Part shown: positions 1 through 44,755 of the stretch, in pieces
Layout: the number at the start of each line of letters is the position of its first letter
How positions within the stretch are numbered: the first letter of the stretch is position 1
DNA from: Bdellovibrio sp.
Lineage (GTDB): Bacteria > Bdellovibrionota > Bacteriovoracia > Bacteriovoracales > Bacteriovoracaceae
Direction: 5' to 3'
Assembly (NCBI GenBank): GCA_016187935.1
Contig: JACPIU010000030.1
Coordinates: 1 to 44,755, forward strand
Length of the DNA stretch: 44,755 bases
The notes under the pieces: model-generated
What the model was told of the DNA's origin: nothing
Database searches by the model: none
Seen by the model: the letters and a program-made list of their open reading frames with translations, nothing else
Translations under genes and position numbers: made by a program

Positions 1-87
1 TGAGAATCGCCAATTCTTGCAGTGTGACCACATCACACCGCACTCAATTTGCGGAGAAACAGCGCAAAATAATATGCGCATACTTTG

Positions 88-246
88 TTCCGAGCATAAC
101 AAACTCGCCTATCAAAAATTTTCCTGTTTTTCGCTTGGGTGAAGTCGCAGACAGACGATATCTGGTAACCCGGTGGCGGTGTTTATGCATGGATGTACTT
201 TCTGAATTAAAGAATAATAATGCATTGTAGCTATCCCTGGGCGTGT
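88..246. repeat. Dispersed repeat A, copy 1
   Basis: This segment matches 23675-23816 in the same orientation. The first 39 bases are identical in both copies (88-126 and 23675-23713). Similarity then continues with scattered substitutions through the shared blocks GTGAAGT, TAACCCGGTGGCG, CTTTCTGAATTA and AATAATAATGCATTGT. Copy 1 carries about 20 extra bases (roughly 152-171) that copy 2 lacks. No terminal inverted repeat or long reading frame shared by both copies was found, so it looks non-coding. The right edge lies inside the last codons of the neighbouring HTH fragment, which suggests a remnant of a mobile element or a MITE-like sequence (inference). Confidence 0.75.
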
Positions 247-479
247 GGTACCGTTTGAGTATCAAAACCAAATTCAAGAAAATTATTTAAAGTATTGCTC
301 ACTGTTTTAGAATCAACGTCGAGTAATCCGACAATGTCCTCAGTTGGAATTCCCATATGCCTCGATTTCAAGATTAGTGCCCGTTTAACTACACGAACGT
401 CTTCAAGACCCTTCTTAGTTAGAATTTTTATTTTTTCTAATTCTATCTTGCCGAGAGATATTTTTATTGGTGCCATCAT
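231..479 (-). pseudogene. Truncated IS630-type transposase N-terminal helix-turn-helix fragment
   Basis: The 82-residue frame has the layout of the N-terminal HTH of IS630/Tc1-type transposases: an I-x-L start, then basic RVVKRALIL, then an I-x-x-L-x-x-D/S-x-x-T-V recognition-helix region, ending with a hydrophobic F-x-x-x-G. The whole DDE catalytic domain that should follow is missing. The last five or six codons and the stop lie inside dispersed repeat A, so the reading frame was cut where the repeat begins. No convincing ribosome binding site precedes the start. I read it as a decayed insertion-sequence fragment. A stand-alone HTH protein of 82 residues is the less likely alternative. Confidence 0.5.
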
Positions 480-556
480 AAAGATGGTTCATCAAAATCA
501 ACGAAAGGCCATCGAGCTATGCAGCAATCATCGGGAAAAACTTAAAAATCAGAGTA

Positions 557-1870
557 CTAGTGAGATAAACTACCGCCGGGGGACAAAGCATTATCAGGTA
601 GAGCGGCATCAGGATTTAACACGCTGATGCTCTGATCATTCACACAGCTCACTATATCGACCGAGTCTATGTCCTCAGCAGTGTGGACGCCATCAGGCCC
701 TGTTGCCGGGCCCAACTTGGAACAACCACAAACGGCCGTAATATTCAAAGGAGCTGCTCCTTCGGTAGCGGCCGGACAATTGGCCTGCACATAACAGGTG
801 TTTCCTGGGCATGTTGGTTCTGCGCTATTTTCAAAACTTTGACCAAATTTTCCAAAAGCAGTCTTGGTGCAGGTAGGATTCCCCTCAACTGCTTGTCGTT
901 GATTCGCTTTTTGGCCGAATTTAATAGAGGCCAGTCTCTCACCTAACTGGGAGCAAGCGTGATTTGACCTATTATTTCGATTGCTGCAAAAGGCTTCAAC
1001 TGACTGGGCAAAACGATTAAATGCTGCCGGATTAATTTTAATTTTATCAATAATTTTTCCCAGATTGGGTGCGGAAGCGGTCAAACATTTTCTAATCACA
1101 TCAGAGGAACTGCTGACTACACAGATACCATTCTGAGGATCGGCCGAACTTCTGACTTTGACCGGTGTCCCTGGGAAAGCGGCAGTCGGTGCCCCCAAGG
1201 CCGTCCCTGGTGCAGCAGGGTCTCTGGGAGCACCTTCGCCAAACAACACTGGATTACAGCGATATGTGCCTCCTCCGTTTCCGCAAGTTGAATAGTGAAA
1301 AGCATCGCCCTCTGGATAAGCGGTCTGAGCGGCGTTACCCCAAGGAGGTGTGCAGGCCCCGTTGGGCGATGATCTTGTGGTCGGCCAGCCATTATAAAAG
1401 CACGGGAAATTAGTAGGGACAGCTTCGTCCTCAGCATTGGCAATTTCCATCAAGACATTAAACAATTCAGTGACCACTTTGTCTTTTTCATATTTTTTAA
1501 AGGTTCCATCCTCTTGCAATTGTGAATCCAAATTCATCAGGAAAATGATATACGCTTCATGGATTTCCTTAATCGACTTAATGGGCATCTTCTTGGTGAC
1601 ATCAAGCCGCATGGGAAGATTTGAGAATTGGAACATTTCCGGTTTCACTTTTATTAAAACCGAAATCTCTTTCCCTTGCTGCAAACGAACCTTGGGAGAA
1701 ACATTCAAGCGGGAAACCTTATGAATTACTCCCTCTCTATCTACCAAAACGATTTCTTTGTCATTAAAACTTTTAATTTTTCCTACGATGATGGAATTTT
1801 CAAGCATCAAAGCATTTGCCAAAGGGACGAAGAAACAACTTACTAGTACGGTTAATATATATTTTTTCAT
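557..1870 (-). CDS. Secreted cysteine-rich protein of unknown function
   Basis: The 437-residue product begins with a clear Sec signal peptide (basic MKKY, hydrophobic stretch, cleavage near residues 20-21). Residues about 25-100 look like a compact beta-rich domain, with alternating hydrophobic residues around VGKIKSF and EIVLVD. From about residue 155 onward the chain is rich in Gly, Pro, Asn and Cys. I count 15 cysteines after the signal, mostly in close pairs, which points to a disulfide-stabilised periplasmic, outer-membrane or extracellular protein. GAGG lies a few bases upstream of the ATG. It starts 28 bases after the upstream cysteine-rich gene stops, so the two form an operon. No catalytic motif or family was recognised. 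Confidence 0.85.
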   Translation of the reverse strand: MKKYILTVLVSCFFVPLANALMLENSIIVGKIKSFNDKEIVLVDREGVIHKVSRLNVSPKVRLQQGKEISVLIKVKPEMFQFSNLPMRLDVTKKMPIKSIKEIHEAYIIFLMNLDSQLQEDGTFKKYEKDKVVTELFNVLMEIANAEDEAVPTNFPCFYNGWPTTRSSPNGACTPPWGNAAQTAYPEGDAFHYSTCGNGGGTYRCNPVLFGEGAPRDPAAPGTALGAPTAAFPGTPVKVRSSADPQNGICVVSSSSDVIRKCLTASAPNLGKIIDKIKINPAAFNRFAQSVEAFCSNRNNRSNHACSQLGERLASIKFGQKANQRQAVEGNPTCTKTAFGKFGQSFENSAEPTCPGNTCYVQANCPAATEGAAPLNITAVCGCSKLGPATGPDGVHTAEDIDSVDIVSCVNDQSISVLNPDAALPDNALSPGGSLSH

Positions 1871-1898
1871 AAATACCTCGCTAAACTATTTTTCATCT

Positions 1899-3074
1899 CT
1901 AATTACAATTATTGATCCCTGTTTCCCTAAACGAGTTACAAGCATCACTTCCTTCACAAGGAAAACCATAACCTGCAGCACATCCGCCGCCTGGAGTGGG
2001 TGTGCCTGAGCAAAGTATACAGATCCTGGAATCGCGTGGCACAGGCGGGAAACAGATTGCACCATTGGCCACATCGGTGTTGGTTCTGGCACACCGACAA
2101 GTGGTTGTTGAATCTCTGGTACAAGTTGGTGGAGGAGGTAGGGGAGCGCAAGTTCCCCCCACGGCAATTCTGTCAGTGCCACACATACAGGCAGCGGTCA
2201 CAGGTGACGTACTCCTGGTACAAGCGGGGACGACAGGTGGGGGACAAAATGGTTTAGCATGATTACGACAGTAATTTGTGCACTCAGAACTTGTGGCGCT
2301 TGATGTACAAGCTGCTTTGGCAACTCTTTCTTCTTCAGCAGCGGCCTGGCGAATTCGGGCATTCATTTCGGCCCGACAGATAGCGGCGGTCTGGCGGACA
2401 TGGTTTCTTCTTCCGTATTTCTCACAGGTACATCCATAAGTCAGATTGTCACGTGAAGGGTGGGCGGAATCACACGCTGGGATGGTCCCAGCAGCAGTTG
2501 GTGCACCGGCACTGGAGATACTGCATTGCTCGCCCGCTTTTATAACGGGACAAACCGTTTGATTTTTTGGAATAAAACATTTTACTATCAAGACCGGTGC
2601 CGCTTCATTAGTTTTGTGAGTGGCAGGCCCTACGCAAATTTCATATTCCTGATTACCACACTGGCGTTTTTCAGCACCTGCATAGATTTGGGAAGTTTTT
2701 AATATTATCGGAGTCCCCTGCCACTGATAATCACTGACAACGGGCGCGGTGGCCGTGACCGCAGGCAAGGGTGGAGCTGCCGGAAGAGGAACGATGGCCC
2801 CTCCCGAACAAGTGCGTCCGCTATCCATAGTTGCCGCTGTCTCACCTGTCCCGCATACACAGTTGGCCGTTGCGGCAACCCCATTGGCACAGGCCTGAAG
2901 GGCTTGGCCATCCACACAGAATCCGCTGGTAATCGAAGTTGCTGGATCACCGCAATCGCAGGGGGCTTCTGCCGTTGCCGCCACACCTGCAGCACACTCC
3001 GCTGCCTGTGCCTGTGTATTAATAAGGAATAGGAATACAAAGCTAACACTTGCTATCACATTAAAATTTTTCAT
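1899..3074 (-). CDS. Secreted protein with repeated small Cys-rich modules
   Basis: The start chosen is the ATG at 3074 (MKNFN...), preceded by AAGGGTG seven bases upstream; an in-frame TTG six bases earlier is less likely. Residues 1-25 form a signal peptide ending in AQA. The mature protein repeats a short module: C-A-x-G-V-A-A-T-A, then C-x-C-G, then a Ser/Gly turn and a Cys about 12 residues on, seen at least twice near the N terminus. Related Cys-x-Cys units occur again in the C-terminal third next to a PPPP stretch. The middle (about 200-280) is charged and may be helical. The spacing resembles small disulfide-rich domains of surface proteins, but no named domain could be assigned. First gene of the operon ending at 557. 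Confidence 0.85.
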   Translation of the reverse strand: MKNFNVIASVSFVFLFLINTQAQAAECAAGVAATAEAPCDCGDPATSITSGFCVDGQALQACANGVAATANCVCGTGETAATMDSGRTCSGGAIVPLPAAPPLPAVTATAPVVSDYQWQGTPIILKTSQIYAGAEKRQCGNQEYEICVGPATHKTNEAAPVLIVKCFIPKNQTVCPVIKAGEQCSISSAGAPTAAGTIPACDSAHPSRDNLTYGCTCEKYGRRNHVRQTAAICRAEMNARIRQAAAEEERVAKAACTSSATSSECTNYCRNHAKPFCPPPVVPACTRSTSPVTAACMCGTDRIAVGGTCAPLPPPPTCTRDSTTTCRCARTNTDVANGAICFPPVPRDSRICILCSGTPTPGGGCAAGYGFPCEGSDACNSFRETGINNCN

Positions 3075-3313
3075 AACCAAACACCCTTATCTGTAAATAA
3101 AAAACCTACATATTACAGTACTAGCTTTTCGGAAATTTACATCAAAAAATTCAATCCATGAAAACCACACAAACTTAACAACTTGTAATTACTGGAGTTG
3201 CAGAAATCTAAGGATTGATTGCTCCACGAACAGGGGCAAAAAAACCTGCTCCGAAAAATTGCAAAGTCCAATAGCAAATTTCCCCAGTATAGACGCGATT
3301 GTGATTTGCTTGC

Positions 3314-4207
3314 TCAGGAAGCTTTCCCCTCATCCTTGATAGGGGCTGTGTTGTTTTGGACTTCACTGCCTTCTTCTTCAGATACAATAATCTGGCTTTC
3401 AGGCAGTTTGAAACGGGCACCGTTCGGGATTCTGGTTTTAGGCAGTAAAACCGTATGCGCCGGCACGATCACTTTTTCTCCCACCACCACATCACCCATA
3501 ATGGAGGCCTTGAGCCCAATGGTGGCCCCGCGCTTGATCACCACGGGAGACAAAATGAGAATGCCCTTTTGTCCATAATGGCCAAAGAGAGTGGCACTGC
3601 CTCCAATCGTGACATAGTCTTCAAGAGTAATCATGCAGGGGTCGGAGATAAAAGATGTGTTGATCATGACTCCCTTGCCGATCTTCATTCCCATCATTTT
3701 GAAAAAAAGAATGTTAAGTGGACTGGGTGTCACGAAATCTAGAAACGTAAAACGCACAATATAAGTTAAAGCATTGTGATAAAACCACGGGACAGATTGC
3801 AGTGAAAACCAATTCCCACGCCATGCTTTAAGTTTATAGGGCATGAGTTTGTTGGCCATGGGAGCAATAAAGATGAGTGAGACACCGTAGATAAAAAAGC
3901 CTGCGGCAAAACCCAGTCCTTTGGCGATGGCCTGCGCCCACATCGGGAATGTGGCAACAGAGCGAGAAATCATGTCAAAAACAAACAATGCCGGACTTAA
4001 GGCCAGTCCCATACAAGAGAGGGCCACCATCACAACGGGAACAAAGACAATCACAAAGCCGATACTTTGAAAACTGCGAACAAAACTTTCAAACGCCCCT
4101 GCCAGTCCAGGTTTATGGGATTTGGTACTATGGACATCGATAAATTGTGGCCTTTTACCACCGCGCTTTTCAATCTTGACAGGATTACTACTTTCGTTGC
4201 GTGACAA
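3314..4207 (-). CDS. Membrane-associated hexapeptide-repeat (left-handed beta-helix) acyltransferase-like protein
   Basis: The N-terminal third is basic, followed by two long hydrophobic segments (about residues 45-75 and 95-120) predicted to span the membrane. The C-terminal half carries imperfect hexapeptide periodicity (KIGKGVMI, TIGGSATL, TIGLKASIMGDVVVGEKVIVPAHTVL), typical of left-handed beta-helix acyltransferases and of the C-terminal domain of Pls/PosA-type proteins. The acceptor is unknown; a lipid or surface polymer is a guess. I chose the TTG at 4207 because AGGAG sits exactly seven bases upstream. A GTG at 4234 would add nine residues but has no ribosome binding site. It diverges from the methyltransferase gene across a roughly 107-bp promoter region. 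Confidence 0.7.
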   Translation of the reverse strand: MSRNESSNPVKIEKRGGKRPQFIDVHSTKSHKPGLAGAFESFVRSFQSIGFVIVFVPVVMVALSCMGLALSPALFVFDMISRSVATFPMWAQAIAKGLGFAAGFFIYGVSLIFIAPMANKLMPYKLKAWRGNWFSLQSVPWFYHNALTYIVRFTFLDFVTPSPLNILFFKMMGMKIGKGVMINTSFISDPCMITLEDYVTIGGSATLFGHYGQKGILILSPVVIKRGATIGLKASIMGDVVVGEKVIVPAHTVLLPKTRIPNGARFKLPESQIIVSEEEGSEVQNNTAPIKDEGKAS

Positions 4208-4314
4208 ATTCCCTCTCCTATACTTGAATGCCACTGGTATTCATCATACCATAGGAACCGCAAAAATGATGCTTGAGTATGCCAGTGGTCCAACATTGCC
4301 TGGAGTTAACACCG

Positions 4315-5142
4315 ATGAGTGCTAAACAAAATTTCGAGGAACTGACCAAAGAATTGCCCAATGTGGGCAAAACACTCTTTGTTCCACTCTTAGGTCGTGC
4401 CCGGGCCAAACATTTTGATATCCCATTTGAAGACATTAAGGCCGAAAAACTTGCTCAAAATTATGAGCTAGGCCACCATATCTATCTCAGCTCTCTCTTC
4501 AGTAAAGCATGTATCGTGCGCGCCCGTGCCTTTGATGAATGGGTTCGCTCAAGTCTGGGGCATGATGGGATTCTTATTTCCTTGGGAGCGGGATTGTGCA
4601 CTCGCCACCAGCGCCTTTCACGCGAGACCCATAACGCTCAAACCTTTGAAGTTGATTTTCCCGAAGTGATTGGGCTTAAGCGAAAGCTCTATGGTGAAGG
4701 CCCGGGCCAACTTTTTTTGGCCTCTAATATTTTGGATGACACCTGGGCCTTGGAAGTTAAAAAAAATCTTCTGGCCCAAAAAGGTATCAATCAACCCTTT
4801 TTTATTACACTGGAAGGTGTCGGTATGTATCTGACTCCCGAACAGATCACCACTCTAATGAAGCTTCTCAAAAGTCATTTTCCAGGGGCGCAGTTTGCCT
4901 TTGACTATATAAGTCCCTGGCTTGTTTCCCGCGCCTATCTCTTGCCGGCCATCAGCCAGACCAACTCACAATTCCATTTTGCCCCTGACAATATCAGGGA
5001 ATTTGCAAAACAACACCAACTCATCCTCAAAACGGATAAATCTATCGTCACTGAATTGCTCGACCAATCCACGCTGGGCAAATTTTTCCGCAAAGGCCCG
5101 TGGTCATCATTGTACAAAATGGCTTGGTTTCAACTGCCCTAG
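4315..5142 (+). CDS. Leucine carboxyl methyltransferase (LCM)-family SAM-dependent methyltransferase
   Basis: The 275-residue protein has the LCM/PPM1 signature: a SAM-binding SLGAGLCTRHQRL at residues 89-101 (family consensus LGAGLDTRxxRL), followed by EVDFPEVIGLKRKL, the acidic ribose-binding strand and its helix, and LEGVGMYL in the position of the usual EGVLMYL. Bacterial members are numerous and mostly methylate small molecules or polyketide-like acids; the substrate here cannot be told. The start at 4315 has GGAG nine bases upstream; an in-frame TTG at 4273 lies further up without support. The palindromic element B1 begins immediately after the stop codon. Confidence 0.8.
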   Translation: MSAKQNFEELTKELPNVGKTLFVPLLGRARAKHFDIPFEDIKAEKLAQNYELGHHIYLSSLFSKACIVRARAFDEWVRSSLGHDGILISLGAGLCTRHQRLSRETHNAQTFEVDFPEVIGLKRKLYGEGPGQLFLASNILDDTWALEVKKNLLAQKGINQPFFITLEGVGMYLTPEQITTLMKLLKSHFPGAQFAFDYISPWLVSRAYLLPAISQTNSQFHFAPDNIREFAKQHQLILKTDKSIVTELLDQSTLGKFFRKGPWSSLYKMAWFQLP

Positions 5143-5270
5143 CTAGCAGGCCTTTAAAAAGGCCGAGATGCTAGGCGCGATTGAGTGAGCGCGGAGGCTT
5201 GCTAAAGGCAAGCCACACAAGCGAATGATTGAGCAACGACGCAGATTGGCCTTTTTCAATGGCCTGCTAG
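5143..5270. repeat. Palindromic intergenic element B, copy 1
   Basis: Outer arms CTAGCAGGCC (5143-5152) and GGCCTGCTAG (5261-5270) pair perfectly. After a small internal loop, AAAAAGGCC (5156-5164) pairs with GGCCTTTTT (5248-5256). Inside lies a core almost identical to copy 2, with a second hairpin GGCTTGC/GCAAGCC (5196-5202 and 5208-5214). The left arm starts directly after the methyltransferase stop, and a T-run (5275-5281) follows the right arm, so the element may also end transcription. An apparent reading frame on the minus strand through it is only a by-product of the repeat. Confidence 0.85.
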
Positions 5271-5383
5271 GCAATTTTTTTCTCCACTTGACCTCAAAGC
5301 TTAAGTCTCTTGGGCCCTCATTCCTTTGCACCGAGAAGCAAGCACACTAATGACCACTTAACGAGTGCACAAGGAAAACTATT

Positions 5384-7012
5384 ATGAGAAAACATTCTTC
5401 TCTTTTTGTTTGGATCGCTTGTTTCCTACTGATTGCTCCCTTTCAAGGAGTGCTGGCCAATCTGGTGCAGATTCTGCATACCAATGACACCCATTCTCAC
5501 CTCGATCACGCCATTCATCGGCCTTGGTTGGGAGGCTATGCCCGACTGAAGTCTCTGATTGATGAAAAGAAGGCCTGGGGTACCGCCAATGGCATGGGAA
5601 ATCTGATTATGGATGGAGGTGATTATCTGGAAGGCAATATTTATTATCTCTCCGAGAAAGGAAAACGCACTTACGAAATTTACGGTTCCATCGGTTACGA
5701 TGTGTCAGTCATCGGCAATCACGATTATCTCATGGGTAGCCGTGATTTAGATGAACTCCTGGGCGCGGTAAAACCCTCATTTGAGCTTTTAGGTGCCAAT
5801 TTCTTTATCGATGCAAAATACAAAAATGTGAATCGAGTCATCAAACCCTACACTGAAATGGTCATTAATGGAGTTAAGGTTGGCATTGTGGGAGTGACTT
5901 TAAATGATGTGCTTTATAAGTGGCGAATTCAAGAAGGAGGTATCACCTCTGAAGTTGACGCCGCTAAAAACTACGCCCGCATTTTGCGTGAACGCGGCAA
6001 CGAAGTGGTGATCTTGCTCTCCCATGCCGGTTTGGGCAAAGATAAAAAAATCGCCAAGAAAGTTCCTGATATCGACATCATTATCGGTGGTCACTCGCAC
6101 GACGAGACCTTTCAAATCCTTTGGCAAAAGAGCAAAGGTGGAAAGAAAATTGCCATTGTCCAGGCCGGCCAGCATGCCGAGTGGTTAGGACAATTAATCT
6201 TTGATTACAACAAGGCCAAAAAGAGTTTGAAGATCGCCCAATTCCAGTTAATTCCTGTTACCAACAAAGAAAGTGATGAACAGATTGCCGATAAAATTCA
6301 AGATGCCAATCTTCCCCTTTACGATTTGTTCGGCGAGGAATGGCTCAACACCGTGGTCGGCCAATCTGAGCTACGTCCCATCTATCGTGGAGGCAATCCC
6401 AAAATATGGCACTTCTTTATTAACGATGCCATGAGAGAAACCGCCAAGGCCGATTTTGCCATCAATGTCAGTGCCCTTTCGGGCTCGGACTTTCCGGTGG
6501 AAGGCGCAATCACAAGGCGCGATCTGTACAACTCCAACCCTAGAACTTTTGAGTTTGAGAATAAATACGGTTACAACATTCATACCGCCGAAGTGCGCGG
6601 GGTGTGGGTTTCTCTGGTGGCCAAGGTCGCCATGCGTTTTGGTCTCCCGCTTTATGTCAGCGGCCTTGAATTCGATTATAAGCAGAAAGGCAGCGGCACC
6701 TGGGATGATAAATATTCTATCTCCAACTTGCGCACTCAAGGGAAGAAACTAAAACTGACTAAAAATTACAAAATGGGAATGTGTGAGGCCATCGTGCGCG
6801 GTGGTTATGCCATCACACCTTGGGTTCGACTGCTGCTCAAACGCCCGGATAATACCCAAGTCTCTATGTGGCAATCCATGGAAGATCACTTAAAGAGATA
6901 TCCCGTGGTCAAAGAAAGTTACTTAGAGGATCACTTTGGAAAAACTCCCGGTCGTGCACCGGCCAGTGGGAATAAGATTGAACATATGTATATTCCCCCA
7001 CGCCCTCGCTAG
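5384..7012 (+). CDS. Secreted 5'-nucleotidase / UshA-like metallophosphoesterase
   Basis: The 542-residue protein starts with a signal peptide (cleavage near residue 25, after GVLA). The calcineurin-like metal-binding motifs appear in order: HTNDTHSH (residues 32-39, metal ligands D35 and H37), DGGD (77-80), GNHD (111-114), LLSHAG near residue 210, and GGHSHDE. A C-terminal 5'-nucleotidase substrate domain occupies roughly residues 320-510. Family members hydrolyse nucleotides, 2',3'-cyclic nucleotides or UDP-sugars in the periplasm for purine and phosphate scavenging. Length matches the family. It stands alone, preceded by palindromic element B1 and followed by a convergent operon. Exact substrate not resolvable. 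Confidence 0.88.
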   Translation: MRKHSSLFVWIACFLLIAPFQGVLANLVQILHTNDTHSHLDHAIHRPWLGGYARLKSLIDEKKAWGTANGMGNLIMDGGDYLEGNIYYLSEKGKRTYEIYGSIGYDVSVIGNHDYLMGSRDLDELLGAVKPSFELLGANFFIDAKYKNVNRVIKPYTEMVINGVKVGIVGVTLNDVLYKWRIQEGGITSEVDAAKNYARILRERGNEVVILLSHAGLGKDKKIAKKVPDIDIIIGGHSHDETFQILWQKSKGGKKIAIVQAGQHAEWLGQLIFDYNKAKKSLKIAQFQLIPVTNKESDEQIADKIQDANLPLYDLFGEEWLNTVVGQSELRPIYRGGNPKIWHFFINDAMRETAKADFAINVSALSGSDFPVEGAITRRDLYNSNPRTFEFENKYGYNIHTAEVRGVWVSLVAKVAMRFGLPLYVSGLEFDYKQKGSGTWDDKYSISNLRTQGKKLKLTKNYKMGMCEAIVRGGYAITPWVRLLLKRPDNTQVSMWQSMEDHLKRYPVVKESYLEDHFGKTPGRAPASGNKIEHMYIPPRPR

Positions 7013-7182
7013 AAACGCACTCCACCCGTCACTGCATAAGAGCGGTGGCGGGCCTTGGGCCTTTGGCGGTTTTCAATTTCAAACAGGCCACCCTCAAGAT
7101 GCACGAACAGGCCCTTCACAACTAGCAAGCATTAAAACCGCCACAAAACTGACCAGCAGATGTAACATGACTCTTCAGATTT

Positions 7183-7479
7183 TTAGGACGCCGGAGCGGC
7201 AGGCGCTGGCTTGACTTCGGGTGGAAAGAATTGTTTCTCGATAAATTCGTTCACATCCGCGAGAGGCGCCGCCTTCTCTTTGTGAAAGCTCAAGCAATCA
7301 CGAATATAACGGGCCTGATAAGCATCTGTACCTGAAACGGCATTTTCTTTTTTTAGGAACTCGATGATTTCTACAAATCTGGCATGCAATTGCACTGGCT
7401 TGGTGGCCTTGTAAGTTTCCAACAGTTCAATTAATTGCTTCCATTTTTCATTGCTCAAACGAAAATTTTCACCTGCCAT
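7183..7479 (-). CDS. Small hypothetical protein downstream of L-serine dehydratase
   Basis: A 98-residue, mostly helical, charged protein with no signal peptide, ending in a Pro/Ala-rich tail (PPEVKPAPAAPAS). The ATG at 7479 is chosen because GGGAGG lies just upstream and it leaves 18 bases after the sdaA stop; a longer frame would overlap sdaA. It is probably co-transcribed with sdaA. No family was recognised, and nothing in the sequence reveals its function. Confidence 0.6.
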   Translation of the reverse strand: MAGENFRLSNEKWKQLIELLETYKATKPVQLHARFVEIIEFLKKENAVSGTDAYQARYIRDCLSFHKEKAAPLADVNEFIEKQFFPPEVKPAPAAPAS

Positions 7480-7496
7480 GGCCCCTCCCAATTTGC

Positions 7497-8888
7497 TTAA
7501 CATTCTGTCACATTCACAGCTAACCCGCCAGTGGAAGTCTCCTTGTATTTGCTCTGCATATCCAATCCGGTTTCGCGCATGGTTTTTATGACTTCATCCA
7601 AGCTCACTTGGTGGTGCCCATCTCCCATCAAGGCCAAGCGACTGGCATTGATGGCCTTGATTGCGCCCATGGCATTGCGCTCGATGCAGGGGATCTGCAC
7701 CATCCCTCCAACCGGGTCGCAGGTTAGGCCTAAATTATGCTCCATAGCAATTTCGGCAGCATTCTCAACTTGCCAGATTGTTCCCCCCAGCGCTTCGGTA
7801 AGTCCTGCCGCTGCCATGGAGCAGGCCACTCCGACTTCGCCCTGGCAGCCCACTTCGGCCCCCGAGATGGAAGCATTTTTCTTATACAAAATCCCGATGG
7901 CCCCAGCAGTTAAGAGAAAATCCACAATCCCCTGATCTGTCGATCCGGGGCAAAAACGACGATAATAGAGAAGTACAGCGGGGATAATACCCGCTGCACC
8001 ATTGGTAGGGGCCGTAACCACTCTCCCACCTGAGGCATTTTCCTCATTCACGGCCAAGGCGTAAAGATTGACCCAATCCAGCACTTCAAGCGGATCAGGA
8101 ATAAAATAGGCCCCACGTTTTTCTTTGATCGCCAATAATTTTTTATAGGTTTCCGGCGCACGACGAGGAACGTGAGTATTTCCCGGAAGAAGGCCGGTTT
8201 CTGCCAAACCATTCTTCACACACTCTTGCATGGTCTTCCAGATTTTTTCTAAACCGCATTGAATGTCTTTTCTGGCCATCCAAGCTTCTTCCTTCTTGGC
8301 CATCAAGGCCGATATTTCCAGCTTTTCGCGTTGGCAAAGTTCCAGTAATTCTTGCCCTGAGGAAAAACTCAGTGGCCCCACCGAACGTTCGCCAATCTTG
8401 TCACCTCCACTATCATCAACAACAAAACCGCCACCGATCGAATAGTAATTGCGTTCAAAAATCATCAAGTTCCCCGGCCCAATGGCACGAAAATTCATGC
8501 CATTGGGATGGAGAGGAAGAGACTGCGAGCGCAAAAAATGAATATGCTGGTTTAAATCAAAAACAATTTTGCGTTTGCCCAATAAATAGACCTTACTTTG
8601 CTGACGGGCCAGATCAAAGATATTTTGTGCCTTGAGATTTTCTACTGATTCTGGAGATTCACCGGACAGCCCCAATACCAGAGCACGTTCAATTCCATGG
8701 CCTTTTCCCGTCCAGGCCAAGCTGGAGAAGAGATCAATCTCCACTGCACTAACAGTGTCAAGATCTAGGCCTTTTTGCACCAAGGAATTAATAAAACACA
8801 AAGCCGCCTTCATGGGTCCCACAGTGTGGGAAGAAGACGGGCCAATACCTATTTTAAAGATATCAAAAACACTGATATCACTATTCAC
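7497..8888 (-). CDS. sdaA: L-serine dehydratase (L-serine ammonia-lyase), iron-sulfur, single chain
   Basis: This 463-residue enzyme deaminates L-serine to pyruvate and ammonia. Type I family features are all visible: N-terminal [21 protein letters not shown], the central [17 protein letters not shown] segment, cluster-region cysteines in [18 protein letters not shown] and [19 protein letters not shown], and [10 protein letters not shown] at the very end. The final Cys matches the C-terminal cysteine that ligates the [4Fe-4S] cluster in the Legionella enzyme (established for that enzyme). The start is GTG and overlaps the stop of the upstream small membrane protein as GTGA, so translation is probably coupled. 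Both beta and alpha domains are fused, as in Proteobacteria. Confidence 0.95.
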
Positions 8889-9058
8889 TTTTTAATCACG
8901 CGATATTCGGCTTCAACAATATTATCATCACTGACTGGCTTCTCCATGGCCGCTGACCTGGCACGATAAGTTTGAATCCTCTTTGGTTTTCGCAAAAAGG
9001 CACGAAAAAGCTGGTAAAGGCAGAAAAACAAAATGATTCGGAGAATAAGCGCCATCAT
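8885..9058 (-). CDS. Small single-span membrane protein upstream of sdaA
   Basis: A 57-residue product beginning MMALILRIILFFCLYQLFRAF, a single hydrophobic segment followed by a basic stretch (RKPKR) and an acidic/polar cytoplasmic tail. GAGGAGA is about ten bases upstream of the ATG. Its stop overlaps the GTG start of sdaA by four bases. The tail [10 protein letters not shown] resembles short conserved tails of small envelope proteins, but no function can be assigned. Confidence 0.65.
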   Translation of the reverse strand: MMALILRIILFFCLYQLFRAFLRKPKRIQTYRARSAAMEKPVSDDNIVEAEYRVIKK

Positions 9059-9140
9059 ATTTAAAGATCTCCTCAAAGGAAAAGCACTAGCTAAATCATA
9101 TCAAATTTCCCATAATGTGGGCTCCATCTAAGGAGTGATC

Positions 9141-10745
9141 ATGGCCAGTAATCCAAATGATAACGAGCAAGCACAAATTGTCCATTGGGCCGATATGACT
9201 GCCGACCGCATTATTAAACAAAAGGGCGATAAAGGCCAGTATGTCTTGGCCTCGGGCATTACCCCTTCGGGCGTGGTCCATTTTGGAAATTTCCGCGAAA
9301 CTATTACAGTTGATTTCGTTGCTCGGGCACTCAGAGCGCGGGGTAAAAAAGTACGTTTCATTTTTTCCTGGGATGATTACGACACCTTTCGCAAAATTCC
9401 TGCCAATATGCCTAAACAGGAAGAATTGAAAAAATACCTGTTCCAACCCATCGTCGATACTCCTGATCCTTTTGATCGCGATGAAAGCTACGCCGCTCAC
9501 CACGAGAAAAATTACGAGGCCCAGTTGGAAAAGGTGGGAATCGAAGTTGAGGCCATTTACCAGGCGAAAAAATATAAAAAAGGTGATTACAAGGATCAAA
9601 TCAAATTGGCGTTAAGTAAACGCCAAGTGATCGTTGACATCCTCAACAAGCACCGCGCCGAACCCTTAGATGACTCCTGGATGCCGGTAAATGTTTATTG
9701 TAGCAAATGTAATCGGGATAAAACCGACAACATCAAGTGGGATGGAAATTGGGAAATCTCCTACCGCTGTGAACTGTGTGGACACCAAGGCAGTGAAAAT
9801 TTACAAACCACCTCAAGGGCAAAACTACCCTGGCGCGTCGACTGGCCGATGCGTTGGGTTTATGAAAGCGTGGATTTTGAACCGGGTGGCAAAGACCATT
9901 CCAGCGAAGGCGGGTCCTACACGACCGCTCAGGAAATCGTCAAAGAAGTCTTTGGGGGAACCTCACCGGTTTATTTGCAATATGACTTTGTCAGCATCAA
10001 AGGCCGTGGCGGCAAGATGAGTTCTTCAAAGGGCGATCTGGTTACCGTCAATGACGTGCTTAACATTTATGAACCCGAAATGGTGCGCTGGATTTTTGCC
10101 AGTTACAAATCCAATGTGGATTTTGCCATCAGTTTTGATTTGGATGTGATTAAAACCTATGAAGATTTTGACCGCCAAGAAAGACTCGCCTATGGACTGG
10201 AAGCGGGGAATGACAAAAAAGTGGCGATGGCAAAACGGGTGATCGAGCTGTCACAAATAGGCCCGATGCCCAAGGAATGCCCATTCCAACCAAGCTTCCG
10301 CCATCTCTGTAATGTACTGCAAATTAACGATGGCGATATCAAAAAAACGCGGGTCTTTTACGCCCAAGAGATTAAAAATGAGCGCGACGAGAGACGTTTT
10401 CAAGAGCGCTCTCTGTGCGCTCTTCATTGGCTCAAGAGTGACGCTCCCGATGAATTCAAGTTCACCCTGAACCGTGCTCGTCCGTGCCTCGATTTGACTC
10501 AGGGACAAACCGATTTCATTCGCAACCTTTACACTTTTTTAGAGAAGGAGTGGGATAATCTAAAATCCGATAAAGAATTGCATGAAAAATTATATGAAGT
10601 CATCCATGCCATTCCCGGATTTGAACCCATGATGGGTTTCACCACTCTTTATCAAATCCTCATCTCACGGGAAAAAGGGCCCAAATTGGCCAGCTTTATT
10701 TTGGCCATTGGCAAAGAGCGAGTGCTTAACTTACTGGCCTCCTGA
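9141..10745 (+). CDS. lysS: Class I lysyl-tRNA synthetase
   Basis: The 534-residue protein charges tRNA-Lys. It is the class I (archaeal/spirochaete/alphaproteobacterial type) enzyme, unrelated to the usual class II LysRS. The HIGH-equivalent is PSGVVHFGN (H47-N50) and the KMSKS-equivalent is KMSSS at K292-S296. Around residues 185-215 a CSKC...CELC pair forms the expected zinc-binding insertion. The C-terminal helical anticodon domain is intact. AAGGAG lies five bases before the ATG at 9141; a GTG two codons earlier overlaps that site and is rejected. The gene is monocistronic, with a terminator-like hairpin about 100 bases downstream. Confidence 0.95.
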   Translation: MASNPNDNEQAQIVHWADMTADRIIKQKGDKGQYVLASGITPSGVVHFGNFRETITVDFVARALRARGKKVRFIFSWDDYDTFRKIPANMPKQEELKKYLFQPIVDTPDPFDRDESYAAHHEKNYEAQLEKVGIEVEAIYQAKKYKKGDYKDQIKLALSKRQVIVDILNKHRAEPLDDSWMPVNVYCSKCNRDKTDNIKWDGNWEISYRCELCGHQGSENLQTTSRAKLPWRVDWPMRWVYESVDFEPGGKDHSSEGGSYTTAQEIVKEVFGGTSPVYLQYDFVSIKGRGGKMSSSKGDLVTVNDVLNIYEPEMVRWIFASYKSNVDFAISFDLDVIKTYEDFDRQERLAYGLEAGNDKKVAMAKRVIELSQIGPMPKECPFQPSFRHLCNVLQINDGDIKKTRVFYAQEIKNERDERRFQERSLCALHWLKSDAPDEFKFTLNRARPCLDLTQGQTDFIRNLYTFLEKEWDNLKSDKELHEKLYEVIHAIPGFEPMMGFTTLYQILISREKGPKLASFILAIGKERVLNLLAS

Positions 10746-10843
10746 CCAGCTGGCGCGCTTAAATTTTTAAAGTAGGGCCAAAAGGCTCCCAACACCTTGT
10801 TATTACATCGCATTATGAGACCCTGGCCTGAGCATTTTCTTAC

Positions 10844-10870
10844 AAGCGCGCCATGTGGAGCGCTTTTTTT
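10844..10870 (+). terminator. Putative intrinsic terminator downstream of lysS
   Basis: AAGCGC (10844-10849) can pair with GCGCTT (10860-10865) around a ten-base loop, followed by a run of T to 10870. The stem is short, so termination strength is uncertain. It lies between lysS and the next same-strand gene. Confidence 0.5.
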
Positions 10871-10949
10871 ATATACCCCCTTGAAGAAACTCATGCACTA
10901 CGGGATGGTCGAACAGATCGAATCCATCGGTATTCAAAGGAGTAATGTC

Positions 10950-11687
10950 ATGGGTAGTTTAAAAACTGCACTTATTGGTTTTGTCTTGTGTATGGCAGGC
11001 CTGCAAATTTCCGCGGCCAATGCCCAATATGCTCAATGTACCGCGCTGTTAGAAAATCAGCTTGGTCGCTCGCAACAAACTTTTACCGGCACTGGTTATG
11101 ATTTACGCCAGGCCTGCGACGATGCTCTTAAGCAATGCCAGTCTGAGATTCAGTGGCGCTCATATCGCGGTGATTATGGCAGCTATCGCTGCAATCTTCC
11201 CCAAGTTGGTCCGACACCAATTCCCGGGCCTAATCCTCATCCGTACCCAGGCCATGCGAGCTGTGAAGCTGCACTCAAGACACAATATGGTGCTATCATT
11301 CAAAGTTTTTATGGTACAGGTTATGACCGTCGTGAGGCCTGCCACCAGGCACGATATCAGTGCCAGCAAGAGCTGAACCGCTATCAACAACACGGTCGTT
11401 ATGCCCAGTGTGAGATTACCCGTTCCAGTGATGGTGGATACGATCCAAATCCAGGACCTTATCCTTACCCCTATCCTAACCCTAATCCTGGCCCCGGTCG
11501 TTTGTTCACTCAATTGTGCCGCGCCGGACTTTATGACTACACACAGTTGCTACAAACTTTTGAAGGAACTGGTCAAGCCTATGACGCCGAAACGGCCCGT
11601 CGCAACGCCTGTGACGAAGCCCTTCGCCAATGTGGACTGTACCGTTATGGACAGACATTCTGTCGACAACTTGATTCTCGTTACTAA
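10950..11687 (+). CDS. Secreted protein with three four-cysteine repeats
   Basis: A 245-residue protein with a signal peptide (cleavage after SAANA, about residue 25). It contains three copies of a repeat of about 55 residues with consensus C-x-A-L...Q-x-F-x-G-T-G-Y-D-x-R-x-A-C-x-x-A-x-x-Q-C...C. Cysteines fall at 30/56/63/81, 105/131/138/154 and 190/221/228/238, four per unit, strongly suggesting two disulfides per repeat. Units are joined by Pro/Gly/Tyr-rich linkers (PGPNPHPYPG and PYPYPNPNPGPG). The start at 10950 follows AAAGGAG. No known domain was recognised; a surface or secreted binding protein is plausible. Confidence 0.85.
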   Translation: MGSLKTALIGFVLCMAGLQISAANAQYAQCTALLENQLGRSQQTFTGTGYDLRQACDDALKQCQSEIQWRSYRGDYGSYRCNLPQVGPTPIPGPNPHPYPGHASCEAALKTQYGAIIQSFYGTGYDRREACHQARYQCQQELNRYQQHGRYAQCEITRSSDGGYDPNPGPYPYPYPNPNPGPGRLFTQLCRAGLYDYTQLLQTFEGTGQAYDAETARRNACDEALRQCGLYRYGQTFCRQLDSRY

Positions 11688-11713
11688 TGCATAAAACGAA
11701 AGAATGAGAAAAG

Positions 11714-11738
11714 GGCCCCAAATTTGGGGCCTTTTTTT
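11714..11738. terminator. Bidirectional intrinsic terminator
   Basis: A perfect 18-base palindrome GGCCCCAAATTTGGGGCC (11714-11731) is followed by seven T on the plus strand and preceded by A-rich sequence, giving a T-run on the minus strand too. It lies between convergent genes and probably serves both. Confidence 0.9.
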
Positions 11739-11779
11739 GTGCTATTTTAACCTGGGTTCGGAATTAGGTTTTTTTAATT

Positions 11780-12778
11780 TTAAAAAGATCGTTGCCCTAA
11801 ATAATCGACGATAAACTCGAGCGCTTTAAAGCTATTTTGGTTTTCGGTAGGATTATGTTTTCCCAATTCGATATTCATCAAATTCAAAATATTTTTGGCC
11901 TCATCTAAATATTTTCCCGCCTCAGTTCTCACCGCCACCAGGGCAGTGGATAAGGATTGATTTAAGGAACTGTTAAATTGCTTCTCCTGCCATAAATCCT
12001 GGATGGATTCACCTGATTTGTAGCGAGCAAAAAGTTCAGGGTGGAGGTCAAGCCATTCAAACAAAACTGAATTCACCTGGCCATTTTCCAAATCAAGCAG
12101 CTGATCTTTTAAACCCGGGCCCTGGAAATCCAAAACATCGTCCATTAGCTGAAAGGCCAGACCAAGTTTAATCCCAAACAATCGGGCATATTCCACCAAG
12201 GGCTTCGGAGCATTTTTAATCAAGGCAGGGGCCACCCCACACCAACTCATCACGCTGCCGGTTTTCTTCAGAGCAATTTCACGCAAACTTTCGCGCGTGT
12301 AGGCACGATTTTGGGCAGCATCCAACTGAAGCCATTCTCCTTCTGCCAAATCACGAATGACTTGCGCCATTTCACTGACGATATCTGGACGTTGCAGGCT
12401 GGCCAAATCAACAATGACGTTGGCCAAGAGATAATCCCCCGCCAAGACCGCCTTTTTGTTGGATGCCACGACATTGATGGAAGGTTTTCCCCTTCTGGTT
12501 GAGGCATTATCCACCACGTCGTCATGAGAAAGAGAGGCGGCATGCACCTGCTCAATCGCTCGCGCCGGTAATTCACAATCATCAAGATTAAGGCCAAAAA
12601 AGTTCCCCATGAGAAAAGTCAGTAGAGGACGCAGCCGTTTGCCACCGATTAAGACGGTTTGTTGGAGAAGATCATTTATTTCCCGACGGCAGTTTTCACT
12701 ACGAGCATCGACACTTAAATCTCCAAGCCGCTTTAAGATATCATTAGGAATATGGGCCAAAAATTGCACTAAAGACAT
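11780..12778 (-). CDS. Polyprenyl diphosphate synthase (long-chain, quinone side chain)
   Basis: This trans-isoprenyl diphosphate synthase condenses isopentenyl diphosphate onto an allylic primer. The GGKRLRP substrate site is at 45-51, the first aspartate-rich motif DDVVD at 86-90, and the second DDVLD at 213-217. The residue five before the first motif is Ala81, small rather than aromatic, which in this family favours long products (about C35-C45). Being divergent from the menaquinone operon, it most likely makes the menaquinone tail used by MenA; the exact length is not predictable. The length of 332 residues is normal. Family naming (IspB/HepT-like) is left open. Confidence 0.9.
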   Translation of the reverse strand: MSLVQFLAHIPNDILKRLGDLSVDARSENCRREINDLLQQTVLIGGKRLRPLLTFLMGNFFGLNLDDCELPARAIEQVHAASLSHDDVVDNASTRRGKPSINVVASNKKAVLAGDYLLANVIVDLASLQRPDIVSEMAQVIRDLAEGEWLQLDAAQNRAYTRESLREIALKKTGSVMSWCGVAPALIKNAPKPLVEYARLFGIKLGLAFQLMDDVLDFQGPGLKDQLLDLENGQVNSVLFEWLDLHPELFARYKSGESIQDLWQEKQFNSSLNQSLSTALVAVRTEAGKYLDEAKNILNLMNIELGKHNPTENQNSFKALEFIVDYLGQRSF

Positions 12779-12928
12779 ACTGTTTATTTACCTGGAGAAT
12801 GGACCAGCTCTACTTAACACTCTGAGCAATTTATGTAAATCAAAAAGCAACAATTTGGGGTCCTCAGTGAGTTGTCACCTGATAAAAATTTCAGTATTGT
12901 CGCACCTCTTCATAGAACGGGGCAGGCG

Positions 12929-13648
12929 ATGCAACAAGACGCTCTCACTGTGCGAAAACGAGACTCTTACCAGATATTTAACGATATCGCTGCCACTTAC
13001 GATTTATTAAATCGCATCCTCTCATTCGGAATTGATCGAAGCTGGCGTAAAAGATTGGCCAAGCGACTGGTCGAGGGACCAATTCAGGTGCTTGACTTGG
13101 CAACCGGCACGGCCGATCTGGCCATCGCAATGGCCAAAAGTTGTCCCTTGGCCACAATCAAGGGGATCGATCTATCGAAAGGCATGATCGACATTGGAAA
13201 CAAAAAAGTGCAAAAGAACGGACTCTCTGAGCAAATCAACTTAGAGCTTGGTGATGGCGTCAATTTGAACATCAATGATCAAAGCATGGATTTTATCACC
13301 ATCGCTTTTGGCATCAGAAATTTTTCGAATCCCCTTGAGTCTCTCAAGCAAAGTCGACGTGTGCTGAAATCTGGTGGCCGGATTTTGATCCTTGAATTTT
13401 CATGGCCGAACAATCGTCTGGTGCGCCGGTTGTATAATTTCTATTTTCGTCACCTTCTCCCCTGGCTGGGGAATTTGCTGTCAGGACATCGTGATGCCTA
13501 CACCTATCTCAATCAAACGGTGGAAGATTTTCCCTATGGAAAGGCCTTTCTTGCCCTTATGCAATCGGCCGGTTTTCAAGAGGTGAGCGCCACGCCACTC
13601 ACCTTCGGCATCGCGACTCTCTATGAAGGACGCAACAAACATGGATGA
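12929..13648 (+). CDS. ubiE: Demethylmenaquinone methyltransferase (UbiE/MenG)
   Basis: This SAM-dependent C-methyltransferase does the last step of menaquinone synthesis. Visible family motifs are FNDIAATYDLLNRILSFGID near the N terminus, VLDLATGTADLAI (SAM motif I), GIDLSKGMI, ITIAFGIRNF, and the C-terminal FPYGKAFLALMQSAGF. I chose the ATG at 12929 (about 239 residues, the usual family length) over a TTG at 12872 that would add 19 residues with little similarity to family N termini. It heads the cluster, and its stop lies inside the start of the isochorismate synthase gene. Confidence 0.92.
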   Translation: MQQDALTVRKRDSYQIFNDIAATYDLLNRILSFGIDRSWRKRLAKRLVEGPIQVLDLATGTADLAIAMAKSCPLATIKGIDLSKGMIDIGNKKVQKNGLSEQINLELGDGVNLNINDQSMDFITIAFGIRNFSNPLESLKQSRRVLKSGGRILILEFSWPNNRLVRRLYNFYFRHLLPWLGNLLSGHRDAYTYLNQTVEDFPYGKAFLALMQSAGFQEVSATPLTFGIATLYEGRNKHG

Positions 13649-14984
13649 AATTCTCCTTCCCTTTTATCTTCGGACCGCTCCACTCCTCTCTGCGGGAGAT
13701 GAGTGGGCCAATCTCGAATGGGAGTGGGAATCCGGTGAGGCGTCGAATCTTTTTTTATGGGCGGGAAATCAGGCCAGCTACCCCAAGGCCTATTTTTTTA
13801 GTTCCTATCAACAGACCCGATTTTTTGCCGCCGGGATTTTCAAAACGCTGCCCACAAACAAAGATGAAATGAATCAATTCTGGGAGCAAATGAAAGTTCA
13901 ACCCAATAGTTTTTTAATTGGAGGACAAGCTTTTTTCTCCCAGACAGATCATCCTGAAAGCATGTGGGATAATATCCGCCCCCATTTTTATTTTGTACCA
14001 CGTCTCTATTTCCGCCAATCGTCCCAAGCAACACTTAAGATCGGATTAAATCTCTCGCATCTTGAATCCCTTGATTATCAGGAACGCAAAATTTTGCCTT
14101 TTGATTTTGTGCAGTTCTTTTCCAGTATGCAAACTTCTGGAGCAACATCACAATTTCATTTTCTTGCGCACAAATCTACGCCCGATAAAAATACCTGGAC
14201 CGAACTGATTAGGCATTTCAGTGGCGAGAAAGTTGTCTTTGCACGGCGACTCTCCCTAAATTGCGATCAATCACCACGCCAATTTCTGGAAGACAAATGG
14301 CTGGGTCAGGAACGGACGAAGCCGTCTAATATCTTTTGGCTTGAACTTTCTCCTAAATGGTTTTTCTTATCTTTCTCACCCGAACGACTTTTTAGTTTAC
14401 AAAAAAATGTCTTGGCGGTTGATGTGCTGGCAGGAACAATGGCCAGAGGCAGTAACAAAGAGACAGATCAAAAATTAGCGGACGAATTACGCCACTCCGC
14501 CAAGGATCATCACGAGCATAAATTTGTCCTCGATGAAATTATGGCAAATTTATGTGGGCTGGGACTCAAACCGGAATTACTTTTTTCAGGCCAGATTCTT
14601 AAATTGGCACACGTCCAACATGTCCATTCACAATGGCAAGCGGAAACACCCCAGCATCTCTCCCCTTTTGCCATTATTTCGGCCTTACACCCGACTCCCG
14701 CAGTGGGAGGTTACCCCCGCCACATTGCCTTGAAGCAAATTGCCGAGAGTGAAGGATATGAGCGCGGTCTCTATGCTGCCCCTGTAGGGGTCATGAGTGC
14801 CGATTACAGCGAAATCTTAGTTGCTATCCGTTCGGCCCTGAGTGAAGAAGCGAATCTTCACATTTTTGCCGGGGCAGGAATCGTGCGTGAAAGTGATCCC
14901 GAATCGGAATGGCAGGAAACCGCTCACAAGATGAGAAATTTCGTCCCTCTTGATCTGAGTCTTTCCCTTGGAGCAAATGCATGA
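13641..14984 (+). CDS. menF: Isochorismate synthase (MenF-type)
   Basis: This enzyme converts chorismate to isochorismate, the entry to menaquinone synthesis. The C-terminal chorismate-binding domain is well preserved: LAGTMARG, SALHPTPAVGGYP, the active-site stretch EGYERGLYAAPVGVM, and FAGAGIVRESDPESEW. The N-terminal 180 residues are weakly conserved, as is usual for MenF. The start overlaps the ubiE stop by eight bases and the stop overlaps menD by four (ATGA), indicating coupled translation. The 447-residue length is normal. Anthranilate or salicylate synthase functions are less likely given the menD neighbour. Confidence 0.92.
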   Translation: MDEILLPFYLRTAPLLSAGDEWANLEWEWESGEASNLFLWAGNQASYPKAYFFSSYQQTRFFAAGIFKTLPTNKDEMNQFWEQMKVQPNSFLIGGQAFFSQTDHPESMWDNIRPHFYFVPRLYFRQSSQATLKIGLNLSHLESLDYQERKILPFDFVQFFSSMQTSGATSQFHFLAHKSTPDKNTWTELIRHFSGEKVVFARRLSLNCDQSPRQFLEDKWLGQERTKPSNIFWLELSPKWFFLSFSPERLFSLQKNVLAVDVLAGTMARGSNKETDQKLADELRHSAKDHHEHKFVLDEIMANLCGLGLKPELLFSGQILKLAHVQHVHSQWQAETPQHLSPFAIISALHPTPAVGGYPRHIALKQIAESEGYERGLYAAPVGVMSADYSEILVAIRSALSEEANLHIFAGAGIVRESDPESEWQETAHKMRNFVPLDLSLSLGANA

Positions 14985-16711
14985 GAGTGCCCGAAATGCA
15001 CAATATCAATCAGCTCTTTGCCCTGCTGATTATCGATCAGATGATCAAGAATAATATTCGCGCCTTCTTCGTTTCACCCGGCATGCGCAATGCCCCGCTC
15101 TTATGGGCGATCGACCAGTTGAGAAGCGACGACATCATTGTGGAAGTGGGAATTGATGAACGGGCCCATGCCTACCGCGCTTTAGGTTTTGCCAAAGTAA
15201 CTGGTGAAACGCCTTGCCTGCTATGTACCTCGGGAACCGCCATGGCAAATTATTTTCCTGCGGTTCTCGAAGCGCAGAAATCGCAAACACCTCTGCTGAT
15301 TTTGAGCGCTGATCGTCCAGCTTCACTGGTATACGCCACCGCCAATCAAACCTTGGTACAACCGCACTTACTGGCACCGGCCGCACCTACCGTCTTAACA
15401 CTCGATGCTCCCGCCCAACATAGCTCACCTCACGAATGGGCCGCCCTCTTAGGCCATGCTCTACAAAGAGGCCAATCATTTTCAAGAACACCAGCACACA
15501 TTAATATCAGTTTCACCGAACCCTTGGATGGTTCAATCCATGAAATTCCTTCCTCCATGCTGAAAGAAGGACAATCTATCCTCGCCGACTCGCAACCTTA
15601 CACTCGCCATATGGATAATATTGATCCTTACATGTTTGAAAAAATTTTCGCCGAATCTGGACTCTTAGTGATTGGCGAATTGCCTTATTTTGAAGATCAT
15701 TCGGCGATACTAGAATTTCTAAAAAAAGGCCCTTGGCCATTTTATGCTGACGTCACATCATCACTTAAATTTGATTTTAATCTGCAGCACGGTCAAATTC
15801 CCACCTTCGATCATCCCGAAGTGATGGAATGGCCGAAACGACACGCCTTAAAATATGTTGTCCACTTAGGCGGTCGAGTAACCTCGAAGCATTATTATTC
15901 TTTTTTGGACAAGAATCCCGAGACACAATTGATCGTGGTTAACGCCTCTACCAATATGGAAGACCCGGCCTTACGCTCACGCATAAGAATTCATCAAACA
16001 CCCCTGCAATTCGTCCAAGAGCTGATCCTGCCTAAAGCACCGGAGGTTATGTCACTGGAAGGCCTCATTCCCTTTGTACAAAGAAAGATGGCCTTGATTC
16101 ACCAATCATCACAAACTTTTCCGGCGCTTTCTAAGACCATCATCGAGTTGGCACCGGATAAGAGTATGCTGGTTTTAGGCAACTCCACCACTATCCGATC
16201 TTTCGACTCGTACACTTCTGTGATGCTGAGCAAGCATTTATCAGTCCTCACCAATCGCGGAGTCAGTGGCATCGAGGGACTTCTTGCCACAGCAATGGGT
16301 GCAGCGGATGGTTTGAAAACAAAATCCATAACTCCCATCACTTTGGTATTAGGTGATATCTCGGCCATGCACGACTTGAACTCGCTTTTATCTCTGAGGA
16401 ATCTTCGCGCCGCCCTGGTCGTTATCGTGGCAAACGATTTCGGCGGAGGAATTTTCAAATTACTCGGGCTTTCGAACCTCGATCAGACGATGGATATGAT
16501 GACGACTCCTCACGATTGCAGACTGGCACCCATAGCTGAAAGCATGGGAATCAAGTGTTGCACTCTCTCTTCACGAGGAGAACTGGCGCAAAAATACCCC
16601 GAGGCCATGCAAGAAGCAATCTATACTTCACGCCCTATTTTGTTGGAATTCATAATCAATCCACAAGAAAATCTGACCCTTTATAATCAGCTCAAAACTA
16701 TTAAAATATGA
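14981..16711 (+). CDS. menD: SEPHCHC synthase (MenD)
   Basis: This ThDP-dependent enzyme joins isochorismate and 2-oxoglutarate. The cofactor-activating Glu is in VEVGIDERAHAYRALGFAK, followed by CTSGTAMANYFPAVLEA, and a C-terminal ThDP-binding region around LVLGDISAMHDLNSL. The 576-residue length fits the family. One deviation is seen: the N-terminal PGSRSTPL motif reads PGMRNAPL, replacing two serines while keeping Arg. The ATG at 14981 overlaps menF by four bases; an internal ATG at 14996 is also possible. The gene ends overlapping menA. Confidence 0.93.
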   Translation: MRVPEMHNINQLFALLIIDQMIKNNIRAFFVSPGMRNAPLLWAIDQLRSDDIIVEVGIDERAHAYRALGFAKVTGETPCLLCTSGTAMANYFPAVLEAQKSQTPLLILSADRPASLVYATANQTLVQPHLLAPAAPTVLTLDAPAQHSSPHEWAALLGHALQRGQSFSRTPAHINISFTEPLDGSIHEIPSSMLKEGQSILADSQPYTRHMDNIDPYMFEKIFAESGLLVIGELPYFEDHSAILEFLKKGPWPFYADVTSSLKFDFNLQHGQIPTFDHPEVMEWPKRHALKYVVHLGGRVTSKHYYSFLDKNPETQLIVVNASTNMEDPALRSRIRIHQTPLQFVQELILPKAPEVMSLEGLIPFVQRKMALIHQSSQTFPALSKTIIELAPDKSMLVLGNSTTIRSFDSYTSVMLSKHLSVLTNRGVSGIEGLLATAMGAADGLKTKSITPITLVLGDISAMHDLNSLLSLRNLRAALVVIVANDFGGGIFKLLGLSNLDQTMDMMTTPHDCRLAPIAESMGIKCCTLSSRGELAQKYPEAMQEAIYTSRPILLEFIINPQENLTLYNQLKTIKI

Positions 16712-17619
16712 TGCATCCTCTTCTCATGGCCATTCGACCAAAAACGCTCTTCGCCGGCATCGGGCCAGTTGTTTTGGGATTGGCCCTGGCGTATCGCACA
16801 CTTGATGATCAGTTTAATTTTTATCTGGTCCCCTGGCCAATCCTTGTGGCCTTATTTCTTCAGACCGCTTCCAATCTAATCAATGATTATTATGACGGCA
16901 AAAGTGGCGTTGATAAAAATCGAAATTTCGGTCCTCCCCGCGTCGTGTCCCAGGGGCTCTTAACACCGGCCCAGGTGAAAAAGGCCTTTCTCGCGTGCCT
17001 GCTCATGGCCTTCACAATTGGAGTAGCGCTGTCACTGATGCACGCCGGTTGGCCGCTTTTTCTGTTAGGAATCACCTCAATTCTTTTCGCCTACCTCTAT
17101 ACTGGCGGTCCCTTTCCTCTCTCCCACTATGCTTTAGGTGAACTTCTCGCCTTGATTTTTTTCGGGCCGGTGGCGCTTGGCGGTACTTATTATTTAGAAA
17201 CATTGTCATTCTCACCGCTCAATTATTACCTCATGGCGCACGCCATCTCTTGTGGTTCTCTGGCAAGCGCTCTTATGGCCATCAACAATTTGCGTGACCG
17301 TACCAGCGATTCACAGGCGGGGAAGTACACATTGGCAACTCTTTTAAAAGAGAAATATGCCCGACTTCTTCCTCCTTTCTTTATAATCATGGCGTTCTCT
17401 TTGCCTTTGGTCTTGTTGCTTCAGACTATTTTGAACAGTACGTGGAATTTAAAAGTTATTGTCTTGATACTCACCCTGGCCCTTCCCTTGCTTTTTGCCA
17501 AAATTTTTCGCATCTGCCTTACCACTCCGATCGGTGCTGAAATGAATTCGGCACTGGCACTCACCGGCAAACTACTTTTTCTCTTTAGTCTGGGCATGGC
17601 GCTTTTTAATCTCTTATAA
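16708..17619 (+). CDS. menA: 1,4-dihydroxy-2-naphthoate polyprenyltransferase (MenA)
   Basis: This integral membrane UbiA-superfamily enzyme attaches the polyprenyl tail to dihydroxynaphthoate. The first Mg-pyrophosphate motif is NLINDYYDGKSGVD and the second is NNLRDRTSDSQAGKYTLA; around eight or nine hydrophobic segments follow the family layout. It starts on ATGATG overlapping the menD stop by four bases. The likely prenyl donor is made by the divergent polyprenyl synthase. The 303-residue length is typical. Confidence 0.94.
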   Translation: MMHPLLMAIRPKTLFAGIGPVVLGLALAYRTLDDQFNFYLVPWPILVALFLQTASNLINDYYDGKSGVDKNRNFGPPRVVSQGLLTPAQVKKAFLACLLMAFTIGVALSLMHAGWPLFLLGITSILFAYLYTGGPFPLSHYALGELLALIFFGPVALGGTYYLETLSFSPLNYYLMAHAISCGSLASALMAINNLRDRTSDSQAGKYTLATLLKEKYARLLPPFFIIMAFSLPLVLLLQTILNSTWNLKVIVLILTLALPLLFAKIFRICLTTPIGAEMNSALALTGKLLFLFSLGMALFNLL

Positions 17620-17639
17620 TTTGTGGGAGGGATCCATTC

Positions 17640-18656
17640 ATGAGCGTTGATCGAATCATTGATTGGAGCATGACGAAAGTAGAAATCCCTTTTCGCACAC
17701 CTTTCACGATTATCACCGGACCAGAGAAACGCACTCTTCATACCCGTTCTATTCTTGAACTCAAAGTTCATCTCGCTTCAGGACAAGAACTAGAAAGCGA
17801 GGCCCATCCCCTTCCCGGTCTGCATGCCGAAACGATAGAATTTTGCCAACAGGAACTAGAAACATTTTTGCAATCGGTTCGTCACCTTGCTTTTGAGTTT
17901 CCTTCAAAACATCTTGCTTTCTTTGAACTGGACAAACTATCAGGATCAGGACGCGTTGCCATTGAAGGCCTTTTCTTACCCTGGCTTTTCTCCGCTCCTA
18001 AGCAAGTCCGCTCTCAGGCCCTGGTGGTGCCTGACTTACTCAAACCACTTCCTGCACAACTGGGCCTCTATAAATATCTCAAAATCAAACTGGGTCGCCT
18101 GGAGTTTAAGCAAGAACTCGCCTGGGCCGAAGCTCTGCATGAAGCACTTCCCTCTTCAGTCCGCTGGCGACTGGATGGCAACCAGCAACTGACACTTGAG
18201 CAAGTCACCCAATTATCACAGATGCCTTTTAAAGCACGCATCGATTATATTGAAGAACCGGTAAAGGATTTTTTCCAAGTTTTATGTTCCGACACACAGA
18301 CACTATTTCCCCTGCCGTTCGCCCTCGATGAGTCGCTCAAATTAGTTCTCAACACCGGCCTCAACCTAGGACAGCTAAAGTCCAGAGGTCTCAAGGCCTT
18401 TATTATTCGTCCGCCTTCTCTCGCAGGTTACAGTGTTGCTCTTAAGGCCATAGAGATGGCCGACTCTTTTGATCTCTTGTCAGTTTTAAGTTCCAGCTTC
18501 GAAGGGCCTTTGGGTTTTGAACGCCTTCTCTGTCTCCTTTCTGTTCCTCGACAATCACTGATAAAGGCCGAGGCCCATGGTCTTGACACTATCACCTGTC
18601 TCGACTTTGAGCACTTCCATGTTAAAATACCTGATGTAATTTTTTTTAAATTATGA
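17640..18656 (+). CDS. menC: o-Succinylbenzoate synthase (MenC)
   Basis: This enolase-superfamily enzyme dehydrates SHCHC to o-succinylbenzoate. The barrel contains KxK at K148/K150 (YLKIKL), and Mg ligands D179 (RLDGNQ), E205 or E206 (YIEEP) and D230 (ALDES). The second catalytic position, usually Lys in VIKPS, is Arg here (R257, FIIRPPS). The lid domain is at the N terminus (FRTPFTI). GGGAGGG lies eight bases before the ATG, 20 bases after menA. Position and motifs support MenC; a promiscuous N-acylamino acid racemase is less likely. Confidence 0.88.
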   Translation: MSVDRIIDWSMTKVEIPFRTPFTIITGPEKRTLHTRSILELKVHLASGQELESEAHPLPGLHAETIEFCQQELETFLQSVRHLAFEFPSKHLAFFELDKLSGSGRVAIEGLFLPWLFSAPKQVRSQALVVPDLLKPLPAQLGLYKYLKIKLGRLEFKQELAWAEALHEALPSSVRWRLDGNQQLTLEQVTQLSQMPFKARIDYIEEPVKDFFQVLCSDTQTLFPLPFALDESLKLVLNTGLNLGQLKSRGLKAFIIRPPSLAGYSVALKAIEMADSFDLLSVLSSSFEGPLGFERLLCLLSVPRQSLIKAEAHGLDTITCLDFEHFHVKIPDVIFFKL

Positions 18657-18678
18657 AGAATTCAATGAGGAGTTCGCG

Positions 18679-18897
18679 ATGAAAATGATCATTACCGTAT
18701 GCTCACTGCTTTTTTTAGTGGCAAGTTGTTCCTGCTTTAAGCACAAAAAAGATTGTTGCGCGGAAGGGCCTAAGTCCTGCGAAAGCAAATGCCAGCACCA
18801 GGGTACCGATCATAAATGTGACGGCCATAAAGGCGAAGGTCAACACTGCCCAATGCACGCCACTCCTACACCGACACCAGAACCTGAAAAGAAATAA
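18679..18897 (+). CDS. Small Cys/His-rich lipoprotein
   Basis: A 72-residue protein with a lipoprotein signal: hydrophobic segment then LVASC, with Cys17 as the predicted lipidated residue. The mature part has several more Cys, many His and Lys, and a Thr-Pro tail (TPTPTPEPEKK). The ligand-rich composition could bind metal ions (inference). GAGGAG precedes the ATG. It starts 22 bases after menC and may be part of that transcript, though no link to menaquinone is evident. Confidence 0.75.
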   Translation: MKMIITVCSLLFLVASCSCFKHKKDCCAEGPKSCESKCQHQGTDHKCDGHKGEGQHCPMHATPTPTPEPEKK

Positions 18898-18927
18898 ATC
18901 AAGCTGAGTTGGGGATTAAGGTTAAGA

Positions 18928-19046
18928 GCCTATCCCAAAACCTTCAGATGCTAGGCGCGATTGAGGGAGCGCGGAGGCGTACACAGAGTGTACGCCGCAC
19001 AAGCGAATGATTGAGCAACGACGCAGATGAGGGTTTTGGGATAGGC
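18928..19046. repeat. Palindromic intergenic element B, copy 2
   Basis: Outer arms GCCTATCCCAAAACC (18928-18942) and GGTTTTGGGATAGGC (19032-19046) pair over 15 bases. The core (18946-18978) matches 5166-5198 of copy 1 with a single mismatch, and the right core matches as well. An inner hairpin GGCGTACAC/GTGTACGCC (18976-18984 and 18988-18996) replaces the different inner stem of copy 1. It lies between convergent genes, where it could serve as a terminator for both. Confidence 0.88.
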
Positions 19047-19052
19047 CCTAAA

Positions 19053-19490
19053 TCAGTTGCATTTGCTGGCCTGGATGAGCTGGACTGCTCGCGCTGGATC
19101 GTTCGAAGCCAGATAGTTAGATACACCTTTAACTTTTTTCAAGATGACGTTATTGGAAACGTTGCTATGGGATAGTAATTGGATTTCTGTTTCCACAATC
19201 ATATCGTGAAACAAATCTAAATCGACCAGCCCCTGGCGAGTTGTCTCCTTAAACATAAAAGTCCGGGCCTTGCGATGGCGCTCGCGTTTGGTGGGATGAT
19301 CGGACGGATAAGTTTCCAAAACATAATCAATAATTTGTCCCTTACCCTGATTGTTTTCCACCACTGGACGAATCAATCCAATGACACGATAAATCCCGCA
19401 ATTTTTAAAATCAAATTCGCCCACATCCACCGCTTGGCCGGAGATCGGCCAGGCAATTGCAAGAACAATAATCCAGAAAAGCTTTTTCAT
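19053..19490 (-). CDS. Small secreted protein coupled to a clan CD peptidase gene
   Basis: A 145-residue product with a signal peptide (MKKLFWIIVLAIAWPISGQA). The mature part is mixed alpha/beta, with only two cysteines: one in KNCGIYRV early and one near the end (SKCN). The ATG at 19490 overlaps the stop of the upstream peptidase-like gene by four bases (ATGA), so translation is coupled. That arrangement suggests a functional partner, such as an inhibitor, chaperone or substrate of the upstream protein; this is inference only. No family recognised. Confidence 0.7.
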   Translation of the reverse strand: MKKLFWIIVLAIAWPISGQAVDVGEFDFKNCGIYRVIGLIRPVVENNQGKGQIIDYVLETYPSDHPTKRERHRKARTFMFKETTRQGLVDLDLFHDMIVETEIQLLSHSNVSNNVILKKVKGVSNYLASNDPARAVQLIQASKCN

Positions 19491-21733
19491 CGGCAATCTC
19501 GCGCACGTGAAGGGGTTAAAGCGGAAGTCCGTGCTGCTTCACCTTCAGGAATTCCTTCCCGCTCACAGGCCAACAACTCAGCGTAGGCCCGAATCTGCTG
19601 CGGTTTTCCTTGTTTTAACAATTTGTAAACATTGGCCAATGCCTCGGCACCCGCTTTCGCCCGTCGTAAATTTTTAAATTTGGATTTATAGGCACCTTCC
19701 TTACCCCATTGGGCAAATTGCAAGGCCCTTTGCTTGTCCAGAACTTTGCGGATTTTCTCAGGGGCCTCTGCACGATCTTGATAGAGAAGAATTCGTGCCT
19801 GTTGCCGTTCTTCGAAGGCCACCCGTCGTCTTTGACAATTACATTTATTATACGCGTTGGTACAACTTGGATAGGTATATCCCATCCCAACACGTTCTGT
19901 GATTGTCCAAATGGGGAACTCCATCAAACCATCTGAGACAGATGCTTGACAGTCGGCATGCTGGGGTACATTGCTCAGATATTGATCGATATCATCCAAT
20001 CGCAACAATTCGCACCTCATCTGGCACGACGTTCTGTCCGAATGGCAGCGAATGGCAGCATCGTCCCCCACCACCAACGCCGGACACCTTCTGCAACCGC
20101 CACGGCATTTTTCTTCGGCCTGTGGCAGAAGTGCTCGTACCCGATCACAACGACCTTTCTGTTCATCACACACCGTCTTGGTTGTTTGCGCTTCTTCCTT
20201 GTATGATGAACTCTGGCGTGCCCTTTCCAATAATTCATTTTTCAATTGTTCTTCCGCGGCATTCAACGTTGCTTGTCCACTCAAACAACGACCGTCGCGA
20301 GATTCACATAAATGGCGGATGACTTTATCGGTACGTGCCTCTAAATTGAGCAATTTGTTCTTGGCGCTCTCAACCAAAGAGGCCAGCTCATCAGCGGCAA
20401 TGCTTTTTGTCTCAGAATTACTGGAGTTAAGCTGACGCTTCAGAAGAGCAGGAATAGTCACACCCAATTCTTTCGCCAAAGATTTATTAAGCTCTATCTT
20501 ATGCTTCAGTTCAGTCTCGGCCAGTTTCCCTTCCATGGTCTCCAAGCTTGAATCCATTTTGCGCATGTAACATTGAAGAGTGCTTATGCTCAAAGTACCA
20601 CAGCTTGAAAAACTTCGCTCACCCCCGGCCAGAGCAAGCATTTTTTTAAAATCATCACTCATGGCCTTGATCCGCTCTTCGAGCAGAGCGCGATTCCCGC
20701 TATCCACCGCGGCATGGAAAGTTTCTGTAATGCCAGCAGGAACCTCCGGCAAGTTTAGGCCCTGGGCAAGACACATTCCTCTCACCGTTTGGTTTCGGCC
20801 AGTTTGAGGATTTAATGCCGTGATATAAAGAGTGGAATCCTCTGACTCTTCCGGATACGGGTCAGGATTGAATACCACGTCCATTAAATACAGATCGGAA
20901 GAAAGTTGCGGCACCGAAGGGTAACAGCCATGGCGCATGGCCATGCGATGAAGTTCTCCATCACTGGGGGCCCGACCAAACTCTTTTAAAAAATCGGCAC
21001 GTAGTTTACCCAAGGTTATTGAGCTATAACTCCAGTCATTGGCATCAGCGGCCGCCACACCACAAACCGTCGAGCCAATACTATCAACACCGGCCTTCAT
21101 CAAAAGAGAAAGTCCTCCGCCGCTGTTGCAATGATCAAGCACCGCATGCACATTGGTGAGACGCCGGATAATATCGTCATTGATAATTTCCGTGGTACCA
21201 TCAGCGTTGGTTCGAATCGACATCCCATTATTCGCGCGGATAATCCCCGCCATACGGTAGTAGCTCATATTCCTGGAGCTGGCGGGTTCTGATTCGGCAT
21301 TGGGATTAAAGGCCGAAACGCTAAAGTCACCCCTGCTCGCCCCCTTACCACCGTGATCAGTCATGTAAAGTTGAAAGGAATCTCCTGTAAAATTAGCGTC
21401 ACGCAGACCGTTTTGAAAGTTGGTCTCAAAATTATTTACGGTAGCGACACCATCCGGCCGTGCCCACGGATTTAATCCTTCCCGTGTGGCCTCATCACTT
21501 CGCAGGCAACTGAATGCACCGCTGTTGCCCGACAATTTGGTGCCCTGACAATCGGCAGGCAAAGTCGATGAGTAACGAAGAAGGTCCAATTCGTAAGAGC
21601 TATCGTTCAATCCTGGGGCGCAAGTGGATGAAGACGCTCCGTTGAACATCAACGCCCGACAGGTTGTGGCCCAACTCAAAGAGCTGCTTATCGGCCCCAG
21701 TAAAAACAGGATAGGCAGGAAACACTTCACCAT
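19487..21733 (-). CDS. Predicted secreted clan CD (legumain/caspase-like) cysteine peptidase with coiled-coil C-terminal region
   Basis: This 748-residue protein has a signal peptide (to about residue 22). Within the first 240 residues are the two hallmarks of clan CD peptidases: a hydrophobic strand then Asp-His-Gly (LYMTDHGGKG, H127-G128), and a second strand ending Asp-x-Cys with a Gly/Ser turn (VLDHCNSGGG, C202). Spacing and order match legumain-type (C13) and related enzymes, which use this His/Cys dyad. Residues about 340-520 are charged and likely coiled-coil. Residues about 545-665 hold many Cys, including CRGGCRRC and CNCQRRR. The substrate is unknown. The relation to named families is an inference from the dyad motifs. 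Confidence 0.65.
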   Translation of the reverse strand: MVKCFLPILFLLGPISSSLSWATTCRALMFNGASSSTCAPGLNDSSYELDLLRYSSTLPADCQGTKLSGNSGAFSCLRSDEATREGLNPWARPDGVATVNNFETNFQNGLRDANFTGDSFQLYMTDHGGKGASRGDFSVSAFNPNAESEPASSRNMSYYRMAGIIRANNGMSIRTNADGTTEIINDDIIRRLTNVHAVLDHCNSGGGLSLLMKAGVDSIGSTVCGVAAADANDWSYSSITLGKLRADFLKEFGRAPSDGELHRMAMRHGCYPSVPQLSSDLYLMDVVFNPDPYPEESEDSTLYITALNPQTGRNQTVRGMCLAQGLNLPEVPAGITETFHAAVDSGNRALLEERIKAMSDDFKKMLALAGGERSFSSCGTLSISTLQCYMRKMDSSLETMEGKLAETELKHKIELNKSLAKELGVTIPALLKRQLNSSNSETKSIAADELASLVESAKNKLLNLEARTDKVIRHLCESRDGRCLSGQATLNAAEEQLKNELLERARQSSSYKEEAQTTKTVCDEQKGRCDRVRALLPQAEEKCRGGCRRCPALVVGDDAAIRCHSDRTSCQMRCELLRLDDIDQYLSNVPQHADCQASVSDGLMEFPIWTITERVGMGYTYPSCTNAYNKCNCQRRRVAFEERQQARILLYQDRAEAPEKIRKVLDKQRALQFAQWGKEGAYKSKFKNLRRAKAGAEALANVYKLLKQGKPQQIRAYAELLACEREGIPEGEAARTSALTPSRARDCR

Positions 21734-21831
21734 ATCTTCTTATCGGACAATTGGGTCTCCTTTTTAACCTGTGTATCTCTCGGTAATTACAGACAACTGC
21801 CTCTATGACAGATTCCACATTTTTTCCATCA

Positions 21832-23073
21832 TTAAGGAACTTCACTGGCAGGACGACGTTTCAGAATCGTCCCCAGTCCAGTCAGGGTCCGCTTGACTTC
21901 ATCATTTTTTTGAAAGCCAATTTGAGTGATTTGCATTTCCAAGTCATGAATGTGGGCGGCCCCCCAAGCAATCACAACTAATTTTGATGTGGGAAGCACT
22001 TCGTTCAATTTAGAGAGCAACCTCTCATTTCTCTTCTTTAAAATGTCGCCAAAAATAGTTTTAAGGATACCCTCTTGTTTCATCATGCGATCAATTTCTA
22101 AAATACTACTGATGTTCAGATTGCTTTCTCCCGCTTTAGCTACGCTCAATAGGTTGATAAAATTGACAGTCTCGCGGCTTAGTTCAGAGGTATCCACATC
22201 CGCCCAAACAAATTTGATCTTGGTTTTCTCGGGGAATTTAAATTCATTTTTCTGCTCTGAAACACCAATCTTCTGGGCCAGATTTCCATAAAACAGTTCG
22301 CCTTTGATCAAACCTTTTGTGTCCTTGACTCCTTCCATAAGAAATACCGCTTCCTTATCGCGATAATCTTTCACAATCTCCTGATAAAACGAGGCATCTC
22401 CGATATGGGCCATGGGAAGCAGAACTATTTTTCTATCACCTTTGACAAAACTTCTTTCCACACAGACGAGATTGCCTTGATCGATGCTGAACCCTAGATT
22501 CTTATGCAAAATATAAAAAGGACTTATGAGAGAGATCATGATGGAAAGTGCAAAAAAAGCTCCAGACAGGACGGTGTTAAAAATTATTCTCGGGCCTCTC
22601 GAAGAATAATATTGCACTCTGAAAAATCTGGATGAATCATATCGAGAAAGCAAAAAGGCCATGATGCAAATTACAAGTTGCAGGAGATTCATAGTATAAA
22701 AAAAAGTTCTAAAAGTATTCCCTGTACTCATCAGAAAATGAAAATTACTGTACTGTGTAATGAAATCAAAAAAACTCACATGCTCAACTGCACTGAAAAT
22801 AAAAGGTGTTGAAACAAATGACGAGGTTAAAAGAAAAAGCGAAAGGATAAAAACATAATTTGAAATTCTTGATTGATAGATCACAGAAAGTAAAAGCGTA
22901 CCAAGAGCAAATATCCAAAGTAAGGATGAAAAAATATTGCAACAATTCATCAATAATTGGGACTGGGTTTGGAAAATGGTCACTAGCCCCGCATGCATGA
23001 ATCCGACACATGCCTCAAAGAAGGACAAAGCAATAAAAGCTCGAAAGATTCGATCAAGTATTTTGTTTGACAT
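21832..23073 (-). CDS. Membrane-anchored TraB/Tiki-like protein
   Basis: A 413-residue protein with about five predicted membrane spans (roughly 10-32, 45-65, 72-95, 125-143 and 165-188). These precede a soluble domain with TraB/PrgY/Tiki features: PMAHIGD (220-226), hydrophobic strand with MEGV (246-249), ADVD (291-294), RNER (348-351), and GAAHIHDLE (371-379), which contains the family's C-terminal G-x-x-H. Tiki/TraB relatives are metal-dependent proteases or signal-processing proteins; the biochemical role here is not established. It stands upstream of the clan CD gene on the same strand but about 98 bases away. Confidence 0.65.
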   Translation of the reverse strand: MSNKILDRIFRAFIALSFFEACVGFMHAGLVTIFQTQSQLLMNCCNIFSSLLWIFALGTLLLSVIYQSRISNYVFILSLFLLTSSFVSTPFIFSAVEHVSFFDFITQYSNFHFLMSTGNTFRTFFYTMNLLQLVICIMAFLLSRYDSSRFFRVQYYSSRGPRIIFNTVLSGAFFALSIMISLISPFYILHKNLGFSIDQGNLVCVERSFVKGDRKIVLLPMAHIGDASFYQEIVKDYRDKEAVFLMEGVKDTKGLIKGELFYGNLAQKIGVSEQKNEFKFPEKTKIKFVWADVDTSELSRETVNFINLLSVAKAGESNLNISSILEIDRMMKQEGILKTIFGDILKKRNERLLSKLNEVLPTSKLVVIAWGAAHIHDLEMQITQIGFQKNDEVKRTLTGLGTILKRRPASEVP

Positions 23074-23175
23074 GCACGCCCCGGAAATTCTCTTGAAAAA
23101 CTCTTTGTTTTATCGGAACACAGACTAAGATCATGAGAGACCTAATCGCTCAAGGAAAAAAAGGCCGCTTTTGAT

Positions 23176-23590
23176 CTATTTCACCGATTGAATAGGGAGA
23201 GAATATCTTTCAAGGCCCCCAGTGACCTGGGATCGCCTCACCTCTCTCACATCAGGGACGAAGCCATTAACAAACTGACATTGTCCGTTTTCAGGTTTGA
23301 GATAATATCCCGTACCCAAATTAACAAATTCGTGCCACAAATTCGTGCCATGTACTCGGTGTTGTGTGCCAGAACATAAGCGCGCCGATGTTCGCACTTG
23401 GATCATGATAAGAGATAAAGTCCCACATGGTATCGAACTTCTGTAAGAAAATATTTTGAAAAGTCAGAACTTTTTTTGCTTTTGAGCGCAACTTGAGTTG
23501 AGAGTTCTTGCAATTTTTTTTCCTGTTACGTGTTTGTATGCGTGAGCATTTCAGTTTTAAGCGCACGCAATTTTTTAACCGCCGATGCAT
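23176..23590 (-). pseudogene. Decayed gene frameshifted by a 13-bp tandem duplication
   Basis: Two overlapping minus-strand frames (23321-23590 and 23176-23406) join into one continuous reading frame if one copy of CAAATTCGTGCCA is removed. The duplicated units are 23325-23337 and 23338-23350, perfect and adjacent. Thirteen bases shift the frame by one. The joined product would read ...HTTPSTWHEF directly into VNLGTGYYLKPENG, keeping both halves in similar composition. No family was recognised, the upstream end is very basic, and there is no ribosome binding site, so it looks like a degraded gene. Confidence 0.5.
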
Positions 23591-23674
23591 GATTCAAAAT
23601 GTTCAAAGTCGTATCGTGGGCCATTTTAGCGCGATAAATTTGGATTGAAAATGTGTGGCGGTCAGACGTCTTAC

Positions 23675-23816
23675 TTCCGAGCATAACAAACTCGCCTATC
23701 AAAAATTTTCCTGCTTGCCGCTTTCGTGAAGTAACCCGGTGGCGTGATTTATGCAGGCATGTCCTTTCTGAATTATAAAAAATAATAATGCATTGTCGCT
23801 ACTACTGGGCATGTAT
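23675..23816. repeat. Dispersed repeat A, copy 2
   Basis: Same orientation as copy 1 (88-246), with 39 identical bases at its left end and about 20 bases fewer in the middle. Here no HTH fragment adjoins it; the LysE-family gene ends 20 bases to the right. The flanking decayed sequence on the left supports a history of mobile-element insertion. Confidence 0.75.
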
Positions 23817-23836
23817 CACTGTTTTCGGTTGTCCGT

Positions 23837-24457
23837 TTAATCCGTACTGGCCAGTACCGCGCCGGCCCCAATCATCATGGTGCCGGTGACTTTGGGATGG
23901 GAGATTTTTTTCGCCCAAGTGCATTTGCGACCAAGCTTGTCCATGGCATAGGCCGTGGCCCAACTGTAAAGAGCAAGGATGGCCATGAAGGTACTGCCAA
24001 GAAGGAAGTATTGTTCAGTCAGAGGTGCATGGGGATCCATGAAGGGCGGAAAAAATGAGGTATAACAGAGAATTGCCTTTGGATTGGAGAAGGTGACCCA
24101 GAATCCTTGGCGAAAGAGAGTCCGGAAACTTTCCTTGGAGTAAGATGGATGGTTTTCAATTTGCACATTTCCAGAGTTCTGTAAGAAACTCTTGACTCCC
24201 ATATAAATCAGATAACCTGCACCGAACCATTTGAGCCAGGTAAAGACAACAACCGATGACTTGAGTATGGACGTGATGCCTATCGAAGCAAGGAAAATAA
24301 AAAGCAGGTGAGCGGTTAGTGTTCCAATGATGCTTAACATGGCCCGACGGTGACCATGGCGCGCTCCTTGGGCCATGAGAAAAAGAGAGGTGGGACCTGG
24401 CGCAGCGATGACCAAAGCCGATGCAAAAATAAAAGACAAATATAATTCTGCTGACAT
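23837..24457 (-). CDS. LysE/RhtB-family amino acid exporter
   Basis: A 206-residue inner membrane protein with about six hydrophobic spans. The N-terminal APGPTSLFLMAQGARHGHRRAM matches the family signature (P-G-P, then a basic loop), and FSNPKAILCYTSFFPPF matches the conserved second half. These transporters export basic or neutral amino acids or homoserine lactones; the substrate cannot be told. The start at 24457 follows GGAGG by five bases; an upstream ATG at 24469 overlaps that site. Confidence 0.88.
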   Translation of the reverse strand: MSAELYLSFIFASALVIAAPGPTSLFLMAQGARHGHRRAMLSIIGTLTAHLLFIFLASIGITSILKSSVVVFTWLKWFGAGYLIYMGVKSFLQNSGNVQIENHPSYSKESFRTLFRQGFWVTFSNPKAILCYTSFFPPFMDPHAPLTEQYFLLGSTFMAILALYSWATAYAMDKLGRKCTWAKKISHPKVTGTMMIGAGAVLASTD

Positions 24458-24797
24458 CAAAACCTCCATTCGCCCAATGTGTAAACGAACTGATTCATGT
24501 CAAGGGCCATCAGCAAGATTAACCACAAAGGGACACAACAAAATATAATTTTTCCTAAAAATGAGCTTTCATAGAAAGCAATAATTATGCCAGAATGAGG
24601 GATTGCCGGAATATATGGTGGGTTCGAGAATCGATTGGAACGGGAACTCTTGTGCCGATATCCCGTCGCTAGCTGACTACATCGATCCAGAAACTGGGGA
24701 ATGCAAGAGTGGCGAGGGACTCAGAAGGCCGACACGTCCTTGAAGCATAGACTCGGCCAAGGTCCCTTCTCCCAAGTCCCTGATAAGCCTCTCTATT
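24458..24797. other. Intergenic stretch between LysE gene and short Hsp70 gene, with a 3' hairpin
   Basis: No gene is supported here; a minus-strand frame running through 24677-24910 overlaps the hsp70 end in another frame. At 24715-24781, just after the hsp70 stop, AGGGACT pairs with AGTCCCT. Inside, AGAAGG plus CCGA can pair with TCGGCCTTCT if an eight-base bulge is allowed. It may be a transcript-end structure for the chaperone gene, although no T-run follows closely. The rest is AT-rich leader for the LysE gene's neighbourhood with nothing further seen. Confidence 0.45.
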
Positions 24798-26075
24798 TTA
24801 TGAGAAAATATACTCGCGCCAAGCAAAACGCCCCAGACCGGCCACGACTGATTGATAAACCTTGTGCTCCTTGAGCTTGGCCTCACCGAATAACTGTTTG
24901 AATCGCTCACGCAAGAGAGGGCTTTGCGCTGTTCCGCCAGTCAAACAGATTTCGTCCACCAGGGATGGATCAGTCCCGGATTGACGAAAAACCTCCAGCA
25001 TGGTGTCCATAATCCGGTCTACCGTGGCGCAGGCCTGTTGGAAAAATTCCATTCGCTTCAGCTTCTCTTCGATCTCGATACCGGGAGCAAAGAAACGAAA
25101 ACATACCTCAGGGTCTGTCCCGAGCGCAATTTTCGCGCGCTCAATTTCTCCAAACAAAGGCCAGCCCAATTGGTTTTCCACCAAGGCAAAAAGTTGATCA
25201 ATGCGCCGCTGGTCCTGGCCGCTTACACTCCAAGTACGAATCTCTTTTAAAAACTCCCAGGTATCTCTTTCTTTTAAGTGTGTGATGTGCGCAGGTGAGC
25301 ACATTTTGCTCAAGAGCCCACGGGGAAAAGTGATGAAATTATTGGACATGGGAAGCCGGTAGGTGACGTTTTTACCGAAATGGGGCGCGATCGATTCTTG
25401 CATGATGATGCCGTCAAGCGCGTCTCCCGCGAGAAAAATACCACTCAAACCCAACACATCTTCTGGCACATACTCGCCAGGATGCAGGCGAAGAAGGGTG
25501 AAATCAGACGTTCCCCCGCCAAAATCGCAAACCAAGACCAGACGTTCACTCTCGCCCTCACCCTTGAAATCCAAACCCGCGGCCAGAGGTTCGGGACAAA
25601 ATCTCACGTTTCGATAGCCCGCCAAACGTGCCGCGCTTCGCATACGGCCTTCCGCCAAACGATCAAGCTCCTGATCTAAAGAATAAAGCGCTGGCCGCCC
25701 CAACATCACATCGCTCACCTCTTCGCCAGTGTATCGGTTGGCACGCTCACGCATCACGCGCAAAATAGTGGCGATCAATTCCTCAATTTTGAATTTGCGC
25801 TCATGAATCACAGTCCCGCTGTATCCCGGTTCGGGAAGAAATTTTTTCACCGATTTAAAAAAACGCCCCTCGCCTCCTTGCTCACGATACTGACGAACCG
25901 CTTCCTGCCCGAAATACCACTGATCGCGATGAGGAGTGTAAATCAAAGATCGCAGCATTTGATTACCGTCAGATTCGAGCGGCAAGATGCTGACCATTCC
26001 TTCTGCTGAAACATGGGCGAGCAGGGAATTGGAAGTACCAAAATCAATGGCATGGCAAGATTGATGAACGCTCAT
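24798..26075 (-). CDS. Short Hsp70-family protein (YegD-like)
   Basis: A 425-residue actin-fold ATPase of the Hsp70 superfamily without a substrate-binding domain. Phosphate-1 is DFGTSNS (11-17), phosphate-2 is VCDFGGGTSDF, and the adenosine motif is CLTGGTAQSPL. YegD relatives of this size are putative chaperones with unknown clients. The ATG at 26075 is chosen because GAGGAGG is five bases upstream; the longer frame to 26141 has no support. The gene is divergent from the GT87 gene, with a region of about 260 bp between them. Confidence 0.85.
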   Translation of the reverse strand: MSVHQSCHAIDFGTSNSLLAHVSAEGMVSILPLESDGNQMLRSLIYTPHRDQWYFGQEAVRQYREQGGEGRFFKSVKKFLPEPGYSGTVIHERKFKIEELIATILRVMRERANRYTGEEVSDVMLGRPALYSLDQELDRLAEGRMRSAARLAGYRNVRFCPEPLAAGLDFKGEGESERLVLVCDFGGGTSDFTLLRLHPGEYVPEDVLGLSGIFLAGDALDGIIMQESIAPHFGKNVTYRLPMSNNFITFPRGLLSKMCSPAHITHLKERDTWEFLKEIRTWSVSGQDQRRIDQLFALVENQLGWPLFGEIERAKIALGTDPEVCFRFFAPGIEIEEKLKRMEFFQQACATVDRIMDTMLEVFRQSGTDPSLVDEICLTGGTAQSPLLRERFKQLFGEAKLKEHKVYQSVVAGLGRFAWREYIFS

Positions 26076-26338
26076 GGACGCCTCCTCGATTTTAAGCTTC
26101 AAAAATGGATAGTAATTTCTAAAATAGAGGCCGAGGCGCAAAGTGGGAACTCATTCGGCGTTTTTTAGAGGGGCAGTAAAATAACCTCGCAAAAAGGCAA
26201 AGTCAAATGAACAGATATTATGTATTGGTATTTTTACTCAAAAAGACATCGAAAAATGTGTACATCCTTATGAAATCCTTAGTAATCTAGAGACTGGCGA
26301 TCTCGCGTGATTTTCTTTTCCCTCAGTAGTCAAACGAA

Positions 26339-27598
26339 ATGGGTAAACCTAAGGCCCGCTTAATTTTAAATTTTTTTTTCGCGGCCTTGCTAGTTAGCAT
26401 GGCGACTTGGTTTATCACGAAAAATACTCATTCTATATACTGTTCAGGCTGCGCCTCCCATAAGATTAAACTGCCAGATTTTGTTTCATCCTATATTGCC
26501 GCAAAAATTGCCATTGAAGGAAATGCCGACAAAATTTATGATTTAGATTTGCAGCAAAAATATAACTCGCATTTCGCTCAAACCCACCTTGAAAAAATTC
26601 TACCCTATTACTATCCACCGCATAGTTTGGTTTTTTTTGCACCTGCGGTAACTTTACCAACGGAAAAGGCCTATCACATCTGGCAATGGCTCACGGCCTT
26701 GACCACTCTTTTTTTATTGGCCTTACTTTATTATGCAGAAATTTGCCATAACCAATTTTCATTCTTGATTGCAACTTGTTTAACCATCATCTTTTTTCCT
26801 TGGGTTGCCAGCATGATGAACGGACAACCGACTTTAATCATGACAGTAGGACTCTTGGGAGGGTATTTATTTGCGCAACATCGTCGTTATTTAGCAACGG
26901 CCACGATTCTCATCATCACGGCTTTCAAACCCCAAATGGCCATGATACCTGCGCTCTATTTGCTTATCCTTTATGGTAAGCGGATGTGGATTAGCATGAT
27001 TGCCGTGACCCTTGTTATATTGACAATCTGTTCTGTCATTTTTGGAATAAACATATGGCAATCATACATTCATTCGTTACTAACCGCCCCCTACTCGCTT
27101 CGACAATTTGAACCAATCCATCTTCACATGACAAATATGAGAGCAATTTTGCTTTTGATATTTGATAAGCAATACTTTGCTTTGATCAATATTGTGAGTC
27201 TGTGTCTATGGGGGATAGGCCTTGTCGCAGTAGGAATCATGGCCTGGATAGGACGCCAAAAGACACAAAAACTCCAAGATTTTGGTTTCTCGCTGGCCAT
27301 TGTTCTGTCGTGTATTTTTTGCCCCTATTTGTTTATTGTTAGCTTGACCTTGCTTATCATCCCCATTGGTTACTGTATTCAATATGGTAGCAGGAAAACT
27401 TTTTATCTCGCGATCATGGCAATTTTGATTCTTGATTGGATTTCCTTAGAGCATTGGGATTTAAGTCCCTACGCCTGGGTCGCCGCCCAACTTTGTTTAT
27501 TAGCTTGGATGTCCTATTCCTTTCTAAAAGAGAAAAAACTTTCAAATGCTTTTGATACCAAAAATAAAGGCAAGGATTTATCCCTTCTTATTCATTAA
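26339..27598 (+). CDS. GT87-like (DUF2029) integral membrane glycosyltransferase
   Basis: A 419-residue protein with about ten hydrophobic segments. Motifs recall the GT87/DUF2029 polyprenyl-phosphate mannosyltransferase group: an acidic DFVSSYIAAKIAIEG near residue 46, YYYPPHSL, GQPTL and FKPQM at helix ends. Such enzymes use a polyprenyl-linked sugar on the periplasmic side to decorate lipids or glycans. There is no strong ribosome binding site before the ATG. The TSUP gene follows 15 bases later, so the two are likely co-transcribed, though not obviously related. Confidence 0.75.
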   Translation: MGKPKARLILNFFFAALLVSMATWFITKNTHSIYCSGCASHKIKLPDFVSSYIAAKIAIEGNADKIYDLDLQQKYNSHFAQTHLEKILPYYYPPHSLVFFAPAVTLPTEKAYHIWQWLTALTTLFLLALLYYAEICHNQFSFLIATCLTIIFFPWVASMMNGQPTLIMTVGLLGGYLFAQHRRYLATATILIITAFKPQMAMIPALYLLILYGKRMWISMIAVTLVILTICSVIFGINIWQSYIHSLLTAPYSLRQFEPIHLHMTNMRAILLLIFDKQYFALINIVSLCLWGIGLVAVGIMAWIGRQKTQKLQDFGFSLAIVLSCIFCPYLFIVSLTLLIIPIGYCIQYGSRKTFYLAIMAILILDWISLEHWDLSPYAWVAAQLCLLAWMSYSFLKEKKLSNAFDTKNKGKDLSLLIH

Positions 27599-27613
27599 AA
27601 GGATCCAACGACC

Positions 27614-28345
27614 ATGGAATTGATCTTATTTTTCGCCGGATTAGTGGCCGGTTTTATTGACTCCATTGCCGGAGGGGGCGGTCTTATCACTCTGCCCGTT
27701 TTAAGTCTCTATTTACTCCCCGGCCCGCATTCTATCGGGACCAATAAGATCGTCGGGACTGTGGGGGCATTGACGGCCTTAATCATCTATAGCAGAAAAG
27801 GCCATTTGCAGATTGGCAAAGGATTAAGATTTGTCTTGTTGGTAGGAACGGGGTCTTTTCTTGGAAGCTCAAGCGCTCCTTACCTTCCAATCCATTATTT
27901 TAAAATTTTACTGATCATTTTGTGTCCACTGCTTTTGTTGCTGGTTTGGCACAAAGACAAATTTATCCGTGAAGATGTAGAATACAAAGTCTCGCCTTTT
28001 ATTTTTATCCTCACCGGGGTCTTTTGCGGATTCTATGATGGTTTTTTTGGACCCGCAGGAGGAACCTTCATGTTACTAGGCCTGCTGTATGCCGTGAAGT
28101 TACCCTTATTTGCCGCCTTGGCCATTTCCAAACTCGCCAATACTCTTTCTGCCGGTGTGGCCTTGGCAACCTACTCGACGGGTGGGTTCGTACATTGGAA
28201 GACTGGCCTTATCATGATGGCGGGAATGGCCCCAGGGGCCTTTTTCGGGGCACACATTGCCAGCAAAAAAGCGGATAAAATCGTCAAACCGGTTCTCACA
28301 TTCATCGTCTGCTTGCTACTGCTTAAATTAATTTTGAATGTATAA
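27614..28345 (+). CDS. TSUP (TauE/SafE) family permease
   Basis: A 243-residue inner membrane protein with about eight spans and the duplicated family signature: GFIDSIAGGGGLITLPVL in the first half and GFYDGFFGPAGGTFMLLGLL in the second. The family transports sulfite, sulfonates or other organosulfur anions; the substrate is not known here. Its stop is separated from the pstB stop on the other strand by a single base, with no terminator between. Confidence 0.9.
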   Translation: MELILFFAGLVAGFIDSIAGGGGLITLPVLSLYLLPGPHSIGTNKIVGTVGALTALIIYSRKGHLQIGKGLRFVLLVGTGSFLGSSSAPYLPIHYFKILLIILCPLLLLLVWHKDKFIREDVEYKVSPFIFILTGVFCGFYDGFFGPAGGTFMLLGLLYAVKLPLFAALAISKLANTLSAGVALATYSTGGFVHWKTGLIMMAGMAPGAFFGAHIASKKADKIVKPVLTFIVCLLLLKLILNV

Positions 28346-28346
28346 G

Positions 28347-29168
28347 CTATCCCTTAAGCCCGCCCACATAATCCTGCACAATTTTGTTTTTTGGGTTCTC
28401 AAAAATATCAATACAACGTCCGAACTCGATGATTTGGCCGATTTCCTTTTCCCCATCATACCAAAAAGTGGCCACAAAATCGCAAACTCTCCTGGCCTGG
28501 GCCAGGTTATGGGTAATGATGATGATTGTATATTTACCTTTCAGATCATGAATAAGCTTTTCCACCACGTCGGTTGAAATAGGATCTAGGCTTGAGCAAG
28601 GCTCGTCCATTAAGATGATTTCCGGTCCGAGGGCAATAGTGCGGGCCATGCAAAGTCTCTGCTTTTGGCCTCCCGATAAATAGTTGGCAGGTTCTTTCAA
28701 AATATTCTTTACTTCATTCCAGAGACCGACATCTCTGAGGGCCTTCTCAACTCGCTCAGAAATGTGATCAAATTTATGTTCTTTCAGAGGGAGAATAATA
28801 TTGCTTTCAATCGACAGTGGCAAAGGAGTCGGTTCCTGAAAAACGATGCCCACTTTTTTACGCAATTCATTCAAATCCAAGCGCGAATCAAAAATGCTTT
28901 TCCCATCAATCAAAACATCGCCGCTTACCTTGGCAGATGGAACCACTTCAATCATCCGATTTAAGCATGAAATGAAGCTGCTCTTCCCACAAGCGCTGGG
29001 GCCAATAATTCCAGTCACACATCCGGTATTGATCTCTAGATTGATATCTTCAAAAATTTGCCTCTTGCCATAAGACAAACTCAAGTTCTTTATTTTTATT
29101 TTGGGTTTCAATTCACAGCAAGGTTTGCAACCAAGTTCCTTCACCCATGGATATTTATTTTGATTCAT
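28347..29168 (-). CDS. pstB: Phosphate ABC transporter ATP-binding protein PstB
   Basis: This ATPase powers high-affinity phosphate import. Walker A is GPSACGKSS (56-64), the Q-loop lies in VFQEPTPLPLSIESNI (PstB-type), the signature is LSGGQKQRL, Walker B is IILMDEPCSSLDP, and the switch is ITHN. The 273-residue chain has about 20 extra N-terminal residues with a C-x-x-C-C cluster (C14, C17, C18). The start overlaps pstA by four bases. It is the last gene of the pst operon; phoU is absent at this end. Confidence 0.95.
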   Translation of the reverse strand: MNQNKYPWVKELGCKPCCELKPKIKIKNLSLSYGKRQIFEDINLEINTGCVTGIIGPSACGKSSFISCLNRMIEVVPSAKVSGDVLIDGKSIFDSRLDLNELRKKVGIVFQEPTPLPLSIESNIILPLKEHKFDHISERVEKALRDVGLWNEVKNILKEPANYLSGGQKQRLCMARTIALGPEIILMDEPCSSLDPISTDVVEKLIHDLKGKYTIIIITHNLAQARRVCDFVATFWYDGEKEIGQIIEFGRCIDIFENPKNKIVQDYVGGLKG

Positions 29169-29992
29169 AAAATAATTCTCTTTTTGTACCAGGTTTTTAA
29201 AACTATGGTGAAAAGTCCGTTGGTTATAAAAATTAATACAATAAGCACCATCGCCGTTTTGTAGGCATTGGTATCACCGCCGGGAACATTCATAGTTAAA
29301 TCATAAATGTGAATAGAAAGCGCCCGACCTGAATCACTCAACGATTCGGGCATTCGGTCAACATAACCGGAAGTGAAAATCAGGGCCGCAGTTTCGGCAA
29401 GAGAGCGGCCGATACTTAAAACTCCGCCCACAATGACAAAGGGGAGAGCATAAGGAATGATAATGGAACGAATGGTGGTGGTGCGGCCCAGACCGAGAGA
29501 AAGAGGGACCAAGCGATAATTCTTCGGAATGGTGCGAATCCCTTCTTCCACCGTGCGAATAAAAAGCGGCATCGACATGATCGCCAAAGTCAACCCACCC
29601 GACCAAATGGAAAAGCCAAACCCCAAAAAAACACAAAAAAGAGCATTCCCGAATAGACCAAAAACGATTGAAGGCACGCCGGAAAGTATCTCAAGCGCTT
29701 TGCGGACGATGTGAACAACTTTCGGGTGCTCATCAGAATATTCGCTTAAAAAAAGCGCCGTTCCCAGGCCCATGGGAACGATAACGATCATGCAAACACC
29801 CAAAATGAGTAAAGTGGAAATAATAATTGGGAAAATTCCCCCCTTCCGCCCTCCGCTCAATGGGTCTTGGGACAAAAAAGAAAAATCAAAATGCCTCAGA
29901 GAATTGACAAAAATATCTTGCACCATTAAAACCAGAATAAGCAGTAGAATGCCAGCAGAAAGCCATGCCAAAAATTTTGTCATTCTTTCCAT
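29165..29992 (-). CDS. pstA: Phosphate ABC transporter permease PstA
   Basis: A 275-residue membrane subunit with about six spans. It contains the family blocks GGIFPIIISTLLI, PMGLGTALFLSEY, LSGVPSIVFGLFG and the ABC-coupling loop SLGLGRTTTIRSIIIPYALP. The start at 29992 overlaps the end of pstC by 13 bases; AAGG lies nearby. An alternative ATG at 29983 would give an ATGA overlap. It forms the channel with PstC. Confidence 0.94.
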   Translation of the reverse strand: MERMTKFLAWLSAGILLLILVLMVQDIFVNSLRHFDFSFLSQDPLSGGRKGGIFPIIISTLLILGVCMIVIVPMGLGTALFLSEYSDEHPKVVHIVRKALEILSGVPSIVFGLFGNALFCVFLGFGFSIWSGGLTLAIMSMPLFIRTVEEGIRTIPKNYRLVPLSLGLGRTTTIRSIIIPYALPFVIVGGVLSIGRSLAETAALIFTSGYVDRMPESLSDSGRALSIHIYDLTMNVPGGDTNAYKTAMVLIVLIFITNGLFTIVLKTWYKKRIIL

Positions 29993-30843
29993 GATTCATG
30001 CCTTCGCCAAAAGTCAGCAACAGAAATAAGAACAAATATCAACAGAAAGAGAATTAATCCCGTGAAAAACAATGCCGAACGGTGTTCATTCATGGCATAG
30101 GCCATTTCCAGTGCAATATTGGCCGTTAAAGTTCGAATAGGATCGAAGATGGAGGTGGGCATCTTTACAATATTTCCGCAAACCATTAAGACTGCCATGG
30201 TCTCACCCATGGCGCGCCCGAGGGCCAGAATCATCGCGCCTACAATTTGTTGTTTGAGCGAAGGCAATAAAATAGACCAAATGTAAGTTGATTTTCTCAT
30301 TCCGAGGGAAAGGGCAACGCGATAATACTTTTTCGAAGACGGCCTAAAATTCGCCATCAAGTTCAACGTAATGATTGGGAAAATCATCAAGGCCAGGATT
30401 AAAATACCCGCCAGTAAACTTTGACCAGGAGGCCTGATTTCATTCAACATGGGCACCAGTTTCATCAGACCCCAAAAACCAAATATGACTGAGGGTAGGC
30501 CAGCATATAATTCAACCACTCTTCGAAACGGCCATGCCAGACTCCCATGCGCGTAAAAAGAAATAAAGATGGCCGAGAAAAGGCCTAATGGCGACGCTAA
30601 AATCAAGGCTCCTAATGAAACGAAAATGGTCCCCGCAATCATTGGCAGAACATTAAACTGTCCCTCAAGCGGGTACCAAGATTTATCTATGAAAAAGGCC
30701 CAACCTTTTAAATGAATCGCCGGCAAACTCTCACGGGTCACGAAAATAAAAATCAGCCCGACTGCGATGGCAGAAAACAGCCCATTGATTGTTAGAACCG
30801 ATTCAAGAATAAAATCTTTGTTTTTTTTAGTAAGCTGGTACAA
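29980..30843 (-). CDS. pstC: Phosphate ABC transporter permease PstC
   Basis: A 287-residue membrane subunit with about six spans. Family motifs are LYAGLPSVIFGFWGL, the coupling loop SLGMRKSTYIWSILLPSLK and GRAMGETMAVLMVCGN. The start is TTG at 30843, inside the end of pstS, with AAGGA about nine bases upstream; no ATG or GTG start was seen near the N terminus. Overlap with pstS (17 bases) and pstA points to coupled translation. Confidence 0.93.
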   Translation of the reverse strand: MYQLTKKNKDFILESVLTINGLFSAIAVGLIFIFVTRESLPAIHLKGWAFFIDKSWYPLEGQFNVLPMIAGTIFVSLGALILASPLGLFSAIFISFYAHGSLAWPFRRVVELYAGLPSVIFGFWGLMKLVPMLNEIRPPGQSLLAGILILALMIFPIITLNLMANFRPSSKKYYRVALSLGMRKSTYIWSILLPSLKQQIVGAMILALGRAMGETMAVLMVCGNIVKMPTSIFDPIRTLTANIALEMAYAMNEHRSALFFTGLILFLLIFVLISVADFWRRHESWKE

Positions 30844-31633
30844 AGAAATGATCCTTGATTACGTGTGTAGATTCTGGGGATAAAACAAATTTGATAAATC
30901 CCTCAATCGATCCGCTCGGTTTTAATTTCGTGATTAAATTGAGTTCACGAGTCAGTGGATAAGTGCCATTTTTAATATTCTCGACTTTGGCACTCTTGCC
31001 TTGAAAGTTTAAAAGTTTAAGTGGCACTCCAACTGAGGCATTATATTCCGCTGTGCCGATTGAAACGTATCCAATGGAATTTTTATTGGTGCTCACTGTT
31101 TTGATTCCCTGTTCGTTATCTCCAATCACAATATCCGCCTTAATTTGTGAATTCTTTAAACCAAAAAATCCTATAAAAAGCTCAAGTGTTGACCGACCCT
31201 CGGCCTTATTGACCACAACAATTTTTTGATCGGCGCCTCCTAGCACTTTCCAATTTGTGATCGAGCCTTTGTAAATATCGACGATCTGCTCTTTGGTTAA
31301 TTCTGATACAGAATTTGTCTTATGTACGATGATGGCAATTCCATCTGTGGCAAAGGTAAAGGCATGTAAATCTTTTTCATCGGCCTTCAGGGCCCTAGAT
31401 ACCATTCCGATTTTGGCCAAATCTTTTCTGACATCGGCCACGCCTCGGGAAGAACCACCGGTTTGCACATCGATTCGAACACCTTTGTTTTTTGCCTCGT
31501 AAAGCTTGGCCAAATCCAATAAGGTCGGTGCAATCGTTGATGAACCGGTAATCACGATTGTCTCTTTAGCATTGAGGGGAAAACTCAAAGTCACCAATGC
31601 GAAGACGAAGATGAAGATTGTGAACTTAATCAT
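30827..31633 (-). CDS. pstS: Periplasmic phosphate-binding protein PstS
   Basis: This protein captures phosphate for the importer. After a signal peptide (MIKFTIFIFVFALVTLSFPLNA) come GSSTIAPTLLDLA and QTGGSSRGVADVRKDLAKIGMVSRAL, the segments that form the phosphate pocket, and the domain-crossing TFATDGIAIIVHK. At 268 residues it belongs to the shorter PstS group. The ATG at 31633 is preceded by AGGGAG; the longer frame to 31684 would place a basic, hydrophobic stretch before the signal. It heads pstSCAB, which is normally induced under phosphate limitation; no clear Pho box was found upstream. Confidence 0.93.
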   Translation of the reverse strand: MIKFTIFIFVFALVTLSFPLNAKETIVITGSSTIAPTLLDLAKLYEAKNKGVRIDVQTGGSSRGVADVRKDLAKIGMVSRALKADEKDLHAFTFATDGIAIIVHKTNSVSELTKEQIVDIYKGSITNWKVLGGADQKIVVVNKAEGRSTLELFIGFFGLKNSQIKADIVIGDNEQGIKTVSTNKNSIGYVSIGTAEYNASVGVPLKLLNFQGKSAKVENIKNGTYPLTRELNLITKLKPSGSIEGFIKFVLSPESTHVIKDHFFVPAY

Positions 31634-31923
31634 CTGGATAATTCTCCCTAACAAACAAAACAAGATAAAATTTATTGCTAGCATGGGACGAATGGTGGTT
31701 CCAGATACTATGAAAAAAGCTCATGCATAAATGCCCTAAAATCTTGGCATAAAATTCTACAGACTATTCACACGGCGCTTCTTCATTTCAAGCACTTATA
31801 AAATATTTGACAATTTCCCTTGGTTGAAATCATGGGGGCCCATACAATTAAGTGAATAACCAAAACTCAATTGGCGGAACGTGGGTTGATTGCAGCGAGT
31901 TTTCAAATTTGGGGGTCTATCGC

Positions 31924-32742
31924 ATGAAAACTTTTACTCTTGCCAGTTTTACTATCGTTCTGACTCTCGTTCTGAGTTCCAGCTTGCAAGTTGCCGAAGC
32001 CGCTAACCGTCTCTATTGTACCTGGTCATCTTCCGCCAATGGTTGCTTGTACAAAGATATGAAACTCTATAATCAACGCTTAGTCAGCGATATGCACTGT
32101 GCCCCTACTTCCGCCGCCATGGGACTTTCTGCCCTTACCTACGGCGGTATTAGCTATTATACCGGCAGCAGTACTTCCGCCAGCGATCCCTACTGGACCT
32201 ATAACAAGTTTGTCTATAAGAGCGAAATTGATCGCATTAAGAACTTCGCAAGCGTTATGAATACCTCATCCACAGATGGCACAAGCGGTTCTAATGTGAA
32301 AAAGTTTCATGATCGTGAACGGGATTTTCCAGGCGCTTCCGGTTATGTGAATAATGCGGGAGACTACTCCATCAACAACACCTTCGTGCGCTCTAAAGTG
32401 TGGAATAGTGAAGTGCAAATTTTAACCTACGGACATTATAAAGAATCTTGCTCCAATATTCTCGGGGCAAAAGTATGCACCTATGATCGCGATGGCGGGC
32501 ACGTCATTGCCTTAAATGGCTACTATTATGATAATAACAATGGTGTGAACGTGACCACTTTTGATCCATGGGGCGCAGTTGTAAAAAACCGCACTCTGAC
32601 TTATCTCTCCAATCTCTCGACACTTTCAATTTTAGGCATCCGAATCGATGGGCGAACCTACGGTAGCAAAACCCATTATGTTTATCGCAGCGATGATCGA
32701 GTCAAAATCATTGACCACACCAACGGTATCCAATCGAGATAA
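31924..32742 (+). CDS. Secreted C39/papain-like cysteine peptidase candidate
   Basis: A 272-residue protein with a signal peptide (cleavage near residue 26, AEA/AN). The order of motifs is that of C39-like papain-fold peptidases: CAPTSAAMGLSAL with catalytic Cys59, GGHVIALNGYY with His193, and TTFDPWG with Asp214. Two further Cys pairs (C32/C41 and C176/C185) may form disulfides. The ATG at 31924 begins the signal peptide; an ATG-less longer frame starts 72 bases earlier. Secretion and lack of an ABC-transporter fusion indicate an extracytoplasmic peptidase or related acyl-transfer enzyme. It diverges from pstS. Confidence 0.72.
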   Translation: MKTFTLASFTIVLTLVLSSSLQVAEAANRLYCTWSSSANGCLYKDMKLYNQRLVSDMHCAPTSAAMGLSALTYGGISYYTGSSTSASDPYWTYNKFVYKSEIDRIKNFASVMNTSSTDGTSGSNVKKFHDRERDFPGASGYVNNAGDYSINNTFVRSKVWNSEVQILTYGHYKESCSNILGAKVCTYDRDGGHVIALNGYYYDNNNGVNVTTFDPWGAVVKNRTLTYLSNLSTLSILGIRIDGRTYGSKTHYVYRSDDRVKIIDHTNGIQSR

Positions 32743-32746
32743 GACG

Positions 32747-33559
32747 TTAGGGAGCAAATCCTAATTCGCGATAGAGTTCTTGAGATCGGGCGCTGTCAAA
32801 GCGCCCGTATTCATGTAGGACGATTTTTTGAATTTCAGGATGTTCTTTATGAGCGACTAGAATATCGCGTAAGATGGGATAGAGATGTTTCTCCTTGCCT
32901 TGATACAGATTGCCCAGGACAAAAAGCGCCATACTGGGATTAAAACGGGCCTTCCCCGAAGCCTCACTTGAATCAAAGGGACGTTTCGCCTCCGCTACCA
33001 AAAGCTCTGCCTTTTCCTCATCTGGCACATCCAACTTGGCCACGAATTGCAGCATATATTGTTTTTCTTCCGGGAAGTGATGGCCCATTCGCTGCATGAC
33101 AATTCCCAGGGCCAGCATGGCCTCATCAGGATTGGCTTCCAGTTCCTTAATCTTTACGTCCACCAGTTTCGATTCGTCCGTTCTGGCGCGTTCATGCAGT
33201 TCAAGGAAAGTTGTCATGAGGAGTAAATTATTACCGCTTTCATCTTCGGGAAATTGCGGGGCCAGCCGCTGAAAATAATCCATCAATTTATTTTTCTCAA
33301 TCATGCTGCGTACGCTGGGGTTGAGGGCCTGAATTCGCCGCTCGATTTCTGGCGAGGAAGGAATTTGAAATGTTTTGGGGGTGGCGGTTGGAGACAAGGG
33401 AGTCAATGTTATAACAGGAATCGCCTTTTCCACCACGGCCCGATCGGTAGGCATTATTTTTTCTTGCGAATGTTCCGCAACTGGAGTGTTTCTTTGTCCG
33501 AAGTAAAACCCCAGGAAAAGAGCACTCAGGGCACAAGCGGCAATAATCCATTTATTCAT
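32747..33559 (-). CDS. Membrane-anchored helical protein (second of a pair)
   Basis: A 270-residue protein with one N-terminal membrane anchor or uncleaved signal (IIAACALSALFLGFYFG). A Thr/Pro-rich linker (TLTPLSPTATP) follows, then an all-helical domain (about 70-270) with a pattern that could be helical repeats. No catalytic motif or family was recognised. It overlaps the upstream gene by eight bases and shares its plan, so the two probably work together at the envelope. Its stop lies four bases from the convergent C39-like gene stop. Confidence 0.75.
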   Translation of the reverse strand: MNKWIIAACALSALFLGFYFGQRNTPVAEHSQEKIMPTDRAVVEKAIPVITLTPLSPTATPKTFQIPSSPEIERRIQALNPSVRSMIEKNKLMDYFQRLAPQFPEDESGNNLLLMTTFLELHERARTDESKLVDVKIKELEANPDEAMLALGIVMQRMGHHFPEEKQYMLQFVAKLDVPDEEKAELLVAEAKRPFDSSEASGKARFNPSMALFVLGNLYQGKEKHLYPILRDILVAHKEHPEIQKIVLHEYGRFDSARSQELYRELGFAP

Positions 33560-34478
33560 GTTGATCTTCCGCGCTCTCTTTTACAAACTCTACCGGCAGG
33601 CCTGGACTGGCGGTTTCATCCTGCATAGAATCCACAGCAACGGGCGCAGGAGTGGCCTTTTTTCCCAGAAGTGCTTCCAAGTCTGATCGTATCACTTCCT
33701 TTTGGTCGGGATATTTGTCGAGATATTGCTGGGCCATGCCAGTTTGAACCCACGGCTCAACTTGGCGTTGGATGGCCTCTTTCGTGCCAATCCAGGCCTC
33801 ATTCTTTTCTGTCACTCCAAGGTATAGGGCATGAGCTGTGAGAGGGACGCTCATCGCCATGGAGGTGGAAAGGGCCATATTGAGTTCAGCTTCACTCTTG
33901 GCCTGATTGGCGTCGGGCCGCTTGGGTATGATTTCTTTTTCTAAAATGCTCAGACTAATTTCCTTCTGCAATTCAGGGTACCCCTCGCATAGCGAGGCCA
34001 TCTTAAGGAAACGCAATTTTTCCACCGGGTAGGACATGGGAGGGAATTGCTTTAACGATTCGGCAATGCCTTCAAGGGTTTTCTTGGCCTGGGCCCGAAG
34101 ACGGGCCATGAGGTCTTCTCTGGCCCCTTGGTATTCAGGGTGCGACTCTTCTTCGGTATTTATCTTATTGAGCCAAAATAGCTCTTGCCCGAGATCGGCG
34201 CGCGAAAACATCTTTAGAAATATCTTATCGCTTTCCGAAAGCTTGATTTTTTGTTTGAGTTCTAAATAGGTCGTTGTGGTACCCACAATGCTGGCAGGTT
34301 CTCGATGGCGAGACAACCTGCCCGCTTCATCCATAACATCACGATCACCACTCGGAACCATTTCTTCCATCACGGTATCTTGGACGGTATCTTGGGATGA
34401 CTGAAAATAGCTTCCCACCCAATATCCGATGCCGGCAAAACTCATTATAAAAACAAATATAAGTAGGAACTTGCTCAT
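33552..34478 (-). CDS. Membrane-anchored helical protein (first of a pair)
   Basis: A 308-residue protein with an N-terminal membrane anchor (LLIFVFIMSFAGIGYWVG), an acidic linker with a short DTVQDTV repeat, and a long helical domain ending in a Pro/Ala-rich tail. The architecture mirrors the downstream gene, with which it overlaps. The pair may be diverged duplicates, although direct sequence similarity is weak by eye. No family recognised. Confidence 0.75.
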   Translation of the reverse strand: MSKFLLIFVFIMSFAGIGYWVGSYFQSSQDTVQDTVMEEMVPSGDRDVMDEAGRLSRHREPASIVGTTTTYLELKQKIKLSESDKIFLKMFSRADLGQELFWLNKINTEEESHPEYQGAREDLMARLRAQAKKTLEGIAESLKQFPPMSYPVEKLRFLKMASLCEGYPELQKEISLSILEKEIIPKRPDANQAKSEAELNMALSTSMAMSVPLTAHALYLGVTEKNEAWIGTKEAIQRQVEPWVQTGMAQQYLDKYPDQKEVIRSDLEALLGKKATPAPVAVDSMQDETASPGLPVEFVKESAEDQHE

Positions 34479-34659
34479 CTCATTCTCCCTTTTCTTATGC
34501 TTTCTTGTCGGTCAAAACTGGAGAAAATTCTAGGCTAAACAAATTTGTTCATTTCTTAGACACCGACATCTTTTTTTGACCTCGGTCTATTGTAAATTCA
34601 ATGGATTATCGAATGGCATGGCCTTTTTTATTGGCAAGATTTTCGCAAAGATAATTTAC

Positions 34660-35547
34660 ATGCAAAAGCATTTTACCTGGGCCTCTTTTGTCTTCTTGTT
34701 ACTGGCGCTCTTACCACCGCTTTATGGAGAAGACGCGCCACCTTGCCTGTCCCTGGGTGGTTGTCTTCGCCTGACTTTGAATCCCAGACTATTAGGACTT
34801 CCGCCTGGCGGGGATTGTCAGGATAATGCTTTTCACCTTCCTGAGACGACTCTGGCGCGGGAGGAGCGTGAACCAAGCCGGGCGGGCCTTATCTTAATGG
34901 GTCTCGGTCTCGCTCCGGTTGAATTTTTCCTCTCCACCGCCATTCATGAGGGCTCTCATGCTGGCACCATTGGACTGTTTTCAAACGTTGACCTGACAGC
35001 GTATAAACCTTGGCCACACACCACCCCAGGTGGAAATTTTGTCTTTGGTGCCGTCTATTGGAATGGTAGTTCAACCCCGGGTGAACGTGCCCTGATCAGT
35101 GCGGCACCAATGATCACGGATACGGCCATTTTAGGAACTTATAGCGCCCTGACTGCCACGGGTAATGTCCCTCATAATAAATATGCTCGCATGGGACTCT
35201 GGGTCTTTGCTGCCGGACATTGGGTGGATATGGCCAATCATCTGGCCGCTCGAAATGAATTCACCGATAGTCGAAAGCTAATGCGGTATCTGGAAACTGA
35301 ACATGGTCTTTCCAATACCGAGGCCATGGCCTTGGTAAAAGGGACCCAAGCTGCCGTCTTGCTCACCAGCGGCTACTTCATGGCGAGAGAATTAATTGAT
35401 ATTTTTAAATCAGCACCCGGACGCAAACAACAACCTACAAGAACTGTTTCATCTTCTCAAAGCAGGGCCTTCGAAATTCGAGATGTCTATTTATTGCCCG
35501 CCGCTAATGGCAATCAAGTAGGATTGGTTTTGGGCGGAAGGTTCTAA
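34660..35547 (+). CDS. Secreted or membrane protein with an HEGSH zincin-like motif
   Basis: A 295-residue protein starting MQKHFTWASFVFLLLALLPP, a signal peptide. A hydrophobic helix holds STAIHEGSHAG, an H-E-x-x-H site (H96-H100), which in metallopeptidases provides two zinc ligands. A second hydrophobic region (about 155-175) and a helix with GHWVDMANH follow; one of these His or Asp could be the third ligand. The C terminus ends in a beta-like VGLVLGGRF. A transmembrane metalloprotease is plausible but not proven; the motif could also be structural. The start is chosen because it opens the signal peptide; no strong ribosome binding site is present. Confidence 0.6.
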   Translation: MQKHFTWASFVFLLLALLPPLYGEDAPPCLSLGGCLRLTLNPRLLGLPPGGDCQDNAFHLPETTLAREEREPSRAGLILMGLGLAPVEFFLSTAIHEGSHAGTIGLFSNVDLTAYKPWPHTTPGGNFVFGAVYWNGSSTPGERALISAAPMITDTAILGTYSALTATGNVPHNKYARMGLWVFAAGHWVDMANHLAARNEFTDSRKLMRYLETEHGLSNTEAMALVKGTQAAVLLTSGYFMARELIDIFKSAPGRKQQPTRTVSSSQSRAFEIRDVYLLPAANGNQVGLVLGGRF

Positions 35548-35557
35548 TCCCTATATC

Positions 35558-35587
35558 ATGGCATTTTCGTAGGCCATTAGTTTTTTT
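35558..35587 (+). terminator. Weak putative terminator
   Basis: ATGGC (35558-35562) can pair with GCCAT (35573-35577), followed by a run of seven T at 35581-35587. The five-base stem is short, so support is low. Confidence 0.3.
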
Positions 35588-35653
35588 GCCTGCATTTTCT
35601 CACTCAATAAAAATCATCTTCATTCGATAAGAATACAATCGGGAGAATTTCAA

Positions 35654-37159
35654 ATGGCAATAACAAAAAAAGAAGATAGTTTATTGGTCAGACTTATATT
35701 CGCACCTGTCTTGATTGTGACTGCCGTTCTTTGCTTATGGGAAAATGAAGGCCGTTTTGATTTCTATAAAGCCGCCGAACAGTCTCTGGCGATTTCCAGC
35801 TCCGACATCGTGACAACAAAACCGGAAGCCGCCATCTCCGTCACCGGCAGCAATCATCCCTCCCCCGTTTTTGATGAATATGTGGGCAATGTTGAAGGAT
35901 ATCATAAGATCGTGCGAATCACGGAGATCTATTCATGGAAAAAAACCACCAGCAAAAAGTCGGATAAGTGGGATCTCGGGTGGCATTCATCCATGCAAGA
36001 CAATACCCGCAACCGCGGCCTGGTCAAAACACTTGCTAATGCCTCCCATTATCCCGATCAATACAAAATCGACAGTTTGCTCGTCTCTCCCCAGAAAATT
36101 CATTTTGTAGATTCGACAGTTTCCCTTGCCACCAACACAATGGTACTTACAGAGCAAGGCAAAAAGCTGGGTTTATCCCAAGCACAAAATGGAAGTGATC
36201 AAGGTTATCTCTATCGACATCAAAGTCAAAATAATGTGCCGCAACTGGGAGATGAGAGAGTTTCATATGAAGGTATTCCTGTTGAACAAACTGTCACCTA
36301 TTTTGGAAAAATTGAAAATAACCAAGGTGTGGCAAAACAATATGAAAGCAAAACCTCATTTATCTCAGCGCTTATTTTTGACGATGCCATCCTTCATCAT
36401 CTGGTAAATGGCCCACGTCCTGTCGCCCTAGAAAAAATCAAGGCCTACCTCTCTATGCTTAAGTGGATCGTTCGTGCCGCCGGCCTTTTGGCCATCTTCT
36501 TTGGTTTTTATATGGTCATTGAGAAATTTGTTCATATCCTGTTGGATTTACCTTTGATCGGAAGCATTGTGAACTTCGGTGTTTGGAGCATCAGCTTAGT
36601 CATGGCCTTAGCGATCGGCGGCACCACTATATTACTCAGTATGCTCTACAATAATCCGCAAGTCACCTTACCACTCATAGCGGGTCTCGCTTTCATGATC
36701 TATTACTTCAAAAAAAATCAGAAAAAAACCAAGGCCAATGCCCAAGAATTTCTGCAAAGCAACTGCCCTGGGCCTGCCACCTTGGAATTTGAGACTCAAA
36801 GAAGAGAAAACACCTTTTTAACTTTGGTAAAATTGGCCCTCATGGAAAATGGTCTATCCACAAAAGAGAACCGCTTTCTAGTATCCTGGGGCAAGAAGCA
36901 AGGACTCTCCGAAGAAACCATGACACAACTTTTCCAACGAGGAAAAAATACCTGCAACGTCCCACTGGCAATCACCATGGATGATCTCTATCTCATGACT
37001 TCTCTTGCCATGTGCGACGGGCTGTTATCAGCAAAAGAATTAGCGCACCTAAATAGCATAGGCCGCCAAATCAATTTAGGACCCGAGCAGGTAAAAAATA
37101 TCATTCACGCAGTTAAAAACGGTAAAAGTCCAGCCCTTGATGTCAAAAAAGTCGCCTGA
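35654..37159 (+). CDS. TMEM43-family membrane protein fused to a TerB-like domain
   Basis: A 501-residue protein. Residues 10-28 form a membrane span followed by ENEGR, the hallmark of TMEM43/LUMA proteins. A large extracytoplasmic region (about 40-260) ends in three or four spans (about 270-355). The C-terminal part (about 390-490) has TerB-like helices with paired acidic motifs: LALMENGLSTKENRFL and SLAMCDGLLSAKELAHL, where family members place metal-binding acidic residues. GGGAGAA precedes the ATG. TMEM43 proteins act in membrane organisation; TerB domains are linked to tellurite and envelope-stress systems. The combination suggests a membrane-stress sensor (inference). Confidence 0.75.
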   Translation: MAITKKEDSLLVRLIFAPVLIVTAVLCLWENEGRFDFYKAAEQSLAISSSDIVTTKPEAAISVTGSNHPSPVFDEYVGNVEGYHKIVRITEIYSWKKTTSKKSDKWDLGWHSSMQDNTRNRGLVKTLANASHYPDQYKIDSLLVSPQKIHFVDSTVSLATNTMVLTEQGKKLGLSQAQNGSDQGYLYRHQSQNNVPQLGDERVSYEGIPVEQTVTYFGKIENNQGVAKQYESKTSFISALIFDDAILHHLVNGPRPVALEKIKAYLSMLKWIVRAAGLLAIFFGFYMVIEKFVHILLDLPLIGSIVNFGVWSISLVMALAIGGTTILLSMLYNNPQVTLPLIAGLAFMIYYFKKNQKKTKANAQEFLQSNCPGPATLEFETQRRENTFLTLVKLALMENGLSTKENRFLVSWGKKQGLSEETMTQLFQRGKNTCNVPLAITMDDLYLMTSLAMCDGLLSAKELAHLNSIGRQINLGPEQVKNIIHAVKNGKSPALDVKKVA

Positions 37160-37245
37160 TTTTTTAATTTTTTTGCACCTTCATATCAAGCAAGCTATCC
37201 TTAATTCTTGAGCATGATCAACCTTTGTAATATGGGGCTTAAACA

Positions 37246-38562
37246 ATGAACACGATCGGTGTGCATGAACCTGTCATCCTTCTTCCCAAAGAAGATATCG
37301 ACCTCAATAAATGGGCCGTCGTGGCCTGCGATCAATTCACCGGCCAGCCGGAATACTGGCAGGAAGTCGAGGAATTTGTGGGTGATGCTCCATCCACCAA
37401 CAATCTTATCTTTCCCGAAGTCTGGTTGGGCAAAGATGATGAAATGCGCATTGAACGCATCCAAAAAAATATGCGCGACTATCTCACTCGCGGACTACTG
37501 CGTGAGCACAAAGGGTTCATTCTGGTAGAACGCTCCACCATGACCAAACATGGGATGCGCACCAGAATGGGCGTTATGCTCACCGTCGATCTGGAACATT
37601 ATGATTATAGCAAAGGATCAAACAGTCTGATTCGTGCCACCGAGGGAACGATTCTCGATCGCATTCCGCCCAGAGTTCGTATTCGCCAGGGCGCACCACT
37701 GGAATTACCCCATATCATGCTGCTGGTGGATGATCCTGAGCACACAGTCATCAGACCTATCACTGCGGCCAAACAGTATCTCAAGGTTCTCTATGATACC
37801 GAACTCATGATGAAAGGTGGGCACATCTGTGGTTATGCCGTGGATGCCGAACGGGCCTCCACCATGCAAAAAGCACTGGTGGCACTCACCAACCGCGAGA
37901 ACTTTCAAAAACGTTACTCTCTCAAGGAAGAACGTCCGGTACTTCTCTTTGCCGTCGGCGATGGCAACCATTCCTTGGCAACCGCCAAGGCCGTCTGGGA
38001 AAATTTGAAGAAAACTTTGACTCCCGACTCAATCAAAAATCATCCCGCCCGCTATGCCCTGGTAGAACTGGTCAATGTGCATGATGAAGGTCTGGAGTTC
38101 GAACCTATTCACCGCGTTCTCTTCGGTGTAAAACGGGATTTCTTTGCGACACTTCAAGAGACCTTTAAAGATTCGGTCTCTTTTGTAAATTGCAGCCGCG
38201 AATTAATGATTGCCAGAGTCGGCGGCGATTCCACACACCGAATTGGCCTCATTACATCACAAGGATATGGCATAGTTGAGTTTGCTCATCCCACGAAAAA
38301 TCTTCCCGTGGCCACACTCCAGGACTTTCTCGATCCCTTTATCAAGTCAGGAAACGCCCATAGCATCGACTATGTCCATGGTGACGACGTTGTATGCGAT
38401 CTTGGTTCTAGGCCCGGTAATGTCGGTTTATTCTTACCATCAATGAGTAAAGATGAACTCTTTAAAACCGTTCTTCTCGATGGCGTTTTACCCCGAAAGA
38501 CTTTTTCCATGGGAGAGGCCAATGAGAAACGTTATTACCTGGAGTGCAGAAAGATTCTCTAA
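37246..38562 (+). CDS. DUF1015-family protein
   Basis: A 438-residue cytoplasmic protein matching DUF1015 (HMM family of uncharacterised proteins, often near serine/phosphoglycerate genes). Seen here are WAVVACDQFTGQPEYW, ILDRIPPRVRIRQGAPLELPHIMLLVDD and the central AVGDGNHSLATAKAVWE. The family has no firmly established reaction. The stop overlaps that of the convergent TPR-barrel gene by four bases. Confidence 0.88.
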   Translation: MNTIGVHEPVILLPKEDIDLNKWAVVACDQFTGQPEYWQEVEEFVGDAPSTNNLIFPEVWLGKDDEMRIERIQKNMRDYLTRGLLREHKGFILVERSTMTKHGMRTRMGVMLTVDLEHYDYSKGSNSLIRATEGTILDRIPPRVRIRQGAPLELPHIMLLVDDPEHTVIRPITAAKQYLKVLYDTELMMKGGHICGYAVDAERASTMQKALVALTNRENFQKRYSLKEERPVLLFAVGDGNHSLATAKAVWENLKKTLTPDSIKNHPARYALVELVNVHDEGLEFEPIHRVLFGVKRDFFATLQETFKDSVSFVNCSRELMIARVGGDSTHRIGLITSQGYGIVEFAHPTKNLPVATLQDFLDPFIKSGNAHSIDYVHGDDVVCDLGSRPGNVGLFLPSMSKDELFKTVLLDGVLPRKTFSMGEANEKRYYLECRKIL

Positions 38563-40217
38563 AGTGACCAGCTCAGCTTAACTTCCGCTGTTTTATCTTC
38601 AATTTTGGCAGGAACTTCATCCCTACGAAAGTATTGCCCGACAGAGATAGAAAGGATGACACCCTTCAGAACAGGAATGGGAATACTCCATAACAATTCG
38701 TAATTTTGCTCTACATAATCGTAGGAGGGATCTTGGTTCGTATTTTTAAGCCCTATCAGAGTTAAAAAAAGATCACCGTAATTCCCTAAAGTCATATGAT
38801 TGATTAACGTTCCCGAATAAGAAAAGGACGATTTGTAAGGTTCTGATTCCTGAAAATACACCGATTCCACAGTAAAACTTGGGGCCAACCACTTTCTTCG
38901 AAAAAGGGGAACATAGTTAAGATAAATCCCCGTTTTATAAAGATGATCGCCATAGCTATCGCGCGTCTGATTAAGCTGCAATTTGGCGGTTGATATGCCC
39001 TTCTTTGTCAAATAGTTGATCTGAGGATTAACCTCAATGATAGTTTGATAGCTTTTTGACGAGACATTTTTCGACGGCCGATAAAAACTTCGATTATAGG
39101 AGAAAGTGATACCTGGGATTGTCTTTTCCGAATGATTTGCCTGCAATAATAAAGAACTGCCATATGAAGAGTAATCTCTTAATTTTTGCTCGCGATCAAG
39201 AGCGGATAAATTAACGCCGCTGAAAATAAAAGTGGAAGACCATTTTTTTCCCATGCCCGAATAGTAATAAGCGCTACCACCTAAATTCCTGTAGGCACCT
39301 GCGACTTTTCCATATTCCGATTTTATAAGTGGCATCAGCTTGCGATCATTATTATTGAGCAGATGAATATTTTCATGATATTGCAGACCGCTTGAAAAAC
39401 TTAGGGAATATAAATCATTGGACAAGGCCTTAAAATACATATCCGCATAGCTCTTCAATGCTTCATTGGCCTTTTCTGAATGGAAGAGAGTTTTTAAATA
39501 TAAGACTCCCGCATCATACTTTCCTTGATTAATCAAACTGCTTCCCAAGTAAAAATCCAATCCTGATTCGAGTTCGGTATCTTGCACTTGCTGTTCAGCC
39601 AATTTGTTCTTGGCGTCCAGAAACTGGTTAACAGCACTGGAATAATCTTTGAGTTCGGTTTCAATGATCCCGAGAAAATATTCAGGGTACCCGGGTAAAT
39701 AATTAAAATAGGTACAGATGGTAAAATAACGTCTGGCAAATTCAAAAAGTTTGATCTTGAGTTCGCTCTCCCCTTTACTCTTCTGAGCTATGGCAAAATA
39801 CTTTTGGGCAATATTGAATACGATTTCGAGAGATTGTTGGGATAGTGGAGTAAGTCGGTTGAGTTGCTCTTCAAAATCCTTCTGATCCACAATCATGGAA
39901 ATTTTCTGCCCATGGGACTTGTTCAAGGCCATTTTCAAGGCCCGAAAGGCGGAAGCGTAATATTTTTTGTTATAAAACCAGTCGGCAATAAACAAATAAG
40001 ATGGCAGATGGAAATTGGTCGCCCCAATAATGTTTTGCTTGACCATTGCAAAGGCCTCTTTATCTTTTTTATCAACCATCATCAGTTCCGCCTTTGCCAG
40101 TCTGATTTCTTGATACTCAGATTCCATCGAGGCCGAAGAAGAGCGGACAAACACCCACGAGAGTGCCAACAAAATAATTAAAAATGTCTGGAAATTAAAA
40201 CAACTATTAATTTTCAT
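38559..40217 (-). CDS. TPR-like/beta-barrel outer-membrane protein candidate
   Basis: A 552-residue protein with a signal peptide (to about residue 29, SSSASM). Residues about 30-290 are helical repeats of TPR type (paired A/Y/F positions, for example SYLFIADWFYNKKYYASAFRAL, quoted in part). Residues about 300-552 show alternating polar/hydrophobic strands with aromatic girdles and end in KLSWSL, consistent with a beta-barrel. This two-part layout recalls SLAM-like modifiers and other TPR-porin proteins. It diverges from the FecR-domain gene across 214 bases that hold a perfect inverted repeat. Confidence 0.7.
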   Translation of the reverse strand: MKINSCFNFQTFLIILLALSWVFVRSSSASMESEYQEIRLAKAELMMVDKKDKEAFAMVKQNIIGATNFHLPSYLFIADWFYNKKYYASAFRALKMALNKSHGQKISMIVDQKDFEEQLNRLTPLSQQSLEIVFNIAQKYFAIAQKSKGESELKIKLFEFARRYFTICTYFNYLPGYPEYFLGIIETELKDYSSAVNQFLDAKNKLAEQQVQDTELESGLDFYLGSSLINQGKYDAGVLYLKTLFHSEKANEALKSYADMYFKALSNDLYSLSFSSGLQYHENIHLLNNNDRKLMPLIKSEYGKVAGAYRNLGGSAYYYSGMGKKWSSTFIFSGVNLSALDREQKLRDYSSYGSSLLLQANHSEKTIPGITFSYNRSFYRPSKNVSSKSYQTIIEVNPQINYLTKKGISTAKLQLNQTRDSYGDHLYKTGIYLNYVPLFRRKWLAPSFTVESVYFQESEPYKSSFSYSGTLINHMTLGNYGDLFLTLIGLKNTNQDPSYDYVEQNYELLWSIPIPVLKGVILSISVGQYFRRDEVPAKIEDKTAEVKLSWSL

Positions 40218-40365
40218 GGCCCATTGTTGTGCAGTATCAGTTCATTCTACTTTCGAATCAGATAGTTATCCAGTAGCAAGGGCGCAACTAGGTAATTCTT
40301 TGATTTATGGTAACTAGCTCATCTTCGATTATAATAATATTTATACCCGTAGCTCTTTGCTTGGC

Positions 40366-40385
40366 ATTTTCACTCACGTGAAAAT
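40366..40385. promoter_or_regulatory. Perfect inverted repeat in a divergent promoter region (putative operator)
   Basis: ATTTTCAC (40366-40373) and GTGAAAAT (40378-40385) are separated by TCAC. The 8-bp arms lie 46 bases before the FecR-gene start and about 150 bases from the TPR-barrel gene start. Size and symmetry fit a dimeric repressor or activator site; no T-run follows, so it is unlikely to be a terminator. The binding protein is unknown. Confidence 0.5.
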
Positions 40386-40431
40386 CTAATCGTGAGGAGT
40401 GTAGCCTGATGCTTATAAGGGAGAAGAATTA

Positions 40432-41478
40432 ATGAGCTTACTAACGAACCGGCCAGTGGTGGTTTTTTTTATGGTGTTGGCAATCGCCGTGGTTCCTAGC
40501 GTTCAGGCAGACCCCAGCATTGGGCGGGTAGTGAAAATTATGGGTGAGGCCAAAAAAGAGAATAACCTCATGGCGGTCAACCAAAATCTTAGAAATGGCG
40601 ATGACATCTATGTGGGCGACCATATCATTACAGGTGAAAAGGCCTTTGTAAAAATCCTCCTGAGTGATGATACCCTCTTTCAACTCGGGCCTAAAACTGA
40701 ATTTAAATTTGAACAATTTGCCATGAAGGGACCGAATGATCGAGATGCCGTCTACAATCTCACCAGTGGCAAACTGCGCAGTTTATTCACCCAAAAAAAT
40801 AAAGATAAATCACTTATTTTAAAAACCCCCACGGTTTCCATGGGCATCCGGGGAACAGAAATTCTCTCCGACGTTTATAAAAAGAATGGCGAAGTGAACA
40901 CCGATATTGCCCTCTTATCAGGCAAGCTCGAAATTTCCATTCCCCAAATTAATCATGAAATTAAAACGCTCGAACTCACACCCGGTCAGATTCTTGAAGC
41001 GGTTGGCGCAAAGGGACCTAATGTTGGTACAGCAGAACTACCCAATGTCGCCCGAGCGATACAATCCAATATTAAAGAGCTGCCAAAGCAAATGATGAAT
41101 CAGTTAAAACGCCCCGAAAATCAGGGAGGAACAGTCTTTTTGTTTGATGCCTATAGAAAAGATTTACAGAATTCAAACGAAGTTAAATTTTCTGAAATTA
41201 CCGTTTCTCAAATAAAACCCGAGTCCGGTAAATTTGATGGAAAGAGGGCCGAGACTGTATCAACAGAAAAAACGCCATTAGACCGGCCCAAACCACCGAT
41301 GCCTGTGAAACCTCCAAAGCCACCGATGCCACCCAAACCCCCCATGCCCCCAATCGTCATGACTCCGCCCCCTATCAATAAACTACCCATCGAGCCTATT
41401 GCGACTCCTGCCCCTTCTCTTCCACCACCGGATTCAGATGGTACAACAACTACTACAGGACCAAGCGGAGCTCTCTAA
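40432..41478 (+). CDS. Secreted FecR-domain protein with a proline-rich tail
   Basis: A 348-residue protein with a signal peptide (cleavage near residue 26, SVQA/DPS). Residues about 30-190 match the periplasmic FecR domain (IGRVVKIMG, LRNGDDIYVGDHI, FVKILLSDDTLFQLGP, VSMGIRGTEI). There is no anti-sigma domain or transmembrane segment, so it is not a classical FecR regulator. The C-terminal third is a Pro-rich low-complexity stretch (KPPMP and related units). GGGAGAAG precedes the ATG. The divergent TPR-barrel gene is its likely partner, as FecR-domain proteins often sit beside outer-membrane adhesin or export genes (inference). Confidence 0.85.
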   Translation: MSLLTNRPVVVFFMVLAIAVVPSVQADPSIGRVVKIMGEAKKENNLMAVNQNLRNGDDIYVGDHIITGEKAFVKILLSDDTLFQLGPKTEFKFEQFAMKGPNDRDAVYNLTSGKLRSLFTQKNKDKSLILKTPTVSMGIRGTEILSDVYKKNGEVNTDIALLSGKLEISIPQINHEIKTLELTPGQILEAVGAKGPNVGTAELPNVARAIQSNIKELPKQMMNQLKRPENQGGTVFLFDAYRKDLQNSNEVKFSEITVSQIKPESGKFDGKRAETVSTEKTPLDRPKPPMPVKPPKPPMPPKPPMPPIVMTPPPINKLPIEPIATPAPSLPPPDSDGTTTTTGPSGAL

Positions 41479-41499
41479 TTATGTATCTAAAGTGCTTGA

Positions 41500-43407
41500 T
41501 TAAAATCTGACTTCTCCCGTCAGTCCCAGGTTCCAGGAATTATTTTCTAACGAATGGGAGCCGTTGGCACCAATACAGGCCATAGGAGTCACGGTACTAC
41601 TTCCTCCAGGGCAAAAAAGCAGATTACCGCCAACACTCCTTTCGGCACCGGGAATAAAAAGTGGAGTTTCTTCCCGATCAAGGGCGCCGCGAATAAAAGC
41701 ACTCGCCCTAAAAGAAGATGTGGCAAGACCAAGATCGACTTGCCCGATACCGCCAAGCGGAGTGTGCTGATAGGTCACGCCCCCAAAGAGATTCAAGTCA
41801 GGAGCAAGTTGATAGTTGGCACCCAATCTCACCGTCGTGCGATTAGGGAGGATCCCCAAGGTCTCGGCCAAACCATCGGTCCCGCTACTTCCATCTGTTG
41901 AACTCGGGAAGGCCGTTTTAAAAGAAGGAATCAGTTCAATTTCCACACCGGCATCAATGCGAAAACGGCGGGTAACTTGTAAACTGGCATCGACTCTCGT
42001 TCGACTGATCAAGTTAAAGTCACCTTCAAAACGGGAGTCATCCTCATCCATGGCAGAATATGACTTCATCCAAACGCCACCCTCTAAAACTAAATCGGTG
42101 CGGGCCTGAAAGGTAAATCCTCGCAGCTCAAGTTTGGGTGAAACCACGCCAAGGCCGGTGTTGATATAGAGAATGCCGGAGTGCAAGGTTTCCGTCGAGG
42201 TAGGTGTTCTAAAAGTGTTATAGGTATAGGCAATGGCGGACGAGAGATAGCTCTGCAAGGTGAAGCCGGCGCCCAGGCGATTCACACCTTTTAAGTCGAC
42301 CGCCACCCCCATCACGGCGTCGCCTTGGCCCAACTCACCAAAAAAGATACGGACGGCGGTACCACCAGAACTTTGTAATCCGGCGGTAAGCGTGGTGTAA
42401 TTCGTGCTTTCAAAAGGATTGAAGGATGATCGTCCAGTGGTGACCTCCCTTAAAAACTTGCCGAGGGGAGTATCCACATGCGCCACCATTTTATCAATTT
42501 CGCCATCATCAGTGAAAATACGATAGGCCAAACCATGCCCTGGAATACTGGTATTTTGTGCCAAAAGATCAGCTGTGCCTGGGGAATTCTGCATTATTTC
42601 CCCATAATTAATCACATTGATCTTTCCCTGATCTTCGATAATTAAATTGGTATGGTGAAGATTGGAAGCGGTTTGAAAATTCACCAAATACGCCTTGGCG
42701 TTGGGCCCAACCAATCTCTTGTACGCCTTAAGCATGGCAAAGTGAATGTCGCTACATTGGCCAACTGAGCCTGTCCCTGAAATTAATCGTCCGTATTGTT
42801 CAAACCGTGGAATAAAAGATCCTGCATTTGAATCACCATAAAGAGCATTTAACTGACTTCCAAGCGAGGCAACATACGCCATCGCGGCCTGGGGACTATG
42901 TGACATCGCATTTCCCGAGGCAGTCAATAGTTCATCAATCTTCTCATTGGTGAGCTTACCTTCATTGTATAATCTTCGATATTCCACCATGTCGGCCGAC
43001 AAGCGAGTCGCACCGCTTGCTTCAGGACTGATGGAACTGCTGCCACCCGAACCAGTGCGCAGACCGATCCTCATCAAAAAAACGACTTCCCATTGAGTTC
43101 CACTACCGCTGCCTGAACCGCTTCCACTTCCAGGACTGGCAACAATGGGCGTGTCTGAATGCTCCGGACAAGTGGCACATCGGCCGGGGCCTGATAAACT
43201 GGCGCGATCGTGGCGACCTTTTGCCAGGGTAAAAAGACGGAGAGCTTCTTCGTTTGAAATCCTTCGACTACCGTCGTAGCGCATGCCAAGACCTGGAATA
43301 TCTGTAATCTGAGCATCTAAATTTAAAATCGCATCGCCCGGATTTCCATAAACAACATGACACACAACCAAGATCAAGAAACCAACAAGATTTCCAAACT
43401 TGAACAT
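41500..43407 (-). CDS. Secreted transglutaminase-like / outer-membrane beta-barrel fusion
   Basis: A 635-residue protein with a signal peptide (to about residue 21). Early on come a C-A-T-C motif (77-80) and a pure Gly-Ser linker (93-103). A papain/transglutaminase-like core follows: VGQCSDIHFAMLKAY with candidate Cys218, LHHTNLIIED with His251 or His252, then NVINYGE with a possible third residue. From about residue 320 onward, alternating strands (IFFGELGQG... to GLTGEVRF) and a terminal Phe indicate an outer-membrane beta-barrel. The start at 43407 follows GGAAGGGG; an upstream TTG-like frame adds six residues. Catalysis is inferred, not shown. Confidence 0.65.
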   Translation of the reverse strand: MFKFGNLVGFLILVVCHVVYGNPGDAILNLDAQITDIPGLGMRYDGSRRISNEEALRLFTLAKGRHDRASLSGPGRCATCPEHSDTPIVASPGSGSGSGSGSGTQWEVVFLMRIGLRTGSGGSSSISPEASGATRLSADMVEYRRLYNEGKLTNEKIDELLTASGNAMSHSPQAAMAYVASLGSQLNALYGDSNAGSFIPRFEQYGRLISGTGSVGQCSDIHFAMLKAYKRLVGPNAKAYLVNFQTASNLHHTNLIIEDQGKINVINYGEIMQNSPGTADLLAQNTSIPGHGLAYRIFTDDGEIDKMVAHVDTPLGKFLREVTTGRSSFNPFESTNYTTLTAGLQSSGGTAVRIFFGELGQGDAVMGVAVDLKGVNRLGAGFTLQSYLSSAIAYTYNTFRTPTSTETLHSGILYINTGLGVVSPKLELRGFTFQARTDLVLEGGVWMKSYSAMDEDDSRFEGDFNLISRTRVDASLQVTRRFRIDAGVEIELIPSFKTAFPSSTDGSSGTDGLAETLGILPNRTTVRLGANYQLAPDLNLFGGVTYQHTPLGGIGQVDLGLATSSFRASAFIRGALDREETPLFIPGAERSVGGNLLFCPGGSSTVTPMACIGANGSHSLENNSWNLGLTGEVRF

Positions 43408-43649
43408 AAAAAAACCCCTTCCCAACAGAAAAAACCCCGAGGTTTAAAATGCAATTCATGCGCCAAAAGTTCGCCTCGCTAACTGCTTGAAAGTTAAAGT
43501 TTATCATAAGACTAGGGTGTCTCAAAACAAGGCAAATTTAGGCAAAGTGAGAAAAAAATAGTCAGTAAAGGCCAGCTAAAATCAATGGAACAATACGCCA
43601 TTTCGTCATTGCCCTAAAACAGTTGAGCTTTTAAGCTTTATGATTATAT

Positions 43650-44755
43650 TCATTCTTCTTCCGTTTCTTCTGGTGGCACTTCAAAGTGGCGCAATTCTTC
43701 CCAGGCCTTATCAAGAATGGTCTGCGATAACAACTGATCTTTGGCGGTTTGGCGATCGCGTTCGGTGAGCAAGATTTCCCTCGCCAGCTCATGGGTATTA
43801 CCAGCAGCGGTGGAAAAGGCCTTGGCATTTTTCTCGGCCTCTTCGGGCGTGGCACGCATTTCTTCAAGCAACCGCTTCACTCTAAGACGTCTGTCAATTT
43901 CCGCTGGCGTTTCAATTTCAGCTTTTGAAATTTGGCGCGGATTAAAAGCATAGACAATAATTTGGTATTCGCTTGGCCCAAGGACTTCAAGCGCACTAAA
44001 CGTTTTTCCCTCCAGTTGAAAATACATCACTACTTTCTTAATGCCAAAAAGCTTGATCAACTCGTCCGGTAAAATCCATGGCGATTCATAGGGAAGATGG
44101 TGTTTAAGTGCCTTAATACCCGGAAGCCCTCCCGGTTTGCCTTCATAGGGTTCAATGGGAGCGCGAAAGCGCGAATTTTTGGCATACTTCCCTGCAAATC
44201 CATCCAGTGAGGCACCCAGGCCATTCTGTCCATTGGAGGCTAAATTGCGCGTTTTGCCGCTCGATGAACCACCAGACGCTGCTCCTCCAGGTCCCGGCAA
44301 AGTTCTCTTATTAGGCCCGGCGACCGGCATTGTGCCGCCGCCACCTACTCTCTGATTTCCTCCAGTGTTGTCGCCAACGACTGGCGTGGCGGTGGGGATT
44401 GGTCTGGGTGTTGGTCCCGGTGTTGGCGTGACTTTCACCACATTATTATTGCCATTATTGAAATTATTGAGCGCATCACGTTCGCGCTTTAATCTTTCGA
44501 TTTCAGCACGCATCCGCTCGACCTCCGCCCGTCGCCCTTCTGCTGCGAGTTCCGCTTCTCTTCGCTCAAGCTCTTTCATCTGCCGCTCTAAATCTTCCAG
44601 CTTTCTTCGCTGTTCAAGTTCGTTATTTGTGACTGGATTAGCTGTTGGGGTGGGGGCCGGTGTTGGCCCAACAACCGGAGCATCAATATGATTGGAAAGA
44701 TTGGCAACTGGAGTAGCAATCGAGGCCGGAGCACGATAAGTAGCACGCTCGGCAA
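43650..44755 (-). CDS. Coiled-coil protein with low-complexity linker, 5' end outside window
   Basis: The frame stays open from the internal ATG at 44579 up to the right edge at 44755, so the true start lies outside and the protein is partial (at least 368 residues). It holds a Pro/Thr linker (VGPTPAPTPTANP), a charged coiled coil (RRKLEDLERQMKELERR onward), a second Pro/Thr and Gly-rich linker, and a C-terminal domain from about 44120 down with PYESPWILPDELIKLFGIKKVVMYFQ (quoted in part) and a charged helical end. No family was recognised. A scaffold or envelope-spanning role is a guess. Confidence 0.7.
   Translation of the reverse strand, partial: AERATYRAPASIATPVANLSNHIDAPVVGPTPAPTPTANPVTNNELEQRRKLEDLERQMKELERREAELAAEGRRAEVERMRAEIERLKRERDALNNFNNGNNNVVKVTPTPGPTPRPIPTATPVVGDNTGGNQRVGGGGTMPVAGPNKRTLPGPGGAASGGSSSGKTRNLASNGQNGLGASLDGFAGKYAKNSRFRAPIEPYEGKPGGLPGIKALKHHLPYESPWILPDELIKLFGIKKVVMYFQLEGKTFSALEVLGPSEYQIIVYAFNPRQISKAEIETPAEIDRRLRVKRLLEEMRATPEEAEKNAKAFSTAAGNTHELAREILLTERDRQTAKDQLLSQTILDKAWEELRHFEVPPEETEEE

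What the first reader, a model, noticed from the sequence alone, without database searches (positions are those of the whole stretch)
19053..21733. Secreted clan CD peptidase candidate with translationally coupled small partner
TDHG (H127) and LDHC (C202) with the right strand context suggest a legumain/caspase-like protease exported by a bacterium, with a large Cys-rich coiled-coil C terminus. The next gene overlaps by four bases, as expected for an inhibitor or accessory protein.
Basis: partly seen in the sequence, partly recalled or inferred. Interest (0 to 1): 0.65.

Follow-up and report, generated by a model that had tools for sequence, protein, structure and literature searches.

The report
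Secreted legumain-like protease with partner
The window encodes a secreted relative of the protease legumain whose gene overlaps that of a small secreted protein; this pair recurs across a phylum of bacteria that includes predators, and the small protein is probably the protease's own inhibitor.

Summary
Gene A (19487-21733, minus, 748 aa) is an exported caspase-haemoglobinase-type cysteine peptidase. It has no direct Pfam, NCBIfam or PDB sequence match. Stepwise profiles tie it to 13 homologues (hhalign 98.6 %, E 1e-15), and those match legumain in the PDB (E 2e-7) with His and Cys in register; one homologue passes Pfam Peptidase_C13. Catalytic His and Cys are invariant in all 90 aligned paired peptidases. 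Gene B (19053-19490, 145 aa) overlaps A by exactly 4 bp. It belongs to an unnamed family of ~110-160 aa exported, predicted beta-rich proteins with two conserved cysteines. That family was found in 79 of 369 genomes of the phylum. Of 101 distinct members recovered, 97 sit beside a caspase-like gene on the same strand, 72 downstream and 25 upstream. Pair distances correlate (r 0.66; best permutation 0.16). The best mechanism is a secreted peptidase made together with its own beta-barrel (OB-like) inhibitor, an arrangement like potempin/KLIKK or staphostatin-like/C10 pairs. Inhibition itself is untested; chaperone or activator remain rivals. The pair is a new variant of a known kind of system.

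The parts
19487..21733 (-). gene A: exported caspase-haemoglobinase-type (legumain-like) cysteine peptidase, 748 aa
21668..21733 (-). predicted export signal of gene A (residues 1-22, ...SLSWA|TT)
   Evidence: sequence inspection; hydrophobic N-termini in homologues
20834..21667 (-). catalytic domain of gene A (residues 23-300), the stretch that aligns with homologues and, through them, with legumain
21353..21355 (-). codon of predicted catalytic His127 (TDHG)
   Evidence: invariant H, 90 of 90 paired homologues; aligned with the TDHG of legumain
21128..21130 (-). codon of predicted catalytic Cys202 (LDHCNSGG)
   Evidence: invariant C, 90 of 90 paired homologues; aligned with the EACESG of legumain
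21062..21064 (-). codon of Cys224, a second near-invariant cysteine (89 of 90) of unknown, probably structural, role
19490..20833 (-). C-terminal helical, cysteine-rich region of gene A (residues 301-748)
   Evidence: low-confidence helices
19053..19490 (-). gene B: small exported partner, 145 aa, overlapping gene A by 4 bp (19487-19490); CGxYxxxG motif and C-terminal Cys

Best explanation
A two-gene unit encoding a secreted legumain-like cysteine peptidase and a dedicated small secreted partner that most likely binds and inhibits it. The peptidase is exported by its signal peptide and uses His127 and Cys202 as catalytic dyad in a caspase-haemoglobinase fold. The partner is translated from the same message through the ATGA overlap, is exported separately, folds as a small disulfide-closed beta-barrel (OB-like), and blocks the peptidase in the cell envelope until it is released or the complex is dissociated. 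This would protect the producer while the peptidase is meant for outside proteins, plausibly those of prey. Shown: gene structure, homology of the peptidase, dyad conservation, family-level pairing in both gene orders. Inferred: proteolytic activity, the OB fold, inhibition, cell location and the role in predation.
For: Peptidase: homologue profile vs PDB finds legumain and metacaspase-4 (E ~1e-7) with H and C in register. The window trio vs 13 window-free homologues: 98.6 %, E 1.4e-15, 223 columns. Homologue L027 exceeds the Pfam C13 cut-off. H 90/90, C 90/90. Pair: 97 of 101 distinct partners adjacent to a caspase-like gene on the same strand, 72 downstream and 25 upstream. In partner-seeded loci not already known as peptidase loci, 31 of 34 are paired by profile. 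Distances of the two proteins correlate, r 0.66 against 0.16 for the best of 1000 permutations. The window partner belongs to the family even when its genus is left out of the profile: only three of 260 ORFs score below E 0.01, and they are the three partners. Inhibitor: small, exported, two near-invariant cysteines, all-beta model, weak structural neighbours that are mainly OB folds and include the protease inhibitor potempin A. Precedents of protease genes paired with small inhibitors: PMC7296668, PMC3462683.
Against: No assay. The partner fold is low-confidence (pLDDT 65.6) and all structural matches are weak (best Z 3.4, no Foldseek E below 0.1). The own-genome paralogue L002 keeps the dyad but has no detected partner. 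Many more distant caspase-like homologues lack a partner (36 loci). A chaperone or activator would leave the same genomic trace. The distance correlation does not control for the species tree.
Confidence: 0.6

Rival explanations
1. The partner is a secretion or folding helper (a propeptide supplied in trans) that the peptidase needs to mature; it may also keep it inactive transiently.
For: Same adjacency and co-translation data. A folding role has been suggested for a staphostatin (cited in PMC3462683).
Against: The own-genome paralogue L002 (72 % identity) is intact without a detected partner. Structural neighbours include an inhibitor but no known protease chaperone.
Confidence: 0.2
2. The partner is an activator or an exosite/targeting subunit that gives the peptidase its substrate or place, so that the pair is a two-subunit enzyme.
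For: Stoichiometric co-production, conservation in either gene order, correlated divergence.
Against: Not specifically supported; no domain known to bind surfaces or substrates was found.
Confidence: 0.12
3. The protein is not a protease in action: a transamidase/ligase of the C13 type, or a catalytically silent scaffold.
For: GPI transamidase and asparaginyl ligases are also among the profile matches; no activity data.
Against: Dyad invariant in 90 of 90, which argues against a silent scaffold; ligase against protease cannot be told from sequence.
Confidence: 0.1
4. Chance TDHG/LDHC motifs in an unrelated lineage-specific secreted protein, and an accidental 4-bp overlap.
For: Single-sequence searches of Pfam, NCBIfam and PDB find nothing, and the small profile A6 finds no peptidase in the PDB.
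Against: Profile results and phylum-wide pairing.
Confidence: 0.01

Closest known systems
Legumain / MEROPS family C13 (Pfam PF01650)
   Same: TDHG and [DE]xCxSG blocks, order and spacing of the dyad; profile E 1.7e-7 to solved legumain; homologue L027 above the Pfam cut-off; helical C-terminal extension.
   Different: Window protein itself has no Pfam match; bacterial, exported, with a long cysteine-rich C-terminal region and a co-encoded partner; specificity unknown.
Prokaryotic metacaspases / caspase homologues (C14, PF00656; PMC3501461)
   Same: Same clan by profile (metacaspase-4 E 7e-8 to 1e-7).
   Different: PF00656 is not matched by the window or the ten homologues scanned; the published survey concerns PF00656 proteins and its text does not mention Bdellovibrio.
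Potempin/KLIKK protease pairs of Tannerella forsythia
   Same: Secreted protease with an adjacent gene for a small specific inhibitor; co-variation of pair members; PotA is among the weak structural neighbours of gene B.
   Different: KLIKK enzymes are not clan CD (own knowledge); potempins are lipoproteins and lie upstream, gene B has no lipobox and lies downstream; no sequence relationship shown.
Staphostatin/staphopain, Spi/SpeB and Bacteroides C10 protease/Bfi pairs
   Same: Cysteine protease and a small, mainly beta inhibitor in one transcription unit; in B. fragilis inhibitors lie upstream or downstream, as here.
   Different: Papain-like (clan CA) enzymes; staphostatins and Spi are thought to act in the cytoplasm, whereas gene B carries an export signal.

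Membership tests
Clan CD (caspase-haemoglobinase fold) | catalytic His followed by Gly and, further on, catalytic Cys, each after a hydrophobic strand | tested here: met
   FQLYMTDHG and HAVLDHC; H 90/90, G 89/90, C 90/90
Clan CD (caspase-haemoglobinase fold) | detectable homology to solved clan CD peptidases | tested here: met
   through the homologue profile; the five-sequence profile A6 alone found none
Clan CD (caspase-haemoglobinase fold) | predicted 3-D topology of the peptidase domain | tested here: inconclusive
   model from 3 sequences, pLDDT 42, not usable
MEROPS C13 / Pfam PF01650 | match to the family model at its curated cut-off | tested here: not met
   window protein: no match (own genome); met only by the homologue L027 (30.2 bits vs 22.8). 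So C13-related, not filed as a C13 member
MEROPS C13 / Pfam PF01650 | cleavage after Asn (or Asp) | not testable with these tools
   needs enzyme assay
C14 metacaspase (PF00656) | match to the family model | tested here: not met
   no match in window protein or ten homologues
Potempin | OB fold | tested here: inconclusive
   mostly OB-fold neighbours incl. PotA, but Z at most 3.4
Potempin | lipoprotein signal, gene upstream of a KLIKK protease | tested here: not met
   export signal without lipobox, gene downstream, partner enzyme is clan CD
Potempin | inhibits the co-encoded protease | not testable with these tools
   needs assay
Partner family found here (gene B family) | export signal, CGxYxxxG motif, C-terminal Cys, adjacency to caspase-like gene | tested here: met
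   weak if sequence is taken alone (hhalign 29.8 %; hmmsearch E 1.8e-3)

The most novel reading that the evidence does not exclude
A phylum-wide system of exported legumain-like peptidases, each with its own exported beta-barrel inhibitor of a new family, serving bacterial predation: would be a clan CD counterpart of the potempin network and a new class of natural inhibitors of legumain-type enzymes.
Probability: 0.4. Interest if true: 0.8.

Novelty: new variant of a known kind. Interest (0 to 1): 0.62.

Why it matters
Legumain-like enzymes are known mainly from eukaryotes (own knowledge). A large bacterial set with a conserved, un-named partner gives (1) a candidate new family of protein inhibitors for legumain/caspase-type peptidases, (2) a testable class of secreted effectors in a phylum of predatory bacteria whose reported secreted proteases include serine proteases (PMC5288813, PMC6510308), and (3) a clear gene-pair signature by which databases that now have no model for these proteins could annotate them.

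Tried and rejected
Single-protein searches in Pfam, NCBIfam and PDB gave nothing; a PseudoU_synth_2 hit (E 0.11), centriole and Ferredog-Diesel matches were chance. Five-sequence profile A6 against the PDB found no peptidase, so the link needs the wider homologue set. Pfam and PDB profile searches of the partner gave nothing above chance. C11/C25 families did not appear among profile matches; their absence proves nothing. RNA families in the window: none. Literature searches for legumain or caspase-like proteins in Bdellovibrio found no report of the pair; the library holds open-licence papers only. Adjacency figures from loci that were picked by the peptidase profile are biased towards the pair, so the partner-seeded subset was counted separately.

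Full report
WHAT IS THERE. The window is contig C24 of a 4.4-Mb genome. Gene A (19487-21733, minus) encodes 748 aa with an export signal; gene B (19053-19490, minus) begins on the ATGA of gene A's stop. Upstream on the same strand is a gene with a weak TraB/PrgY match (21832-23073), also present next to the orthologue in the same genus (L003). On the opposite strand lies a menaquinone-type gene cluster. There are no tRNAs and no Rfam matches.

PEPTIDASE. Alone, gene A matches nothing. A three-sequence profile found remote homologues in the phylum. Two of them (L011, L013) have the same layout: export signal, DHG, DxC, a long C-terminal region, and a small exported protein overlapping by exactly 4 bp. 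Adding them extended the family to 34 and then 91 of 369 genomes. The alignment of 17 divergent domains (mostly 16-24 % identity to the window) keeps H, G, C, G and one further Cys. Its profile matches solved metacaspase-4 (1.3e-7), legumain (1.8e-7) and GPI transamidase (5e-4), with H and C in register; legumain also shares the YxTDHG block. To avoid circularity I removed all window-type and L011/L017-type sequences: the remaining 13 (A9) still match legumain at 1.7e-7, and the window trio matches A9 at 98.6 %, E 1.4e-15 over 223 columns. L027 exceeds Pfam's cut-off for Peptidase_C13; L018, L020 and L024 match below it. In 90 aligned paired peptidases H is 90/90, C 90/90 and the second Cys (window C224) 89/90. 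I therefore file gene A as a clan CD peptidase related to C13, not as a C13 member, because the Pfam criterion was tested and not met by the window protein. The structure job from three sequences failed (pLDDT 42).

PARTNER. Among 87 complete homologue loci, 51 had a recognisable partner next to the peptidase: 39 downstream and 12 upstream. A phylum search with the partner profile found it in 79 of 369 genomes. I fetched 40 of those places. Leaving out five already known as peptidase loci and one where the partner ORF was not recovered, 31 of 34 have a caspase-like gene directly beside the partner on the same strand; a further one (L201) has a caspase-like ORF by eye. Over all loci, 97 of 101 distinct partners are paired, 72 downstream and 25 upstream; 39 allow a start at exactly -4. 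Gene order follows the peptidase tree (23 changes among three states, counting 'no partner' as a state, versus at least 45 in 200 shuffles). Pairwise distances of the two proteins correlate, r 0.66, and 0.61 among divergent pairs only, against permutation maxima near 0.16; relatedness of the species is not controlled for. The partner has an export signal, a CGxYxxxG motif and two near-invariant cysteines, one near each end of the mature chain, which suggests a disulfide. No Pfam or PDB profile match. AlphaFold of the window partner with 49 sequences gives an all-beta model, pLDDT 65.6, pTM 0.60. Structural neighbours are weak (best Z 3.4), mostly OB folds (RPA14/32, SSB, PriB, Ten1), and include the metallopeptidase inhibitor potempin A at Z 2.7-3.0. 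The window's own partner is a divergent member: hhalign without its genus gives 29.8 % over 17 columns, but the same profile in hmmsearch ranks the window, L003 and L011 partners as the only hits below E 0.01 of 260 ORFs.

MECHANISM. Two secreted products made from one message in fixed proximity, with either order allowed, is what a protease and its dedicated inhibitor look like. In T. forsythia, KLIKK protease genes are directly preceded by genes for potempins, small lipoproteins with inhibitory activity against the co-expressed protease (PMC7296668). In B. fragilis, C10 protease genes have staphostatin-like, mainly beta inhibitors (116-138 aa for the Bacteroides set) upstream or downstream (PMC3462683). 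I put an inhibitor at about 0.6, a folding/secretion helper at 0.2 and an activator/targeting subunit at 0.12. Proteolysis, binding, location and any role in predation are inferred. The paralogue in the same genome (L002, 72 % identical, dyad intact, no detected partner, near a contig start) shows that a partner is not strictly tied to every copy; it could be served in trans.

NOVELTY. Each ingredient has precedent: clan CD peptidases, and adjacent protease-inhibitor genes. The combination, the un-named partner family and its spread were not found in the libraries or open papers searched here. I did not test outside this phylum.

Noticed in passing
window 18926-19048: A 123-bp element with 15-bp or longer terminal inverted repeats (GCCTATCCCAAAACC), 11 near-identical full-length copies in the genome (15 matches in all, one partial also at window 5166-5246), folding strongly (z -8.2): a MITE/REP-like repeat just downstream of gene B.
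   Followed up: partly
L002:266-2473: A 71-72 % identical paralogue of gene A in the same genome at the start of contig C7, without the partner; followed by a 309-aa ORF without Pfam match.
   Followed up: partly
C-termini of homologues, e.g. L013, L020, L109, L122: Two conserved C-terminal signatures: LxxCE-type in one subgroup (CE/CD in the last 60 aa of 31 of 91 paired peptidases vs 5 % of background windows) and NPCKDFVL at the very end in the other. Role unknown.
   Followed up: no
L034, L039, L040, L109, L114-L116, L118, L122: In many members of a 'SCHSG' peptidase subgroup the partner lies immediately upstream of the peptidase rather than downstream.
   Followed up: yes
L121: Two partner genes and two caspase-like genes in tandem.
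   Followed up: no
L165, L166, L167, L184-L186: In one genus with several single-contig genomes (probably Bdellovibrio, not confirmed) the pair is followed by a conserved gene resembling queF (recognised by eye); the pair order there is peptidase then partner.
   Followed up: no
L067, L081, L096: Some paired homologues are much longer proteins (over 1000 aa) with additional sequence.
   Followed up: no
window 21832-23073: Membrane protein with a weak TraB/PrgY/gumN match, same strand and 98 bp upstream of gene A, syntenic in L003; possibly part of the same unit.
   Followed up: no
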